Shown here piece after piece: positions 1-61,753 of a stretch of DNA of 61,753 bases (positions are counted from its first letter, which is position 1; each line of letters begins with the position of its first letter). Source of the stretch: an uncultured Bacteroidota bacterium (lineage in GTDB: Bacteria; Bacteroidota; Bacteroidia; 2-12-FULL-35-15). The stretch is from the NCBI GenBank assembly GCA_903926385.1, contig CAIYIS010000001.1, positions 1-61,753 on the forward strand, given 5' to 3'. The translations under genes were made by a program, and so were the position numbers. The notes beneath the pieces are model-generated. The model ran no database searches. It saw only the letters and a list, made by a program, of their open reading frames with translations, and was not told the origin of the DNA.

Positions 1-411
1 ATTATTGTGAATATAATTTAGTTTTTGCAAAAACGTAGCTGTGTTATCAAGTTCAAACCACAGCGGATTTCGTTCCCATACTTGATACCGCCTGTCCTTC
101 GCATTTACCCGTATATCATCCAATAAAGGAGAATCAGTATTAACCATATTCCATTTAATTTGCTGTGAAGTATATTTTAAGAAATCTCTTTGAACATCAC
201 TATTTTTATTTGGTTCGAGTATTTGCCAAATCAGGTGTATATGGTTTGGCATTATCACAAAGCCTAACACTCTTACTCTTTTGTTTTCACTCAAAAAATT
301 CAAACTATTTATTATAATTGTTTTGTGCTTATCCTCCTCAAGCACTTTAATCCAATTAAGGTTTGTGGCTGTGAAAAAATAAACATTGGATGTTTTTCTA
401 TAAGAAACCAT
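1..411 (-). CDS. REP-associated tyrosine transposase (RAYT, Y1/IS200-like), 3' end outside window
   Basis: Reading the minus strand from an ATG at 409-411 gives 137 uninterrupted codons that run off the left edge, so the C-terminus is missing. The product carries MPNHIHLIW at residues 54-62; H57 and H59 form the HUH metal-binding pair of Y1 transposases. The visible part ends in KLNYIHNN, which matches the family's YIHxNPV segment, known to hold the catalytic tyrosine. RAYTs are single-copy housekeeping-like transposases that cut REP palindromes and move them. Two such palindromes lie 33 and 82 bases upstream of this start (444-469 and 493-518), the usual RAYT/REP arrangement. No interruption is visible, so the gene may be active. 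I cannot see its end. Confidence 0.85.
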   Translation of the reverse strand, partial: MVSYRKTSNVYFFTATNLNWIKVLEEDKHKTIIINSLNFLSENKRVRVLGFVIMPNHIHLIWQILEPNKNSDVQRDFLKYTSQQIKWNMVNTDSPLLDDIRVNAKDRRYQVWERNPLWFELDNTATFLQKLNYIHNN

Positions 412-443
412 ATAACAAAAGTATGAAGATTTCAGTAAAATTG

Positions 444-469
444 TTTGCAGGTGAAAAAACACCTGCAAA
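444..469. repeat. REP-like palindrome, copy 1
   Basis: Perfect inverted repeat: TTTGCAGGTG, six A, CACCTGCAAA, followed by GGCATCA. It lies just upstream of the transposase start at 411. The same palindrome recurs at 493-518, 1435-1460 and 40972-40997, each followed by GGC. It is the probable substrate of the adjacent RAYT (inference from the known REP/RAYT pairing). Confidence 0.8.
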
Positions 470-492
470 GGCATCATATTTCGGTCTAATCG

Positions 493-518
493 TTTGCAGG
501 TGCAAAAACACCTGCAAA
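493..518. repeat. REP-like palindrome, copy 2
   Basis: TTTGCAGGTG, spacer CAAAAA, CACCTGCAAA, followed by GGCCTGG. It lies in direct orientation 49 bases from copy 1, so the two form a BIME-like pair. Confidence 0.8.
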
Positions 519-585
519 GGCCTGGAAAGTCATCAGCGAAACACGTAAGCACCCGAGTGGAGTAACTCACATAATCAAGAATTCA

Positions 586-873
586 ACGCACATAACCATG
601 GTTCCATTACGTATAACCAACGTTCCATTGCGCATAACCATGGTTCCATTGCGGATAACCAACGTTCCATTGCAGATAACCATGGTTCCATTGCGGATAA
701 CTAACGTTCCATTGCAGATAACCATGGTTCCATTGCGGATAACCAACGTTCCATTGCGGATAACCATGGTTCCATTGCGGATAACCAACGTTCCATTGCA
801 GATAACTATGGTTCCATTGCGGATAACCAACGTTCCATTGCAGATAACCAACGTTCCATTGCACATTTATATG
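586..873. repeat. 21-bp tandem array, about 13 units (42-bp higher-order period)
   Basis: From 601, thirteen units of exactly 21 bp begin GTTCCATT. Units alternate between ends in AACCATG and AACCAAC, giving a 42-bp super-period. A partial unit precedes at 586-600. The array has no stop in most frames, so it makes spurious ORFs such as repeated VPLRITN/VPLRITM on the plus strand and NGTLVIR on the minus strand. A plus-strand frame without a start codon reads (DNQRSIA DNHGSIA)n and stays open to about 1052. I see no convincing gene here. Units abut with no spacers, so this is not CRISPR. Confidence 0.9.
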
Positions 874-920
874 TTTTTGCGTCAGGAGACCTTAATTACC
901 TCATTTATATCCAATCTGTT

Positions 921-1016
921 GAGCATAGCATCCTGCTAAGTCCTACTAAACTGACATCTTGCAGCAAACTAAAAATTGGCAAAGAAATAAGTCCTGAGGA
1001 CTTGATAAATGAAACG
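921..1016. repeat. 96-bp block, copy 1 of a direct duplication
   Basis: This block resembles 1246-1341 at a constant offset of 324-325 bases. Shared landmarks are GCATAGC at the left (924 and 1248) and a near-identical right part containing AAAGAAATAAGTCCTGAGG and the palindrome AAGTCCTGAGGACTT. Each block directly follows a 21-bp array, so the duplicated module is 'array plus tail'. A plus-strand frame reads through this copy to a stop near 1052 (contains GKEISPEDLINE) but lacks a start codon. Confidence 0.7.
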
Positions 1017-1040
1017 TTGCGAGACGCTAAACTTAACAAG

Positions 1041-1208
1041 GGTGTGGTGTAAACAAGCTTAGGTGCGTTGGAAACAAGCTTGTGTGCGTTACAATCATGT
1101 TTCGGTGCGTCATAAACATGTTTCGGTGCGTTACAATCATGTTTAAGTGCGTTATAATCATGTTTAGGTGCGTTACAATCTCATTTAAGTGCGTTACTAA
1201 CTTATTTA
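1041..1208. repeat. 21-bp tandem array, 8 units, different unit sequence
   Basis: Eight units of 21 bp start at 1041, 1062, 1083 and so on. The core is GTGCGTTACAATCATG, with more divergence than in the first array. The sequence is unrelated to the array at 601 but the period is the same. The minus strand can be read as repeated THLNMIV heptads; I regard this as a by-product of the period. Confidence 0.85.
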
Positions 1209-1245
1209 TGCTTGATATAATCCACTTCTCCATAGCCCCCTATTT

Positions 1246-1341
1246 AGCATAGCCTCTCGCTTCGTCCTATTTAACCAACATCTTCCTGCAAAATAAATAT
1301 GGGTAAAGAAATAAGTCCTGAGGACTTGTTAAATAAAACAT
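1246..1341. repeat. 96-bp block, copy 2 of a direct duplication
   Basis: Second copy of the block at 921-1016; it follows the second 21-bp array as the first copy follows the first array. It keeps the AAGTCCTGAGGACTT palindrome. The reading frame that is open in copy 1 is interrupted here. Confidence 0.7.
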
Positions 1342-1434
1342 AGCGGGCAACTCAGCCATAATTTTTAGGTAAGCAATGACGAAATAATGTAAATTTGTGT
1401 GATGGAAAAAACTCGATACATAAACAGTCGTTCG

Positions 1435-1460
1435 TTTGCAGGTGCAAAAACACCTGCAAA
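1435..1460. repeat. REP-like palindrome, copy 3
   Basis: TTTGCAGGTG, spacer CAAAAA, CACCTGCAAA, then GGCATCG. It is the same as copy 2 in arms and spacer and lies just upstream of the transposase remnant. Confidence 0.8.
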
Positions 1461-1495
1461 GGCATCGTTTCTGCAAATTTTGAAGAGTAAGTTAG

Positions 1496-1801
1496 GAACA
1501 CCAACAGGGGCGAAAGGCATCAATTCTAAAAGCAATTGAAGAAAATCCACAGGAAAGCCGCAAAGAACGGATGCTTCATCAGTTCGAATATTATGGCAGC
1601 ATTAGTCCTCAAAAACAGAAATATCAATTTTGGAAACATGATAATCACCCTTTCTATCTTTATACTCCCACTATGATAAAGCAAAAAGTAGATTACATAC
1701 ATGATAATCCGGTGGAAGCAGGTTTTGTAAATCAGCCAAACGAATGGAGACTAAGCAGTGCAAACGAACAAAGTCCAATAAAATTAACAGAAAGAATATG
1801 A
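1496..1801 (+). pseudogene. RAYT remnant, C-terminal part only
   Basis: The frame is open from 1496 and ends at 1801, but there is no start codon at the homologous position. The readable product contains KAIEENPQESRKERMLHQF and then VDYIHDNPVEAGF, the family's catalytic-tyrosine segment. The N-terminal HUH half (HxH motif) is absent. The first ATG, at 1571, would give only 76 residues. It differs clearly in sequence from the transposase at 1-411, so it is a relic of another copy rather than its missing end. Confidence 0.75.
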
Positions 1802-1916
1802 AGATGATTATAGGTAAGTACAACTTACCAAATAATTATGTCACGAAGCTCCAGCGCACTTTTCAACACTTCAGCTTCGCGCCTACGGGGGAAATATAAT
1901 ATGGCAGGCAAGGGTA

Positions 1917-2255
1917 ATGTATTACCAGATGATAGGGTATAGAGTGGATTTTGAAGAACACTGTGCAGAGATGGGTAAAAGCGCTTTACATACGGCAAGC
2001 GAAACAACTTATTTTAAATTGTATCCGAACCCTAATAATGGTAACTTTACTTTTGAATATCGTATTGGAGACAACGAATCGGGTTTGCTTTCTATCTATG
2101 ATATTACCGGAAAATTAGTACGTAATATCAATTTTAATAGTGCTACAAGCACAGCTACTATTAATGCATCGGAATTGGAAGCCGGTATTTATATGTATAG
2201 TGTTTCTGTAAACAATACAAGAGTAAAAACAGATAAATTAGTAATAATTAAGTAA
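1917..2255 (+). pseudogene. Orphan T9SS type A C-terminal sorting domain (5'-truncated secreted protein)
   Basis: The 112-residue frame has no signal peptide. After about 30 residues it becomes a canonical type A sorting domain: FKLYPNPNNGNFTFEY at its start, LLSIYDITGKLV in the middle and GIYMYSVSVNN near the end, closing in TDKLVIIK. This domain normally ends a much longer exported protein, so the rest of the gene has been lost or displaced. The loss probably came with the repeat and transposase remnants to the left. The real boundary of the decayed gene is not visible. A strong terminator follows 6 bases after the stop. Confidence 0.7.
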
Positions 2256-2261
2256 GCAATT

Positions 2262-2299
2262 AAAAACCCTTTTGTACTTTTGTGCAAAAGGGTTTTTTT
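2262..2299 (+). terminator. Rho-independent terminator
   Basis: Perfect 12-bp stem AAAACCCTTTTG / CAAAAGGGTTTT with a short loop, ending in a T run, directly after the stop at 2255. Confidence 0.85.
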
Positions 2300-2312
2300 A
2301 ACTTTCATTTAC

Positions 2313-3281
2313 ATGAAAAAAATAATATTTCTTACAAAGATGCTGAATATGTTTCAGCATCTTTCCTTAACCTCACAAAACTTAGTTCCAAATCCTTCTT
2401 TCGAAAATATTACGCAATGTCCAACTGGATTTTCTCAAATTTATTTAGCAGTGCCCTGGTTTCAACCGAGCATTCATTATGGGAACATTACCAATAGTTC
2501 CTCTTCAGATTTATTAAATACTTGTGAATTATCAAATACAGAAGGCGTTCCTAATAATGCTTTAGGTTACCAATTTGCAAGAACTGGTAATGGGTATGCC
2601 AATATTGCAGAATATAACGATTTATATAATTATCGTGAATATTTAGAAATACAATTGGATTCTACTCTTATAGCAAATCATCACTATTGTGTAGAATTTT
2701 ATGTTTCGTTAGCTAACTTATCAGGTAATGCCATTAGTAATATGGGTGTTTATTTTTCAAATGATAGCTTGTTAGATACTACATTTTACCATGCCATAGA
2801 TTATGTAATTCCTCAAATTGAGAATCCATCAGGGAATATGTTAAGTGATACGGCCAACTGGATGCTTATTTCAGGAACGTATGTTGCAACAGGGGGAGAA
2901 AAATTTATGACAATAGGTAATTTTCATAACCCTCAAAATTCTAATGCGGATACATTGTATGGACTATATACAAATGGGATTGCTTATTATTATTTGGATG
3001 ACGTAAGTGTGATAGATTGTACTGGTGTGGGTGTGGAGGAAAATAATAAGGAGGATATGGTAGAGGTTTATCCAAACCCAGCAACAAATAGCATCACCCT
3101 AACCCTCACTAAAGGAGAGGGAATAGTAGCACTATATAATGTGCTTGGAGAATGTGTGCTAACAACAAGTATAGCAAACCATAAAAAAGAAATAGATATT
3201 TCGTTTTTACCAAAAGGGGTATATTTTGTAAATGTAAAAAGTGATACACAAAGCATGAATAGGAAGTTTGTGAAGGAGTGA
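2313..3281 (+). CDS. Secreted protein with T9SS type A sorting domain
   Basis: I chose the ATG at 2313 (322 residues) over an upstream ATG at 2280 because 2280 lies inside the preceding terminator. After a weak signal-like start (KKIIFLT), the mature part opens with NLVPNPSFE, common at the N-terminus of beta-sandwich modules in Bacteroidota secreted proteins. The C-terminus is a type A sorting domain: VEVYPNPATNSITLTL, then LYNVLGECVL, then GVYFVNVKSD. The likely location is the cell surface or medium through T9SS. The function is unknown. Oddity: a perfect 12-bp inverted repeat (2336-2347 / 2353-2364) lies inside the signal-peptide codons and makes that segment poorly hydrophobic. Confidence 0.8.
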   Translation: MKKIIFLTKMLNMFQHLSLTSQNLVPNPSFENITQCPTGFSQIYLAVPWFQPSIHYGNITNSSSSDLLNTCELSNTEGVPNNALGYQFARTGNGYANIAEYNDLYNYREYLEIQLDSTLIANHHYCVEFYVSLANLSGNAISNMGVYFSNDSLLDTTFYHAIDYVIPQIENPSGNMLSDTANWMLISGTYVATGGEKFMTIGNFHNPQNSNADTLYGLYTNGIAYYYLDDVSVIDCTGVGVEENNKEDMVEVYPNPATNSITLTLTKGEGIVALYNVLGECVLTTSIANHKKEIDISFLPKGVYFVNVKSDTQSMNRKFVKE

Positions 3282-3382
3282 GGAGGCTTTACGAAATACG
3301 AATAGTACCAATTTACGAATTAAGGGGAAGAAATTATAAATTATGAATGGGGCTTCGGGCAGAAATGTTCGGGGCCTTTTTG

Positions 3383-3468
3383 ATTGGTGATTGGCGAATG
3401 GTGATTGGTGATTGTGTATTGCCCAATTGAAAAATTGCCTATTGCTATTCGCTATTGCCCAATTACCT
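3383..3468. repeat. Low-complexity ATTG-rich intergenic stretch
   Basis: Irregular repeats of GATTGGTGATTGG and then ATTGCCCAATTG / ATTGCCTATTG fill the gap before lutB. Similar ATTGCC text recurs near 49555-49580 and 51480-51515. No gene or terminator is evident. Confidence 0.5.
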
Positions 3469-4849
3469 ATTTAATCCCCTTCCGTTCTCTCCAAATCTGG
3501 TTAAACGATTTGTTGGCTACAGTGGGTAGTTCTCTGCGGTCGCCCCATTGTTTTTTGAAAAATTGCTTGAGCATAAAGTTTTTTACTTTAGCGCCTCCTT
3601 TGTCCATTTTGCTACGTTTTAGCATAGCGCCTTTCCAGAAAAACCAGGCCCAGTTTTCGGCTTTGTTGGTAAACCCTTTGTCCACCGATTCTTTTCTGTT
3701 TAGCAGCAATAATTTGTGAATGTCGATTTTAATAGGGCATACTTCGGTGCATTTGCCACACAAGGTAGAAGCAAAGCTGAGGTGTTTGAACTCGTCCATT
3801 CCTTTAAAATGAGGAGTAATAACCGAGCCTATAGGGCCGCTGTAAGTGGTTCCATACGCATGGCCTCCTATGGTTTGATACACCGGGCAGGCATTGAGGC
3901 AAGCACCGCAACGAATGCAGGAAAGCGCTCTTCGTTGTTCGGTTTGTTCGAGCAGTGCAGAACGCCCGTTATCGAGCAGGATAACATACATCTCGTCCGG
4001 GCCATCTGTTTCGCCCGGCTGACGAGGGCCTGTGTAAATGGTGTTATACACTGTCAGATGTTGTCCGGTTCCGTAAGTGGCCAGCAAAGGCAGAAACAGG
4101 TCTAAATCGAGAATAGAAGGAATAATTTTTTCGATGCCTACAATGGCAATTTGAATTTTTGGAAATGCCATCGACATGAGTCCGTTTCCTTCGTTTTCGG
4201 TAACCGCCACAGCCCCTGTATCGGCAATCAGAAAATTGGCTCCGCTAACGCCCACATCGGCTTTGCTGTATCGGGCACGCAACTCCTGGCGCACAAATTC
4301 GGTAATTTGCTGAGGTGTGTAATCTATAGGTGTTCCTTTTTTCTCGTTAAGTGTTTTGGCCACTTCTTCTTTAGAAAGATGCATGGCAGGGGTAACAATA
4401 TGATAAGGGGCTTCGTTGCGCAACTGAACAATGTATTCGCCCAAATCGGTTTCGATGCTTTCAATGCCGTGTTTTTTCAATACCGGATTAAAATCTATTT
4501 CTTCCGTCACCATCGATTTGCCTTTTACCACAGTTTTGGCATTGGCTTTCTGCATAATTTGCAAGGCTTCTCTAATGGCTTCTTCACCGTCTTCGGCCCA
4601 TATTACTTTTCCACCTCTTTTAATAAAATTGGCTTCAAATTCTATTAAATATTTTTCGAGGTTATCAATCGATTTTTGTTTGATAGCCGAAGCCCGTGTT
4701 TTTACCAGCTCCAGGTTGCTGTATTGCTCTTTGCCCGAAATAACTTTTTTGTCGTACTGGTTAATGTTAAACCGTACTGTTTTTAAATGAGCCGCATCGA
4801 ATGCTTTGCTTTCGGATGCTTCTAAAAATAAATCTGCTGCTTTCGACAT
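3467..4849 (-). CDS. lutB: Lactate utilisation iron-sulfur protein LutB/LldF
   Basis: 460 residues, normal for LutB. The N-terminal two thirds are the LUD (DUF162) domain, including the NEGNGLMSMAFPKI stretch. Two 4Fe-4S ligand sets follow: CIRCGACLNACP near residue 310 and CGKCTEVCP near residue 360. The family oxidises L-lactate to pyruvate in the cytoplasm as part of the LutABC complex and passes the electrons on. Neither lutA nor lutC is next to it here, although LutC shares the LUD fold and is often adjacent. It is convergent with the secreted-protein gene to the left and is separated from the M28 peptidase gene by a palindromic element, so it is probably transcribed alone. Confidence 0.9.
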   Translation of the reverse strand: MSKAADLFLEASESKAFDAAHLKTVRFNINQYDKKVISGKEQYSNLELVKTRASAIKQKSIDNLEKYLIEFEANFIKRGGKVIWAEDGEEAIREALQIMQKANAKTVVKGKSMVTEEIDFNPVLKKHGIESIETDLGEYIVQLRNEAPYHIVTPAMHLSKEEVAKTLNEKKGTPIDYTPQQITEFVRQELRARYSKADVGVSGANFLIADTGAVAVTENEGNGLMSMAFPKIQIAIVGIEKIIPSILDLDLFLPLLATYGTGQHLTVYNTIYTGPRQPGETDGPDEMYVILLDNGRSALLEQTEQRRALSCIRCGACLNACPVYQTIGGHAYGTTYSGPIGSVITPHFKGMDEFKHLSFASTLCGKCTEVCPIKIDIHKLLLLNRKESVDKGFTNKAENWAWFFWKGAMLKRSKMDKGGAKVKNFMLKQFFKKQWGDRRELPTVANKSFNQIWRERKGIK

Positions 4850-4865
4850 TTGTTTTTATTTATCA

Positions 4866-5035
4866 CCTCTCCCCCGGCCCCTCTCCACAAGAGAGGGGTG
4901 ACGAAGCCTGAAGGTTGTGTTTATTCTCTTGTAATATATCTCCTCTCCCCTGCCCTACCCTTATTTTATATTGTTTTTTTTCACGTTTCTCGCCTATCTA
5001 CCCCTCTCTTGCGGAGAGGGGATTAAAGGGAGAGG
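4866..5035. repeat. Intergenic element with CCTCTCC/GGAGAGG arms
   Basis: The left part (4866-4900) and right part (5001-5035) are related inverted segments. The left has CCTCTCCCCCGGCCCCTCTC and then GAGAGGGG. The right has CCCCTCTCTTGCGGAGAGGG and then AAAGGGAGAGG. Each part also forms its own hairpin. A similar element lies at 56241-56281. It fills the gap between two minus-strand genes and may terminate transcription. Confidence 0.65.
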
Positions 5036-5038
5036 TTG

Positions 5039-6580
5039 TTAATTCTTATCCGAATCTACTGCAATGCGGTCGTTTCGGTTGGCCACTTCCCAAGCTGTGT
5101 AAAAAACAAGTCGGGCTATTTTTTCCATTTTATTAAAATTAATTTTTTCTACTTTATCGGTATCTTTGTGATAATCGGCATGCACACCGTTAAAATAAAA
5201 GATAACCGGAATTCCGTTTTTGGCAAAGTTATAATGGTCGGAGCGATAATAAAACCGGTTTTTATCGTTCACATCATTATAGGTATAATCAAGGTCAAGA
5301 TTCTCGTATAGTTTATTCGATTTTTCGCTGATGGCATGCAACTGGGAGCTGAGCTTGTCGGAACCGATAAGGTAAATGTAATCGGGATTATCTTTATGCT
5401 TTTCGTCCTGACGGCCTATCATATCCATGTTTAAATCGCAAACCGTATTTTTTAGCGCATACACAGGATGCTGCACATAATAAGACGAACCCAGCAACCC
5501 TTTTTCTTCGCCTGCCACTGTCATTAACAATATGCTTCTGCGAGGCCCGTGTCCCTGTTGTTTGGCCTGAGCAAAGGCTTTGGCAAGTTCTATCACCGCC
5601 ACCGTTCCCGATCCGTCATCGTCAGCACCACTGAATATTTTTGTTCCGTTTTTTCCCAGATGGTCGTAATGAGCAGTAATTACCACCACTTCGTCTTTCC
5701 GGTCGCTGCCTTCTATAAATGCCAGTACATTTTCCGAATTTATTTTCTCTACTCTATTTTTTATATCAATCACCAGTTTGGCTTTCTCTAACTTATTAAT
5801 AGGTTTATGCGATGAAGCAATTTTTTGTTCTATACTTTCTGCCTTTTGATTTTTCAAAATAACGTTTGCCATTTCGCGAGAAATATAAAGAATGGGCATT
5901 TCGGTATTATCCACCTCCAGTTTCATCGACTCTGTTTCTAAGCGGTGTTTGTTTGTTTGCACATCTTTGGCCACATCATCCACCACCACAAGCAATGCTC
6001 TTGCCCCTTTTTCTTTTGCCCTTTCCAGTTTCAGACGATAATTGGTAGTCCATGCCGAAGGCATTTTGGTGCCGGTTACCAGCGAAACCGAATCTTTGGT
6101 ACATGGTTCGTCCGATAATATCATCACCACTTTATCTTTAACCGTAACACCAGTGTAATCGTTGTAGTTTTTATCATCAATACCATAACCCAGAAACTGC
6201 ACCTTGGATACATCTATTCGTTGCTCCGACTGCCCGGGATAACTGTAATAGTCCTTATTACCCTCGTACGACTTATCATTCAGCTTCACTTCGGCAGGCA
6301 TTGGCTTTATTACATTGATAGGAAATTCCTGATAATACGTATCGGTAACATAAGGCGGTATTCCGGCCTCTTTAAATTTTTCGGAAATAAATGCTGCTGC
6401 CATCCGTTGTCCTTTCTTTCCTGTTTCTCTGCCCTCGTATTCGTCCGAAGTAAGAATGTGCAGGTTTTTGCTCATTCCTTCGGCAGTTATATAACCTGCA
6501 AAACGTATGGCTTCATTATTCTTATCCTGTGCAAACAGTATGCACGGAAACAAGGCAACGAAAATTAATTTTTTAAACAC
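5039..6580 (-). CDS. Secreted M28-family zinc aminopeptidase
   Basis: 513 residues with a cleavable signal (KLIFVALFPCILFAQ). An N-terminal cap and a protease-associated-like insertion (about residues 110-270) precede the catalytic M28 domain. Zinc-ligand and catalytic motifs are visible in order: TAHYDHLG, SGADDDGSGT, AGEEKGLLGSS, NMDMIGRQ and a late HADYHKDTD. M28 enzymes remove N-terminal residues from peptides using two zinc ions; here the action is probably periplasmic or at the surface. The gene lies 37 bases after rpiB on the same strand, so the two are probably co-transcribed. Substrate preference cannot be read. Confidence 0.9.
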   Translation of the reverse strand: MFKKLIFVALFPCILFAQDKNNEAIRFAGYITAEGMSKNLHILTSDEYEGRETGKKGQRMAAAFISEKFKEAGIPPYVTDTYYQEFPINVIKPMPAEVKLNDKSYEGNKDYYSYPGQSEQRIDVSKVQFLGYGIDDKNYNDYTGVTVKDKVVMILSDEPCTKDSVSLVTGTKMPSAWTTNYRLKLERAKEKGARALLVVVDDVAKDVQTNKHRLETESMKLEVDNTEMPILYISREMANVILKNQKAESIEQKIASSHKPINKLEKAKLVIDIKNRVEKINSENVLAFIEGSDRKDEVVVITAHYDHLGKNGTKIFSGADDDGSGTVAVIELAKAFAQAKQQGHGPRRSILLMTVAGEEKGLLGSSYYVQHPVYALKNTVCDLNMDMIGRQDEKHKDNPDYIYLIGSDKLSSQLHAISEKSNKLYENLDLDYTYNDVNDKNRFYYRSDHYNFAKNGIPVIFYFNGVHADYHKDTDKVEKINFNKMEKIARLVFYTAWEVANRNDRIAVDSDKN

Positions 6581-6617
6581 TCTTTATTACTTTATTTTAT
6601 TTCCGGTTTATGCAACA

Positions 6618-7049
6618 CTAACATTCACTTATTTTTTTCACTCTGTCTGCATGTCGTCCTCCCTCGAATGTGGTGGAGAAAAACACATCGGCACATTTCA
6701 ATGCCTCTTCTTCTGTTATAAAACGAGCCGGAAGGGTTAATACATTAGCATCGTTATGCAAACGGGCTAGTAACGCTATTTCTGTATTCCAGCACAATGC
6801 CGAACGAATGCCTTTGTGTTTATTGGCTGTCATATTTATTCCATTTCCACTGCCACACATAAGCAAACCAAAATCCACTTCGTTATTCTCAACAGCCTTT
6901 GCCACCGGGTGAGCATAATCCGGATAATCGGCTCTTTCGTCAGAATAGCATCCGAAATCTTTCAGCTCAAAACCTTTTTTTTCTAAATATATTTTCATCC
7001 TCTCCTTTAGCTCAAACCCTGCGTGGTCTGCTCCTATTGCTATTTTCAT
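6618..7049 (-). CDS. rpiB: Ribose-5-phosphate isomerase B
   Basis: 143 residues, full length for RpiB/LacAB. It starts KIAIGADHAGFELKE and keeps the active-site cysteine in LLMCGSGNG, followed by NMTANKHKGIRSALCW. It interconverts ribose 5-phosphate and ribulose 5-phosphate in the non-oxidative pentose phosphate pathway. It is the first gene of the leftward unit rpiB-M28 peptidase and diverges from the signalling cassette at 7780. The AT-rich candidate origin region lies upstream. Confidence 0.93.
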   Translation of the reverse strand: MKIAIGADHAGFELKERMKIYLEKKGFELKDFGCYSDERADYPDYAHPVAKAVENNEVDFGLLMCGSGNGINMTANKHKGIRSALCWNTEIALLARLHNDANVLTLPARFITEEEALKCADVFFSTTFEGGRHADRVKKISEC

Positions 7050-7779
7050 CTGTTTTAGTTTATTAGTATCGTGGTTTATTAATAAGAAAAATGCGTTCTT
7101 AACACGTTTGTAAAATTGAAAAATAATGACTTGATATCTAACCCATTATTTTTAATTTTATCAACACTCCATTTGTTCATAAAATTTTAAATTGTTATTA
7201 AGATTTAAAACATTTCTCTTGCTTTTATCATTGCTGTGTTTGCATGTAATAATTCCTGATTATACAAACAAAAAGTTTTAATTTTATAAGAGAAACAACT
7301 AACAACTTAGTAACATTTTTTCGAGCTGTTTTTAAAAAAACTTGTTATCAACATACCTTATCAACATTGTGTTTATAAAACTGAGAATTTCTATCCCTTA
7401 ATCTTTTAAAGAATGATAACTTGTTAATAGCTGTTTATTATTTGTGGAAACTAACATTAACAAGTGTTTTTTCTTTTTTTTTTACAACATACTAACCGAC
7501 CAACAACAACAACAAATTTTTTTTTTAATTAAAATAAAATATATTATTGATATTGTATCGGAAGAATTCTAAAAAAATAAAAGGCAGAAATAAATACTAC
7601 TTTTGTTGCTCACTAAAAATACAGATAAATAAAAAGTAATGAAAACATTCGTAAATAAAGCAGTTGAGAGGTGTTAGAGGTATAAAAATAATTGTTAAAA
7701 AAGCGTTGATAAAAATCTGTTTTGAACTTCGTAGTAGTACTAATTTACTTTAATTTAGCACGAACTAAAAACTGAAAAC
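7050..7779. other. Gene-free AT-rich divergent region, candidate oriC
   Basis: 730 bases without a plausible gene, very AT-rich, between divergent transcription units. It holds three TTATCAACA boxes (7158-7166, 7345-7353, 7358-7366), one mismatch from the DnaA box TTATCCACA, two of them 13 bases apart. A related minus-strand box lies at 7704-7712 and another at 8770-8778. There are also long A/T tracts near 7470-7550. Together with mnmG and three parS-like sites 4-6 kb to the right, this suggests the replication origin. The evidence is indirect: dnaA and parAB are not in the window. Confidence 0.4.
7598..7605 (+). promoter_or_regulatory. Bacteroidota-type -7 box for the signalling cassette
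   Basis: TACTTTTG matches the TAnnTTTG consensus of the Bacteroidota primary sigma factor. It would give a leader of about 170 bases before the GTG at 7780. No clear -33 TTG is seen at the right distance. Confidence 0.45.
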
Positions 7780-8700
7780 GTGAGTAATTTATCAGAAGAA
7801 AAAACAGAAACAAAACGTAATTTATCAGAAGTAAATAATGCTGATTTATCAGGTAATAATTTACAGGAAAACCGTGCAGCAGTTCTTGAAAATCATCTGA
7901 GGAAAAATAAGGATGAAAACTATTTTTCCACTCCTTCGGCTCGTGTAGATAAAGATGCCGAAATATCGAAAATAAAGGAGGAAATAAATAAGATAAAAAA
8001 CGCTGCTGCAGTTGAAGCACCTGCCGAAACTAAAACAGATGATTACAAAGCAAGTGTAGATAAACTTCTGTTTAATTTCCGAAACGAAATTAATTCTCCA
8101 ATAAATTCAATTGAATATTCTACCGAAAATTTACAAGCCGAATACGAACGAATTATTAATTATTTCGGTATGCTTTCCGGGCCCGATTATCCTGCCGAAG
8201 CACTCGACCGTGTGGTGGATTATGTAAATGTATTAATGGAAAACACAGTTGAAAAATTAGAACCAACTGAAATTCGGGAACGTAAAAAAACATTTTTAGC
8301 GCTGCTTAAAGAATATGAATTTAAAAACTCCAAACGTGGTGCTGATTATTTTGTAGAGTCGGGTGTTTATTTTATAGATGATGAATTACTCTGGATATTT
8401 TCTCAGCCAAAAGCAGAAATTTTATTCGATTTAATGATTGCTATTTTATCTGTAAAACAATCATTCGAAGTGTTAACAGCAGCTAAATCGCGCACTCGAT
8501 ATTTAATTTCTAACTTATTTGTTTCTGCCGGAAAAGAAGCTCCTGTTGAATTTAAAGTTACTGAACAACAAATAGCGGAGACAAAAAAACAAAAACGTCA
8601 ACTTCGTTTTAATGAAATAAAACCTGTACTTAAAATGGCAATTATACTGTTAAATCTTTTTGCTATTTTTAATATGTTGTTTCATATTTTCTTCAAATAA
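7780..8700 (+). CDS. Membrane-anchored kinase-like protein lacking phosphoacceptor His and ATPase domain
   Basis: 306 residues from a GTG start. It is a paralogue of the next gene's N-terminal two thirds. Both carry the motif LQxxRAxxLExHLR near residues 28-41 and both share a helical region (LLFNFRNEINSPINSIEYS here; LLPDFLHEISSPISSVEYS next door). The candidate phosphoacceptor histidine of the neighbour (H113) is asparagine here (N102). Where the neighbour has its ATPase domain, this protein ends in a short charged linker and one C-terminal membrane helix (about residues 283-305). It probably acts as a non-catalytic partner or anchor for the kinase; that role is inference. Confidence 0.75.
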   Translation: MSNLSEEKTETKRNLSEVNNADLSGNNLQENRAAVLENHLRKNKDENYFSTPSARVDKDAEISKIKEEINKIKNAAAVEAPAETKTDDYKASVDKLLFNFRNEINSPINSIEYSTENLQAEYERIINYFGMLSGPDYPAEALDRVVDYVNVLMENTVEKLEPTEIRERKKTFLALLKEYEFKNSKRGADYFVESGVYFIDDELLWIFSQPKAEILFDLMIAILSVKQSFEVLTAAKSRTRYLISNLFVSAGKEAPVEFKVTEQQIAETKKQKRQLRFNEIKPVLKMAIILLNLFAIFNMLFHIFFK

Positions 8701-8848
8701 ATTTATTCCTTTTATCGGTTTTATTGCGTTTCACTTATCAGTGGAGTAAAAAAATATTGTTAAAAACAAGGTTGATAACATTATTCAATTGCTTTTTTTA
8801 ACCACTGTTATTAGCTCTAATTTTGGACACATATATAAATCTTATATC

Positions 8849-10102
8849 ATGGGCGAGATTAGTGAAAATGAAAAGTTAATAACTGCAAAACCTGTAAACA
8901 CAGGTAATTTAGACAACAGCAGTTTGCAAAACAAGCGTGCGGGAATACTCGAGAAACACCTCAGAGGTAATAATCCCGATGTTTCATCCGACTCCGATTT
9001 TTTGGTTGGAAGTTCCGGAAGTAATCTGATTCAAAACGAAGAAGACCTCGAAAAAGAACTGGAATTATTACGGCTTAAATCTGAATTGATAAGTTTAAAA
9101 TCTGCTCAGGTGCATAAAGCGAGCGATGAAGTATTGGATAAAGAATTCAATAAAGTACTTGATAAATTATTACCCGATTTTCTTCACGAAATTTCTTCAC
9201 CTATTTCTTCTGTCGAATATTCATCAGATAATTTATTTACAGAATACCAGAAAATAATTTCATCTTTTATTTCTATTGCCGAATTCGATTACCCTGTAGA
9301 AGCATTTCAGAAAGTGGTGAATTATGTATCAGCTCTGGAGAATAGTAATGTTGCCGTTTATGATACAAAAGAATTGCGCGAGCTGAAAAAGAAATTTATT
9401 TCAGATTTAACAAGGTATCAAATAAAACACCCTCAGCGTGCTGCCGAATTCCTGATATCTTCAGGGATTTATGGTATAAACGAGAAGTTACACTGGATTA
9501 TCAGTCAACCTCAGGGTATCATTCTTTTCGATATGCTTATTTCTCTTTTGTCCGTAAAGCAGTCTTTTGCGGTGTTAGAAGCAGCCAAAAAGCGCAGCAG
9601 GTACTTGGTGTCCACTTTAAAAAATTATACCAATAAACTGCCTGATTCCGTTTCTGAACTTTTCGATTTAAAAACATCTATCGAAACGGCCATTGTGCTC
9701 GTAAAACAACGTTTAAAATCATGTACTTTCAGTTTTCAATACAATGCCGATTGTTTTATTCAGGGTAATATTCAGCACATTGTTCATGTGTGGATTAATT
9801 TACTATCAAACGCTGTAGAAGCTACTAATGGTTCGGGTATAATAGTTGTTAATGTTATTAAAGAAAACGATGATGTGGTGGTAACTATTCAGGATAATGG
9901 CCCTGGCATTCCTGCAGATATTATTTCTAAAATATTTACCCCTTATTTCACTACAAAGAAAAATCAGGGCGGTACCGGTATTGGTTTAGATATTTGCAAA
10001 AATGTAATATTTGCTATTGGCGGAATCATTACTGTTTCCTCTCAACCGGGTAATACTGTGTTTACAGTTCGAATTAAAAATTATGCAACAGGTACTAAGT
10101 AA
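8849..10102 (+). CDS. Soluble histidine kinase with HATPase domain
   Basis: 417 residues. I chose the ATG at 8849; an upstream in-frame start at 8789 would add 20 residues unlike anything in the paralogue. Helical N-terminal region, candidate phosphoacceptor H113 in LHEISSPISS, then a GHKL ATPase domain from about residue 300: N box WINLLSNAVEAT, G1 DNGPGI, F box TPYFTTK and G2 GGTGIGLDIC. There is no membrane helix, so input probably comes from a partner, plausibly the membrane-anchored paralogue upstream. It overlaps the next gene by 20 bases, so the phosphorelay REC-phosphatase is its likely target. Confidence 0.85.
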   Translation: MGEISENEKLITAKPVNTGNLDNSSLQNKRAGILEKHLRGNNPDVSSDSDFLVGSSGSNLIQNEEDLEKELELLRLKSELISLKSAQVHKASDEVLDKEFNKVLDKLLPDFLHEISSPISSVEYSSDNLFTEYQKIISSFISIAEFDYPVEAFQKVVNYVSALENSNVAVYDTKELRELKKKFISDLTRYQIKHPQRAAEFLISSGIYGINEKLHWIISQPQGIILFDMLISLLSVKQSFAVLEAAKKRSRYLVSTLKNYTNKLPDSVSELFDLKTSIETAIVLVKQRLKSCTFSFQYNADCFIQGNIQHIVHVWINLLSNAVEATNGSGIIVVNVIKENDDVVVTIQDNGPGIPADIISKIFTPYFTTKKNQGGTGIGLDICKNVIFAIGGIITVSSQPGNTVFTVRIKNYATGTK

Positions 10103-11390
10103 TTTTTCAAAACAAGCACCTTATTTTGCCGAATCAAAACCGGCCGAACATTGTATTTTGATTATTGATGACGACCAAAATTTGGTTCTTACCATCAAGG
10201 AAAAATTATATAATGTTGAAGAATTTTCGTTTACAGTCGAAACAGCTACAGATCCTCTAATGGCTATCGATTTAATGAATACACTGCGCGAAGAAGGAGT
10301 AGATATATCTCTAATCATTTCCGATTTATCCATGCCAGGTATGCAGGGTAACGAATTGTTAGAAGAATCGATGAAGTATTATCCCGATGCTAAAAAAATT
10401 CTCATGTCGGGCAATCCTACACTCGATGCTATTATACATTCTTTAAATACCGCGCATTTATATCGAATGCTTACCAAGCCCATTGATGACCTCGATTTTC
10501 AAACCACCATCAAACAGGCTATAGAAGCGCTCGAAACGGAAAAGAAATTAAAAGAAACCAATTCCAAACTAAAAGACCTTAATTCAAATCTTGCTAAAAT
10601 AGTTGAAGAAAAAGTTTTTGAAATAAAAAGTAAAAACAAACAACTAACAGATAGTATTCATTATGCCGGACTCATTCAAAAGTCTGTCCTATCCTGCGAG
10701 GACCAGTTTGCCCTCGACATACAAAATGCATTTACCCTTATTATACCGAAAGATATAGTAAGCGGAGATTTTTTCTGGTATCATAACGATGAAAACCAAC
10801 TCTCCTATTGTATTGCCGATTCCACCGGACACGGGGTTCCGGGAGCTTTTGTTTCTTTGCTTGCTTTCGGTTCTTTGCGTGAATCGTTCGAACATACAAA
10901 ATTTAAAAACGATGTAAATACTATTGTTAGTAATGCCAACAATCAGTTTAAAAAAACGTTGAATAGCAATACCAATCATGATTCTGTGGAGTTAGGTTAT
11001 TTTGTGCTTGATAAAAAAACAAGACAAATTAAATTCTGCGGATTCAAAATTTCACTCTTCATTGTCCGAAAAGCCCAGCTAATTGAGCTAAAAGGAAGCA
11101 AACTTATTTTTGGTTCAGATTCCATAGACAGCATAGACGAAGCATACATTCAAACATTCGACCTTCTTAAGGGCGACACCATTTTCATGACTTCTGATGG
11201 TTTTGTTGATCAGTTTGGAGGTAAGGACAACAAAAAATTCTCCAGTAAGCGTTTCAAAATGCTTATCTCTATAATCGGTTCACATCATCCTGAAAAGCAT
11301 CGCGAAAGCCTTATGAAAGAATTCCTAAGCTGGAAAGGCAATAACGAACAAACGGATGATGTTAGTGTTTTTGGATTGTCCATTACTTAA
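10083..11390 (+). CDS. Response regulator with SpoIIE-type PP2C phosphatase output
   Basis: 435 residues from the ATG at 10083, which overlaps the kinase stop. Residues 1-150 form a REC domain: acidic pocket IIDDD (28-32), phosphoacceptor D81 in IISDLSMPG, Thr/Ser region ILMSGNP and Lys in LTKPID. A coiled coil (about 150-200) connects to a SpoIIE/PPM phosphatase with the motifs PKDIVSGDFFW, DSTGHGVPGA, TSDGFVDQFGG and QTDDVSVFGL. Such proteins dephosphorylate serine or threonine, typically on anti-sigma-factor antagonists, when REC is phosphorylated. No STAS or anti-sigma partner is encoded nearby, so the substrate is unknown. Confidence 0.9.
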   Translation: MQQVLSNFSKQAPYFAESKPAEHCILIIDDDQNLVLTIKEKLYNVEEFSFTVETATDPLMAIDLMNTLREEGVDISLIISDLSMPGMQGNELLEESMKYYPDAKKILMSGNPTLDAIIHSLNTAHLYRMLTKPIDDLDFQTTIKQAIEALETEKKLKETNSKLKDLNSNLAKIVEEKVFEIKSKNKQLTDSIHYAGLIQKSVLSCEDQFALDIQNAFTLIIPKDIVSGDFFWYHNDENQLSYCIADSTGHGVPGAFVSLLAFGSLRESFEHTKFKNDVNTIVSNANNQFKKTLNSNTNHDSVELGYFVLDKKTRQIKFCGFKISLFIVRKAQLIELKGSKLIFGSDSIDSIDEAYIQTFDLLKGDTIFMTSDGFVDQFGGKDNKKFSSKRFKMLISIIGSHHPEKHRESLMKEFLSWKGNNEQTDDVSVFGLSIT

Positions 11391-11672
11391 TAGTTTTATT
11401 TCTTTACGTGTCATTGCAATTGTAGCCATTTATATTTAAAGAATCGAAAGGTGCTTCTTGTTTTTACTTCAACTATAAAATGTTTAAGTAAGATATTTTT
11501 AAAGTTTTACAATAGAGTAAAAAGAATAATTATTTTGAAAATACTTTTTGAAATTCTAATTATTTCTGCTGAAATATAAATTAATAGTATATTATTGAAA
11601 TTTGATATCTGATTTACTCCACGGGTTCAATTTGAAATCTTAAATCTGGAATTTTAATCCTAATATTATTCT

Positions 11673-11680
11673 TACTTTTG
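11673..11680 (+). promoter_or_regulatory. -7 box upstream of mnmG
   Basis: TACTTTTG, 7 bases before the ATG at 11688, so the transcript would be nearly leaderless. The rest of the 297-base gap 11391-11687 is AT-rich and shows nothing else I can name. Confidence 0.45.
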
Positions 11681-11687
11681 TCCCCTA

Positions 11688-13592
11688 ATGTTCAAAAAAT
11701 ACGATGTTATAGTGGTCGGTGCCGGTCATGCCGGATGCGAAGCAGCAGCTGCCGCTGCCAATCTTGGTAGTTCAACCTTATTAATTACGATGAACATGCA
11801 AACCATTGCTCAAATGTCGTGCAACCCAGCAATGGGTGGTATTGCTAAAGGACAAATTGTTCGTGAAATTGATGCCCTTGGAGGTTATTCTGGTATCATC
11901 ACCGACAGAACTGCTGTTCAGTTTAGAATGTTAAATCGTTCAAAGGGGCCTGCTATGTGGAGTCCTCGCGCTCAAAGCGACAGATGGAAATTTGCTGAAG
12001 AGTGGCGTTTAATGCTGGAGGCTACACCTAACCTCGATTTCTGGCAAGATACCGTTAAACAATTATTAGTTGAAAATAGTGTAGTTGTTGGTGTAATAAC
12101 TAACCTCGATATTGAAATTAGAGCAAAATCTGTTGTTCTAACGAATGGTACTTTCTTAAATGGACTTATTCATTTGGGCGAAAAACAATATGGTGGCGGA
12201 CGTGCTGGAGAAAAATCAAGCACAGGTATTACCGAACAGCTTGTTCAACTTGGCTTCCGGTCAGGGCGTATGAAAACAGGTACCCCTCCTCGTGTCGATG
12301 GTCGTTCTCTCGATTATTCTAAAATGGAGGTTCAACATGGAGATGAAAATCCTAACCGTTTTTCGTACTTGCCATCTTCTCAGTTCGATTTCAAAGTTAA
12401 AAGAAAAGACGCATTTGCCAATGGGCCAGAAGGACAAATCCCATGTTTTGTTACTTATACCAACGATGCGGTTCATGAAGTTTTAAGAACTGGTTTCGAA
12501 AAATCTCCCATGTTCTCAGGAAGAATTCAAGGACTCGGACCTCGTTATTGTCCGAGTATAGAGGATAAAATTACACGATTTGCTGAGCGAAATCGTCATC
12601 AAATTTTTGTTGAACCCGAAGGATGGAATACTGTTGAAATTTATGTTAATGGTTTTTCTACTTCCCTTCCTGAGGATGTGCAATACAAAGCACTTAAATT
12701 AATTCCCGGTTTCGAAAACGTTAAAATGTTCCGTCCTGGGTATGCAATTGAATATGATTATTTCCCGCCTCAGCAATTATTCCTTACACTCGAAACGAAA
12801 TTAATCAGCAATCTTTATTTCGCTGGACAAATAAATGGCACCACTGGATATGAGGAAGCGGCTTGTCAGGGATTGATGGCTGGTATCAATGCGCACCTGA
12901 AAATTAATAAACTTGAGCCATTTATTCTGTCTCGATCCGAAGCTTATATAGGTGTATTGATTGATGATTTAGTAACCAAGGGCACAGAGGAGCCGTATCG
13001 TATGTTTACCTCACGTGCGGAATATCGAATTTTGCTTAGACAAGACAATGCCGATATTCGCCTCACCCCAAAATCATATGAATTAGGTTTAGCAAAAAAA
13101 GAAAGATTAGAAAGGGTAGATATTAAGCAAAATAACACAGATGAAATAATTAATTACTTTAAGAAAGAAAGCATAGATCCTTCGGATATTAATCCTGTGC
13201 TAGTAGAGTTGGGTTCTGCCCCAATAATTCAAAAAGTAAAAATGTTTGGGGTTCTCACACGTCCAAATGTTTCTCTTCTGGACTTTGCCAAGCATTCTGA
13301 AAAGGTTAAGGAGTATATTTCGGACTTTGATATGGAATGTATTGAACAGGCAGAAATTTTAATGAAGTATGAAGGTTATATTTCGAAAGAGCATGAACTA
13401 GCTGAAAAGCAAACCAAATTAGAAAATTTGATTCTTCACGAGGATTTTGATTATGCTCGATTAACTTCTTTGTCGAAAGAGGCACGAGAGAAGTTAGGAA
13501 AAGTTAGACCTCGAACAATTGGTCAAGCTTCCCGTATTTCCGGAATTACACCTTCTGATGTATCTGTTTTAATGGTATATTTAGGAAGATAG
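11688..13592 (+). CDS. mnmG: tRNA uridine-5-carboxymethylaminomethyl modification enzyme MnmG
   Basis: 634 residues, full length. FAD-binding dinucleotide fold [12 protein letters not shown] at the start, then the family signatures [23 protein letters not shown] and, at the C-terminus, [20 protein letters not shown]. With MnmE it adds the carboxymethylaminomethyl group to the wobble uridine of certain tRNAs. In many bacteria this gene (formerly gidA) lies close to the replication origin; here three parS-like sites follow within 400 bases. The first of them overlaps its stop codon. Confidence 0.96.
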
Positions 13593-13606
13593 TTTCACGT
13601 GGAACA
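13591..13606. other. parS-like site 1
   Basis: AGTTTCACGTGGAACA: a near-palindrome around CACGTG that matches the ParB-binding consensus TGTTNCACGTGAAACA closely. It overlaps the mnmG stop codon. Confidence 0.65.
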
Positions 13607-13877
13607 TAATAATGAAATTTATTTGATTTGATCCATTATCGGATTATATTGTTGGACAAATTAATATTATAATTGCTGTCTTGGTTCTTAGTGCAATAGT
13701 TTAGTCTCATAAAGATATGCGGTACCGGTTTGTGTAGCTAAATTTATATTGTTTTGACACTATTGCAATCACAGGAAATATTTCAAATTATCGATCTGAA
13801 GATATTTCATTTATTACTCAATCCATTATTTGATATTAGAGTAAGTTTTATTGTTTATTTGAAGTTAATTGTATTAT

Positions 13878-13893
13878 AGTTCCACGTGGAACA
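13878..13893. other. parS-like site 2
   Basis: AGTTCCACGTGGAACA: the inner 14 bases are a perfect palindrome. It lies 13 bases before the methyltransferase start. The rest of the 313-base gap 13593-13905 holds no gene. Confidence 0.7.
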
Positions 13894-13905
13894 AATTTTA
13901 TTTAT

Positions 13906-14787
13906 ATGGAAAAATTAATTAATTGTCCAGTTTGTGAAGCGGACAAAACTAATCCTTTTTTAGTCTGCATCGACCATACTGTTTCACGTGAAACATTTGA
14001 AATTGTCCAATGTGCTTCCTGCGGATTTAAATTTACTAACCCGCGACCGGAAGAAGACAAGTTGGGGCCTTACTATATTTCGGAGGAATACGTATCTCAT
14101 TCTAATACTAAGAAAGGTTTTATTAACTCTACTTACCAAACTGTAAGAAAATACACCTTGCTAAAAAAACTACAGCTCATTTCCAAATATTATAAAACCG
14201 GAGATATACTTGATATAGGATGTGGAACAGGAGAGTTTTTGAGTGTATGTAAAAATGCTAAGTGGAATACAATGGGAATTGAGCCCAGCCTTGATGCTAG
14301 AAAAATGGCTCGAGAAAATCACAGGTTAGATGTAAGAGAGGAGGCGGATTTAAAATCTTTGCCTGAATCTAGTTTTGATATTATCACCATGTGGCATGTA
14401 TTGGAACATGTACCTAGGCTTAACGAACGTATTGAAGAATTAAAAAGATTAATCAAGCCGAATGGTATTATTATAATTGCCGTTCCAAATTGCGATTCTT
14501 TGGATGCAAAAATTTACAAAGAATTCTGGGCAGCTTACGATGTGCCTAGACATTTGTACCATTTTACTCCTCCGGATATTGAGTCTGTTTTTAAGAAACA
14601 CGGTTTAAAAATGTTCAAAATTTTGCCAATGCTATTCGATTCATATTATGTTTCCTTGTTGAGCGAAAAAATTAAGTATGGAAAAACAAATTTTGTTAAA
14701 GCAATTTGGAATGGTTTTCGTTCAAATTTTTTCGCACTTAAATCTGGCAAAACATATTCTAGCCAGATTTATCTGTTTCGAAAGTAA
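13906..14787 (+). CDS. Class I SAM-dependent methyltransferase with N-terminal zinc ribbon
   Basis: 293 residues. The N-terminus has a four-cysteine ribbon (CPVCEAD ... CASCGFKFTNPRPE, about residues 8-50). A Rossmann methyltransferase follows: motif I ILDIGCGTGEFLSVC near residue 103, acidic end of strand 2 in MGIEPS, and the WHVLEHVP motif near residue 165. C-terminal residues 200-290 are typical of the Methyltransf_23 group that modifies sugars, lipids or small molecules; the substrate cannot be read. A perfect parS-like palindrome lies inside the coding region, where it encodes VSRET. Confidence 0.85.
   Translation: MEKLINCPVCEADKTNPFLVCIDHTVSRETFEIVQCASCGFKFTNPRPEEDKLGPYYISEEYVSHSNTKKGFINSTYQTVRKYTLLKKLQLISKYYKTGDILDIGCGTGEFLSVCKNAKWNTMGIEPSLDARKMARENHRLDVREEADLKSLPESSFDIITMWHVLEHVPRLNERIEELKRLIKPNGIIIIAVPNCDSLDAKIYKEFWAAYDVPRHLYHFTPPDIESVFKKHGLKMFKILPMLFDSYYVSLLSEKIKYGKTNFVKAIWNGFRSNFFALKSGKTYSSQIYLFRK
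13980..13995. other. parS-like site 3 (perfect consensus, within a gene)
   Basis: TGTTTCACGTGAAACA, a perfect 16-bp palindrome equal to the broadly conserved ParB/Spo0J target. It lies within the methyltransferase coding region. Confidence 0.8.
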
Positions 14788-15002
14788 ATGTAACCCGATT
14801 TTTACCTTTTAAAACTCATTTTAGGCTTAAAGGTTGCAATTTATGCGTCTGTAGTGTGGTTGCTTTCGAAATAAAAAATTATTCGACAGAAAGCGTTATA
14901 ATGCTCTTCCTCTAGACAGCTTGCTATTGTTGAGATAGGGAATGCTAATTCCCATTTTTCATTAAAAAAGTCGTTAAATTTCACTTTTTGATTTGCTAGG
15001 CT

Positions 15003-15010
15003 TACTTTTG
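15003..15010 (+). promoter_or_regulatory. -7 box before the DMT-family gene
   Basis: TACTTTTG followed by C, 14 bases before the ATG at 15025. Confidence 0.4.
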
Positions 15011-15024
15011 CGTTCAAAAAAGTT

Positions 15025-15393
15025 ATGCGCGGACTTTATACAATCCTCCTTTTAATTCTTTCCAACACCTTTATGACATTTGCCTGGTATGGCCATTTAA
15101 AATTTAGAGAAATGAAATGGTTCGAAAATTTGGGCATAATTGCAATCGTGCTCATCAGTTGGGGAATTGCTTTGTTCGAATATGTCTTTCAGGTTCCGGC
15201 TAACCGTCTTGGATATAAGGAAAACGGTGGCCCATTTTCCCTTGTCGAACTTAAGGTTGTGCAGGAAGCCATTACACTCACCGTGTTTGTGGTGTTCACT
15301 ATACTATTTTTCAAGAACGAAACGCTTCGCTGGAACCACTTTGTAGGCTTTGTTTTTCTGATCTTGGCAGTGTATTTTATTTTTAAAAAATAA
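15025..15393 (+). CDS. DMT-type small membrane protein (DUF486 family)
   Basis: 122 residues with four predicted membrane helices (about 4-20, 36-52, 75-96, 104-119). It matches the DUF486/DMT_6 pattern: FAWYGHLK after helix 1, SWGIALFEYVFQVPANRLGY around helix 2, then FSLVELKVVQEAITLTVF and a final LAVYFIFKK. The family belongs to the drug/metabolite transporter superfamily, but its substrate is not known. It appears monocistronic, with its own -7 box. Confidence 0.85.
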   Translation: MRGLYTILLLILSNTFMTFAWYGHLKFREMKWFENLGIIAIVLISWGIALFEYVFQVPANRLGYKENGGPFSLVELKVVQEAITLTVFVVFTILFFKNETLRWNHFVGFVFLILAVYFIFKK

Positions 15394-15467
15394 GTTAGTT
15401 TACTTTCCTTAAATCTCCAATAAACAGGTGTAAAAACTAATTTTTACAAGGTTCTTTCCATTTCCTG

Positions 15468-15475
15468 TATCTTTG
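15468..15475 (+). promoter_or_regulatory. -7 box of gapdh
   Basis: TATCTTTG followed by CAAAA, 14 bases before the ATG at 15490; it fits TAnnTTTG. Confidence 0.5.
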
Positions 15476-15486
15476 CAAAAAAATAA

Positions 15487-16488
<1,002 letters not shown>

Positions 16489-16490
16489 AA

Positions 16491-16535
16491 TGAAATAAGG
16501 CAATACATACATTCAGCTTGTATTGCCTTATTTCA
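16491..16535. terminator. Bidirectional terminator between gap and lpxH
   Basis: Perfect 17-bp stem (16491-16507 with 16519-16535) around an 11-base loop; arms TGAAATAAGGCAATACA and its complement. T-rich flanks on both sides serve the convergent genes. Confidence 0.85.
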
Positions 16536-16616
16536 TTAGATTTATTTAGTTACCTCCCAGTTTTCCTCCGTTTCGCTTAAGTTATTTTTGAGATTCGTAA
16601 ATTAAAATAAATATTT

Positions 16617-17369
16617 TTATTTATAATATTTTAATTCCAATACATTTCCGTCAAACACCGCATAACTATTGTAAGTTATCCATTCCCCAAGGTTAATATA
16701 TTTGCTTTTTTCATTGAGTTGGATGTCGAGAGGTAAATGTCGATGACCGAAAATAAAGTAATCGAAGTGCTCTTTCTGCAGTACTTCGTTAGCATAAATA
16801 GCAAGCCATTCGTGATTGGCACCCAAAAACTTTTCTTCGTTCTCTCCACCATTCGAAGCTCTGCTTTTGTGAGACCAGTAATGCGCCATTCCCATTCCAA
16901 AGTTAGGATGCAGGCGGGCAAACAGCCATTGACAAACTTTATTGGCAAATACTTTTTTGATAAACTTATATCCATGATCGCCCGGCCCAAGACCATCTCC
17001 GTGCCCGATAAAAAATTTCTTTCCATTTATTGTTTTATGAACAGGCTCCCGATAGATGGTAACGCCTAATTCGCGGGGAAGGTATTCATACATCCACATA
17101 TCGTGATTACCGGTAAATAAAAAAATGGGGATGCCGCTATCGCTTAATTCGGCAAGCTTTCCCAGAAAGCGCGTAAATCCTTTAGGTGCGGTATGTTTGT
17201 ATTCGTACCAGAAATCGAACATATCGCCTAATAAATAAATTTCTGCTGCATCTGTTTTTATTTCGTCAAGCCATTTAACAATGCGCTTTTCACGTGCCAG
17301 ACTTTCTTCATGATTAGGAGCTCCAAGGTGAAAGTCGGATGCAAAGTATATTTTTTTGTTTGGTTTCAA
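16617..17369 (-). CDS. lpxH: UDP-2,3-diacylglucosamine diphosphatase LpxH
   Basis: 250 residues. All calcineurin-like metallophosphatase blocks are present: SDFHLG, GDMFDFW, GNHDMW, GHGDGLG and GHRHLP. The insertion between GHGD and GHRH, containing HPNFGMGMAHYWSHKSR, is typical of Bacteroidota LpxH. It removes UMP from UDP-2,3-diacylglucosamine to give lipid X in lipid A synthesis at the cytoplasmic face of the inner membrane. It starts 10 bases after the M1 peptidase stop, so the two form an operon. Confidence 0.9.
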   Translation of the reverse strand: MKPNKKIYFASDFHLGAPNHEESLAREKRIVKWLDEIKTDAAEIYLLGDMFDFWYEYKHTAPKGFTRFLGKLAELSDSGIPIFLFTGNHDMWMYEYLPRELGVTIYREPVHKTINGKKFFIGHGDGLGPGDHGYKFIKKVFANKVCQWLFARLHPNFGMGMAHYWSHKSRASNGGENEEKFLGANHEWLAIYANEVLQKEHFDYFIFGHRHLPLDIQLNEKSKYINLGEWITYNSYAVFDGNVLELKYYK

Positions 17370-17379
17370 GGGCGCAAAA

Positions 17380-20300
17380 TTACAACTTAAAATTGTTTAT
17401 TAATCCAAATGGATTTATCAAATTTAAGTTGAGTGTGAATCGTATTGTTTCCTGATATTTTAAATCATTTATTGTTTTATAATTAGTAAAATCCTGACAA
17501 ATTAAGAGAGGAAAATAAATTTCAAACACTTTTTTGTAGATGGATAAACAAACGCCTCCATCATACAATACTTCATCTTTTACTCGGCCATCAGCTTCGG
17601 TTGCTCCTACATCCAAATATAAGCAGAGCGGGATTTTTGCAATACCTAAAGATGATTTAAGGTTGAGGGCAATTATCCATTTTGATGTTTGCCCAAGGGC
17701 TGAATAGAATTTAAATCCACCATCTGTTTCGGTAAACTGACTGGCAAGAACACCGCTTGTTTCGCTCCTTCCAAGATAAATATTATCGTATAAATAATCC
17801 TGATATCCCCTTTGACCACTCAAACGAAAGCGAACATCTTTCAGCGATTTGTTTTCTCCGATAAATGTGCCTGCAAATAGACGGATATCAAAGCTTTTGT
17901 TCTTGTTGCTGTAATTATGAGAGTAATTAAATGTGAGCGAAATTTTTTCAAAGCCTTTGCCGGATTGAATATTTTCAATAAAACTTACGGGATTAATGAC
18001 ATCATTTTTTTCTTGTTTAAGGATGCATTCAGTATAGTCAAAGTGCATGGTATCTCTTGTATAAATAGGGGGAGTAAAGTCGTAGTTGCCACGATAAGAA
18101 TCTTCAAAAATGCTGATGTATCGCACGCGCATCGTTTCTTGTACCGCACTTCTTGCATTTTGTTTTTTGAATTCAAAAACCACCTCCGGTGCGATTTTAT
18201 TAAAGTTCATGGCAAACGGCTCGTTTGAGTAATCGTAACGTGTAGCAGTGGCACCTAACGATACTTTTTGGAAAAGATTTCCAAAAAAACCATTGGGAAA
18301 TATATTATACATCACTTTACCATATCCGGCCAAATCCTTTTGTGCAAAGCTCCACATCGGCATGAGCTGAAATTCCAGTTTTTTCTGAGGGAATAAATTA
18401 TTGTAAAAAACAATACCAGCCATACCTTTGTTGTATTCGTTCCAGCCAACAACAGGAAAATAGTACAACTGCGATTTGTCAGGATTATCAATGCTTCCGA
18501 GAAACTGAATACGGACAGGTTCGATTTTTTTGAACAAACCTCTTGTGCGTAAAGTATTGTTGTTTCTATTTATTTCGGGCATTTTCTCGTTGTAATCAAT
18601 TTTGAATTTATCCGCTTCAGCGGCCGAAATGCTCAATGTTTTTTTGCCATCAAAACCTTCAAACGCTTGTTCGCTGATTACTTTTCCATCCTTTATGCCT
18701 TGAAGAAAAAGAGGGCCTTTTATTTGTCCTGTATTTTTAACAGTTACCTTCCATGTGCCGCCATTAGCAGCGTTCAGTTGGTGAGCCGATTTAATTTTGT
18801 AATCCAGTTTGTGTGTCGAATTAATCAAATCATCAAAGAACCAACTTAAATCTTTTCCGGTTGTTTCTTCCATTACCTTGCGGAAATCTGCAGGCATTGG
18901 GTGTTTGAAGTGCCATTGTTCGAAGTAAGCTTGCATGGCTTTATCCATCAAACTATCGCCTAAGTAGGCGCGAAGATAATCGAACACAATGGCCGATTTA
19001 TAATACACATCGCAACCGTAATTGGTTTCTGTGTAATCGTAAGCAGGCAATTCTATTGGCTGATCTTCGTTTTTAACGGCTGTCATATTGTAGCCCAATT
19101 CGTATTCTGCTTTATGTTTGAATTGTTTGAGGTGAAGCAATTTTTCCAGTCGGCCTGCGCCAATGCTTTCGGCAAGGCCCATTTCAGGGTATTTGGTTTC
19201 TACGTATCGGTTTTCGTTGTAGGAGTTAATACCCTCGTCCATCCAGGCATGCATGCGTTCGTTGGAGCCCAACATTCCGTAAAACCAGTTATGACCCACC
19301 TCGTGTGTTATCACTACATCGAGTTCAAACGCATCGTGAGAAGTGCCTATTACCGTTATGTTCGGGTATTCCATTCCTCCGCCTGCGCTAATGGTACCAT
19401 CCACAGCTGTGCAATTATTGTAAGGATAGTCGCCATTCCAAAGCGAATAGTAATGAATAGCATCGTTGATGTATGCCGGAGCTTGAGTCCACAAATCGGC
19501 TTCGGCATTGGTGAAAAAGGCCCATGTGGTTACTTTGTTTCCTTTATGAGGAGTGATTACTTCGCTTTTTAATACATGATATCGCTTGTCGCAAAACCAA
19601 GCAAAATCGTGTACATTGCTTTGTTTAAAACGAAGTGTTTTAGTTGTAGAATCAGAAGGAGGGAAGTTCATATCATTTCTGTCGAATGTTATGATGGCTT
19701 GTGTTTCGGCCACTTTCGCATTGAGCCAATCCAATTCTTTTTCTCCGTCAGTTATATCGCCTGTGGCTGCCAGCACATAATTGGAGGGCACAGTAATACT
19801 CACATCGTAATTTCCGAATTCGGAATAAAACTCGCCCTGATTGAGGTAGGGCATATAATTCCATCCGTTTCGGTCGTACACTGCCGGTTTGGGATACCAC
19901 TGTGTTATCATATACGATTGCCCGATATGCCCCAGACGAGAAATTGTTGCAGATGGTATTTTAACATGAAACGGGGTGGTGATGGTAATACTGGCCCCGG
20001 GCAGCAAAGGTTCGTTGAGTTTTAGTTTGCAAATGTCCAGGCTATCTTTTACATACTCGCACAATACACGTGTGCCGTTTACTTTAAATTCAAGACTGTC
20101 GATATATCCAAACTCATCCTCTTTGGCAAAATACATCTTGGTGCTGCCATCTTCGAGCAATTGTTTGGCCAGGCAAGTGGTATTGTCTTTATACCCGTTT
20201 GGCCAAAGATGCATGTAAATAAACGAAAGTGGAGTAGGGGAGTTGTTTTTGTAAATCAGGGTTTCGAAAGCCGATAATTCATTTTTTTTATCATCCAGTT

Positions 20301-20412
20301 TTACGCTGATGGTATAATTTACTTCCTGCTGAAAATAAGCCTGAGCCGACATGATGCAGCTATAGAACAGCAACAGGAAGAGTAAACCAGATTTTTTTGA
20401 AATCATAAACAA
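17380..20412 (-). CDS. Secreted M1-family metallopeptidase with long C-terminal domain
   Basis: 1010 residues with a signal peptide (LLFLLLFYSCIMSAQ). The N-terminal 600 residues are an M1 gluzincin: exopeptidase-type GGMEYPN, zinc site HEVGHNWFYGMLGSNERMHAW, then the third ligand Glu in MDEGIN. From about residue 650 the sequence changes to alternating hydrophobic strands rich in aromatic residues. That part resembles an outer-membrane barrel and ends in NLINPFGLINNFKL. M1 enzymes cleave N-terminal amino acids; this one is probably exposed at the outer membrane (inference). First gene of the unit with lpxH. Confidence 0.87.
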   Translation of the reverse strand: MFMISKKSGLLFLLLFYSCIMSAQAYFQQEVNYTISVKLDDKKNELSAFETLIYKNNSPTPLSFIYMHLWPNGYKDNTTCLAKQLLEDGSTKMYFAKEDEFGYIDSLEFKVNGTRVLCEYVKDSLDICKLKLNEPLLPGASITITTPFHVKIPSATISRLGHIGQSYMITQWYPKPAVYDRNGWNYMPYLNQGEFYSEFGNYDVSITVPSNYVLAATGDITDGEKELDWLNAKVAETQAIITFDRNDMNFPPSDSTTKTLRFKQSNVHDFAWFCDKRYHVLKSEVITPHKGNKVTTWAFFTNAEADLWTQAPAYINDAIHYYSLWNGDYPYNNCTAVDGTISAGGGMEYPNITVIGTSHDAFELDVVITHEVGHNWFYGMLGSNERMHAWMDEGINSYNENRYVETKYPEMGLAESIGAGRLEKLLHLKQFKHKAEYELGYNMTAVKNEDQPIELPAYDYTETNYGCDVYYKSAIVFDYLRAYLGDSLMDKAMQAYFEQWHFKHPMPADFRKVMEETTGKDLSWFFDDLINSTHKLDYKIKSAHQLNAANGGTWKVTVKNTGQIKGPLFLQGIKDGKVISEQAFEGFDGKKTLSISAAEADKFKIDYNEKMPEINRNNNTLRTRGLFKKIEPVRIQFLGSIDNPDKSQLYYFPVVGWNEYNKGMAGIVFYNNLFPQKKLEFQLMPMWSFAQKDLAGYGKVMYNIFPNGFFGNLFQKVSLGATATRYDYSNEPFAMNFNKIAPEVVFEFKKQNARSAVQETMRVRYISIFEDSYRGNYDFTPPIYTRDTMHFDYTECILKQEKNDVINPVSFIENIQSGKGFEKISLTFNYSHNYSNKNKSFDIRLFAGTFIGENKSLKDVRFRLSGQRGYQDYLYDNIYLGRSETSGVLASQFTETDGGFKFYSALGQTSKWIIALNLKSSLGIAKIPLCLYLDVGATEADGRVKDEVLYDGGVCLSIYKKVFEIYFPLLICQDFTNYKTINDLKYQETIRFTLNLNLINPFGLINNFKL

Positions 20413-20554
20413 CAGTTAATAAGAAGGCAAAGGTAAATTAATTTTGAGTTGTACAGCAATACAAGCAGGTATTTGAGTGTTGAATCTTTAAATGCTTGTT
20501 TTGTTAAGAATACTATTTTCTCTTCTTTAATCAAATTTAATTTTTGTTCTTCAA

Positions 20555-20888
20555 ACACCTAATAAAATCAATACATACAAAGGAAAATTTGCTCCTTGTA
20601 TGAAAGTATTTAAAGCGATTGAATTTTTTTGTAACGAACGCAATTTGCCCAACTTTTCTTATTCCAATTTTGAAAAGTGAACACCCAACAAAATCAATGC
20701 ATACAAAGGAAATATTGCTCCTTGTATGAAAGTATTTAAAGCGATTGAATTTTTTTGTAACGAACGCAATTTGCCCAATTTTTCTTATTCCAATTTTGAA
20801 AAGTAAACACCCAACAAAATCAATACATACAAAGGAAATTTTGCTCCTTGTATGAAAGTATTTAAAGCGATTGAATTTTTTTGTAACG
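20555..20888. repeat. 126-bp direct repeat, three copies, each with a hairpin
   Basis: Copies begin at 20555, 20681 and 20807 (the third ends near 20888). The landmark CATACAAAGG occurs at 20574, 20700 and 20826, exactly 126 apart. Copies are nearly identical. Each contains an imperfect stem CATACAAAGGA / TCCTTGTATG around an A/T loop. No convincing ORF spans them. 126 is 6 x 21, the period of the arrays elsewhere. The rest of 20413-20976 has only the terminator below. Confidence 0.9.
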
Positions 20889-20910
20889 CACCGCGAGTGA
20901 TTAAAATAAT

Positions 20911-20938
20911 AAAAAGCTCCGTAAGAGCGGAGCTTTTT
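20911..20938 (-). terminator. Terminator downstream of the uncharacterised gene at 20977
   Basis: Perfect 11-bp stem AAAAAGCTCCG / CGGAGCTTTTT with loop TAAGAG. T-rich on both strands, so it may also close transcripts from the left. Confidence 0.85.
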
Positions 20939-20976
20939 ATTGTGTAATCAACAGATTCGGGCGCTTGGCTGAATCG

Positions 20977-21909
20977 TTACACCGGAATCATGCGTATGGT
21001 AACTGCATACACAATTTGGCCGGGTACAAAGGTAACCACTGTGGTATCGTCAGTATAACCGGTTTTGCTGGTTTTTAAAGTAGCCAAATCGGCAACAGAT
21101 GTTTTAATCTGAGTTACACCGGCAGCGTTCGAAAGGAGTGTAGTATTGCCTTCTTCAAAAAACGTGGAAGCTTCGTCAATAGGGGCATTGGTTACATTAT
21201 TAATAATTTCGAGATTGATGGTAATGGTTTCGCTGTTTTCGTAAACCACTCCCCAAGGGCGGCATTTGTCGCGTTTGGTGGGCGCAGGAAGTTCGTTATA
21301 GAAGGTTTCGGTTTCGTCCCACACTTTTAAAATTACCTTATCGGCTTCGGGGCGAAGGTTGGTACGCACCAGTACATCGGCTTTCCAGGCAGCTGTTTTA
21401 ACGTTCTGATCGTTGTTTGCGCTCGTGAAAGCGGTTAGCACAGTGCTTACTTCGGCAGCTGTCGGATTGCTCATGGCAGCGCCTCCGGCCGTTACTCGTG
21501 CTGCATCTCCATCCACAATTCTATTGCCCCAAAGTATAATTTCTTCCTCTGTACCCAAGGCTGGCAGGGCATCGCTTCCGGCATCGAGGTAATAAAAATT
21601 GCGGTCGCCAGCCGGATACACACCTCTTTCTACTCCAAAATTAAACACCATAATGAAATGTCGGATAAACATCGAACAGTTGTTACGAGTGGTTTCTACA
21701 AGTATAGTAGCGTTTGTTTTGGCGGCTTCGCTGAGCTGGATATCATCATTGGCATCTTTCCAGTCGGTAAAAATGGACAGTAATCTTACTTTGGTGCTCG
21801 GTGTTATCGTAATTTCGGCAGGTAACACTATAGCTAGTTCGTTTTTTGCTTTGTTAATAGCAATGGTGCGCTCTTCATCTGTGCGCGGCAGTCGTCTGGT
21901 AGTACTCAT
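20977..21909 (-). CDS. Uncharacterised Bacteroidota protein, paralogue A
   Basis: 310 residues, no signal peptide or membrane helix. N-terminal helical part (1-170) with ITPSTKVRLLSIFTDWKDAN, then VWDETETFYNELP near residue 210. The C-terminus (about 225-310) is beta-rich, with NAPIDEAST, LSNAAGVTQIKTSVADL and TVVTFVPGQIVYAVTIRM, and reads like a carboxypeptidase-regulatory or Ig-like fold. The protein at 41349 shares the 'LTAFLTSW' and 'DETET' segments in the same order, so I treat them as distant paralogues. Each lies downstream of a 21/42-bp array and upstream of a compact terminator. Function unknown. Confidence 0.75.
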   Translation of the reverse strand: MSTTRRLPRTDEERTIAINKAKNELAIVLPAEITITPSTKVRLLSIFTDWKDANDDIQLSEAAKTNATILVETTRNNCSMFIRHFIMVFNFGVERGVYPAGDRNFYYLDAGSDALPALGTEEEIILWGNRIVDGDAARVTAGGAAMSNPTAAEVSTVLTAFTSANNDQNVKTAAWKADVLVRTNLRPEADKVILKVWDETETFYNELPAPTKRDKCRPWGVVYENSETITINLEIINNVTNAPIDEASTFFEEGNTTLLSNAAGVTQIKTSVADLATLKTSKTGYTDDTTVVTFVPGQIVYAVTIRMIPV

Positions 21910-22090
21910 TTGTTTTAAATTTTAATTGTTTTTTATTGAATTATTATTGTTGTTCTAAAAATGTAATCTGATAAAAAGATGTTGTCCTGTGTTCTTCTTC
22001 GTTTTCTTCAAAAAATAGCCAAAAGGTTGAATGTTAGGTCTGCGTAACTGCATTCTGTTGGCCAAATGCAAAACCGCAGACCCGGCAAGT

Positions 22091-22300
22091 GTCATTTTGT
22101 TTGCAAAACGTCATCTGCCATATCTGTCAACAGTCATTTTGTTTGCAAAACGTCATCTGTTATATCCGGCAACCGTCATTTTGTTTGCAAAACGTCATCT
22201 GTTATATCCGGCAACTGCCATTTTGTTTACAAAACGTCATCTGCCATTTCTGTCAACTGCCATTTTGTTTACACAATGCCATCTGTTAGTTCTGGCAAAC
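22091..22300. repeat. 42-bp tandem array, 5 units
   Basis: Units start at 22091, 22133, 22175, 22217 and 22259. The core is GTCATTTTGTTTGCAAAAC followed by GTCATCTGTTATATCC. A degenerate sixth unit may precede at 22049-22090. All three plus frames are open (14-residue repeats such as CKTSSVISGN), which is a product of the period, so I do not call a gene. It lies about 180 bases upstream of paralogue A. The remaining parts of 21910-22571 show nothing else. Confidence 0.9.
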
Positions 22301-22571
22301 GGGGTTTGTGTGATTATATCAAATCGTTTTTTTCTGAATAATAGTTTTTGAAAATTCAAAGAGCGACAGAAATACGATGCATAAAAAGTATTTCTGACAC
22401 AAAGATGAGTGAAAGATAAATGCGATTTGAACTCGTTATTTCAAATAGCCTGATTTGGATTTGAAACTACCGAATTTGTATGTGAAGTAAAAATGAAAGG
22501 ACGAAAGGTTGAGCCTTTTTCCTTTAAATGAGTAACCGAATTTTAATCAAATTTACTCCATAGCACCGAAC

Positions 22572-22705
22572 AGATTCCTCACTTCGTTCGGAATGACAGT
22601 CCATACAAGGGAGAAACAGAGGAGAGAGGAAAACCGCTTTGCAGTTTTCCTCTCTCCTCCTATAAAGCAATATCAGCTTGTCATTCCGAACGAAGTGAGG
22701 AATCT
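22572..22705. repeat. Nested palindromic element
   Basis: Outer arms of 27 bp (22572-22598 and 22679-22705) are perfect inverted copies containing CCTCACTTCGTTCGGAATG. Inside lies a second perfect 16-bp hairpin (22619-22634 / 22644-22659, arm GAGGAGAGAGGAAAAC). It is non-coding. Its structure suggests a mobile palindromic repeat or a cruciform-forming element. Confidence 0.85.
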
Positions 22706-22772
22706 AAATTTAAACAATGTTTAAAAAAATCTACTCGAATGCATGATGTAGATTGAATAAATTACATAAGAA

Positions 22773-23058
22773 ACATTAAATAGATTAAGGTTTTTTAAAC
22801 ATGATTTTGAATTTTAATTTGCCTTAAACAGGTCGCCCTTACAGGGCTTATGGTGGTAAAGCTTTATTTACTACAAACAAGACGCTCCTAACGGAGCTTA
22901 ATTTTTGCCCCATTGGGGCAACCTGTTTGTAGAAATTTTTAAGAGCAATTAAATTAAGCCCTGTAAGGGCGGCCTGTTCTTTTAGCAATTAGAATCAAAA
23001 TTTTTAATAACGATGTGTACTAAAAATAAAAACTGAATAACCTTAATCTATTTAATGT
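22773..23058. repeat. MITE-like element with 20-bp terminal inverted repeats
   Basis: Perfect 20-bp arms at 22773-22792 (ACATTAAATAGATTAAGGTT) and 23039-23058. Inside is another inverted pair of 24 bp with one mismatch (22827-22850 / 22955-22978, core CGCCCTTACAGGGCTTA). Between them sit small hairpins GCTCCTAACGGAGC and GCCCCATTGGGGC. There is no ORF. The size (286 bp) and nested arms fit a non-autonomous transposable element or a long structured RNA. 23059-23348 holds nothing further I can name. Confidence 0.7.
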
Positions 23059-23348
23059 CTAATGAAAAAAAGGATTTTTGTTCTCGGGGTTAGCGTTAGT
23101 ATAAAGCTATATGCATTGATGTGTTTCTTATGAAGAGTAACATCCTGTTTTTTCATAACTCCAATCGTACATCATTTTTAATCTTAACCAATCATCATTA
23201 TCAGCGTACTCTATTTTAAAACACAACAAAAATACGGAAGAAGTAAAAAAAGAAAACTTAACAAGTGAGCAAAACAATTCCGCCAGCTGCCGGGAGCAGT
23301 TGCCGTGATACGCCTGTAAAGCCCAAAAGCAGGGACTTTGCGCTACAA

Positions 23349-23687
23349 TTAAATTTCAGAACAATTCATGGCCTGATGAAAGGCTGCATAGTTTTGCTCG
23401 GCAATACACAGAAGCATTTTGTTGTTCATCATTACCTGACCATTGGCTTCGTCTAGCCCTGTAACATGTACAAGGTTTACAAAACTGCTGCGATGCGAAC
23501 GAAACAACTCGGGCGGATTGCCCATGCTTGCTAAAAACTCGGTCATGCCGATGTGTACTTTCAATGTTCGATTGTCGGTTAAATGCAGTACAATATAATT
23601 GCCTTCTGCTTTTCCACAAACGATACCTTCTGAGTTAAAGTAGTAACAAATGTTACTCACTTTAATAAAGTGGGAATTTTTTTTCAT
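23349..23687 (-). CDS. Stand-alone LytTR DNA-binding protein
   Basis: 112 residues from the ATG at 23687; a longer frame to 23843 would add a hydrophobic segment that overlaps the divergent gene, so the short form is preferred. Almost the whole protein is a LytTR domain: ICYYFNSEGIVCGKAEGNYIVLHL, then the recognition strands FRSHRSSFVNLVHVTGLD. There is no receiver domain. Single-domain LytTR proteins bind direct repeats as transcription factors. Its start is 88 bases from that of the divergent small basic protein. Confidence 0.75.
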   Translation of the reverse strand: MKKNSHFIKVSNICYYFNSEGIVCGKAEGNYIVLHLTDNRTLKVHIGMTEFLASMGNPPELFRSHRSSFVNLVHVTGLDEANGQVMMNNKMLLCIAEQNYAAFHQAMNCSEI

Positions 23688-23775
23688 TTGATATTTTGTT
23701 AAAAAGTTATTTGATGCTAAAATTAAATAATTTTTTATTTTCGTGAACTGATTTACCCAAAAAAATATTTCAACA

Positions 23776-24192
23776 ATGGCAAAAAAAATAAGTACAACCC
23801 AAAAAACAAAGAAGGAAATTTCGTTCACAAAAGGCGAATGCAAGTTTTTAAAGGAATTCGCTGATATCTTGCTCGTGAGATATCCAAAGATTAAGAAGAA
23901 GTTGAAAAATGTAAAAGCTCATGAAAAAAAAATGTTGGAAGAACATTCAAAAAAATTAGAGGTAGTTATTGAACTAATGCATAAAGATCCGCAATCTTTT
24001 TTCGTTGATCTAAAAAAAGAAAATCTTGCTGTTTACCTTGATTTCTTTCTCGCAATGTTCTTTGAGACTGAACTCAAAAATACGAGAATGAGAAAACCTA
24101 TTTTGCAAAAATTTAGTGACAGAGCCCTGCCGTTTCTACCTCCTCAGCAAGTTTTGCCCACCAAAACTCCCCGCAAAAAAAAGAGCAAGTAA
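23776..24192 (+). CDS. Small basic protein of unknown function
   Basis: 138 residues, rich in lysine at both ends (N-terminus KKISTTQKTKKEI, C-terminus KTPRKKKSK). The middle is predicted helical: LKEFADILLVRYPKIKKKLKNV, then LEVVIELMHKDP and a hydrophobic AVYLDFFLAMFF. I recognise no domain. The charged tails would allow nucleic-acid binding, but that is only a guess. It is divergent from the LytTR gene. Confidence 0.55.
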   Translation: MAKKISTTQKTKKEISFTKGECKFLKEFADILLVRYPKIKKKLKNVKAHEKKMLEEHSKKLEVVIELMHKDPQSFFVDLKKENLAVYLDFFLAMFFETELKNTRMRKPILQKFSDRALPFLPPQQVLPTKTPRKKKSK

Positions 24193-24475
24193 CCAAAAGG
24201 CGCATTAAATAAGGCTTTTTTGTCAACAAGCAACTTTTGGCGTGTTCAACTGATGTTGAACTGATGTTGTATTGTTCAATCATAACTAACGTTTGCGCCT
24301 GTTTTAAAAAAAGCGAAATAAAAAATAATAAAAATACAAACCTCCACAGCTACCTTACAGCCTTCCGCAGCTTATTATTCAACATACACTAAAACCATAT
24401 AGCCACCTGCCCTGTCGTGGTTCATACTACATATTATTCATCATCAAAACGACAATCAGCCTAAATTAGTCGCTC

Positions 24476-24483
24476 TACCTTTG
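24476..24483 (+). promoter_or_regulatory. -7 box for the giant surface protein
   Basis: TACCTTTG followed by TGCCC fits TAnnTTTG and would give a leader of about 160 bases. The remaining 24193-24648 gap is gene-free; it contains a doubled TTGAACTGATGTTG near 24250. Confidence 0.45.
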
Positions 24484-24648
24484 TGCCCGTAAAACCAGCA
24501 GAAGGGATTTAGCCATACCGAAATTTGATATATCGTTTCCTATCCAACCGATGATATAAATAAGATTTCACGTTTAGCGTATCTAAATCCTGTTATTGAA
24601 TACAAACCCATTTATTGTATTGAGTACATTAACTAAAAAATAGAAACC

Positions 24649-27600
24649 ATGCTTAAAAAAATCATTACCACAGCAGTCTTTCTGCTCGCGACCATAATGT
24701 ATGTCGCCTCGCAGAACATTACTAACTACACGTTCGCGGCTACCAGCGGAACGTTTACAGTACTTACAGGAGGCACATCTCCTTCTCTTTCATCGGGCAC
24801 AGCAGACGAAGGTTACTTCAATGCTATTCCTCTTGGATTCAATTTTTATTACATGGGCACCAGCTACAATTCGGTGTCGGCAAGTACCAACGGATGGCTC
24901 ACCTTAGGTGCAAACATCACAACGGCTACTCCCGTTAATGCATTGTCGAGCGGAGGCGCTCCAAGGCCCATCATTGCTCCTCTGTGGGACGACCTGAATT
25001 TGCAAACTGCTGCCAACATGTCCTACTCAACCACAGGAACAGCGGGAAACAGAGTGTTTACAATTCAGTTTTTGAGTAATAAATGGTTACACACAGCTGC
25101 CGGATACACCATTTCGTTTCAGGTGAAACTGTACGAAGCAAACGGAAAAATAGAGTTTGTTTACCGCCCCGAATCTGGTTCGGTAGTATCTGCTTCTGCC
25201 TCTATAGGCATAGCAGCCACCTCCACAGGTTCTGGAAATTTTTTATCCCTCAATAATTCCGGCACCAATCCTTCTGCCAGTTCTTCTAACGAAACTACCA
25301 GCATCAACAATAAACCAAGCAGTGGTCAAACATATAGTTTTACTCCTGTTGCGCCCATAGCGCCTTCTTCATTAACTTATACAGGTGTATTTGATAATCA
25401 GATGACATTAAATTGGGCAGATAATTCGGGCAACGAAATAGGTTTTGTGATTTACAATTCTACCGATGGAGTAAATTACACATTGGTAACTCAAACTGCT
25501 ACTAACGCTACCAGTGCTACCATTACGGGCTTAAGCGGAAGCACCACTTATTTCTGGAAAATTTATACGTACACTGAAGGTGGCTCCAGTGCAGCGCTTA
25601 CCGGTAGTCAGGCCACACTCTGCACGCCCGGAGCAGCTCCGGTGGTTACCAGTCCCGTTAATTATTGTCAGAATGCAACAGCAACTCAGCTAACTGCCAC
25701 CGGTACCGGATTGGTGTGGGGCGGAGTTTCCGGCTCGGTAGGTGGCACAGCCTTTTTCTCAACCAATGTTTCTGTAGATAATTCCGAAAACAGCAAAAAG
25801 ACTTACTTTACCACCACACAAGCCAACGAACAAATCACTACCATAGACTATACCATTCCTGCCGCACAAAGCGTTAATGGGTTGGTTTTGTCTATTTTCG
25901 ATGCCAACAATACCATTGTAGCTACCTCTTCCACTATCACCACCACCACCGCAGTTGGGTCGGCTCTTAAAATTACTAATTTATTTTATTCCACCCTTGC
26001 CTCTGCAGGCACTTACAGTATTGGTGTTTCATCAGGATCGGGACATATAGGCTATGACAATCCTTCTTTTCCTATTATCGAATCTACCGGTGCCATATAC
26101 ATAGGCAGTGTTTCTTCATTGGGCTATCGTTGTTTTAATAACATACAGTTTAAAACAGCCACCAGTTCTGTAGCTCCTGTTCCTTCTACTGCTGTTGCAG
26201 GTTCTTCCACTTATCTGGTAAGTCAAACCGTTGCCGGCTGTGTAAGCACTCAGGCCACCATCACCGTTAATATTACCACACCAGCCGTTTCTCAAATACC
26301 TACTAATAGTTTGGTAGCCAATTTCACTTTTAATGGCAATGCCAATGATGTATCGGGAAATAACAATAACGGTTTGCTGCAATTAGCGCCTGCCCTTGTT
26401 GCCGACCGTTTCGGAAACGCCAACAGTGCCTACACTTTGAATGGTAGCACTCAGTATATGACCACTACCATGCAATATACCAATCCTGCCGATTTCACCC
26501 TTTCCATTTGGTTTAAAACCAATACCACTTCAGGTGGAAAATTAATTGGTTTTGGTAGTTCTCAAATTGCTCAAAGCAATACTTACAATCGTCATATATA
26601 TATGAACAATGGCGGTCAAATTTACTTCGGTGTTTTTCCGGCTGCCTGGAAAACGATTAATTCCACAGCATCTTATAACGATAATAACTGGCACCACGCC
26701 ACAGCCACTCTCTCTTCTGTAAGTGGAATGGCGCTTTATATGGACGGAAGTCTTGTGGCTACCGACCCTACTGTAACCACCTGCGAGGCCACTACCGGTT
26801 TTTGGCGAGTTGGTTTCGATAATTTAAACAGCTGGCCTTCTCGCCCAAACAGTACTTACTTTAGAGGGGCGGTAGATGATATTTTGATTTATCAACGGGC
26901 ACTTACTTCTCCCGAAGTGGCTACTGTATTTACTTCTCCCGATGGAGCAGGCAATAACAGCCCTGTGTGTGCAGGTGCTTCAATCAATCTGTCGGCTACC
27001 ACATTGGCTGGTGCTACTTATGCATGGGTTGGTCCTAATAGTTTTACATCTTCTGCTCAAAATCCTTCATTTGCTTACTCAGCAGGCGCTGCCGGATTAT
27101 ACACACTGCAAGTTACTCAGGCCGGATGCACTGCTACAAGCTTCACCAATGTAGTTGCTGCAACTACCTCAGGTTTATGGACAGGTTCGCAAAGCACCAA
27201 CTGGTCGGTGGCTGGCAACTGGTGTAGCGGTGTGGTTCCTACTGCCACCACCAATGTGGTTATTCCTTCAACAGCCACCAATATGCCTGTTATCAGTAGT
27301 AGTGTATCGTGCAATAATATTACTGTTAATTCGGGTGCTACACTTACCACTACTTTGGCCGGAACGCTTAATATTGCCGGAGCGTTAACTAATAACGGAA
27401 CCATGAATAATAATGGTACCACTGTGTTTAACGGCACATCAGGTCAACAAAATTTTTCAGGCGTTTCTACTTTTTATAATCTTACTTTAAATAATACCAA
27501 TGGCTTGTTATTACCTGCTGCCATTGTGGTTGCTAATAATCTTACCCTTACTGCCGGCATTCTCAATGCCAATAATTTTCAAATTTCGGTAGGAGGTAAT

Positions 27601-30600
27601 TTTACGAACAATGCATCTTCTACAGCTTTATCAGCCGGAACAGCTACGGTAGTATTTAATGGTACAGCAGCTCAGTCTATAGGAGGTACATCAATCACCA
27701 ATTTTAATAATCTTACCATCGCCTCTGCAAGTGTAGTATCATTAGCTCGTACTCAAAATGTGGCTTCTAATCTTACCATCTCATCCGGTACATTCGATCT
27801 CACTACTTATTTTGCCAATAGGTTAACTGCCGGAGGAGTGCTTGCCATTGCCGATAATGCAACCTTACGAATAGGGGGTACCAATTCTTTCCCTGCTAAC
27901 TATTCTACCATTACGCTTACTAGTGCCAGCACTGTTGAATATTCAGGAGTAAATCAAACAGTGTCCAATCAGGCTTATGGTAATTTAAAGTTAAGCAGTT
28001 CGGCAGGCGCAGTGGTTAAAACCTTGCCCGCATCGGCTCTTACACTTACCGGAAACCTGATTAGCGAGCTGGGTGCAGGAACTTCGGTTACCTATACAGC
28101 AGCAGCAGCTATTACTGTTAATGGCAATGTAAGCATTGGTGCTTCTACCATTTTTAACGGAAGTAGCTTTACTCACAATGTGGGTGGCAATTGGAGCAAC
28201 AGCGGAACTTTTAATGGCAACACAGGTACCATTGTTTTATCAGGAACTGCTGCTACGGTAAGCGGAACCGGAAACAATTTTAAAAACCTTACCCTTGCCG
28301 CTCCGGGTATTGTTTTCGACAATAATGCCATTACTGTGAGTGGAAACTTTGCTACTACCGGAACAGGTTCGCTTGTTCAAAATACCGGAGGAAGCGTAAA
28401 TATGACAGGAACAGGTGCTACTATAAGCGGTGCCGGAATTTCTATCGAAAACCTGAACATCAGTGGTACAGTTACCACTTCTGCATCGTTTATAGTATCG
28501 GGTAATTTAACCGTTAATGGTAGTCTTTCGGCAAGTGCCGGAACCATTACCATGAGTGGTGGTGCTGAAACAATATCAGGAACAGGTACCATCAGTTTGT
28601 CCACACTTGCTGTGTCGGGTTCGGTTACTACTGCTAAAAACATTACTCTTTCATCAGGAATGAATGTAAGCGGAAGTTTAACCGCATCTGCAGGCACTGT
28701 AACATTTACCGGAACTTCAGCTTTTGCCGGAAGTGCAAATTTATTTAATGTTACGCTAAACGGAACTTCACTCCAAATGGCCGCTAATTCCATACTCAGT
28801 GTTGCCAATACGTTTGCGGTTACTGCAGGCAGTGTAGATGTAACCACCAATGTTCCGAATACTATTAATTTTAACGGTGTATCATCTCAAAGCATCAATG
28901 GTATTTCTACATTCAACAATTTATCAATAAACAATGCTGCAGGAGTAACCGCATTAAATGATATTACAGTGAACGGAGTGTTAAATCTGGCAGCAGCCAA
29001 TGCTTCTGCATCTCAAGGTTGCTTAAATTTGGTTTCAGCCTGGAATGGTTATCCTTTATTGACTAATTATGTTTCCCGCACATTATTTATGGGAGCTAGT
29101 GCCACCACCTTGGGTAATGGAGATGTTACCGGTGCCGTAAGAAGAAATACCATTGTTGCAAATACCTTATACAGTTTCGGAAGTCAATATACCAACGTGT
29201 CGCTTACAGCGGGCAATATGCCTACTTCATTCACCATAATTATTAAAATCGGAAGCGCTCCGTTTGGCAAAACAGATGCAGTATCCCGTCATTATGAATT
29301 ATTACCTGTGGCTGCAACCAATTGTTTCTTAACAGGCAATTTTCATTATCTCGATAATGAGTTGAACGGAAATATAGAAAGCAAATTAGTTACCTGGGAT
29401 TATGATATTGCCGGTGGAAATGGTACTCCAGATGAACACGGCAGAGCAGCTTACGATTTCGCCAATAATTATGTAGGCATGTCTAATATTCCAATTAGTT
29501 ATTTCATTCAAACTTGGCGCACCGTATTTTCGTTAGGAAATTATCAGCAAGGTTATAAAACCTGGAATGGTTCGATAAGCACCAATTGGAATAATGCACC
29601 TAACTGGACACCTATTGGTGTGCCTTCTATGGGTTCGGAAGTTATTATTCCTGATGCCGCTACCACTAATTACGATCCTGAATTACCAACAGGTGCCACT
29701 ACCATTAATACCATGAGAATAGAAAATGGAGGAGTGCTTGTTATGGCAAATAATACACTAGTGATAAATAATACATTGAGCGGAGGTTGGGAAGACCAAA
29801 ATACGGCAGGTAACAATCCTGGAACAAGCACTGTGGTATTCTCTGACATAGGAGCTACCATTTCGGGCACTTCCAGTTTTTATAATGTCGAAATTTCCGA
29901 CACGGCTAGTGTTGCGCTTGCTTCGGGTAGTACAATGAAAATTGCTAATGCCATATCCAGAACCGGAAGCGGCTCAGGTTTGTGGAATGCCGGTACATAT
30001 AACGGAACGGTAGAATTTAATGGAGCTTCTCAAACCATTGTTTTGCCTAACGGTGTGCCAGCTTTCCATCACCTTACATTAAGCGGAACAGGAACAAAAA
30101 CTGTTTCGGCCTCTAATCTAACTCTGGCAGGTAATTTTACTAATAATGCAACCTTTGATGCAGGAGCGAATACTGTTACTTTCGATGGTACATTACCTCA
30201 AACTATTCAGGGAACAAGTGTTTCAACATTCAATAATATCGTTATTGATAACACAGCCGGTGTTGCATTAGCACAGGATGCTGTAATTAATAATACACTT
30301 ACATTAACTACAGGTGCAATGAATGTAAATACACACATTCTTTCGTTTGCAACCACTGCCACAGCTGTGGCAGGTAGTTTAAGTGCCACTAATATGATTA
30401 TAGCCGATGGCGGAGGCGAAGTACGCAAGTATGGTAACTCCGCTTCCGAGGCTTCATTTAACTTCCCTGTAGGTGATGGTAGTTTGAGCAATAACGGTGC
30501 AGAATATTCTCCTTTAGCTCTTACATTCACCGGAGGAACATACACCGGAGGTTATACTGCCGTAAAGATAAACGATAACCAACATCCGGCTGATGCAAGT

Positions 30601-33600
30601 ACTACTAATTATATTAGCCGTTACTGGACAGCTACTCCTTCTGCTTATTCAGGCTACACCTGCACGCTTTCTGGACATTATCTTTCCGATGATATTACAG
30701 GAAACGAAAATCTTATTGCTTCGGCACAAAGAGTCGGAAATATCTGGACTAAATACGGAACTGTAGATTATTCAACGCATACTATCAATGCATCTTGTAC
30801 TTCCTTAGGCGATTTTACCGGAATATCCAATGTAATTCCTACGGTAGTCATTGCCGGAGGTAACACTACCGTTTGTAAAAACGATGAAGCTACTTTAACA
30901 GCAAACGCTACTTACGATAGCCCTGTTGCTTATCATTGGATAAATGGCGGAGAAACATCGTCTACCATTCAACCATCAACTGCCACTGCCGGTTCAACTA
31001 CCTATACTGTATCGGTAACTGATGGAAACGGATTTTCAAATACCTCTAATACAACATTAGTGGTGAATCAAAATCCTACCCCGGCATTTGCTGGAAACAA
31101 TAAATCGGCATGTTTAATGGGAATAACTTTGGAAGCAAATACGCCTACCGAGGGTACCGGAGTGTGGAGTGTTATTAGCGGACCAAGCATCAATGCCAGT
31201 CAGTTTAGTAATATTAACAGTCCTTCAGCTACCTTTGTGCCTGACGGAGGATTTGGTGAATATCTATTGCAATGGAAAACAATAAATGCTCCTTGTACCG
31301 AAAGCAGTTCGCTGGTAACCATAACTATTACCAATACAGGAACATGGTTCGGTAATAATTCAAATTGGTTCGACCCTAACAATTGGTGTAGCGGAGTGCC
31401 TGATTCAACCATTGATGTAGTTATTCCTGCTTCAGTTTCAAATATGCCTTACATTAATGCTACTGGTGCAAGATGTCATAACATTACCATCGAAAGCGGA
31501 AGTGAATTAAAAATGGATGCTGCTGGTGATTTAATCGTTTTCGGTAACTGGAGTAATTCTGGTTTTTTCAACTCTGGTGGTGGCAGTATTACTTTTGCCG
31601 GAACTTCTGTTCAACATATTTCAGGTGCTACTTCGTTCGATAATATAGCAGTAAATAATACTTTCGGAGTTGTGCTTAGTAATACTATTGTCATCAATAA
31701 TACTCTGGTATTGCAGAATGGTAATATTGTAACCGGTGCTAATGCCGTTCAAATAGAATCGTCCGGTTATTCAATAGCTGTAAATGGCTATGTATTTGGT
31801 AATTTAAAACAGTTTGTAGTTAGTGGTGAGGGTATTTCTTTGTATTATCCGATAGGAAGTGCAACAGATTTCGCTCCTGTTGATTTATTCTTTGATAATG
31901 TTTCCGCAGGTAATTACGTAACAGTGTCTACTGCAAATGGCGACCATGCACAAATTGCTTCTTCCGGTTTAAATGTAAACGAATCTGTTAATCGTACATG
32001 GTCTTTAACAGATGCAGGGGTGAACTTTGATCAGTACACTGTTATTGTTCCAATCTTGTCTGGCGATATTGATCCAGGTTATATGCCTCAATATGCCGGA
32101 ATGATGATGTATTCTGCTAACTTGTGGTCTGTAATACCGAACACAGGTAGTTCTACTGATTTTATGTTGGCTTCCGGTCTTACCAATTTTGGTGATTTGC
32201 AAATTGGAACTGTTTACCCAACGCCAAGCTTATACTGGTTGAATCCCGGTTCAGGGTTCCGTAACCAAACTGCAAATGTTGAATTGCATGGTGCAGGGTT
32301 CTTACCTGGTGTATCTTCAGTTTTTGTGGGTACAGGTATAACCTTAAACAGCATGACCGTTAACTCCGATACGATTATTACTGCTAACATTCATGTGTCG
32401 TCAACCGCCTTATATGGCAATGTCCCTTTTGTAGTAACAAATACATACCCCGGAGGCGGAAGTAGCGACACAGTGAACATGGATATCACTCCTTTGCCGA
32501 TTCCTAACTTTGTTGCCACCTCAACAAACATTTACTGTAATCAAGACGGAACAACCACCTTCTATAATTATTCCGCTAATTCAAATTCGTTTTACTGGAA
32601 TTTCGGAGAAGGAGCTGTTCCGGCAACAGCTACCGGTTCTGGTCCATTTACGGTTAATTATCTTACTCCGGGATCAAAAACCGTAAGTTTGGTAGTTACT
32701 AATAACGAAGGAATAGATTCACTTGTCAGAACAAGTTATATCAATGTTTCAGATAACGTTCCTGAAACTCCTGCTTTTATCAACGGACACCTTGGATTGT
32801 GTTCTTATGTTGGCACTAACATAGTTTATACGTGTCCTACTGCAATCGGAGCAAACTTTTATAACTGGACTATACCTTCAGGTTTAACACAAGTGTCTGG
32901 TCAGGGAACTACTTCATTAACTGTTAACCCTACTGCAAACTTTTTTACAGGAACCTTAACTGTGGAAGCTATTAACGGATGCGGAACAAGTGCAGGTGCA
33001 GCAAGCATAAGTTTATCTGGTGTACAACCGCTACTATCCGGAGGAATTTCCGGACCTGCTCAGGTTTGCGGTTTGGTTGCTACTGATTATTCTGTCCCTG
33101 CCATTGCTGTCGCAAGTGTTTATACATGGTCAGTTCCTTTTGGAATGACTATTACTACAGGTCAGGGAACTCCTAATATCCATGTAACAATCGTTTCCAG
33201 TATGGTGAATGGAGATGTGAGTGTAGTTGTCTCCAATTCTTGTGGCGCTAGCCAGCCGATTACTTTAGCGGTTATTAGAAAACCGAATGCTCCGGGAACG
33301 ATTACCGGAAATGTATCGCTATGCGGTGTTACTCAAACTACATTCAGTGTATCTCCTGTGACTGGTGCTAATTCTTATACTTGGACCTTGCCAACTGGTT
33401 TAACAATGGCAAGTGGAAGCGGTACAACCAATATAGTGGTTAATGTAGCATCTACATTTATTACCGGTATCGTTAAGGTATCAGCTGTTAATGCTTGCGG
33501 ACTAGTTACAGGAACAGCTCCATTAACGGTTTATGGCAAAGTTCCTACTATTCCTATTGTTATCACCGGCCCGACAAATTTATGTGGAGTTACCTCTGCT

Positions 33601-34611
33601 AATTACTCGATTTCTGCCATACTAGGTGCTACTGGTTATAATTGGACTTTACCTGCTGGTTTAACTATTTCTTCAGGATTAAACACCAATAGTATCACCG
33701 TAACAAACAACGGATATTCTTCAGGAGGTATTTCTGTAGCGGGTTACAATATTTGTGGTACTGGCCCAGGTCGTGTATTGGCTTTAACTGCTGCTGCACC
33801 AACTCCAGGAGCCATTACCGGCCCTGCAATTGTATGTGGTTTAACCGAAGCTTCTTACTCAATAGCTCCGTTAACCGGTGTACCAGCAAATGGCTATCAG
33901 TGGAATGTTCCCGCAGGAGTTACTATCACTGGAACTTCTAATACAACAAGTATCAATGTTACCATTGCCTCAGGGTTCAACAGCGGAATTATTAGTGTGA
34001 TAGCCAACAATGGTTGTCAGCTAAGTGCATTGAAACAAGTAACCATTTCAAGACTTACTTCACTGCCTGGCGTAATAACAGGACCAGCTAATGTTTGTGG
34101 TACTACATCGGCTACCTACTCAATAGTAGCTGTAACAGGTGCTACCGGATATGTATGGGTGGTTCCTGCCGGGTGGACTATTACTTCAGGTCAGAACACA
34201 ACCAGTATTTCGGTTTCATTTACTGGAAGTGGAATGGCAGCCGGAGCTGTTAAAGTAGCTGCAAAAAATAACTGTGGAACTACTACTTATAGGTCGTTCT
34301 TAACTGCATCTTGTGCCGATGTCAATCAGCCGGAACCATCTGAAAGTAACAACAACTCATTCTTGGTGCTTTATCCTAACCCAGCTACAATGAGCTTCAC
34401 GCTTGATATTACAAGTTCTGTGCAAAAGGAGATAACTCTTGAGGTTTATGATGTGCTTGGCAATAAAGTAAAAGACGAATTGTATAGCTTAAATGATGGC
34501 GCTACATCTTTAATAACAAATATAGAAAGCCTTGTAAAAGGAGTGTATTTTGTAAGAGTGACAGACAATGATAATACAATTCTATTCAAGCAGTCGTTTA
34601 TCAAACAATAA
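24649..34611 (+). CDS. Giant T9SS-exported multidomain surface protein (adhesin-like)
   Basis: 3320 residues with a signal peptide (TTAVFLLATIMYVASQ). Order as I read it: an N-terminal beta domain (20-225); a fibronectin III-like domain (about 230-325); a LamG/concanavalin-like domain starting LVANFTFNGNANDVSGNNN (about 555-770); Ig-like segments. Then come some 1,400 residues of degenerate Thr/Asn/Gly-rich beta repeats of the 'GNFTNNATFDAGANTVTFDG' type. After that: an IPT/TIG-like domain (LYWLNPGSGFRNQTANVELHG), a PKD-like domain (FYWNFGEGAVPA), at least six PKD-like repeats opening ITGPAxVCG, and a type A sorting domain (LVLYPNPATMSFTLD). It probably forms a long cell-surface adhesin or glycan-binding filament. 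A terminator follows. Confidence 0.88.
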   Translation: MLKKIITTAVFLLATIMYVASQNITNYTFAATSGTFTVLTGGTSPSLSSGTADEGYFNAIPLGFNFYYMGTSYNSVSASTNGWLTLGANITTATPVNALSSGGAPRPIIAPLWDDLNLQTAANMSYSTTGTAGNRVFTIQFLSNKWLHTAAGYTISFQVKLYEANGKIEFVYRPESGSVVSASASIGIAATSTGSGNFLSLNNSGTNPSASSSNETTSINNKPSSGQTYSFTPVAPIAPSSLTYTGVFDNQMTLNWADNSGNEIGFVIYNSTDGVNYTLVTQTATNATSATITGLSGSTTYFWKIYTYTEGGSSAALTGSQATLCTPGAAPVVTSPVNYCQNATATQLTATGTGLVWGGVSGSVGGTAFFSTNVSVDNSENSKKTYFTTTQANEQITTIDYTIPAAQSVNGLVLSIFDANNTIVATSSTITTTTAVGSALKITNLFYSTLASAGTYSIGVSSGSGHIGYDNPSFPIIESTGAIYIGSVSSLGYRCFNNIQFKTATSSVAPVPSTAVAGSSTYLVSQTVAGCVSTQATITVNITTPAVSQIPTNSLVANFTFNGNANDVSGNNNNGLLQLAPALVADRFGNANSAYTLNGSTQYMTTTMQYTNPADFTLSIWFKTNTTSGGKLIGFGSSQIAQSNTYNRHIYMNNGGQIYFGVFPAAWKTINSTASYNDNNWHHATATLSSVSGMALYMDGSLVATDPTVTTCEATTGFWRVGFDNLNSWPSRPNSTYFRGAVDDILIYQRALTSPEVATVFTSPDGAGNNSPVCAGASINLSATTLAGATYAWVGPNSFTSSAQNPSFAYSAGAAGLYTLQVTQAGCTATSFTNVVAATTSGLWTGSQSTNWSVAGNWCSGVVPTATTNVVIPSTATNMPVISSSVSCNNITVNSGATLTTTLAGTLNIAGALTNNGTMNNNGTTVFNGTSGQQNFSGVSTFYNLTLNNTNGLLLPAAIVVANNLTLTAGILNANNFQISVGGNFTNNASSTALSAGTATVVFNGTAAQSIGGTSITNFNNLTIASASVVSLARTQNVASNLTISSGTFDLTTYFANRLTAGGVLAIADNATLRIGGTNSFPANYSTITLTSASTVEYSGVNQTVSNQAYGNLKLSSSAGAVVKTLPASALTLTGNLISELGAGTSVTYTAAAAITVNGNVSIGASTIFNGSSFTHNVGGNWSNSGTFNGNTGTIVLSGTAATVSGTGNNFKNLTLAAPGIVFDNNAITVSGNFATTGTGSLVQNTGGSVNMTGTGATISGAGISIENLNISGTVTTSASFIVSGNLTVNGSLSASAGTITMSGGAETISGTGTISLSTLAVSGSVTTAKNITLSSGMNVSGSLTASAGTVTFTGTSAFAGSANLFNVTLNGTSLQMAANSILSVANTFAVTAGSVDVTTNVPNTINFNGVSSQSINGISTFNNLSINNAAGVTALNDITVNGVLNLAAANASASQGCLNLVSAWNGYPLLTNYVSRTLFMGASATTLGNGDVTGAVRRNTIVANTLYSFGSQYTNVSLTAGNMPTSFTIIIKIGSAPFGKTDAVSRHYELLPVAATNCFLTGNFHYLDNELNGNIESKLVTWDYDIAGGNGTPDEHGRAAYDFANNYVGMSNIPISYFIQTWRTVFSLGNYQQGYKTWNGSISTNWNNAPNWTPIGVPSMGSEVIIPDAATTNYDPELPTGATTINTMRIENGGVLVMANNTLVINNTLSGGWEDQNTAGNNPGTSTVVFSDIGATISGTSSFYNVEISDTASVALASGSTMKIANAISRTGSGSGLWNAGTYNGTVEFNGASQTIVLPNGVPAFHHLTLSGTGTKTVSASNLTLAGNFTNNATFDAGANTVTFDGTLPQTIQGTSVSTFNNIVIDNTAGVALAQDAVINNTLTLTTGAMNVNTHILSFATTATAVAGSLSATNMIIADGGGEVRKYGNSASEASFNFPVGDGSLSNNGAEYSPLALTFTGGTYTGGYTAVKINDNQHPADASTTNYISRYWTATPSAYSGYTCTLSGHYLSDDITGNENLIASAQRVGNIWTKYGTVDYSTHTINASCTSLGDFTGISNVIPTVVIAGGNTTVCKNDEATLTANATYDSPVAYHWINGGETSSTIQPSTATAGSTTYTVSVTDGNGFSNTSNTTLVVNQNPTPAFAGNNKSACLMGITLEANTPTEGTGVWSVISGPSINASQFSNINSPSATFVPDGGFGEYLLQWKTINAPCTESSSLVTITITNTGTWFGNNSNWFDPNNWCSGVPDSTIDVVIPASVSNMPYINATGARCHNITIESGSELKMDAAGDLIVFGNWSNSGFFNSGGGSITFAGTSVQHISGATSFDNIAVNNTFGVVLSNTIVINNTLVLQNGNIVTGANAVQIESSGYSIAVNGYVFGNLKQFVVSGEGISLYYPIGSATDFAPVDLFFDNVSAGNYVTVSTANGDHAQIASSGLNVNESVNRTWSLTDAGVNFDQYTVIVPILSGDIDPGYMPQYAGMMMYSANLWSVIPNTGSSTDFMLASGLTNFGDLQIGTVYPTPSLYWLNPGSGFRNQTANVELHGAGFLPGVSSVFVGTGITLNSMTVNSDTIITANIHVSSTALYGNVPFVVTNTYPGGGSSDTVNMDITPLPIPNFVATSTNIYCNQDGTTTFYNYSANSNSFYWNFGEGAVPATATGSGPFTVNYLTPGSKTVSLVVTNNEGIDSLVRTSYINVSDNVPETPAFINGHLGLCSYVGTNIVYTCPTAIGANFYNWTIPSGLTQVSGQGTTSLTVNPTANFFTGTLTVEAINGCGTSAGAASISLSGVQPLLSGGISGPAQVCGLVATDYSVPAIAVASVYTWSVPFGMTITTGQGTPNIHVTIVSSMVNGDVSVVVSNSCGASQPITLAVIRKPNAPGTITGNVSLCGVTQTTFSVSPVTGANSYTWTLPTGLTMASGSGTTNIVVNVASTFITGIVKVSAVNACGLVTGTAPLTVYGKVPTIPIVITGPTNLCGVTSANYSISAILGATGYNWTLPAGLTISSGLNTNSITVTNNGYSSGGISVAGYNICGTGPGRVLALTAAAPTPGAITGPAIVCGLTEASYSIAPLTGVPANGYQWNVPAGVTITGTSNTTSINVTIASGFNSGIISVIANNGCQLSALKQVTISRLTSLPGVITGPANVCGTTSATYSIVAVTGATGYVWVVPAGWTITSGQNTTSISVSFTGSGMAAGAVKVAAKNNCGTTTYRSFLTASCADVNQPEPSESNNNSFLVLYPNPATMSFTLDITSSVQKEITLEVYDVLGNKVKDELYSLNDGATSLITNIESLVKGVYFVRVTDNDNTILFKQSFIKQ

Positions 34612-34634
34612 CCAAAACCAACCTGTACGTATGA

Positions 34635-34660
34635 GCCCCCGTTGTATTTACAACGGGGGC
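34635..34660 (+). terminator. Terminator of the giant gene
   Basis: Perfect 11-bp stem GCCCCCGTTGT / ACAACGGGGGC with loop ATTT, followed by TTTATGTTTT. Confidence 0.85.
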
Positions 34661-34785
34661 TTTATGTTTTAGTTATTTTGCTCTGAATTTTTGCAGTAAG
34701 CTCTGAAAGTCACTCTGTATTGCTTAAAGAGAGGGTGATGAAAATCATAGTAAAACAGTTGTAAGTTTTCTAATATTGCGTGCAA

Positions 34786-37002
34786 ATGAACACAACGTCC
34801 TCTCATAAAAATGAAACTTCTGCTAATCTGGTAGGAGATATTTTCGGGGGAACAGCAGCTATGCTTGTTGCCCTTCCTTCAGCTATTGCATTTGGTTTGG
34901 TTATTTACGCTCCATTGGGTGCATCCTTTTCGGGCAGAGCGGCCATTGGTGGTATAGTAGGAACCATTGCCATGGGCCTATTGGCTTCTGTTTTTGGCGG
35001 CACCCAACGCTTAATATCTGCACCCTGCGCACCTGCAGCTGCTGTGCTTGCTGTTTTTGTGGCCGAGGTGGTAAGCAAGGGTGTTATTCCGAATGCTATG
35101 GTGCCGGTTTACCTTATGTTGGTTGGGTTGATAGTAGGCGTAGTGCAAATTCTACTTGGAAAGATTAAAGGTGGTACATTCATCAAATACATTCCTTATC
35201 CGGTAGTAGCGGGTTACTTAAGCGGAGTAGGGGTTCTTATTTTTACAAGTCAGTTACCTAGGTTGTTTGGTCTTGGCAAAGATGTGAAACTATGGGAAAG
35301 TCTGCATAAATTCGGAGAATGGAAATGGGAGAGCATTACCGTTGGGTTAGTAACCATAGTAGTTATGTTTCTTGCGCCCAAAATAATTAAAGCTATTCCC
35401 GCTGCTATTATTGCACTTGTTTCGGGTATTGCCTGTTATTTTCTTCTTTCCTTTATTAATCCTTCTTTACTTAATTTAGAAAACAATAACCTTATCATAG
35501 GCCCCATTTCTGCTTCTGTATCCGATCTGGCAACAGTCTTTTCCGTTCAGTGGTCTATGGCTTCTTCTATCGATTTTTCGACTATAGGTTTTATATTTAT
35601 TCCAGCGCTTACCTTATCGGTTTTACTTTCCATTGATACATTAAAAACCTGTGTGGTGCTCGATGCTATTACTTACACACGTCACAAATCGAATAAAGAG
35701 TTGGTAGGGCAGGGGATGGGTAATATCGGTTCGGCATTGTTATGTGGCATTCCAGGAGCAGGAACCATGGGAGCAACCTTGGTTAATCTGAGCAGCGGTG
35801 GTAAAACCAAACGTTCGGGAATAGTATTTGGTATATCTGCATTACTTGTTCTAGTATTGTTTGGTAAACTGGTTGCATGGATTCCAATTTCTACTCTTGC
35901 GGGTATTCTTATTGTGGTGGCTATTCGTATGGTCGATTTCAAAACATTCGCATTGCTCAAACACAAATCCACAGTATTCGATTTTTTTGTGATGCTTGGT
36001 GTTATTATTTCGGCAGTAACTTTAAGTTTGATAGCCGCAGCAGGTATAGGTATTTTGCTTGCTATAGTCCTTTTCCTGAGAGAACAAATGCGAACCTCTG
36101 TTATCCGCAGAAAAGCATTCGGCAATCAGTTGTTTTCTAAAAAGAGCAGAATGATTACCGAGCGCGAAATACTGGAAGAAAAAGGTAAACATACTTTAAT
36201 TGTTCAGTTACAGGGTCAGCTCTTTTTTGGCACAGCTGACCAGTTGCTCAGTCAGATTGAACCTTTGCTGGGCGAATGTAAATATGTAATGCTGGATATG
36301 CGCAGGGTGTTGTCGATAGACTATACAGCTGCCAATCGATTGAAACAAATACTCGGACGGATTAAAGAACAAAAGGGATATCTTATATTCACTTCTGTTC
36401 CGCTCAATGTGCTTTCGGGTCAGAATATAAAAGTATATCTGCAACAGCTGGGCTTAACCGAAACCGAAAACCTTAAGTTTTTTGATGACCTTGATTTTGC
36501 TCTGGAATGGGTAGAAGACGAGATATTGCTGGAAGCAAATGTAAAAGATGATAACCGTATTCTGGAACTTAAAGAGATTGAACTTTTTTCTTCTTTCCCT
36601 GATAAAGCTTTACAAATGATGGCTTCCTGCTTAGTTGTGAAGCAATATAAAAAGAACGAAATGATTTTTACCACCAGCGATTCGGGGGATGAAATATATT
36701 TTGTGAAACGAGGAAATGTGAAAATCGTATTACCTCTTGAAGGAGGAGGAGTACATCATTTGGTTACTATTTCCAAAGGCAGTTTCTTTGGAGATATGGC
36801 TTTTCTTGACAAACGAAAACGCTCGGCTAATGCTATGGCTGGTGATGAGGTTATGTTGTATGAGTTATCGCGTAAAAAATTTGATGAAGTGATAGTACAT
36901 CATTCAGAAATAGCAGGACAGTTTTTTGAAAATCTATCTTTTGTTATGGCAAATCGTTTACGCTTGAGCGATATCGAACTGAAAGCATTACAGGAAAATT
37001 AG
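34786..37002 (+). CDS. SulP anion transporter with STAS and cyclic-nucleotide-binding domains
   Basis: 738 residues from the ATG at 34786 (a GTG lies two codons upstream). Residues 15-430 are a SulP/SLC26 membrane core, with AALVALPSAIAFG-type helix 1 and GGTQRLISAPCAPAAAVLA. A STAS domain follows (about 470-580: HTLIVQLQGQLFFGTADQL, LDMRRVLSIDYTAA). The C-terminus (about 600-735) is a Crp-like cNMP-binding domain whose phosphate cassette reads FFGDMAFLDKRKRSANA. SulP proteins move sulfate, bicarbonate or other anions. The extra domain suggests direct control by cAMP. 53 bases separate it from a cyclase gene, so ligand maker and sensor are adjacent. Confidence 0.9.
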   Translation: MNTTSSHKNETSANLVGDIFGGTAAMLVALPSAIAFGLVIYAPLGASFSGRAAIGGIVGTIAMGLLASVFGGTQRLISAPCAPAAAVLAVFVAEVVSKGVIPNAMVPVYLMLVGLIVGVVQILLGKIKGGTFIKYIPYPVVAGYLSGVGVLIFTSQLPRLFGLGKDVKLWESLHKFGEWKWESITVGLVTIVVMFLAPKIIKAIPAAIIALVSGIACYFLLSFINPSLLNLENNNLIIGPISASVSDLATVFSVQWSMASSIDFSTIGFIFIPALTLSVLLSIDTLKTCVVLDAITYTRHKSNKELVGQGMGNIGSALLCGIPGAGTMGATLVNLSSGGKTKRSGIVFGISALLVLVLFGKLVAWIPISTLAGILIVVAIRMVDFKTFALLKHKSTVFDFFVMLGVIISAVTLSLIAAAGIGILLAIVLFLREQMRTSVIRRKAFGNQLFSKKSRMITEREILEEKGKHTLIVQLQGQLFFGTADQLLSQIEPLLGECKYVMLDMRRVLSIDYTAANRLKQILGRIKEQKGYLIFTSVPLNVLSGQNIKVYLQQLGLTETENLKFFDDLDFALEWVEDEILLEANVKDDNRILELKEIELFSSFPDKALQMMASCLVVKQYKKNEMIFTTSDSGDEIYFVKRGNVKIVLPLEGGGVHHLVTISKGSFFGDMAFLDKRKRSANAMAGDEVMLYELSRKKFDEVIVHHSEIAGQFFENLSFVMANRLRLSDIELKALQEN

Positions 37003-37055
37003 ATTTTCCTGATTTTATAGTTTAATTTTACCATCAATTAATCTGCATAAACACC

Positions 37056-38918
37056 ATGTTAAAGATTAAACCAAAAGACAATTCGAAATCAAAAATCGAA
37101 CATTTGCGTGCAAAGGTTCAGATAAAAGAATTGCAGCTAAGTGCCCTTCTGGATATTTCTAATTCCATCAACAGTCATTTTTCTACCAAAGCTTTACTCG
37201 AAAAGTTTAAGCATTTTGTTAAAGAAGAGTTGGAAATTGAAAGGTTTGCCCTTTACAGTTTTCATACTTCCTGGAAATGTATTTTGAATTATGGTTTTCA
37301 GAAAAGAGACCTGAATAAAATTTCGGTGGAAAGAGATTTGATTCACATGAAAGAAATTACTTCGGTGAATACTCAGCAGCAAAATGTACTCGCCCATTTT
37401 GATATGGTAATTCCCGTTTACCACGAAAATAAGCCTTTGGCCTATCTACTGCTGGCCGATAAAAACAATGACGAGATAAATGTGAGCCGACTGATTAAGC
37501 ATCTTAATTTTTTGCAACTGCTGGCCAACATCACTGTAACATCTATAGAAAAACAACGACTGGCAGACGAAGTGTTGAGGCAGGAAAAAGAGAGGCGGGA
37601 GTTGATGGAGAAACAAAACGAGGTGTTGGAAGGCATTGTGAAGGAGAGAACCAAAGAGCTGAGGGACGAAAAAGAAGAGTCGGAGCGATTGCTGTACAAT
37701 ATACTTCCGAAAGAACTGGCGGATGAATTGAAAGACAAGGGTTCGATTACTCCTATGCGCCATGAAGAAGCAACAGTATTGTTTACCGATTTCAAAGGGT
37801 TTACATTGGCTTCTTCGCATGTATCGCCACGAAAACTAGTTGCTGAACTCAACGAGATATTTCAGGCATTCGATTTTATTACCGAAAAACACAGCATCGA
37901 AAAAATTAAAACCATTGGCGACTCCTATATGGCGGTTTGTGGTTTGCCTAAGCAGTCGGAGTTGCATGCAGTGCAATGTGTGAGAGCTGCGCTCGACATG
38001 ATTCGGTTTATTGAAAAACGAAAATCAAAATCAGATTTTGATTGGGAGATGAGAGTGGGCATTCATTCAGGCCCGCTGGTGGCGGGAGTGGTGGGAACCA
38101 AAAAATTTATTTACGATGTATGGGGTGACACCGTTAACATTGCTTCGCGAATGGAGAGTAGCGGTGTTCCCGGAAAGATTAATGTTTCGGAAGAAACGTA
38201 TCACAAAATAAAAAAATACTATAAGTGCGATTCGCGTGGAAAACTCGAAGCTAAAGGCAAAGGTAAGATGAAAATGTACTTTGTGGCTCACGAAAAAGAA
38301 TCGGAACGTTATACCAAGGTAAAACATTTTATATTAAAAAAACTGAAGAAAGAACTTCCCAACAATTTGTATTATCATGGTTTGCACCATTCCAAAGATG
38401 TGTGTGATGTGGCAGAGCTTATTGCTATGAAAGAAAATCTAGACGATAACAGTATTGAGTTAGTTAAAGTGGCTGCTCTGTTTCACGACTCGGGGTTTGT
38501 AAAAAAGTATGACGAGAATGAAATAGTAGGATGTAGAATTGCGAAACAATTTTTGCCTGAGTTTGATTATTCGAAAGAAGAGATTACTGCCATTTGCAAT
38601 ATGATTATGGCTACACATTATCCTCAAAAGCCGACTAACAAAATGGAAGAAGTGCTGGCGGATGCCGATTTGGATTATCTCGGCAGGGCCGATTTTGCTA
38701 TTATTGCCGACACATTGTTCAGGGAGTTGAATGCAAACGGAAAATTGCTCGACCAGAAAAAATGGGACAACCTACAGATTGGGTTTTTGAAAAAGCATGT
38801 GTATTTTACCAAGACAGCAATAGAGCTGCGAGGGTCGGGAAAACAAAAACAATTGGATAAATTAATTGTGAATTCAGCTGTGCGAAAAAACAAAAACGCT
38901 AATCCCGTTGTTATATAA
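37056..38918 (+). CDS. Class III adenylate cyclase fused to an HD domain
   Basis: 620 residues, soluble. A GAF-like sensor (about 30-165) and coiled coil (170-215) lead to a class III cyclase (about 225-410). Metal aspartates lie in VLFTDFKGFT and IGDSYMAV; the transition-state residues lie in NIASRME. The base-selecting positions are Lys in KIKTIGD and Asp in YDVWGD, the adenylate pattern rather than the Glu/Cys of guanylate cyclases. The C-terminal 190 residues are an HD-type domain (HHSKDVCDVAELI, AALFHDSGF, DADLDYLGRADF), possibly a phosphohydrolase. One protein might both make and remove a nucleotide signal; the HD substrate is inference. It lies between the cNMP-sensing SulP gene and ppk2. 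Confidence 0.87.
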   Translation: MLKIKPKDNSKSKIEHLRAKVQIKELQLSALLDISNSINSHFSTKALLEKFKHFVKEELEIERFALYSFHTSWKCILNYGFQKRDLNKISVERDLIHMKEITSVNTQQQNVLAHFDMVIPVYHENKPLAYLLLADKNNDEINVSRLIKHLNFLQLLANITVTSIEKQRLADEVLRQEKERRELMEKQNEVLEGIVKERTKELRDEKEESERLLYNILPKELADELKDKGSITPMRHEEATVLFTDFKGFTLASSHVSPRKLVAELNEIFQAFDFITEKHSIEKIKTIGDSYMAVCGLPKQSELHAVQCVRAALDMIRFIEKRKSKSDFDWEMRVGIHSGPLVAGVVGTKKFIYDVWGDTVNIASRMESSGVPGKINVSEETYHKIKKYYKCDSRGKLEAKGKGKMKMYFVAHEKESERYTKVKHFILKKLKKELPNNLYYHGLHHSKDVCDVAELIAMKENLDDNSIELVKVAALFHDSGFVKKYDENEIVGCRIAKQFLPEFDYSKEEITAICNMIMATHYPQKPTNKMEEVLADADLDYLGRADFAIIADTLFRELNANGKLLDQKKWDNLQIGFLKKHVYFTKTAIELRGSGKQKQLDKLIVNSAVRKNKNANPVVI

Positions 38919-38961
38919 ACAGACCAAACAAAAACAGATTATCAATATAAATTTAATCATC

Positions 38962-39825
38962 ATGAAAAATACAGAAAAAAAGCAAAAAGTAAAACCCGGC
39001 AAATCATCGGGAAGGTCGGCAGAAGGCGATATTACAGTATCGTATGGCGACAAGCTTAGTAAATCAGATTATGAGAAAAAGCTCAATGAACTGGGCATAG
39101 AACTGGTAAAGCTACAAGAATGGGTTAAGCAGAAAAAACTGAAAGTGGTGGTACTCTTCGAAGGGAGAGATGCTGCCGGAAAAGGCGGAGTAATAAAAGC
39201 CATTGAGCAATTTATGAATCCCAGGATATGTAAAGTGGTGGCTTTGGGAGTGCCTACAGAGAAAGAAAAAGAACAATGGTATTTTCAGCGCTATGTGTCG
39301 GAGTTGCCTTCTGGTGGCGAAATGATGCTGTTCGACAGAAGCTGGTACAACCGCTCGGGAGTGGAACATGTGATGGGTTTTTGTACCAAAGAGGAGTACG
39401 AAGAGTATTTACGTTCTTGCCCTGAGTTCGAAAAGATGCTTATCCGTTCGGGAATTATTCTTGTTAAATACTGGTTTTCGGTAAGCAATGACGAGCAGGA
39501 AAAACGTTTTCAGGAACGTATCGAAAACCCTATAAAGAGATGGAAAATTAGTCCGATGGACATAGAGTCGAGAAATAAATGGGTGGAGTTTTCGGTAGCC
39601 AAAGACACTATGTTTGCTTATACGGACACTAAACAATCGCCTTGGCATGTGGTGGAAGCTGACGACAAACGCAGGGCAAGACTGAATTGCATAAGCCATC
39701 TGCTTTCGCTAATTCCTTACAAAGATTTAACTCCTAAACCATATAAACTAACTCCGCGCAAAGCAGACAAACATTATGTAAGGCCGCCTAAACAAGAACA
39801 GAATTTTGTTCCTCAGAAATATTAA
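38962..39825 (+). CDS. ppk2: Polyphosphate kinase 2
   Basis: 287 residues from the ATG at 38962; an in-frame start at 38908 would overlap the cyclase. Single PPK2 domain with Walker A GRDAAGKGG, the following VIKAIEQFMNPR, the lid sequence FQRYVSELPSGGEMMLFDRS and Walker B aspartate in LFDRSWYNR. It transfers phosphate between polyphosphate and nucleoside mono- or diphosphates. It lies 43 bases after the cyclase stop, hence probably co-transcribed. Local regeneration of ATP or ADP for the cyclase is possible but unproven. Confidence 0.92.
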   Translation: MKNTEKKQKVKPGKSSGRSAEGDITVSYGDKLSKSDYEKKLNELGIELVKLQEWVKQKKLKVVVLFEGRDAAGKGGVIKAIEQFMNPRICKVVALGVPTEKEKEQWYFQRYVSELPSGGEMMLFDRSWYNRSGVEHVMGFCTKEEYEEYLRSCPEFEKMLIRSGIILVKYWFSVSNDEQEKRFQERIENPIKRWKISPMDIESRNKWVEFSVAKDTMFAYTDTKQSPWHVVEADDKRRARLNCISHLLSLIPYKDLTPKPYKLTPRKADKHYVRPPKQEQNFVPQKY

Positions 39826-39852
39826 AGGGGTTTCAAGTTGAGGGGCTGAGAG

Positions 39853-39885
39853 GTTAGCCATAGATTCACGGATGGAATTTTAGAA
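39853..39885 (-). repeat. Dispersed intergenic repeat, related to 49711-49831
   Basis: Read on the minus strand it contains TTCTAAAATTCCATCCGTG and then CTATGGCTAAC, close to the two copies near 49711-49831. It covers the stop codon of the ABC ATPase gene. Confidence 0.6.
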
Positions 39886-40623
39886 TATACAGGGAAGAGG
39901 TGTGGCGTTACAAACGCCATCCTCGAACAGCCTCGTTACAAACGAGGGCGATGGGGGGCAATCATCGGGCAAATATCCATAGTCAATAAGGTCGTTTAAA
40001 TTCAATACCTCATGAGAAATGCCTTCTTTCAGAATCATTTTCTTACTGGCTACTTCCATAACATCTAAATAGTAATGGTCGGTAATAATAAATCCTTTGT
40101 CTTTTTTGTAGGTAGTAATAATTTCTTTAATTGCCTCTTTGTATAGCGGTTCTATCATTGAAAAGGGTTCGTCAAGTAACACAAACGGATGGTTTAAGTT
40201 TACAATTAACAAGAACTCTAAATACCTTTGTTCTCCAAGCGAAAGTGTTCCTGCTCTTTGGTTTTCTATTTTATGAACGAGTGGTGAATAGAATATTTTG
40301 TTTTGTGTATCGCCATCGGGAAAATACATGGGGATAATATTTTTAACTTTTAAATCTTTTGGAAGAAAAACATCTTGCGGAAGATAGGCTATGTGTTTAT
40401 TCTTTGTACTTATTTTTTCAATCTTTGTGTTGTTCAGATACAGTTCTATATTGTGTGGAGTTAATGTGCCAAATAAACTTTTCAATAAAGTTGATTTTCC
40501 GGAACCATTTCTTCCAAAAATTGCAATCACATCTCCTGTTGCACAAGTAAAACTTACTTTCGAAAGGATTTGTTTTTTTCCATAAGCATGGTCAATATGG
40601 TCTAATCTGATTATGTTGGTCAT
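39880..40623 (-). CDS. ABC transporter ATP-binding protein
   Basis: 247 residues, one nucleotide-binding domain. Walker A FGRNGSGKST, Q-loop LPQDVF, signature LSLGEQRY (LSGGQ equivalent), Walker B FVLLDEPF and H-loop ITDHYY. Its start overlaps the stop of the small membrane protein upstream by 4 bases, a strong operon sign. That partner is small for a permease (two or three helices), so the transporter may be unusual or lack further parts. The last 20-odd residues (VCNATPLPCIF and before) are encoded by intergenic-type palindromes at 39904-39947. The original 3' end was therefore probably replaced by a repeat insertion. Confidence 0.85.
   Translation of the reverse strand: MTNIIRLDHIDHAYGKKQILSKVSFTCATGDVIAIFGRNGSGKSTLLKSLFGTLTPHNIELYLNNTKIEKISTKNKHIAYLPQDVFLPKDLKVKNIIPMYFPDGDTQNKIFYSPLVHKIENQRAGTLSLGEQRYLEFLLIVNLNHPFVLLDEPFSMIEPLYKEAIKEIITTYKKDKGFIITDHYYLDVMEVASKKMILKEGISHEVLNLNDLIDYGYLPDDCPPSPSFVTRLFEDGVCNATPLPCIF
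39904..39957. repeat. Paired short palindromes in the 3' end of the ABC gene
   Basis: GGCGTTACAAACGCC (39904-39918) and CCTCGTTACAAACGAGG (39931-39947) share the loop TTACAAA. Outer CGCCATCCTCG / CGAGGGCGATGG allow a larger fold. A transposed palindromic repeat is likely. Confidence 0.6.
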
Positions 40624-40877
40624 CTTATTAGCAGGAATAGGAGAGTTGCCACAAGAAAGTTAATAATAAAAACTTTGAACATTAGTTCATTCTTTGTGTA
40701 ACCTTGGTTGAGATAAAAATAATATTGGTGGTTCTGAAAATAGCGGTATGTGATAAACGATATGAAAACACCATACGTTCCGAAACAAATAAACACGTTT
40801 GTAAAAAGCCCGATTACAATACAGGCAAGAATATTAAATCTTGTGGTATCAATATAATATTTCAAAAAGAGTCTGTT
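40620..40877 (-). CDS. Small membrane protein, partner of the ABC ATPase
   Basis: 85 residues from the ATG at 40877; a longer frame from 40931 would add 18 residues that overlap a palindrome (GTTGGTGTATTCACCAAC near 40915). Two hydrophobic helices (ILACIVIGLFTNVFICFG, then VFIINFLVATLLFLLI) flank an aromatic-rich loop YFQNHQYYFYLNQGYTKNEL. The 4-base overlap with the ATPase gene suggests it is the membrane subunit. It may be the stub of a longer permease; nothing upstream continues the frame. Confidence 0.6.
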   Translation of the reverse strand, partial: NRLFLKYYIDTTRFNILACIVIGLFTNVFICFGTYGVFISFITYRYFQNHQYYFYLNQGYTKNELMFKVFIINFLVATLLFLLIR

Positions 40878-40967
40878 CATTTCTGATGCGTTTAGCCTTG
40901 TTGTATTAGCCTTTGTTGGTGTATTCACCAACTAACAGTTGATGTAATAAATGTATCGCCCCCTACT

Positions 40968-41234
40968 TTAGTTTGCAGGTGAAATAACACCTGCAAAGGC
41001 ATCAACAGTATCCAAAGTCCAATCATAAATACTATCATACAAAGGTATTAGGGATTTTTCCATACTTTTTTGGTGTAGTTTTATTTGATCTGTTACCTGT
41101 TGGTTAGGATATTCCAAAACATTTAAATTGTTTTTCGAAAAAGGAAAAAGATTGCCTGCGGCTGTTTTGTTTTGTGCATATGCACTCCAACACATAAAGA
41201 CAAGCACTATAAATGTATGTAGTAGTTTTTTCAT
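40968..41234 (-). CDS. Small secreted protein ending in a REP palindrome
   Basis: 88 residues from the ATG at 41234, with a clear signal peptide (KKLLHTFIVLVFMCWSAYAQ). The mature part (NKTAAGNLFPFSKNN ... SIYDWTLDTVDAF) has no known domain. The last residues, AFAGVISPAN, are encoded by REP-like copy 4 (40972-40997), so the native C-terminus was probably replaced when the palindrome inserted. It is therefore likely a truncated gene. Confidence 0.55.
   Translation of the reverse strand: MKKLLHTFIVLVFMCWSAYAQNKTAAGNLFPFSKNNLNVLEYPNQQVTDQIKLHQKSMEKSLIPLYDSIYDWTLDTVDAFAGVISPAN
40972..40997. repeat. REP-like palindrome, copy 4 (inside a gene end)
   Basis: TTTGCAGGTG, spacer AAATAA, CACCTGCAAA, then GGCATCA. 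Arms are the same as the three copies beside the transposases, 39.5 kb away. The altered spacer supplies the stop codon of the small secreted protein. Confidence 0.8.
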
Positions 41235-41293
41235 ATTTTTCATAATCGGCTTACATTTCCACCTCACAAATATACTTATATTATATATGTGTA

Positions 41294-41328
41294 TAAAAAA
41301 ATCCCACCCCTTTCGGAGCAGGATTTTT
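41294..41328 (-). terminator. Terminator downstream of paralogue B
   Basis: Stem AAAAAATCC / GGATTTTT with a 16-base loop that includes CCCCTTTCGGAG; it lies 20 bases after the stop of the gene at 41349. Confidence 0.6.
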
Positions 41329-41348
41329 GGGGAGTAAGCGGAGAGGAG

Positions 41349-42023
41349 CTACACAATAGTAATAATATAAGGTAACGAATCGTTGCCGGCTTCGTTACGG
41401 CTGTTTACATAAAAAGCTATCACATAAGCCACTTTGCCTACCTGTCCGGCAGTAAAGAGCGTTTCGAAAATAGTTTCGGTTTCGTCATCCAGCCTAACAT
41501 AAGCTTCGGGCGGAGGAGGAGGCGAACCTACACCTACTATGGCCATTTTAACACCTATGGCATGAACATAGGGTGGTTTAGCTTTTTTAAATGGCAGTTC
41601 GGGATTGATGGCCAAAAACCGCATCATCATAGAAGTGGTAAAGATACAAGCCAATGTTGGAGCGTTTTTAGGCAATGGCGCGCGGCTCCATACGGTGTCG
41701 CTTGCTCTGAGCATACTAATGGCTTTTTCTTCGCTCGAAAGTGTGAGCGATACATTGCCTTTTATCTTATTACGGATGCTTTGTGTTAACGGAAATCCGC
41801 TTAGATAAGCCGTGTTTACACCATCTACAGAGATAGGCCCATACATAAGCGGGTCTACATAACTGGCAAATTTGCTGTTCCACGAAGTTAAGAAGGCCGT
41901 AAGTTGACTCACCTCTCCAACCGTTAATCCATATCGGGTTACATTGGCCGGCAAGGTTACATAAGGTATAAATGCATTTACAAAAAAGTTATACTTTAAA
42001 AGTTTTAATGATAAATCGTACAT
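41349..42023 (-). CDS. Uncharacterised Bacteroidota protein, paralogue B
   Basis: 224 residues, no signal peptide or clear membrane helix. N-terminal helical part with LTVGEVSQLTAFLTSWNSKF, matching ITPSTKVRLLSIFTDWKDAN of the protein at 20977. A proline stretch (VGSPPPPPEAY) follows, then LDDETETIFETLF and a beta-rich end (AYVIAFYVNSRNEAG). It is shorter than paralogue A, which has an additional C-terminal beta domain. The setting is the same as for A: leftward transcription, a compact terminator just downstream and tandem 21-bp arrays upstream. Function unknown. Confidence 0.72.
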   Translation of the reverse strand: MYDLSLKLLKYNFFVNAFIPYVTLPANVTRYGLTVGEVSQLTAFLTSWNSKFASYVDPLMYGPISVDGVNTAYLSGFPLTQSIRNKIKGNVSLTLSSEEKAISMLRASDTVWSRAPLPKNAPTLACIFTTSMMMRFLAINPELPFKKAKPPYVHAIGVKMAIVGVGSPPPPPEAYVRLDDETETIFETLFTAGQVGKVAYVIAFYVNSRNEAGNDSLPYIITIV

Positions 42024-42109
42024 ATTGATTTTAAATTAAGGTTTATTATTTATTGTTTAATAAATGAAGTACAGTTTTACTTCATTTGGTACTGTTAAAT
42101 GCTGCTTAT

Positions 42110-42208
42110 TTATCCCGATTCCGAATTTAGAAACCGGTTGTTCGGATGCCCTTTTTTGAGCTTAACAAGGTCAAAACTTAGGTTTTTTACTGGTTTGGTA
42201 ATTTTCAT
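42110..42208 (-). CDS. Possible 32-residue peptide upstream of paralogue B
   Basis: ATG at 42208, product starting MKITKPVKNLSFDLVKLKKG and ending NSESG. The frame extends further to 42331, but that part runs into the 21-bp array. It is on the same strand as paralogue B and ends 87 bases before its start. There is no recognised family and no other support; it may be chance. Confidence 0.25.
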   Translation of the reverse strand: MKITKPVKNLSFDLVKLKKGHPNNRFLNSESG

Positions 42209-42315
42209 AATTATTCGTTTTATGTTTATTTTCAATACGTTTTGCTTCGTTTCGGTGAAGTTAGTTTCCAAAAACAGGCTCCTTACCTCCGTAAACACGT
42301 TGCTTAGCTTAGTAA

Positions 42316-42524
42316 GTACTTTCTTTATCATCGAGAGGACTTACTCTTTCAAACAACGATAGAGTTTGATTAAGTAAGTACTTTCTTTACCTTCGCGAGT
42401 ACTTTGTTTGGTAAACAAAGTACTTTACTTACCATCGAGAGCACGTTACTTACCATCCAACCTACTTTGTTTACCTTCGAGAGCACTTTACAAGGTACCG
42501 AAAGTCCTCTCGATGGTAAGGAAC
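42316..42524. repeat. 21-bp tandem array, about 10 units
   Basis: Units at 42316, 42337, 42358 (20 bp), 42378, 42399, 42420, 42441, 42462, 42483 and 42504. The core is GTACTTTACTTACCATCGAG. Two units carry inverted versions (GGTAAACAAA; CTCGATGGTAAG). An 82-residue plus-strand frame (42408-42656) reads as YLPSR heptads through the array; I do not consider it a gene. It is unrelated in sequence to the other arrays. Confidence 0.85.
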
Positions 42525-42657
42525 ACGAAAATGGAGGTTTCGACCCTTTTTACCCTCCCTAGGAGAGAAAAAATGGAGATAAAAAACCTATTCAACGAAC
42601 GAAACAACACCACAAAGTTAGAGAGCCATGTAATCGAAAAAGAGATAAAGGTGTGAA

Positions 42658-42774
42658 ATGGGGTTTTGGAGTCGTGAATGGGGGTGTTTTGGAAGTGAAT
42701 GAGGTTTTTGAGGAAGTAAAAAAGGGTTTTTGGGGAGCGAGTGGGGGGGGGTTGGAAGTGAATGGGTGAGGTAT
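42658..42774. repeat. G-rich 21-bp tandem array, 5-6 units
   Basis: Units at 42658 (20 bp), 42678, 42699, 42720 and 42741, with a partial at 42762. The pattern is GGGG-run, TTTT, GG(A/G)AG-run, about 21 bp. Runs of three or more G recur in each unit, including one of ten at 42742-42751, so the plus strand could form G-quadruplexes. No gene. The gap continues to 43101 without another feature. Confidence 0.75.
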
Positions 42775-43101
42775 ATAATATGTATGAGTAAAGTATGAAA
42801 GTATATTTTAGTGTATATTTGTGGGAGGGTGGATTAGAAACCTAAAGGAAATAAGCTAGACTACACCAAAGATATTTATTTCTTTTTTGGTTTTTAAATT
42901 ATTCTATATTTGTTGGATGAAAATTAAGATTTTTTTAAAAAGTAAGTAGCTATTCAAATATAAGTTAAAGCGGAACAAAAAGAAAAATGTTTTGGTAGAA
43001 TAGACTTTAAAATTTAAAGCCATTTAGTAAAACGTCCTATACCTGGCTCTTTAGACTGAGATATTGCCTGATACGAATATGAATTACAAAAACAAAAACA
43101 G

Positions 43102-44802
43102 ATGAAAAAACACAACATAAAAAAACTGACAGTTATTATTTTGTTATTGTTTTGTAATTTAAAGATAAATGCACAAGATATTATTGTAAAAACAGATGGT
43201 GCCGAAATACAAGCTAAAGTAACAGAAATTAATTCTTCAGAAGTGAAGTTTAAACGCCTCGATAATATTGACGGACCGCTTTACACATTAAGTCAATCGG
43301 AAATAACAAGCATCAAATATCCAAATGGGAAAATAGAAACATTTACTAAAATAGTAAAACCTAAAAACCCAGGAACCGACAGTATTGTAAAAGGATATTA
43401 TAATACAGGCGAGTTAAAAAGCGAAATACCCTATGTAAATGGCAAAATGAATGGAATTCAAAAGATGTATTGGCAAAATGGTCGTGTAATGGCTTTAACA
43501 CCATGGGTAAATGGTACAATAAATGGGTTGCAAAAATCGTATTATGAGGATGGCAAGTTATGTGCTGAGATGAATTACAGTGAAGGTAAGAAAAATGGAA
43601 TAACCAAAATTTACCGCAAGAGTGGAAGAGTAATAACAGAAACCAATTATAATGATGATAAAAAGGATGGATTGGAAGTAACATACAATGAAAACGGTAC
43701 TGAACTCTTGAGAAAAGAGAATAAAAGAGAAAATGAAATTATAGAAGGTGATAAACAAGATGGAGTTACTAAAACCTTTTATGAAAACAGTCAATTGAAG
43801 AGTGAAACGCCACGTAAAGATGGCAAAATAGATGGACTTTGCAGAACATATTGGGAAAATGGAAAAACAAAAAGAGAAATACCTTATACGGATGGCAAAA
43901 AAAATGGAATAGAGAAATACTATCTAAATAGTGGACAAATGATTTATGAATTACCTTATGTAAACGATAAACAAGAAGGAGTAGACAAAGTGTATAACGA
44001 AGAAGGTAAATTACTTTCTGAAATAAATGTAGATGAAAACAAAGGGATTACACGAACGCGAAGCTATAATGAAGAAGGAAATATAATCATTGCAGTGCGC
44101 ATGGTAAACCTAGTTCCTGATGGCGAGAGCTTCTCATACTATAAAAGCGGGCAAATCTTTAATGAGTGTGTATTTGTTAATGGAAAAATAAAAGGAACAC
44201 CTAAAATTTACAAAGAAAAAAGTAAATATATGTCGGAAACAGATCGTAAAGAATATAAAGAGAAAAAACAAATTCAAAGAAGCGAAGATTTAAAAAGCCT
44301 TGCGGGGGTGATGGTGGAAGGGACACAACAATTTGAAGCTGGCCAGAATTTCCAACATAACCCGAACAGCGAAACGCTAAACAATTACGTAAATGTTATA
44401 GACAATAATAATACAAAAGCCCCTGAAGAAGCAATAAAGGCAAATGATCAAATACTGGAAGGTTCGGCACATACTTCGGCTAATCACATTAAATCATCAC
44501 AAGTAAATTCAGAAAGTTTGGCAGTAACAAATGGTGGCAATAACTCTAATCAAAATGCGGAGGCCGCAAAAAAATGTGCAGATGACACAAAAAGCAGATG
44601 GGAATCGCAACAAGAATACAATAATTTTAAAAACAATCCGGGCTGTAGTAAAATGGCGCTCATTGCACAAAAAAGATTAGCTGAAATGCTTCTTCAAAGT
44701 TGCCGAGAATATTTGCCCTCATCAGAAGTTGATGGATTTAATAAAACAATAGCTTCGCTTACCTCGCAAATTAATAGTACTCCTGATTGTAAAACATATT
44801 AA
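43102..44802 (+). CDS. Secreted YwqK/MORN-like repeat protein
   Basis: 566 residues with a signal peptide (LTVIILLLFCNLKINAQ). After an N-terminal module (IVKTDGAEIQAKVTEI to about residue 80) come some ten YwqK-type repeats of about 23 residues: YYxxGxLxxExxYxxGKxxG, for example YYNTGELKSEIPYVNGKMNG. The C-terminal 180 residues are unrelated, low complexity, with five cysteines near the end. YwqK repeats are variants of the MORN fold; members are often labelled 'toxin-antitoxin system YwqK family antitoxin', a label that rests on one Bacillus case and need not apply here. Confidence 0.8.
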   Translation: MKKHNIKKLTVIILLLFCNLKINAQDIIVKTDGAEIQAKVTEINSSEVKFKRLDNIDGPLYTLSQSEITSIKYPNGKIETFTKIVKPKNPGTDSIVKGYYNTGELKSEIPYVNGKMNGIQKMYWQNGRVMALTPWVNGTINGLQKSYYEDGKLCAEMNYSEGKKNGITKIYRKSGRVITETNYNDDKKDGLEVTYNENGTELLRKENKRENEIIEGDKQDGVTKTFYENSQLKSETPRKDGKIDGLCRTYWENGKTKREIPYTDGKKNGIEKYYLNSGQMIYELPYVNDKQEGVDKVYNEEGKLLSEINVDENKGITRTRSYNEEGNIIIAVRMVNLVPDGESFSYYKSGQIFNECVFVNGKIKGTPKIYKEKSKYMSETDRKEYKEKKQIQRSEDLKSLAGVMVEGTQQFEAGQNFQHNPNSETLNNYVNVIDNNNTKAPEEAIKANDQILEGSAHTSANHIKSSQVNSESLAVTNGGNNSNQNAEAAKKCADDTKSRWESQQEYNNFKNNPGCSKMALIAQKRLAEMLLQSCREYLPSSEVDGFNKTIASLTSQINSTPDCKTY

Positions 44803-44988
44803 TTAAGAAATTCGAAATATCGACATATAAACGAATTCGAATTTTGTTGGTAGTTTATGGTTATGCTAGTGAAGAGGTGGAGGGACACCGAACGATCAAA
44901 ACAAAAAACAAAAAGTGGAGACCAGAAACCACAATTAAAAACGGGGCGATACCGAAAAGCTAAATGAGTAGGGAACTAAATTAGTAAT

Positions 44989-45174
44989 ATGAAAAATAAA
45001 ATGTCAGAAGGTAAGTACAAAAAAAGCTTGCTCATTATTTTAATTGTAGCAACAGCATTGAATCTCTTTTTTGCATGGCAAGATAACTCTAAACCAAATT
45101 TGATTGTTGGAGTTTCTTGTTTAATATTGCTCGCTATAACCATAATTCGTAACAAAAATGCTAAAAAGGAGTAA
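44989..45174 (+). CDS. Small two-helix membrane protein
   Basis: 61 residues: basic N-terminus, helix LLIILIVATALNLFFAW, short polar turn DNSKPN, helix LIVGVSCLILLAITII and a lysine-rich tail. A second ATG at 45001 would drop four residues. It lies 39 bases before the TPR-phosphatase gene on the same strand and may be co-transcribed. Function unknown. Confidence 0.5.
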   Translation: MKNKMSEGKYKKSLLIILIVATALNLFFAWQDNSKPNLIVGVSCLILLAITIIRNKNAKKE

Positions 45175-45213
45175 TGCTTTTTTTATAACACCTATTATTA
45201 ATCCATCAATCAC

Positions 45214-47211
45214 ATGTTGAAACGCATAGCATTTCTATTCGTCTTTAGTGGTATTTTGCTGCATCCAACCTTTGCTCAAAAACAAGGGCAAGCAAAGGTT
45301 GATTCTTTACTTTCAGTATTAAAGAAAGCTAAAGAGGATACCAATAAAGTAGTTATCCTGAATAACCTTTCAGACGAATATGAAACAATGGGTGAATATG
45401 TGAAAGAGAATAACTTTGGTAAAGAAGGTTTAGCGCTGGCGCAAAAACTCCAATTCAAAAAAGGAGAAGCCAAATGCTATATAAACATAGGTAATCTGTA
45501 TTGGTATCAAAGCAATTATAATAAAGCGTTAGAAAATTATTTAAGTTCTTTGAAAATTAATGAAGAAATTGGCAATAAAAAGGGAATTGCTTATGGATAT
45601 TTATGTATTGGTGATATCTATTTAACTCAAGGCAACTTCAACAAGGCCTTGGAGAATAATTTACTTGCAATAAATACTAACAAAGAAATAGGAGATAAAA
45701 AAGGGATTGCCGAATCGTACAACGATCGTGCTACGATTTATTTATCTCAAGGAAATTATGACCGAGCTCTGGAATGTGAATTGATAGCACAGAATATTGC
45801 AAAAGAAATGGGTATTAAACTCATTGTGGCTAATTCGTATAATATAATCGGGGATATTTATTCAGCTAAAGGTGATTATTCAAAAGCTATTATTAATTAT
45901 CAATCGGCTTTACAATCGGCAAAAGAATTAGGGAATAAAAACATCATGGCAGCAACCTATTTTTTTATAGGCAATTTATTGGTTAAACAAAATAAGAATA
46001 AAGAATCGCGCGAGTATTTTGAAAAAGCCTTAACTCATTCGAGAGAAATAGGCTCAAAAGAGCTGTTGAAAAATATTTATGGAATTTATTCCGAACTAGA
46101 CGCTGTTCAAAACAATTACAAATCGGCCTATAATAATTACAAGTTATATGTAATATACAGGGATAGTATATCAAATAGCGAATCGGCTAGAAAAACAATG
46201 CAAACTCAGATGCAATTTGATTTTGATAAAAAACAAGTGGCCGATAGCATAAAATCTGGGGAAGAGAAAAAAGTAATTTCAGCAAAATTGCAACAGGAAA
46301 AAACAATTTCTTATACCTTATATGGAGGTGTTGTTCTTCTGTTAGTTTTCGGAGGATTTATGTTTAATCGATTTAAAGTAACTCAAAAACAAAAAAACAT
46401 TATTGAATTAAAAGAGAAGGAAACAGTAAAGCAAAAAAACATTATCGAAGAAAAACAACGGGAAATACTTGACAGCATAGAATATGCTTTGCGAATACAA
46501 ACCGCCATACTTCCACCACATAAAATAATAAAGCAGTATTTAGAAAACTCCTTTATTCTTTACAAACCAAAAGATATAGTAGCTGGAGATTTTTATTGGA
46601 TCGAAACCGTTAATGATTTAGTTTTGTTTGCTGCTTGCGATTGTACTGGACATGGAGTGCCAGGGGCAATGGTTTCGGTAGTTTGTCATAATGCACTCAA
46701 TAGAGCAGTAAGAGAATTTGGTTTAACTCAACCAGCCGCGATACTTGATAAAACAGCAGCAATAGTAATAGAAAACTTCTCGAAAAGTGAAGAAGATATA
46801 AAAGATGGAATGGATATTTCGCTATGTAGTCTCAATATTAAAACTATGGAACTGCAATGGGCAGGAGCAAATAATCCGTTCTGGATTATGCGCAGTACTC
46901 AACTACTAGAGGAAACCAAAGCCGACAAACAACCTATAGGAATGAATGAAGACAGTACACCATTTACAAATCATACCTTCACTTTAAATAGTGGTGATAC
47001 CCTCTATCTTTTTACTGATGGGTTTGCCGACCAATTTGGAGGAGACACTGGAGAAAAGAAACTAACAAGAAAAAGATTTAAAGAAGTATTGCAATACATT
47101 CAAAACAAATCAATGGATGAGCAGGGTGTCGCTTTAGATAAATTTATTAACGAATACCGTAAGGAAGTGGAGCAGATAGATGATATACTCGTGATGGGAG
47201 TGAGGGTGTAA
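45214..47211 (+). CDS. TPR sensor fused to a SpoIIE-type phosphatase, membrane-anchored
   Basis: 665 residues. Signal or anchor (IAFLFVFSGILLHPTFAQ), then six or more TPR units (about 50-300; for example GNLYWYQSNYNKALENYLSSL), one membrane helix (TLYGGVVLLLVFGGFMF, about residue 370), a coiled coil and a SpoIIE/PPM domain. The latter has PKDIVAGDFYW, CDCTGHGVPGA, FTDGFADQFGG and QIDDILVMGV. The TPRs would be periplasmic, the phosphatase cytoplasmic. It probably relays a signal across the membrane by dephosphorylating a serine or threonine partner. The next gene repeats its catalytic part. Confidence 0.88.
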   Translation: MLKRIAFLFVFSGILLHPTFAQKQGQAKVDSLLSVLKKAKEDTNKVVILNNLSDEYETMGEYVKENNFGKEGLALAQKLQFKKGEAKCYINIGNLYWYQSNYNKALENYLSSLKINEEIGNKKGIAYGYLCIGDIYLTQGNFNKALENNLLAINTNKEIGDKKGIAESYNDRATIYLSQGNYDRALECELIAQNIAKEMGIKLIVANSYNIIGDIYSAKGDYSKAIINYQSALQSAKELGNKNIMAATYFFIGNLLVKQNKNKESREYFEKALTHSREIGSKELLKNIYGIYSELDAVQNNYKSAYNNYKLYVIYRDSISNSESARKTMQTQMQFDFDKKQVADSIKSGEEKKVISAKLQQEKTISYTLYGGVVLLLVFGGFMFNRFKVTQKQKNIIELKEKETVKQKNIIEEKQREILDSIEYALRIQTAILPPHKIIKQYLENSFILYKPKDIVAGDFYWIETVNDLVLFAACDCTGHGVPGAMVSVVCHNALNRAVREFGLTQPAAILDKTAAIVIENFSKSEEDIKDGMDISLCSLNIKTMELQWAGANNPFWIMRSTQLLEETKADKQPIGMNEDSTPFTNHTFTLNSGDTLYLFTDGFADQFGGDTGEKKLTRKRFKEVLQYIQNKSMDEQGVALDKFINEYRKEVEQIDDILVMGVRV

Positions 47212-47260
47212 ATAACGAAAAACCATAATATAATAGACTACATATAAATTTTACTAATTT

Positions 47261-48385
47261 ATGGACAACAAGAAAGAGAATAAAATGGATTCAACATTGA
47301 TTGGAAGTGTTTTGAATAATAAAATGAAGGAAAAACTATTAAGTAGTTGGAAAACATATGACAAGTTTGAGAAAACTTCTGCGTTTGTAATGCTTCTCCT
47401 ACTTGCAATTTTAATAACCTTGAATGTGTTGAGTTTAGATGAACAAGCAAAAGAATTTAAATCGATTTTTATTATAATTACATTGACTTTATTTGCTAAG
47501 ATGCTTGAAAGATCCCAAAAATCTAAACAAGAATTATTAGAGAAAAATAAAATAATTATAGAACAAAAACATGAAGTTGAGAAACAAAAAGAAGTAGTAG
47601 AAGAAAAGAATAAAGAAATAACAGATTCAATCGAATACGCTTTGCGTATACAAACTGCCATACTTCCTCCACCAAAACTAGTAAAACAATACCTCGAAAA
47701 CTCATTCATACTTTACAAGCCCAAAGACATCGTAGCAGGCGATTTTTATTGGATGGAAACAGTTGAACCAACAACTAACAACCAACAACAAACAACCATC
47801 TTGTTTGCCGCCTGCGATTGTACTGGACATGGAGTGCCCGGAGCAATGGTTTCGGTAGTATGTCATAATGCACTCAATAGAGCAGTAAGAGAATTTGGTT
47901 TAACTCAACCAGCCGCCATACTTGATAAAACAGCCGAAATAGTAATTGAAAACTTTAGTAAAAGCGAAGAAAGCATAAAAGATGGAATGGATATTTCGTT
48001 GGCAAGCCTCAACCTCGAAACCATGGAATTGCAATGGGCAGGCGCAAACAATCCGCTATGGTTGTTACAAAATGGAGAACTGATGGAAACAAAAGCCAAC
48101 AAACAACCCATCGGCATGAATGAAGATAGCAAACCATTTACCAACCATCGATTCACGGTAAACAGAGGCGATACCATCTACCTATTCACTGACGGTTTTG
48201 CCGACCAGTTTGGAGGTGATAACGGAGAAAAGAAACTCACCAAAAGGCGGTTTAAGGAAGTAGTGCTATCACTTCAAAACAAAACTCTGCCCGACCAAGG
48301 TATAGCCTTAGATAAATTTATCAACGAATACCGTAAGGAAGTGGAGCAGATAGATGATATTCTCGTGATGGGGGTGAGGGTTTAA
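47261..48385 (+). CDS. SpoIIE-type phosphatase, tandem duplicate of the upstream gene
   Basis: 374 residues. Two N-terminal membrane helices (AFVMLLLLAILITLNVL; FIIITLTLFAKML) replace the TPR region; then the same coiled coil and phosphatase as in the gene before it. Motifs: PKDIVAGDFYWME, CDCTGHGVPGA, FTDGFADQFGG, QIDDILVMGV. Parts of the two genes are almost the same at DNA level: about 100 bases around 46671-46770 and 47817-47916 differ at roughly four positions. This suggests recent duplication or gene conversion. It starts 49 bases after the first gene's stop, so one operon. Confidence 0.87.
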   Translation: MDNKKENKMDSTLIGSVLNNKMKEKLLSSWKTYDKFEKTSAFVMLLLLAILITLNVLSLDEQAKEFKSIFIIITLTLFAKMLERSQKSKQELLEKNKIIIEQKHEVEKQKEVVEEKNKEITDSIEYALRIQTAILPPPKLVKQYLENSFILYKPKDIVAGDFYWMETVEPTTNNQQQTTILFAACDCTGHGVPGAMVSVVCHNALNRAVREFGLTQPAAILDKTAEIVIENFSKSEESIKDGMDISLASLNLETMELQWAGANNPLWLLQNGELMETKANKQPIGMNEDSKPFTNHRFTVNRGDTIYLFTDGFADQFGGDNGEKKLTKRRFKEVVLSLQNKTLPDQGIALDKFINEYRKEVEQIDDILVMGVRV

Positions 48386-48515
48386 TTCCCCGCATCCTCG
48401 AGCCAATTTCATTCATGTCAACTATTAGGATTCATCCCACCATCATTCATATTACTTAAATTATAAAGGGGAAAACCCCTGCTGTTGGTTGATAAAAGCA
48501 CCAACAAAGTCACAC

Positions 48516-49295
48516 CTAATCTTCCTCCAATAGCCTTATAACTGTTTCTAAATATGTTTTCGAAACAGGCACATTAATATCGCCTCCTAAGTTTAACAGA
48601 GGGTCATTTCCCCCCTCCAAGGCGCTTGCATAGTTTATATTAAAACCATAACTGCGGTGGCAGCGGTATATGCCTTTACTTTCGAGCTCTTCTTCCCACT
48701 CTCCGAAGCTTCGTGACGAAACAATAACATGTCCTGTACCTTCGGCTACTATTCGGCTCCACTGCACCTGATGGTCTAAATAAAATAACATCGCATTGTT
48801 GCACGACTCGCAATACACCACATCTTTTACCTTTATCATTCTTTTCTTTTTACCTTCTTCTATTATCAACGTAGGTTCTTTTGTTGATTTGCCTGAGCCT
48901 GCATCCGTATGCTTAACCGACCTGTGGCGGATAAACGATTCAGTTGCCACCCTTATTACTTTGTGCAGTTGATGGTCGAGGTAAGGCTTTTTAACCACCA
49001 AAGCTTGTATATTACTTGCTTTGTAAATAAACTTTTCGTTCCATTCCACAGTAATAATTACTTGCTGCTTGTGTAGGTCGCGTATCTCCATAAGTTTCAA
49101 AAAAGGTTTTGTACAGCAGTCGCAGTCTATAAAAATAAAATCAGGTTTCACTGTGTCCAGCTCCATCAAAGCCGTTTTGGCATTGGTGTAATGCGCCACC
49201 ACATCCACTTCCAGCTCAAACTCCCGAATGAGTGCACTCAGCCTTTCTTGTTCAGCCGAGTTGTTAATTATCAATATAGCGCGAGGAGTTGTCAT
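48516..49295 (-). CDS. LytTR-family response regulator
   Basis: 259 residues. N-terminal receiver-like domain: AILIINNSAEQERLSALI, aspartate in FIFIDCD (the usual phosphoacceptor position), and KKPY in place of the conserved KP. The first acidic pair is replaced by asparagines (INNS), so phosphorylation may be weak or absent. The C-terminus (about 145-259) is a LytTR DNA-binding domain: VVYCESCNNAMLFYL and YRCHRSYGFNINYA. No partner kinase gene is adjacent; the SpoIIE genes converge on it from the left. Confidence 0.8.
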   Translation of the reverse strand: MTTPRAILIINNSAEQERLSALIREFELEVDVVAHYTNAKTALMELDTVKPDFIFIDCDCCTKPFLKLMEIRDLHKQQVIITVEWNEKFIYKASNIQALVVKKPYLDHQLHKVIRVATESFIRHRSVKHTDAGSGKSTKEPTLIIEEGKKKRMIKVKDVVYCESCNNAMLFYLDHQVQWSRIVAEGTGHVIVSSRSFGEWEEELESKGIYRCHRSYGFNINYASALEGGNDPLLNLGGDINVPVSKTYLETVIRLLEED

Positions 49296-49710
49296 GCGAG
49301 AAAGCAGTAGGAAAGTATACTTAAATTAATTTACATAAAAAGAGATTAAGAGTAACACACATTGCCCAACGGGGCACACACACTTCAAGAATCGATTAAC
49401 AAGGAGGGAAACCAAAGGAAGAAAACTTCGGTCAGAATCCATCCGAAAACAAAAATAATAAACTTCTCAATAAGTTGTACTTCAGTGGTGATTTTTGGGG
49501 TATTAGATAGTAGATTTGAGTATTGAGATGTAAGATATGAGAATGACTATTGATTATTGTTTATTGCCTATTGCCGAATTGCACAGTTGAACTATAGAGA
49601 TTGCTGCGCTGCGCTTAACGAGGTTTTACTATTTCTCTGTGAAACTCTTTTTACTTTGTGGCCTCTGTGTTGAAAAAGAAAAGAACCACACCCTCTCAAA
49701 TTGGAATCCC

Positions 49711-49831
49711 TTTTCATTCTAAAATTCTAAAATTAAATCCGTGCATCTGTGGCTAACCTTTCCCTTGCTTTTCATTCTAAAACTCTACAAATCTAAAATT
49801 CTAAAATTAAATCCGTGCATCTGTGGCTAAC
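49711..49831. repeat. Direct repeat pair in a 739-base gene-free gap
   Basis: Two copies (49711-49757 and 49769-49831) share TTTTCATTCTAAAA at the left and AAATCCGTGCATCTGTGGC at the right. A third, inverted and diverged copy lies at 39853-39885; the last 40 bases of the window show related text. The rest of 49296-50034 holds ATTGCC-rich low-complexity sequence (about 49545-49580) and no gene. Confidence 0.65.
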
Positions 49832-50034
49832 TTCTCCCGCCACTCAATCTGAAATCTGAAATTTGAAATCTAAAACCCCCTCCTCTTCTTAATTTTCCAC
49901 CTAACAAAGTAATTATGTACTTTTATCGCCCCCATTGGGCTTAACAGGATGCAACACTTAACAAAGAAGAAAATCAACATTAAGTAAAATAACGAAGATT
50001 GAAAAACGCAGACAATATAAATACAAGTTGGACG

Positions 50035-51501
50035 ATGTGTGAAGAATGCAAGGGTCAAGGCAAAAAAAGCCGAAGACTCCGCAAGCAAGTGCGTCTGCGC
50101 TATCAGCAAGCCTGCGATGCATTCGAAAAATCAGAAGGCAATGGTTTGGCTCCCCTTCGTCCTAAGGGGCATCTATACTCTTGCCTACACTGTGGCGGAA
50201 CAGGCTTGGTTCATGCGCTCAGTCCACCATTGACGGATAAAGAAAACTATCCACATGTGGCTATTATAGGCGGTGGAATAGGAGGGGTGGCATTGGCTGT
50301 GGCGTGTTTGCACCGAGGTATTCCCTTTACCCTTTACGAGCGCGATAGCAGTTTCGATGTCCGTTCTCAGGGCTATGGTCTCACCTTGCAACAAGCCAGC
50401 AGAGCCATCGAGGCATTGGGCATTACCTTCTTAACAGAAAAGGTAATTTCTACCAGACATGTGGTGCATACCACCGAAGGAAAAATGATTGGTGAATGGG
50501 GCATGCGAAAGTGGATGCCGAAAGAAGGGCAAACCACTCCCAAGCGCACCAATATGCATATCCCCCGGCAATCGTTGCGCTTAGCATTGCTGGAGCAATT
50601 GGGAGTACACGATGCAGTGCAATGGGGGCATCAGTTAATAGATATAAAGCAATGTGAGGGCGAAAATGTAGAGCTTACCTTTCAGGTAAACGGGGAGTTA
50701 AAGAAAGCCAAAGCCGATTTGGTGGTGGGTGCCGATGGTATTCGCAGTGCGGTGCGCAGGTTGATGATGGGGGAGGAGCATACTCCTTTGCGTTACTTGG
50801 GTTGCACAGCTATATTAGGCATTTGTCCGTTGGAGGCGCTGCAAGGTATTTATAGTACTTTACTCGACTCGGCCACTGTATTTCAAACCGCCAATGGTAA
50901 CGAGCGAATTTACGTGATGCCTTATGCAACAGACTCGGTAATGTGGCAACTTAGTTTCCCTATGCCGGAAGAAGAAGCAAAGGCATTGAGTGCACTGGGA
51001 GCTCAAGCGCTCAAAGACGAAGCCTGCCGCAGAACACAGTGGCACTCTCCCATTCCTCAGATAGTATCAGCCACTCCCGAGGCTTATGTTTCGGGTTATC
51101 CTGTTTACGATAGAGAATTATTAAAAACAGAATGGATGGAGCATTTCGGAAAAGTAACATTGATAGGAGATGCGGCCCACCCCATGAGTCCATTTAAAGG
51201 GCAAGGGGCCAATCAAGCTCTGCTGGATGCATTGTCTTTGGCTCGAGCTATTTCTAAAGGATGCAGACCATTATCCCGATGGAGAGAAACCGGAATAAGA
51301 AAAAGTGTATTAACGGAATTTGAATCAGAAATGGTTTTGCGAAGTGCTTCCAAAGTAAAAGGTTCGGCAGAGGCTGCTCAGTTCCTTCATTCCGACATTG
51401 TGCTCCACGAAGGTGACGAACCAAGAGGACGATGCCTGAAGAGAAAAGAAGCAGAACAAAAGTTTTTTTTGAATTCTACATTCCCATTGCCTACTGCATA
51501 A
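50035..51501 (+). CDS. FAD-dependent monooxygenase with an N-terminal Cys-rich module
   Basis: 488 residues from the ATG at 50035; an in-frame TTG at 49999 would add 12 residues. Residues 1-65 hold two CxxCxGxG motifs, CEECKGQG and CLHCGGTG, as in the DnaJ zinc finger. From about residue 73 it is a group A flavin monooxygenase: GxGxxG in IIGGGIGGVALA, VGADGIRS (the DG motif) and LIGDAAHPMSPFKGQGANQ (the GD motif). The TetX, PHBH and salicylate hydroxylase families share this fold; the substrate cannot be assigned. Fusion of a zinc-finger-like module to this enzyme is unusual to me. Confidence 0.85.
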   Translation: MCEECKGQGKKSRRLRKQVRLRYQQACDAFEKSEGNGLAPLRPKGHLYSCLHCGGTGLVHALSPPLTDKENYPHVAIIGGGIGGVALAVACLHRGIPFTLYERDSSFDVRSQGYGLTLQQASRAIEALGITFLTEKVISTRHVVHTTEGKMIGEWGMRKWMPKEGQTTPKRTNMHIPRQSLRLALLEQLGVHDAVQWGHQLIDIKQCEGENVELTFQVNGELKKAKADLVVGADGIRSAVRRLMMGEEHTPLRYLGCTAILGICPLEALQGIYSTLLDSATVFQTANGNERIYVMPYATDSVMWQLSFPMPEEEAKALSALGAQALKDEACRRTQWHSPIPQIVSATPEAYVSGYPVYDRELLKTEWMEHFGKVTLIGDAAHPMSPFKGQGANQALLDALSLARAISKGCRPLSRWRETGIRKSVLTEFESEMVLRSASKVKGSAEAAQFLHSDIVLHEGDEPRGRCLKRKEAEQKFFLNSTFPLPTA

Positions 51502-51593
51502 TTGCCCAATTTCTTCGTGTCATTTTGGTAACTTTTAATTTTCGAACTTTAAATTTTCCTCCATTGTCGTAAAAAAATAATTCTACTTTTGTC

Positions 51594-51601
51594 TTCTGAT
51601 A
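51594..51601 (+). promoter_or_regulatory. -33/-7 promoter of the propeller kinase
   Basis: TACTTTTG at 51594-51601 with TTG at 51574-51576, 17 bases upstream; both elements fit the Bacteroidota pattern. The ATG follows at 51609. Confidence 0.5.
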
Positions 51602-51608
51602 ACCTGAA

Positions 51609-54600
51609 ATGAAGAAACTTCTTAACCCAACCTTTCTCCTGATCATGTGTCTGCTTACGCCCTGTTTGCAGGCTCAATCGTTGTTTACCAATTTTAAGAA
51701 ATACACCACTGAGGATGGTTTGGTATCTAACCAAGCACTTTGTTTGCTTCAAGACACCAAAGGATATTTATGGATAGGCACCGGTGAAGGAGTAAGCAGG
51801 TTCGATGGCAAATCATTTACCAATTATGGTTGGGAGGATAATAATTTGCCATCAAAAAACATTTGGCAAGTGTTTCAGTTCAACGATTCGCTGTTGCTCT
51901 TTGGCACCAATTCGGGCATAGCTGTTTTTAATACCAATATCAATCGGTTCGAAAACTACCGAATAACCGATAAAGAGTTACAGGCAGGTAATAATTCCAT
52001 TGTAAAATCGTTTGCACGCTTGCCCAATAAGCGAGTGGTTTTAATTTGTAGTTCCAGCCTTGTTATCCTCGATAAAAACTTGAAAGTAATAGCACGTAAA
52101 AAATACACCGGTGACAAAGGTCTTGTGCCTTCGTTCACCATGGATCCTTTGTATACTCTTGCCGACTCCACCCGAATCATCCTTCAGGGCGGTATCAATG
52201 GTCAAGGGGTTAATGAATTTAATACAGTCGATTTAACCCTGTCACCAAAGCCACATACTATATTTAGCAAACCCTTTAATTATGATAGATGTGGTTATTT
52301 GGCAGTAAAAAAAATAAACCAAACTAAGGGAGTTTTTTGTTTATTCGGTGACGGCTTTAATTATATCAATCCTGAAACCAACGACAGCACCAATTTTTAT
52401 TTCAATAAAGCAGGTGGCGAGTCCAACTCCGTTCGTGGAGGCATTCTATCCGACCCTTTCCAAGATTCCATCCTTTGGTTGGGTTCAGGCTCCGGGCTTA
52501 TACGGTTTAATCATAACACCAATACCTATCAACGCTTTTTGTTTACTCCCGAAGGAAAAGAATACAATTCCAATTTTATTCACGATATGATTTTTGATAA
52601 CCTCGGAAACCTTTGGGCTGCTACTTTTAATGGATTAGTAAAAATAGGCCGACTGGCTCGTTCGTTTCACGAATACGATTACGACCACACATCACTCACC
52701 CCTCCTTACGATTTTGGTAATGTTTTTTGCGATTCAAAACATCGGTTATGGTCGGTTACTTTTGGACTGGGGGTGTTCGAATGGGATGCGCAAGGCAATT
52801 ATGTAAAAAGATATGTAAGGCCCGAGTTAGATGGTTGGCGCTTGCTTCACGAAATAAACGAAATTGATGGTACGTTATATATAGCTTCCGGACGTGGAGT
52901 AGACCAATATAACGAACAAACAAAACAATTTGAAGCTGCTTCGTTTTATCCCGATTCGTTGCGCAAATACAGTTCTCTTTTTTTATTTCCTGATTCGCAT
53001 CATCAGTTGTGGATTGGTGTGGGCAGTGGCAAAGGAATACTAAAGGTGGATATGAAAAATAATACTTCCATAATGTATAGCAAAACGGATTCATTACACA
53101 ATCCTTATTATCTGCCTATGGTTACAGCAAGCTCTATTGCCGAAGATAAAAACGGAAACATTTGGTTAGGGCTCGGCCACGAAAGTGGTAAACTTATTTT
53201 TTGGGAACGGAAAACAGGAAAGTTCACTCGCAAAACAATAATGGTAAACGGAAAACAATTGAATGCAGAAGGAATAAACAATGTATTGATTGACGACCGC
53301 AATACCCTTTGGCTTTCCACCTGGTATTATGGTGTGCTCTCGTATTCCATCACTACCAACGAATGGAAACAATACGACCAGTCGAAAGGTTTGCCCGGAT
53401 ATTTCATCACTTCCATTGTATTTGATGCCGATGGAAACCTTTGGGCAAATAATGCAAATGGTGTGTCGGTACTCTTAAAAAATCAAAGTCATTTCCGAAG
53501 CTTCACTCGCTCCGAAGGGTTCCCGTTTACCAATGTTTCGTTTACTGCTTTCCCTTTTAATGATGATAAAAACAAAATGGTGCTTGGCTGCAACGACCAA
53601 TTAATATGGGTCGACAGGCGCGAACTGCTTCGTTCGCCTGTGTCCTGCAAAATTTATTTGGAGAAATTAATTGTAGAAAATAAACAATATTCTATTTACG
53701 ACAAGAGCGAGTTTACCTATCAGCAATCGCATTTCAATTTCCATTTCGAAGGAGTAAACTTAATGAATGGTGAAGAAAACTTGTACGCCTATATGCTCGA
53801 AGGAGTGGATAAAGACTGGATATATTGCGGAACACAGAAGGATGCCAACTATGCCAATATTAATCCGGGACATTATAAGTTCAAAGCAAAAGTATCAATA
53901 GCCAATGATAAATGGTCAACACCTGTTGAGTACTCCTTTAGCATTTCTCCACCTTATTGGAGTACCTGGTGGTTCAGAACCTTCTCTATACTCTGCATTG
54001 CAAGCCTTATCTATTGGATATATCGCATTCGCATCAAACGAATCATCGAGTTGGAAAATGTTCGTTCTCGCATCAGCCGCGATTTGCATGACGACATAGG
54101 TTCTACTTTAAGCAGTATCAATTTGCTTTCGCATTCAGCCAAAAAACGACTGGATGAAAAAGATGTGAATCGTACTTACGTTTCCCTCGAAAAAATTAAC
54201 GAACGCACACAACGTATGCTCGATAATATGAATGATATCATCTGGAGCATAAAGCCCGAAAACGATTCCTTGGTAAGTGTTTTATCGCGCATGCGCGAGT
54301 TTGCAGGCACTGTACTCGAAGCGAAAAACATAACCTGTATTATTGATTTCCCTTCTGCCAACACCAACCTTGTGTTGCCCCTCGAATTAAAAAACAATCT
54401 GTTTCTTATCTTTAAAGAAGCCATTAATAATCTGGCTAAATACTCGGGTGCCACACAAGCCCACATTGTGCTTTCCATCTCGGGCAATAAACTTTATATG
54501 CGCATTTCCGACAACGGAAAAGGGTTTGATAGCACCGATTCGATAACAGGCACAGGAGGAAACGGCATGAAGAACATGAGCAAAAGAGCCCGCGAATCGA

Positions 54601-54671
54601 AAGCCGAACTGATTGTTAACAGTAAAAAAGGAGAAGGAACCACTATTGAGTTTATTAAAAACATCCCATAA
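51609..54671 (+). CDS. Two-component propeller sensor histidine kinase
   Basis: 1020 residues. Signal peptide (LLIMCLLTPCLQAQ); periplasmic beta-propeller of about 14 Reg_prop units (25-690), for example GYLWIGTGEGVSRFDGK and GNLWAATFNGLVKI; Y_Y_Y domain (about 690-785, GHYKFKAKVS); membrane helix (WFRTFSILCIASLIYWIY). Then a HisKA_3 domain with the phosphoacceptor in SRDLHDDIGSTLSS and a HATPase with DNGKGFD and GGNGMKNM. These kinases commonly sense glycans or other polymers. The cognate NarL-type regulator follows 43 bases downstream. No sugar-degradation genes lie nearby, so the signal is open. Confidence 0.92.
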   Translation: MKKLLNPTFLLIMCLLTPCLQAQSLFTNFKKYTTEDGLVSNQALCLLQDTKGYLWIGTGEGVSRFDGKSFTNYGWEDNNLPSKNIWQVFQFNDSLLLFGTNSGIAVFNTNINRFENYRITDKELQAGNNSIVKSFARLPNKRVVLICSSSLVILDKNLKVIARKKYTGDKGLVPSFTMDPLYTLADSTRIILQGGINGQGVNEFNTVDLTLSPKPHTIFSKPFNYDRCGYLAVKKINQTKGVFCLFGDGFNYINPETNDSTNFYFNKAGGESNSVRGGILSDPFQDSILWLGSGSGLIRFNHNTNTYQRFLFTPEGKEYNSNFIHDMIFDNLGNLWAATFNGLVKIGRLARSFHEYDYDHTSLTPPYDFGNVFCDSKHRLWSVTFGLGVFEWDAQGNYVKRYVRPELDGWRLLHEINEIDGTLYIASGRGVDQYNEQTKQFEAASFYPDSLRKYSSLFLFPDSHHQLWIGVGSGKGILKVDMKNNTSIMYSKTDSLHNPYYLPMVTASSIAEDKNGNIWLGLGHESGKLIFWERKTGKFTRKTIMVNGKQLNAEGINNVLIDDRNTLWLSTWYYGVLSYSITTNEWKQYDQSKGLPGYFITSIVFDADGNLWANNANGVSVLLKNQSHFRSFTRSEGFPFTNVSFTAFPFNDDKNKMVLGCNDQLIWVDRRELLRSPVSCKIYLEKLIVENKQYSIYDKSEFTYQQSHFNFHFEGVNLMNGEENLYAYMLEGVDKDWIYCGTQKDANYANINPGHYKFKAKVSIANDKWSTPVEYSFSISPPYWSTWWFRTFSILCIASLIYWIYRIRIKRIIELENVRSRISRDLHDDIGSTLSSINLLSHSAKKRLDEKDVNRTYVSLEKINERTQRMLDNMNDIIWSIKPENDSLVSVLSRMREFAGTVLEAKNITCIIDFPSANTNLVLPLELKNNLFLIFKEAINNLAKYSGATQAHIVLSISGNKLYMRISDNGKGFDSTDSITGTGGNGMKNMSKRARESKAELIVNSKKGEGTTIEFIKNIP

Positions 54672-54714
54672 ATAGGGGAGGAAATAAGAAAATAACTTTA
54701 ACCATATTTGCCCA

Positions 54715-55347
54715 ATGATAAAACTAATAATGTTTGAAGACAACAAAGACTTTGCAGAAAGTATGATGGATATTATTTCGGATGCCGATGATATGATGTT
54801 GCTCGAAAGATATGATAACTGCAAAGACATCATCCGTAAAGTGCAGTTGCATCAACCCGATGTAATTTTGATGGACATTGATATGCCCATAGAAAACGGA
54901 TTGGAAGGATTGCGAAAAATTCGCGAAGCCAATATGGATGTGCATGTACTCATGATTACCGTGTTTGACGATAACGAACGAGTGTTTCAGGCTATCTGCG
55001 ATGGAGCATCGGGTTATATTTTAAAGAAAACTCCTCCCGAAAAAATAGTGGAGTACATCCGCGAAGCCCATAATGGTGGTGCTCCCATGACTCCCTCAGT
55101 AGCTAAGCAAGTGTTGAAATTGTTCTCTCAGCCTTTTCAAAACAAAAAGGATTTGCAGTCGCTCACCGCCCGCGAACAAGATGTGCTTACCTTGCTGGTT
55201 AGGGGTTTTAGTTATAAAATGATTTCTGCCGAACTGGATGTAAGTCTGGAAACAGTGCGCACTCATATCAAAAATACCTACGCTAAACTTCATGTTAACT
55301 CCAAAAGCGAAGCCGTAATCAAGGCTATTCAGAATAAATTGGTGTAG
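54715..55347 (+). CDS. NarL/LuxR-type response regulator
   Basis: 210 residues. REC domain with FEDNKDF at the N-terminus, phosphoacceptor aspartate in ILMDIDMP, and Lys in ILKKTPP. A LuxR helix-turn-helix follows: LTAREQDVLTLLVRGFSYKM, then SLETVRTHIKNTYAKLHVNS. It is the expected partner of the upstream HisKA_3 kinase, in the same operon. Confidence 0.93.
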   Translation: MIKLIMFEDNKDFAESMMDIISDADDMMLLERYDNCKDIIRKVQLHQPDVILMDIDMPIENGLEGLRKIREANMDVHVLMITVFDDNERVFQAICDGASGYILKKTPPEKIVEYIREAHNGGAPMTPSVAKQVLKLFSQPFQNKKDLQSLTAREQDVLTLLVRGFSYKMISAELDVSLETVRTHIKNTYAKLHVNSKSEAVIKAIQNKLV

Positions 55348-55445
55348 TGTTTTTATTACACCAAATGGTTTGATTAAGTAATGCCTTTTCGGAAATTTTC
55401 ATTTCCTCCCCCTTTTATGTGATTTTTTAGGTTATCCACTCCCCC

Positions 55446-55453
55446 TACTTTTG
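55446..55453 (+). promoter_or_regulatory. -7 box for the small propeller protein
   Basis: TACTTTTG, 32 bases before the ATG at 55486. Confidence 0.45.
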
Positions 55454-55485
55454 TGGCGTAAATCAACAACAAATAACATAAAAAG

Positions 55486-55920
55486 ATGAAAAAAACATTA
55501 CTTACAATTGTAAACATCGTGTTTGCTCTAACGCTTTTTGCACAAACACAACCGGAGATTAATTCTATTATTGGGAAAAATGAAAGAGTAACTGCTTTTG
55601 CCGAAACGGATAACTCCTTTTGGTACGGTACCGACAAAGGCTTGTATCGCATCAAAAAGAAAAACAGAAAGGTGTACTTCTTTAACGAAAAAAATTCAGC
55701 AATGCCTTCCGATAATGTCACTTGTATTTGCACCAAACCCGATGGTGAGGTCTATGTCGGAACAGATAAAGGAATTATGCGTTACGACTTGTATGCATTT
55801 ATAAACATAAACACCGAAAATTCAGAAATCACTTCTAACAGCATAGTGTCTCTCTCTTTCGATCCGATAAAGGGAATTGTGGTTAAAACTAAAGATAATT
55901 CTTTGGCTATGGTGAGATAG
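55486..55920 (+). CDS. Small secreted protein with Reg_prop-type repeats
   Basis: 144 residues: signal peptide (TLLTIVNIVFALTLFAQ) and two or three repeats of the two-component propeller type, NSFWYGTDKGLYRIKKKN and GEVYVGTDKGIMRYDL. Far too short for a complete propeller. It lies 138 bases after the NarL-type regulator, has its own -7 box, and may bind or modulate the large propeller kinase or be a relic of one. Role unknown. Confidence 0.65.
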   Translation: MKKTLLTIVNIVFALTLFAQTQPEINSIIGKNERVTAFAETDNSFWYGTDKGLYRIKKKNRKVYFFNEKNSAMPSDNVTCICTKPDGEVYVGTDKGIMRYDLYAFININTENSEITSNSIVSLSFDPIKGIVVKTKDNSLAMVR

Positions 55921-56010
55921 CACTATTCACATATTAAAACACAGAAAACAGCGAGGGGGAAATACAATATTAACCTATTTCCCCCTCCTCACCCATCTCT
56001 CCTTCCTTAT

Positions 56011-56192
56011 TTCCCCCTTTTTTTAGCACTTACTTTCATTTATAATTCATCTTTTATAATACATAATTTCCTTTCCCCTTTTTTAGCCCTTACTTTCATT
56101 TATAATTCACCTTTTATAATACATAATTTCCTTTCCCCCTTTTTTAGCCCTAACTTTCATTTATAATTCATCTTTTATAATACATAATTTCT
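56011..56192. repeat. 60/61-bp direct repeat, three copies
   Basis: TTTTAGC(A/C)CTTACTTTC recurs at 56021, 56081 and 56142, each followed by near-identical AT-rich text (TTATAATTCA, CTTTTATAATACATAATTT). Non-coding. It forms most of the gene-free gap 55921-56349. Confidence 0.85.
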
Positions 56193-56240
56193 TCCTTATC
56201 CAGTCCCAATCGTCCTTTCTCATCCCAACCGTCACCTACT

Positions 56241-56281
56241 AGCCCCCCTCTCCTTTTTTCAAGGAGAGGGGTCGGGGGTGA
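56241..56281. repeat. Hairpin element of the CCTCTCC/GGAGAGG type
   Basis: CCCCCCTCTCC, loop TTTTTTCAA, GGAGAGGGGTCGGGGGTGAG; the same family as the element at 4866-5035. Confidence 0.65.
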
Positions 56282-56349
56282 GGTGCAACTTGCTCGCATT
56301 TTTTTTGCCCTGTATTCATTTTATATTACATTTGCCAAAATTTTTTTTG

Positions 56350-56727
56350 ATGTCCAACCGTTCAAATAAAAAAAGTATTAAACTTTATATACTCGCAGTA
56401 GTGTCATTAGTGCTCTTACAGGGCATTAATGCAAAACCATTGCACGGGTTTGATTCCGATAAACTTTCCGTTCACATTTTCAACAATAGTGCTTCTGTCA
56501 TTAATAACATTAGCACTAAATTCAAAACCCCTTCTAAAGAATCCGTTGCAACTCCTCGATGGATTCGTAAAAAAGCACGTGACGAAAAAAACAATGTGTA
56601 CTTCAAAACCATTAACAATTCTTCTCCTTACTTTTATTCTACTTTTCTTTTTGCTAACCCTGCTTGTTTTTTAGCAAAAACATTTTCTGCCTCCCTTTCT
56701 CTTCGAGGCCCCCCCGTTACCTTATAA
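56350..56727 (+). CDS. Small membrane-anchored or secreted protein, unknown
   Basis: 125 residues from the ATG at 56350; a start at 56278 would run through the hairpin element. Basic N-terminus (SNRSNKKS), one hydrophobic stretch (LYILAVVSLVLLQGINA) that may be a signal or anchor, then a polar region and an odd C-terminus (PACFLAKTFSASLSLRGPPV). I recognise no family. It begins the stretch of C-rich coding sequence. Confidence 0.5.
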   Translation: MSNRSNKKSIKLYILAVVSLVLLQGINAKPLHGFDSDKLSVHIFNNSASVINNISTKFKTPSKESVATPRWIRKKARDEKNNVYFKTINNSSPYFYSTFLFANPACFLAKTFSASLSLRGPPVTL

Positions 56728-56929
56728 TCTGCTTTACTCCTCTGCTTTTTTTTGAGTTTTAATATCCTCTAAAAATCAGTTAGACATTAATATTTTCAAC
56801 AAGTTATTTCCTGTTGGGTATTCGTCTTAGATAGTAGCCATTTTTAATTTGGCTATCTGTTTGTAAAGCGCCTCTCTTCATTCTTAAATTATTTTTTTTT
56901 AGTAATGTATTTTAAAACCCCATATTATT

Positions 56930-57277
56930 ATGGATAATAACAATAATAGAGAAACTCGAATTAGCGAATTCGAAAATATGCTTACCGACTGTTTCAGTTT
57001 TAAAATTAATATCAAACTACATTTTTCTCATAATAAGTTTGACGATTATGTTTACGGAATTTATCAAGCCGATAAAAAATTTATTCTTTGGAAAACTGCT
57101 GATGTTTTTCTGGGCGAAATCGCTACTCCCGATTTTAGTCTCCCTTTTTGTAGTGGCATTTGGGAAGATTTGAATATTACTATTTCTAATAAAAATGCCG
57201 AAGTAGGTTTTATCAATTTTGCCAAACAATACGAAACTTTAACTGGTAAAACCACCAAGATTATTAAACATGTTTAG
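56930..57277 (+). CDS. Hypothetical protein
   Basis: 115 residues, soluble, balanced composition with aromatic residues spread throughout (FSFKINIKLHFSHNKFDDYV, GIYQADKKFILWKT, FCSGIWEDLNITIS). The composition looks like a real folded protein but no domain is recognised. It lies 202 bases after the preceding gene and 123 before the antiporter. Confidence 0.5.
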   Translation: MDNNNNRETRISEFENMLTDCFSFKINIKLHFSHNKFDDYVYGIYQADKKFILWKTADVFLGEIATPDFSLPFCSGIWEDLNITISNKNAEVGFINFAKQYETLTGKTTKIIKHV

Positions 57278-57400
57278 TCTCTTTTTAAATCCTCACTCTT
57301 CTGGTTGTTGTTTAGGTTTTTGTTGGTTGAGTGAGGTCATCCGGTTTGCTTAATCGCATCCGGATGTTTTTTCCTTTTGTTTTATCGTAACTTTGACAAA

Positions 57401-58685
57401 ATGACGGTTTCCATTTGCATTATTTTTATAATCGGCTATTGCCTTATTGCTTTCGAATCTTTTTTCAAAATCAATAAAGCCGCTATCGCATTAGTGTCTG
57501 GTGTCCTCTGTTGGACTCTCCTGGCATTCTTCTCACCCGATAATTCTTTCGTTCCCGATGCCCTGTCTTCCCACATCGCCCAAATTGCAGGCATCTTATT
57601 TTTTCTTCTCGGTGCCATGACCATTGTCGAGCTCATCGATGCTCACGATGGTTTTGATATCATCACCAATCAAATCACCAATAACGACAAGCGCAAACTA
57701 CTTTGGTTAGTCGCATTCATTACCTTTTTCCTTTCCGCCCTTTTAGATAACCTCACCACAGCCATTGTCATAATTACTCTTCTTCGAAAACTCATTCGCA
57801 ATGAAAACGACCGACTCTTCTTTGCTGGTATTGTCATTGTGGCTGCCAATGCTGGTGGTGCTTGGAGTCCCATTGGCGATGTCACCACCACAATGCTTTG
57901 GATTGGTGGCCAAATTTCGCCTCTCAACATCATTCTAAAATTATTTTTGCCTAGCCTTGTCTGCCTCCTTACTCCTTTAATTTTTCTTTCATTCACGCTC
58001 AAAGGCAATATTCAGCGCCCTCTCGCTTCCGAACTCAAAACAGCTTCTCCTGTTTCTGGCATGCATCAGCAAATAATATTTTTTTTCCGGAATCCTAATT
58101 CTTTTTCTCGTTCCCGTTTTCAAATCACTTACTCATCTTCCTCCGTTTATGGGTATCCTCATCGGTCTTGGTTTACTCTGGATTACTACCGAAATCCTTC
58201 ACATCAAAAAAAACGAACAACACAAAATTATTTTCTCCGTGCCTCAAGCCTTGCGAAAAATCGACACTCCTAGCATTCTCTTTTTTCTCGGTATTCTCCT
58301 TGCGGTCGATGCCCTCCAAACTGCTGGCATCTTAGCTTCCCTTGCTGCTTGGTTATCTCAAAATCTGCATAGCATCAATAATATTGCTATTTCTTTTGGG
58401 CTGCTTTCTTCCATTATCGACAATGTTCCTTTGCTTGCTGCTTCTCAAAATATGTTTAGCCTTGCTCAATATCCTATCGATAATTACCTCTGGGAATTTC
58501 TCGCCTATGCCACAGGTACTGGCGGCAGTGTTCTCGTTATTGGCTCTGCTGCTGGGGTTGCTGCAATGGGCCTCGAAAACATTACCTTCGCTTGGTATTT
58601 ACGTAAAATTACTCCCTTAGCCCTGCTCGGTTATTTCGCTGGTGCTTTTGTTTTTATCATTCAACAATTCATTTTTAATTCCTAA
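57401..58685 (+). pseudogene. nhaD: NhaD-type Na+/H+ antiporter, broken by one frameshift
   Basis: The first frame (ATG 57401) has the NhaD hallmarks LLDNLTTAIVIITLL and NAGGAWSPIGDVTTTMLWIGG. After a run of eight T (58079-58086) it continues in nonsense to 58273. The homologous reading resumes in another frame: GILILFLVPVFK, then LIGLGLLWITTEIL, SSIIDNVPLLAA and GTGGSVLVIGSAAG, ending at 58685. Joined, the two halves make about 428 residues, normal for NhaD. A single-base change in the T tract explains the break. It may be decay, slippage-based switching or a sequencing error. NhaD exchanges sodium or lithium for protons. Confidence 0.8.
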
Positions 58686-58687
58686 TC

Positions 58688-60489
58688 ATGCCTAGTGCTT
58701 CTAGTTTTTCAAAAATGAAATTCATTAACAAATTAACTTTCTTCATATTTTCTGCTCAAGCCCGATTCTCAAAAAAGCAATTCATTTTTTTAGCAAGTAT
58801 CATTGTCGGTATCTCAGTCGGCTTGGCCGCTATCATTCTTAAACTCTTTGCTCATTATATCTTCATCGCTGCCACTTACAATAAATTTGGCGATGTCCAA
58901 TACTTCTATATCGCTCTTCCCTTTATCGGAATTTTACTCACCGTACTTGTTATCAAAAAAATCTTAAAAGGAAAACTCGACAAAGGCCTTGCTCACATTC
59001 ATTTTGCTCTCGCCCGAAAATCCAGCACTCTCCCCCGCGAACAAATGTTCGCTCAAATCATCACCAGTTCCCTCACTGTCGGAATGGGCGGTTCCGCTGG
59101 GCTCGAAGCTCCAATCGTTATCACAGGTGCCGCCTTCGGCTCCAACTTTGCCAAAAATTTTCACCTCGATTACCGCGAACGTACTCTCCTTCTCGCTTGC
59201 GGTATCGCTGCCGGAATCGGTGCTGCTTTCAATGCTCCCATTGCGGGCGTCCTCTTTGCGCTCGAAGTCCTTTTAATCGATATCAGCATTGCTGCTTTCA
59301 CACCTCTCATTATCTCTGCGGCCACAGGCGCTCTCTGTTCCAAAATCCTTTTGCAAGACAATATCATTCTATCATTCCAGTTACAACAGCCATTCAATTA
59401 TGTTAATGTTCCTTTCTATATTCTCCTCGGCCTCCTCGCGGGTGTCGTTTCCGTTTACCACTCTCGCACCTTTATCAAAATCGAAAGCCTCTTCCATAAG
59501 TCGAAAAATAATTTATACAACAAAGTCATTATAGGAGGCATCCTCTTAGCCATTCTCATTTTCGTTTTCCCTTCCCTCTTTGGCGAAGGCTACCAAAGCA
59601 TCAAAACCCTTTCCCTCGACATCCCGAAAATCTATTAGACAATAGCATCTTTCACAACTTTAAATCCAACCAAACACTGGTGCTCGCTTTCGTAGGCATT
59701 CTCGTTTTCATCAAAGCCATCGCCACAGCCATCACCATCGGTAGTGGAGGCAATGGTGGCAACTTCGCTCCATCTCTCTTTGTTGGAACTTACCTCGGTT
59801 TCTTCTTTTCTAAAATTTTCAACATCCTCGGTATCGCCAATCTTCCCGTTAGCAATTTCACCATTGTCGGCATGGCAGGCATTCTCAGCGGTCTCTATCA
59901 CGCTCCCCTTACAGCCATTTTCCTCATTGCCGAAATCACTGGTGGATACACCCTCATGATTCCACTCATGATTGTCTCTTCCATCGGTTTTGCCGTCTCA
60001 AAATATTTCGAACCTAATTCCATGGACACTAAAAAACTTGCTCTTTCCGGCAAAGTTTTTACTTACGACCGCGACCACAATATCCTTGCTTCCATCAAAA
60101 CCACAAACCTTGTCGAAACCAATTTTCAAACCATCTCTCCCCTCGATTCCCTTCGCTCCATCGTCAATTTAATTTCAAAAGCTCAACGTAACATCTTTCC
60201 CGTTACCGATACCAACAATCAATTAGTCGGCATCATCATCCTCGACAACATCAGAGACATCATTTTCAAAACCGAACTCTACGACAAAATTCTTGCTAAA
60301 GACGTAATGATTATGCCTCCGGCAATCATCTCTCCTAACGAATCTATGGAATCTGTTATGAAAAAATTCGACCAAACAGGCGCTTGGAATCTGCCCGTTA
60401 TCGACAATCAGCAATACATCGGTTTCATCTCCAAATCCGCTGTATTCTCTACATATCGTACCAAACTTATTAAATCTACCATCGCTTAA
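58688..60489 (+). pseudogene. ClC-type chloride channel with CBS domains, broken by one frameshift
   Basis: First half (58688-59638): ClC core with GMGGSAGLEAPIVITGAAFG and CGIAAGIGAAFNAPIAGVLFALE. It stops at TAG 59636-59638. The homologous sequence continues in another frame across the stop (ENLLDNSIFHNF) and through 60489: AITIGSGGNGGNFAPSLFVG, GMAGILSGLYHAPLTA, then two CBS motifs (ISPLDSLRSIVNLIS; ISPNESMESVMKKF). One missing base near 59622-59632 accounts for the change; there is no long homopolymer. Such proteins are chloride channels or proton/chloride exchangers with nucleotide-sensing CBS pairs. Confidence 0.8.
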
Positions 60490-60529
60490 TCCTAATCATA
60501 TTTCTATAGTATAAACTAAATTTTTAAAA

Positions 60530-61561
60530 ATGAAAATCAACAAAACAACCATCGCTTACATTGCAGCCATAGTCATTTTCACTTCTGCCATCAATTTTGC
60601 ACTCTTCTATAATTATAACAAACGTCAAGAAGCAAAACAAAAAAACTACATACCCCCATCCTCCAATTCCCAATCCCTTTCCTGCAATTTACAAGTCAAT
60701 CGACTCACAGGATTCAAATACATCAGCCCTTTACTCTTTTCCGAACCCACATGCCCATCCACATCTTTCGATGGCATCAAATTCCAACTTTCCGACCTTA
60801 TTCAAAATTTCAAAAAAACAGGAGCCATTTCCTCCGCTTCCGTTTACCTCCGTACTTTCAATAATGCTCAATGGATGTCCATCAACCAATCCGAAACCTT
60901 CAATCCAGGCTCTCTTATCAAAGTCCCTTTTCTCATCGCCAATCTTCTTATGGAACAGAAAAAACCCGGATACCTCAACACCAAATTGACATTCATTCCC
61001 AACAAAGATATTCCACTCCAAACATACAACAGCCACCAAATTCATCCCGGAAATTCATATACCGTCAAAGAACTCCTCAAATACATGATTGCCTATTCCG
61101 ACAACAACGCAACATACCTTATTAATAACAACACCGACCTCGATATCTTTCGTAAAATTTACCTCGACCTTGGCCTTCCTAATGTCGACCCCCACGACCC
61201 CAATTATCAAATTACAGCTAAAGACTATTCCCAATTCCTCAAAGTAATTTACAATGCCTCATACCTCGACACCCCAAGCTCCCAATTCGCTGCCGGTTTA
61301 CTTTCTCAATCCGACTTCACCGATGGCCTTGCCAAAAACCTCCCCCCCGACATCACCATCGCTCATAAATTTGGCGAATTCGCCCGTCCCGGAAACCCCG
61401 AACACCAACTCAGCGAATCCGGAATCATTTACCTCAACAACTCCCCATACCTCATCACCGTTATGACAAAAGGAAACGATGTCAAATCACTCGCCAACGC
61501 CATCAGCCAAATTTCCAAAAAAGTCTTCGACTCCATAAACCAGCAACAAGCCAGCCTCTAA
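60530..61561 (+). CDS. Class A beta-lactamase-like serine hydrolase, membrane-anchored
   Basis: 343 residues. N-terminal anchor (TTIAYIAAIVIFTSAINFALF), a linker, then a serine beta-lactamase/transpeptidase fold. Active-site motifs in order: SxxK as SLIK in FNPGSLIKVPF, SDN in AYSDNNATYL, and KFG in HKFGEF in place of KTG. The last motif and the low similarity I can see to known resistance enzymes make true beta-lactam hydrolysis uncertain; a peptidoglycan-related or other hydrolase is equally possible. Intact, unlike its two neighbours, with the same C-rich codon use. A terminator follows. Confidence 0.75.
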   Translation: MKINKTTIAYIAAIVIFTSAINFALFYNYNKRQEAKQKNYIPPSSNSQSLSCNLQVNRLTGFKYISPLLFSEPTCPSTSFDGIKFQLSDLIQNFKKTGAISSASVYLRTFNNAQWMSINQSETFNPGSLIKVPFLIANLLMEQKKPGYLNTKLTFIPNKDIPLQTYNSHQIHPGNSYTVKELLKYMIAYSDNNATYLINNNTDLDIFRKIYLDLGLPNVDPHDPNYQITAKDYSQFLKVIYNASYLDTPSSQFAAGLLSQSDFTDGLAKNLPPDITIAHKFGEFARPGNPEHQLSESGIIYLNNSPYLITVMTKGNDVKSLANAISQISKKVFDSINQQQASL

Positions 61562-61564
61562 TTC

Positions 61565-61595
61565 AAAAGGCCGTAGCTTCCCGCTACGGCCTTTT
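61565..61595 (+). terminator. Terminator after the beta-lactamase-like gene
   Basis: Perfect 13-bp stem AAAAGGCCGTAGC / GCTACGGCCTTTT with loop TTCCC. The remaining 158 bases to the window end hold only low-complexity sequence. Confidence 0.88.
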
Positions 61596-61753
61596 CAACA
61601 ATTCATCTCTCGCCCCCGTACGAGCTAAGCTGAAGCGTTGGCAAGTGTGTCAGGGCTTAGGTTGTAGTTAATTTTGTAAGCTTTGCTTACATACCTCAAT
61701 CCTCCTTTCCACTCCCAATTCTAAAATTCTACAAATTTCACCTCTAAAATTAA

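Follow-up and report, generated by a model that had tools for sequence, protein, structure and literature searches.

A putative tail-anchored pseudo-histidine-kinase encoded beside its kinase paralogue and a REC-SpoIIE phosphatase in Bacteroidota

The closest described counterparts of the arrangement reported here are systems in which one kinase-like protein acts through another kinase. RocA of Streptococcus pyogenes is a membrane relative of histidine kinases that is not itself a kinase and acts on the true kinase CovS (PMC7028121, PMC7380576). In Corynebacterium glutamicum, a form of ChrS without a working ATPase domain is described as altering signaling via the paralogous kinase HrrS, and heterodimers are reported for the native ChrS–HrrS pair (PMC9491836). 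FasB and FasC, also from S. pyogenes, are two linked kinase-like proteins that reportedly pair and share one response regulator, and FasC is described as still working without its kinase domain (PMC12675982). Finally, the ATPase domain and phosphorylation residue of Caulobacter DivL are described as dispensable for its effect on another kinase in the DivL–CckA system (PMC9491836).

The locus analyzed here lies in a 61,753-nucleotide stretch of DNA from an uncultured Bacteroidota bacterium (the window) and encodes, in this order, a degenerate kinase paralogue (hereafter the paralogue), a histidine kinase and a REC-SpoIIE response regulator (Table 1). The paralogue is built, from N to C terminus, of an N-terminal motif, a charged helical stretch, a DHp-like helical domain containing Asn102, a linker and a hydrophobic tail. 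The mechanical ORF of the kinase begins upstream of the ATG taken here as its start, at a TTG. The overlap that had been read between the kinase and REC-SpoIIE genes is present and measures 20 bp in the window; in the six genomes with both starts on one contig the two frames overlap by 8–26 bp.

Table 1. Features of the locus, in positions of the window
Feature	Coordinates	Strand	Details
Paralogue upstream element TTGTTnAAAAA-nn-GTTGATAA	7692..7712	+	ends 67 bp before start
Paralogue -7-box-like element TAATTTAG	7751..7758	+	TAATTT invariant in 11/11 upstream regions
Paralogue (dead kinase copy)	7780..8700	+	306 aa, GTG start
Paralogue C-terminal hydrophobic tail	8614..8697	+	about residues 279-306; hydropathy
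Kinase upstream element TTGTTAAAAAC-nnn-GTTGATAA	8757..8778	+	ends 70 bp before start
Kinase -7-box-like element TAATTTTG	8818..8825	+	TAATTT invariant in 11/11 aligned upstream regions
Histidine kinase	8849..10102	+	417 aa, ATG start; His113 in HEISSP; HATPase_c 307-410; no predicted membrane segment
REC-SpoIIE response regulator	10083..11390	+	435 aa, ATG start; REC 25-143; SpoIIE-type PP2C phosphatase 237-432

The sequence-only reading had proposed that the paralogue repeats the N-terminal motif and helical region of the kinase. Indeed, the two proteins match across the N terminus and the entire DHp-like region at 43% identity (E = 1.6e-50), a similarity far above chance, and have the N-terminal motif LQxxRAxILxxHL in common; an alignment of 11 family sequences (seven kinases and four paralogues) contains 47 invariant columns, the start Met counted. 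A search of seven genomes with the N-terminal motif gave 11 matches at E < 1e-11, the next best having an E value of 0.077, and within these genomes the motif is confined to family proteins. Asn102 of the paralogue is aligned opposite His113 of the kinase, and the substitution suspected at this phosphoacceptor position holds throughout, with Asn in all four paralogues and His in all seven kinases. The ATPase domain is likewise missing, as had been proposed: no Pfam profile exceeded its cut-off in the paralogue (best E 0.17), NCBIfam gave nothing at E ≤ 0.1, and in all four cases the frame ends in the hydrophobic tail. In the kinase, Pfam HATPase_c is matched at E 2.1e-24. For Pfam HisKA there was no hit in either of the two, even at E values up to 1; the layout of the kinase is of the HisKA type, with HATPase_c following a first DHp helix that carries the His motif. 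A phosphotransferase role for the paralogue, like that of the DHp-like phosphotransferases Spo0B and ChpT, was rejected, as none of the four paralogues has the His.

Residues F98, R101, N102, N105 and N109 are fixed in all four paralogues and differ in all seven kinases. The 18 residues best conserved among the paralogues are 97–114, surrounding N102, of which 16 are invariant (windows that begin at 95 or 96 score equally), and such conservation was reached in 6 of 20,000 shuffles. The strongest paralogue conservation coincides with the former active site, a pattern that suits docking of a REC or ATPase domain no less than it does a pure dimer interface. At His+4, the HisKA phosphatase position, the four kinases accompanied by a paralogue have Ser, as do the four paralogues themselves; the three kinases without a paralogue have Asn, and the three distant kinases that were read have Thr. 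Among these seven kinases, Ser at the phosphatase position goes with the presence of the paralogue (4/4 with versus 0/3 without).

The C-terminal hydrophobic segment claimed for the paralogue is recovered by hydropathy in all four orthologues, with Kyte–Doolittle 19-residue means of 2.21–2.65. Solubility of the kinase, claimed alongside it, stands as a prediction by contrast: the corresponding maxima of the six complete kinases, located in the DHp or ATPase region, are 1.43–1.78 and thus below the paralogue tail, though the margin is not wide. The paralogue model places a helix of low confidence at residues 261–305, and the tail could be a membrane-associated rather than a spanning helix. The same model contains long helices at 83–132, which includes N102, and at 212–249, separated by ~80 extra, mainly helical residues, and the kinase model likewise has extra helices between its two long DHp helices. 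His113 lies in a long predicted helix, in a region where the kinase model is weak (pLDDT near 50, residues 101–120). Structure matches of the kinase model include ZraS (E 1.3e-12) and HK853 (E 7.3e-12), at a TM-score by query of ~0.3. With the paralogue model, Foldseek gave no match at E ≤ 0.001 and the best VIA-align hits (Z 8.4) were generic long-helix proteins; sequence searches of the PDB reached best E values of 0.042 for the paralogue and 0.058 for the family profile.

The third protein exceeds the Pfam cut-offs for both Response_reg (45.9 bits versus 30.2, E 7.4e-12) and SpoIIE (69.6 bits versus 25, E 4.4e-19), and its sequence contains IIDDD, SDLSMPG, LTKP, DSTGHG, SDGF and TDD, which would include the acidic residues of REC and SpoIIE domains. 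Among NCBIfam models SiaA scored highest, with 134.7 bits for the phosphatase part, far below the cut-off of 700 bits.

Orthologues of the kinase and of the REC-SpoIIE protein, the latter 72–83% identical, co-occur in exactly 7 of the 36 genomes of the genus. The paralogue is found in four of these seven (G000, G004, G014 and G026), in each case immediately upstream of the kinase in the order paralogue–kinase–REC-SpoIIE, and all four copies share the Asn, the hydrophobic tail and a non-ATG start. The expectation of the same gene order in relatives is thus borne out for linkage wherever the paralogue occurs (4/4), but not for its presence, which fails in three of the seven kinase–phosphatase pairs. 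Because these three pairs lack it, the paralogue is an optional add-on and not an essential anchor, and the kinase therefore works without this anchor in those genomes. Across the four species the paralogues are 51–63% identical, third-position changes dominate and dN/dS is 0.13–0.25 in five of six pairs, the remaining pair being saturated. These substitution patterns indicate purifying selection on the paralogue, and its retention across four species speaks for a functional role. A pseudogene or assembly artefact was rejected on the finding of the same architecture in four assemblies together with codon selection.

In a tree of the DHp region the paralogues branch outside all kinases, with a support of only 62. 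In a single-gene species tree of MnmG, which covers 30 of the 36 genomes (no match in G011, G013, G016, G017 and G018; a match without locus in G021), G000 groups with G034 (support 92), which would call for either loss of the paralogue in the G034 line or movement of the gene. Beyond the genus, class-level profile searches had hits in 15 of 295 genomes, the best at E 1.0e-9; three of these genomes (L037, L038 and L040), picked for E values among the best, were read. Viral contigs yielded 15 pattern matches, none of them a relative, and plasmids gave no match.

One promoter element precedes all 11 family genes (seven kinases and four paralogues), ending 65–70 bp before the start, and the paralogue thus has a promoter of the kinase's own type. 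Because the pattern used was relaxed to cover these genes, their 11/11 match is by construction; what is informative is the fixed distance, the upstream conservation and the near absence of the element elsewhere, as 11 of the 12 matches in the seven whole genomes lie before family genes. The twelfth (G011:C331:2086) overlaps the final codons of an unrelated frame of 202 aa and ends 88 bp ahead of an fhs-like frame. Looser patterns and a scored scan locate the element upstream of the G034, G011 and G013 kinases as well. A fixed-spacing pattern with two mismatches allowed gave five matches in the window's own genome versus four for a reversed control, with only the kinase site at one mismatch; it missed the paralogue site because the spacing there is one base shorter. 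The -7-box-like elements (Table 1) may be set beside the Bacteroidota -7 consensus, TAnnTTTG. The regions upstream of the paralogue and the kinase, searched for repeats, contain no direct repeat of at least 8 bases.

The anatomy of the paralogue fits that of a dead, membrane-anchored kinase partner, and the reading we favor, held at about even confidence, is that of a tail-anchored pseudo-histidine-kinase, an accessory subunit that would pair through its DHp domain with the adjacent kinase at the membrane. Given the shared domains, the DHp helices of the two proteins would combine in a hetero four-helix bundle, and the tail would keep this complex at the inner membrane. Such a mixed dimer could have an altered kinase/phosphatase balance toward the REC domain of the REC-SpoIIE protein, whose phosphatase output would thereby be set at the membrane. 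Were the kinase to autophosphorylate in trans, the mixed dimer would be silent; were it to do so in cis, the dimer would be active but anchored. The probable role of the paralogue is to tether the kinase or its partner at the membrane and to modulate the signal, and perhaps it additionally docks the REC domain there. Conservation of the non-ATG starts suggests that less paralogue than kinase is made. Two published observations speak against DHp-mediated pairing: RocA is reported to bind CovS through its membrane segments and not through its DHp domain (PMC7380576), and truncated ChrS is described as showing no two-hybrid interaction (PMC9491836).

Direct docking of the REC-SpoIIE protein on the paralogue, which the earlier interpretation omitted, is a serious alternative because the remodeled active site is the best-conserved part and the HK853-type specificity positions are kept. 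We regard it as possible, though on the unlikely side, that the paralogue homodimerizes at the membrane and uses its DHp surface to bind the REC domain without phosphotransfer; with the same reserve, the phosphatase might be held at the membrane or kept from its substrate. The conserved stretch around N102 would suit such a surface, as would the specificity positions, taken from the HK853 partner-swap sites A268, A271 and T275 with H260 in entry titles (offsets +8, +11 and +15), which are S, Y and N in 11/11, 11/11 and 10/11 sequences of paralogues and kinases. However, a paralogue that merely stayed kinase-like would be expected to have these residues too, and the five paralogue-specific changes, located in the docking helix or close to it, may have abolished docking. 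It seems to us doubtful that the paralogue is a minimal DHp-plus-tail pseudokinase whose remodeled site (those five residues) serves at the membrane as a working surface for binding, and possibly for dephosphorylating, the REC domain of a PP2C phosphatase, and that it forms with the kinase a two-gene regulon under a private element that accompanies every known family member.

An outright phosphatase, held at the membrane and acting on the phosphorylated REC domain, with the amide at the old His position replacing the HisKA phosphatase residue, is improbable. The CrdS His-to-Ala mutant is described as keeping most of its phosphatase activity, with a CrdA-P half-life of 2.6 min as compared with 0.7 for wild type and 53.5 without CrdS, and therefore a DHp domain without its His can be a phosphatase (PMC3510030). 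In addition, E99-x-x-N102, present in three of the four paralogues, is spaced like the CheX motif that this source names, but the paralogue of the window has Asn, not Glu, at 99. Moreover, the T/N of the HisKA phosphatase motif (E/D-x-x-T/N) at His+4 is replaced by Ser in all four paralogues, and the same source describes CrdS N375A, N375Q and N375D as dead and N375T as partly active, makes no mention of N375S, and recounts that a PleC His mutant loses both activities (PMC3510030). Absence of the ATPase domain and the His, and of the gene itself from three of seven genomes, would also suit a decaying relic or mis-assembled fragment without function; against this reading, which we consider very improbable, stand the open frame, the same architecture, Asn and tail in four species, the dominance of third-position changes and the conserved promoter.

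The favored accessory subunit would be a natural pseudokinase cut to a DHp domain and tail and kept beside its live relative in several species. The pairs with and without it offer a natural comparison for whether a dead DHp domain acts as a dimer partner, as an anchor or as a dock for the response regulator. Its gene is linked, moreover, to a SpoIIE-type phosphatase output, a class abundant in the genus, where a single genome has up to 24 matches; to our knowledge, few of the targets of this class in Bacteroidota are known. Among the titles and abstracts retrieved from open-licence PMC literature we recognized no DHp-only, tail-anchored pseudokinase, and the accessory pseudo-histidine-kinases found in print mostly retain an ATPase domain.

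Comparison with the described systems brings out both kinship and difference. RocA is described as having six membrane segments predicted at its N terminus, a His in the DHp domain and a degenerate ATPase domain (PMC7028121), whereas the paralogue has a single C-terminal hydrophobic tail, Asn in place of His and no ATPase domain, and its gene adjoins that of the kinase. The ChrS pseudokinase arose by laboratory evolution and kept its His, according to PMC9491836; the paralogue is natural and occurs in four species. FasB and FasC are described as having predicted membrane segments and, both of them, DHp and ATPase domains, with the DHp His of FasC needed (PMC12675982). In the present pair, by contrast, one partner lacks both the His and the ATPase domain. 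DivL keeps both its DHp domain and its ATPase domain and is not known to have a phosphatase response regulator as its output. Response regulators of the RsbU and HsbR type, in which REC is joined to SpoIIE (PP2C), belong to partner-switching systems; the regulator of this locus resembles them in that REC and SpoIIE both exceed their Pfam cut-offs, but the two standalone STAS and two standalone RsbW-like genes of this genome are unlinked to it, none lying near its gene. In the reading favored here, the paralogue would work like accessory pseudokinases such as RocA.

The paralogue encoded by the first gene of the cassette is clearly homologous in sequence to the N-terminal part of the histidine kinase encoded by the second, although a Pfam search of the paralogue returned no domain over the cut-off. 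Its residues 14–247 align with the kinase at 43% identity (E 1.6e-50), and the two proteins have in common the N-terminal motif LQxxRAxILxxHL, a charged, helical segment and the DHp-like region in full, so the repeat of motif and helical region proposed in the sequence-only reading is borne out. The candidate phosphoacceptor of the kinase, His113 (HEISSP), corresponds to Asn102 (NEINSP) in the paralogue, which also, as had been noticed, has no ATPase domain; a hydrophobic tail takes its place at the C-terminal side. By the defining features of a histidine kinase, the paralogue is not one. Pfam places HATPase_c in the kinase and REC and SpoIIE domains in the third protein, a phosphatase whose gene indeed overlaps that of the kinase, by 20 bp.

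Genes of the cassette and their upstream elements
Feature	Position	Strand	Remarks
Upstream element of paralogue	7692-7712	+	same place before genes in the relatives' loci L030-L035
Paralogue	7780-8700	+	GTG start, 306 residues
Upstream element of kinase	8757-8778	+	same place before genes in the relatives' loci L030-L035
Histidine kinase	8849-10102	+	ATG start, 417 residues
REC-SpoIIE protein	10083-11390	+	ATG start, 435 residues

We looked for the same gene order in other Bacteroidota. The first search covered 59 genomes, of which 36 belong to the genus (counting the window's own) and 23 to other families of the class, and gave matches in seven, all within the genus. The kinase N-terminus is present in 7 of the 36 genus genomes and, among the matches listed, REC-SpoIIE orthologues (72–83% identity) occur in the same seven, other REC-SpoIIE matches being at most 40% identical except the second piece of the gene in genome G004. 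The paralogue occurs in four of these kinase-phosphatase genomes (the window's own, G004, G014 and G026), where it always immediately precedes the kinase gene, 142–154 bp separating the two, and its other side is flanked in all four by a gene on the opposite strand that reads as rpiB-like. In the long gap between this gene and the paralogue in the window lie two TTATCAACA 9-mers (7345-7353 and 7358-7366, 13 bp apart), which we take to resemble DnaA boxes. Two further genomes, G034 and G011, hold the kinase-phosphatase pair among different neighbours and without the paralogue; in G013 no paralogue was found by search, with the kinase cut by a contig end and the phosphatase on a separate contig. 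Linkage thus holds wherever the paralogue is present, while the paralogue itself is absent from three of the seven genomes. Absence from the remaining 29 genus genomes is not certain because some are incomplete (64–89% in 10). Scanning two family peptides over 84,980 species genomes gave 89 stretches, six of which encode relatives, apparently the six already found, all from uncultured "Bacteroidetes" MAGs. A class-level profile search matched 18 of 295 genomes, three of them in the genus, with weak matches outside it (best E 1.0e-9). Among the genomes searched, the full set of three genes has thus turned up in a single genus.

The four paralogues, 51–63% identical, are maintained by purifying selection: dN/dS is 0.13–0.25 in five of six pairs, by a method that is rough at these distances, the sixth pair being saturated at synonymous sites. 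Asn102 and the hydrophobic tail are kept in all four. Their best-conserved 18-residue stretch, 97–114, surrounds the former active site, with 16 of its 18 residues invariant (a level reached in 6 of 20,000 shuffles; two neighbouring windows tie); in the kinases it is the end of the second helix that is best conserved. F98, R101, N102, N105 and N109 do not vary among the paralogues, and at each of these positions all seven kinases share another residue, so the proposed distinction between N102 and H113 survives alignment. We read the old active site as remodelled rather than left to decay.

Both genes are preceded by the element TTGTTnAmAAm-(2-4)-GTTnATAA, then TAATTT, which is the most conserved upstream stretch in alignments of the four paralogue genomes. 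Of 26 columns, 23 are invariant ahead of the kinase and 21 ahead of the paralogue, and none of 20,000 column shuffles reached either level; a 20-column stretch ahead of the paralogue gave 15, a value attained in 82 of 20,000 shuffles. An early version of the pattern matched just these two sites in the window (0.21 matches expected), and an earlier fixed-spacing search of the window's own genome, allowing two mismatches, was level with its control, the kinase site apart. In a scored scan, the element precedes all 11 family genes (seven kinases and four paralogues), ending 65–70 bp from the start codon and scoring 17–19 of 19 positions, which 0 of 300 shuffles reached for any gene; TAATTT does not vary when the 11 upstream regions are aligned. 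The pattern was widened to fit the 11 sites, so only its scarcity elsewhere counts as a test: across seven whole genomes (~29 Mb) it occurs at 12 places, the 11 family sites and one in G011, which runs over the last codons of an unrelated frame and lies 88 bp ahead of an fhs-like one, against one place for the reversed control. The promoter element is apparently private to the family, and it is probably older than the split between paralogue and kinase. The matching element makes it very probable that dead and live copy are under one regulator. The element holds two GTT-nnn-AA units 11–12 bp apart, spaced as in the direct-repeat operators to which OmpR/PhoB-type regulators bind, and may be an operator of that kind; a repeat finder reported no repeat of 8 bases or more in the two upstream regions. 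The copies also differ in their starts, GTG or TTG in all four paralogues and ATG in all seven kinases, with no in-frame ATG ahead of residue 131 in any paralogue, which may be an inherent means of keeping the dead copy at a lower level than the kinase.

The predicted paralogue structure (mean pLDDT 70.5, pTM 0.48) places N102 (block pLDDT 78) inside a long helix, 83–132, followed by short helices and a second long helix, 212–249; ten-residue blocks from 121 to 240 score 77–94. The C-terminal membrane helix claimed earlier is upheld as a hydrophobic tail in all four paralogues, and less so as a helix, 261–305 being modelled at low confidence. For the kinase, the model (mean pLDDT 64.2, dropping to near 50 around His113) shows this layout with an ATPase fold added; it matches solved kinases including ZraS (E 1.3e-12) and HK853 (7.3e-12), with a TM-score by query of ~0.3. 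That Pfam HisKA finds no match is probably due to the insert separating the long helices. A similar insert, with HEINTP or HEVNTP, is found in the three distant relatives read (L037, whose ATPase part lies outside the stretch examined, L038 and L040). In L038 and L040 the kinase gene precedes one that reads as coding for a REC protein with cyclase-like output, which suggests that kinases of this long-insert type have partners among REC proteins of various outputs.

What stands beside the kinase is, on the sequence evidence, a selected paralogue lacking both His and ATPase domain, bearing a tail and preceded by a matching element. Its DHp would pair with that of the kinase, and the paralogue would anchor at the membrane. 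It is also possible that it docks the REC domain, because the positions rewired in HK853 (+8, +11 and +15 from the His, going by entry titles) are S, Y and N in paralogue and kinase alike, the N being present in 10 of 11 sequences. Action as a phosphatase is less likely, given that all four paralogues have Ser at His+4, the HisKA phosphatase position (PMC3510030). In the kinases this position is Ser in the four that have a paralogue (S117 in the window), Asn in the three without (L033-L035) and Thr in the three distant relatives read; as the pattern could stem from a single ancestral change, it is a lead rather than a test.

The usual targets of SpoIIE-type phosphatases are STAS proteins bound by RsbW-like kinases. 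The window's genome has two standalone STAS genes (C48:31509 and C57:44969), a third STAS match inside a 742-codon frame of the window (C1:36187), and two standalone RsbW-like genes (C35:41738 and C39:122491), the HATPase_c_2 matches numbering eight in all, five of them over the cut-off. None of the standalone genes found genome-wide is close to the cassette; scattered as they are, they are candidate partners of SpoIIE phosphatases. The latter are numerous in the genus, with at least 24 matches (E 1e-40 or better) in the top genome and, among the matches listed, at least one in 34 of 36 genomes.

Our search of the open-licence PMC literature found no pseudokinase with the reduction to DHp plus C-terminal tail, none with a PP2C output, and no private promoter common to a dead and a live copy, the three features that mark the present paralogue. 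Among known systems, FasB and FasC are a linked pair of kinase-like proteins reported to associate with one another (PMC12675982), and the proposed working of the paralogue would be most like that of RocA on CovS (PMC7028121, PMC7380576) and of the laboratory-evolved ChrS pseudokinase with HrrS (PMC9491836).
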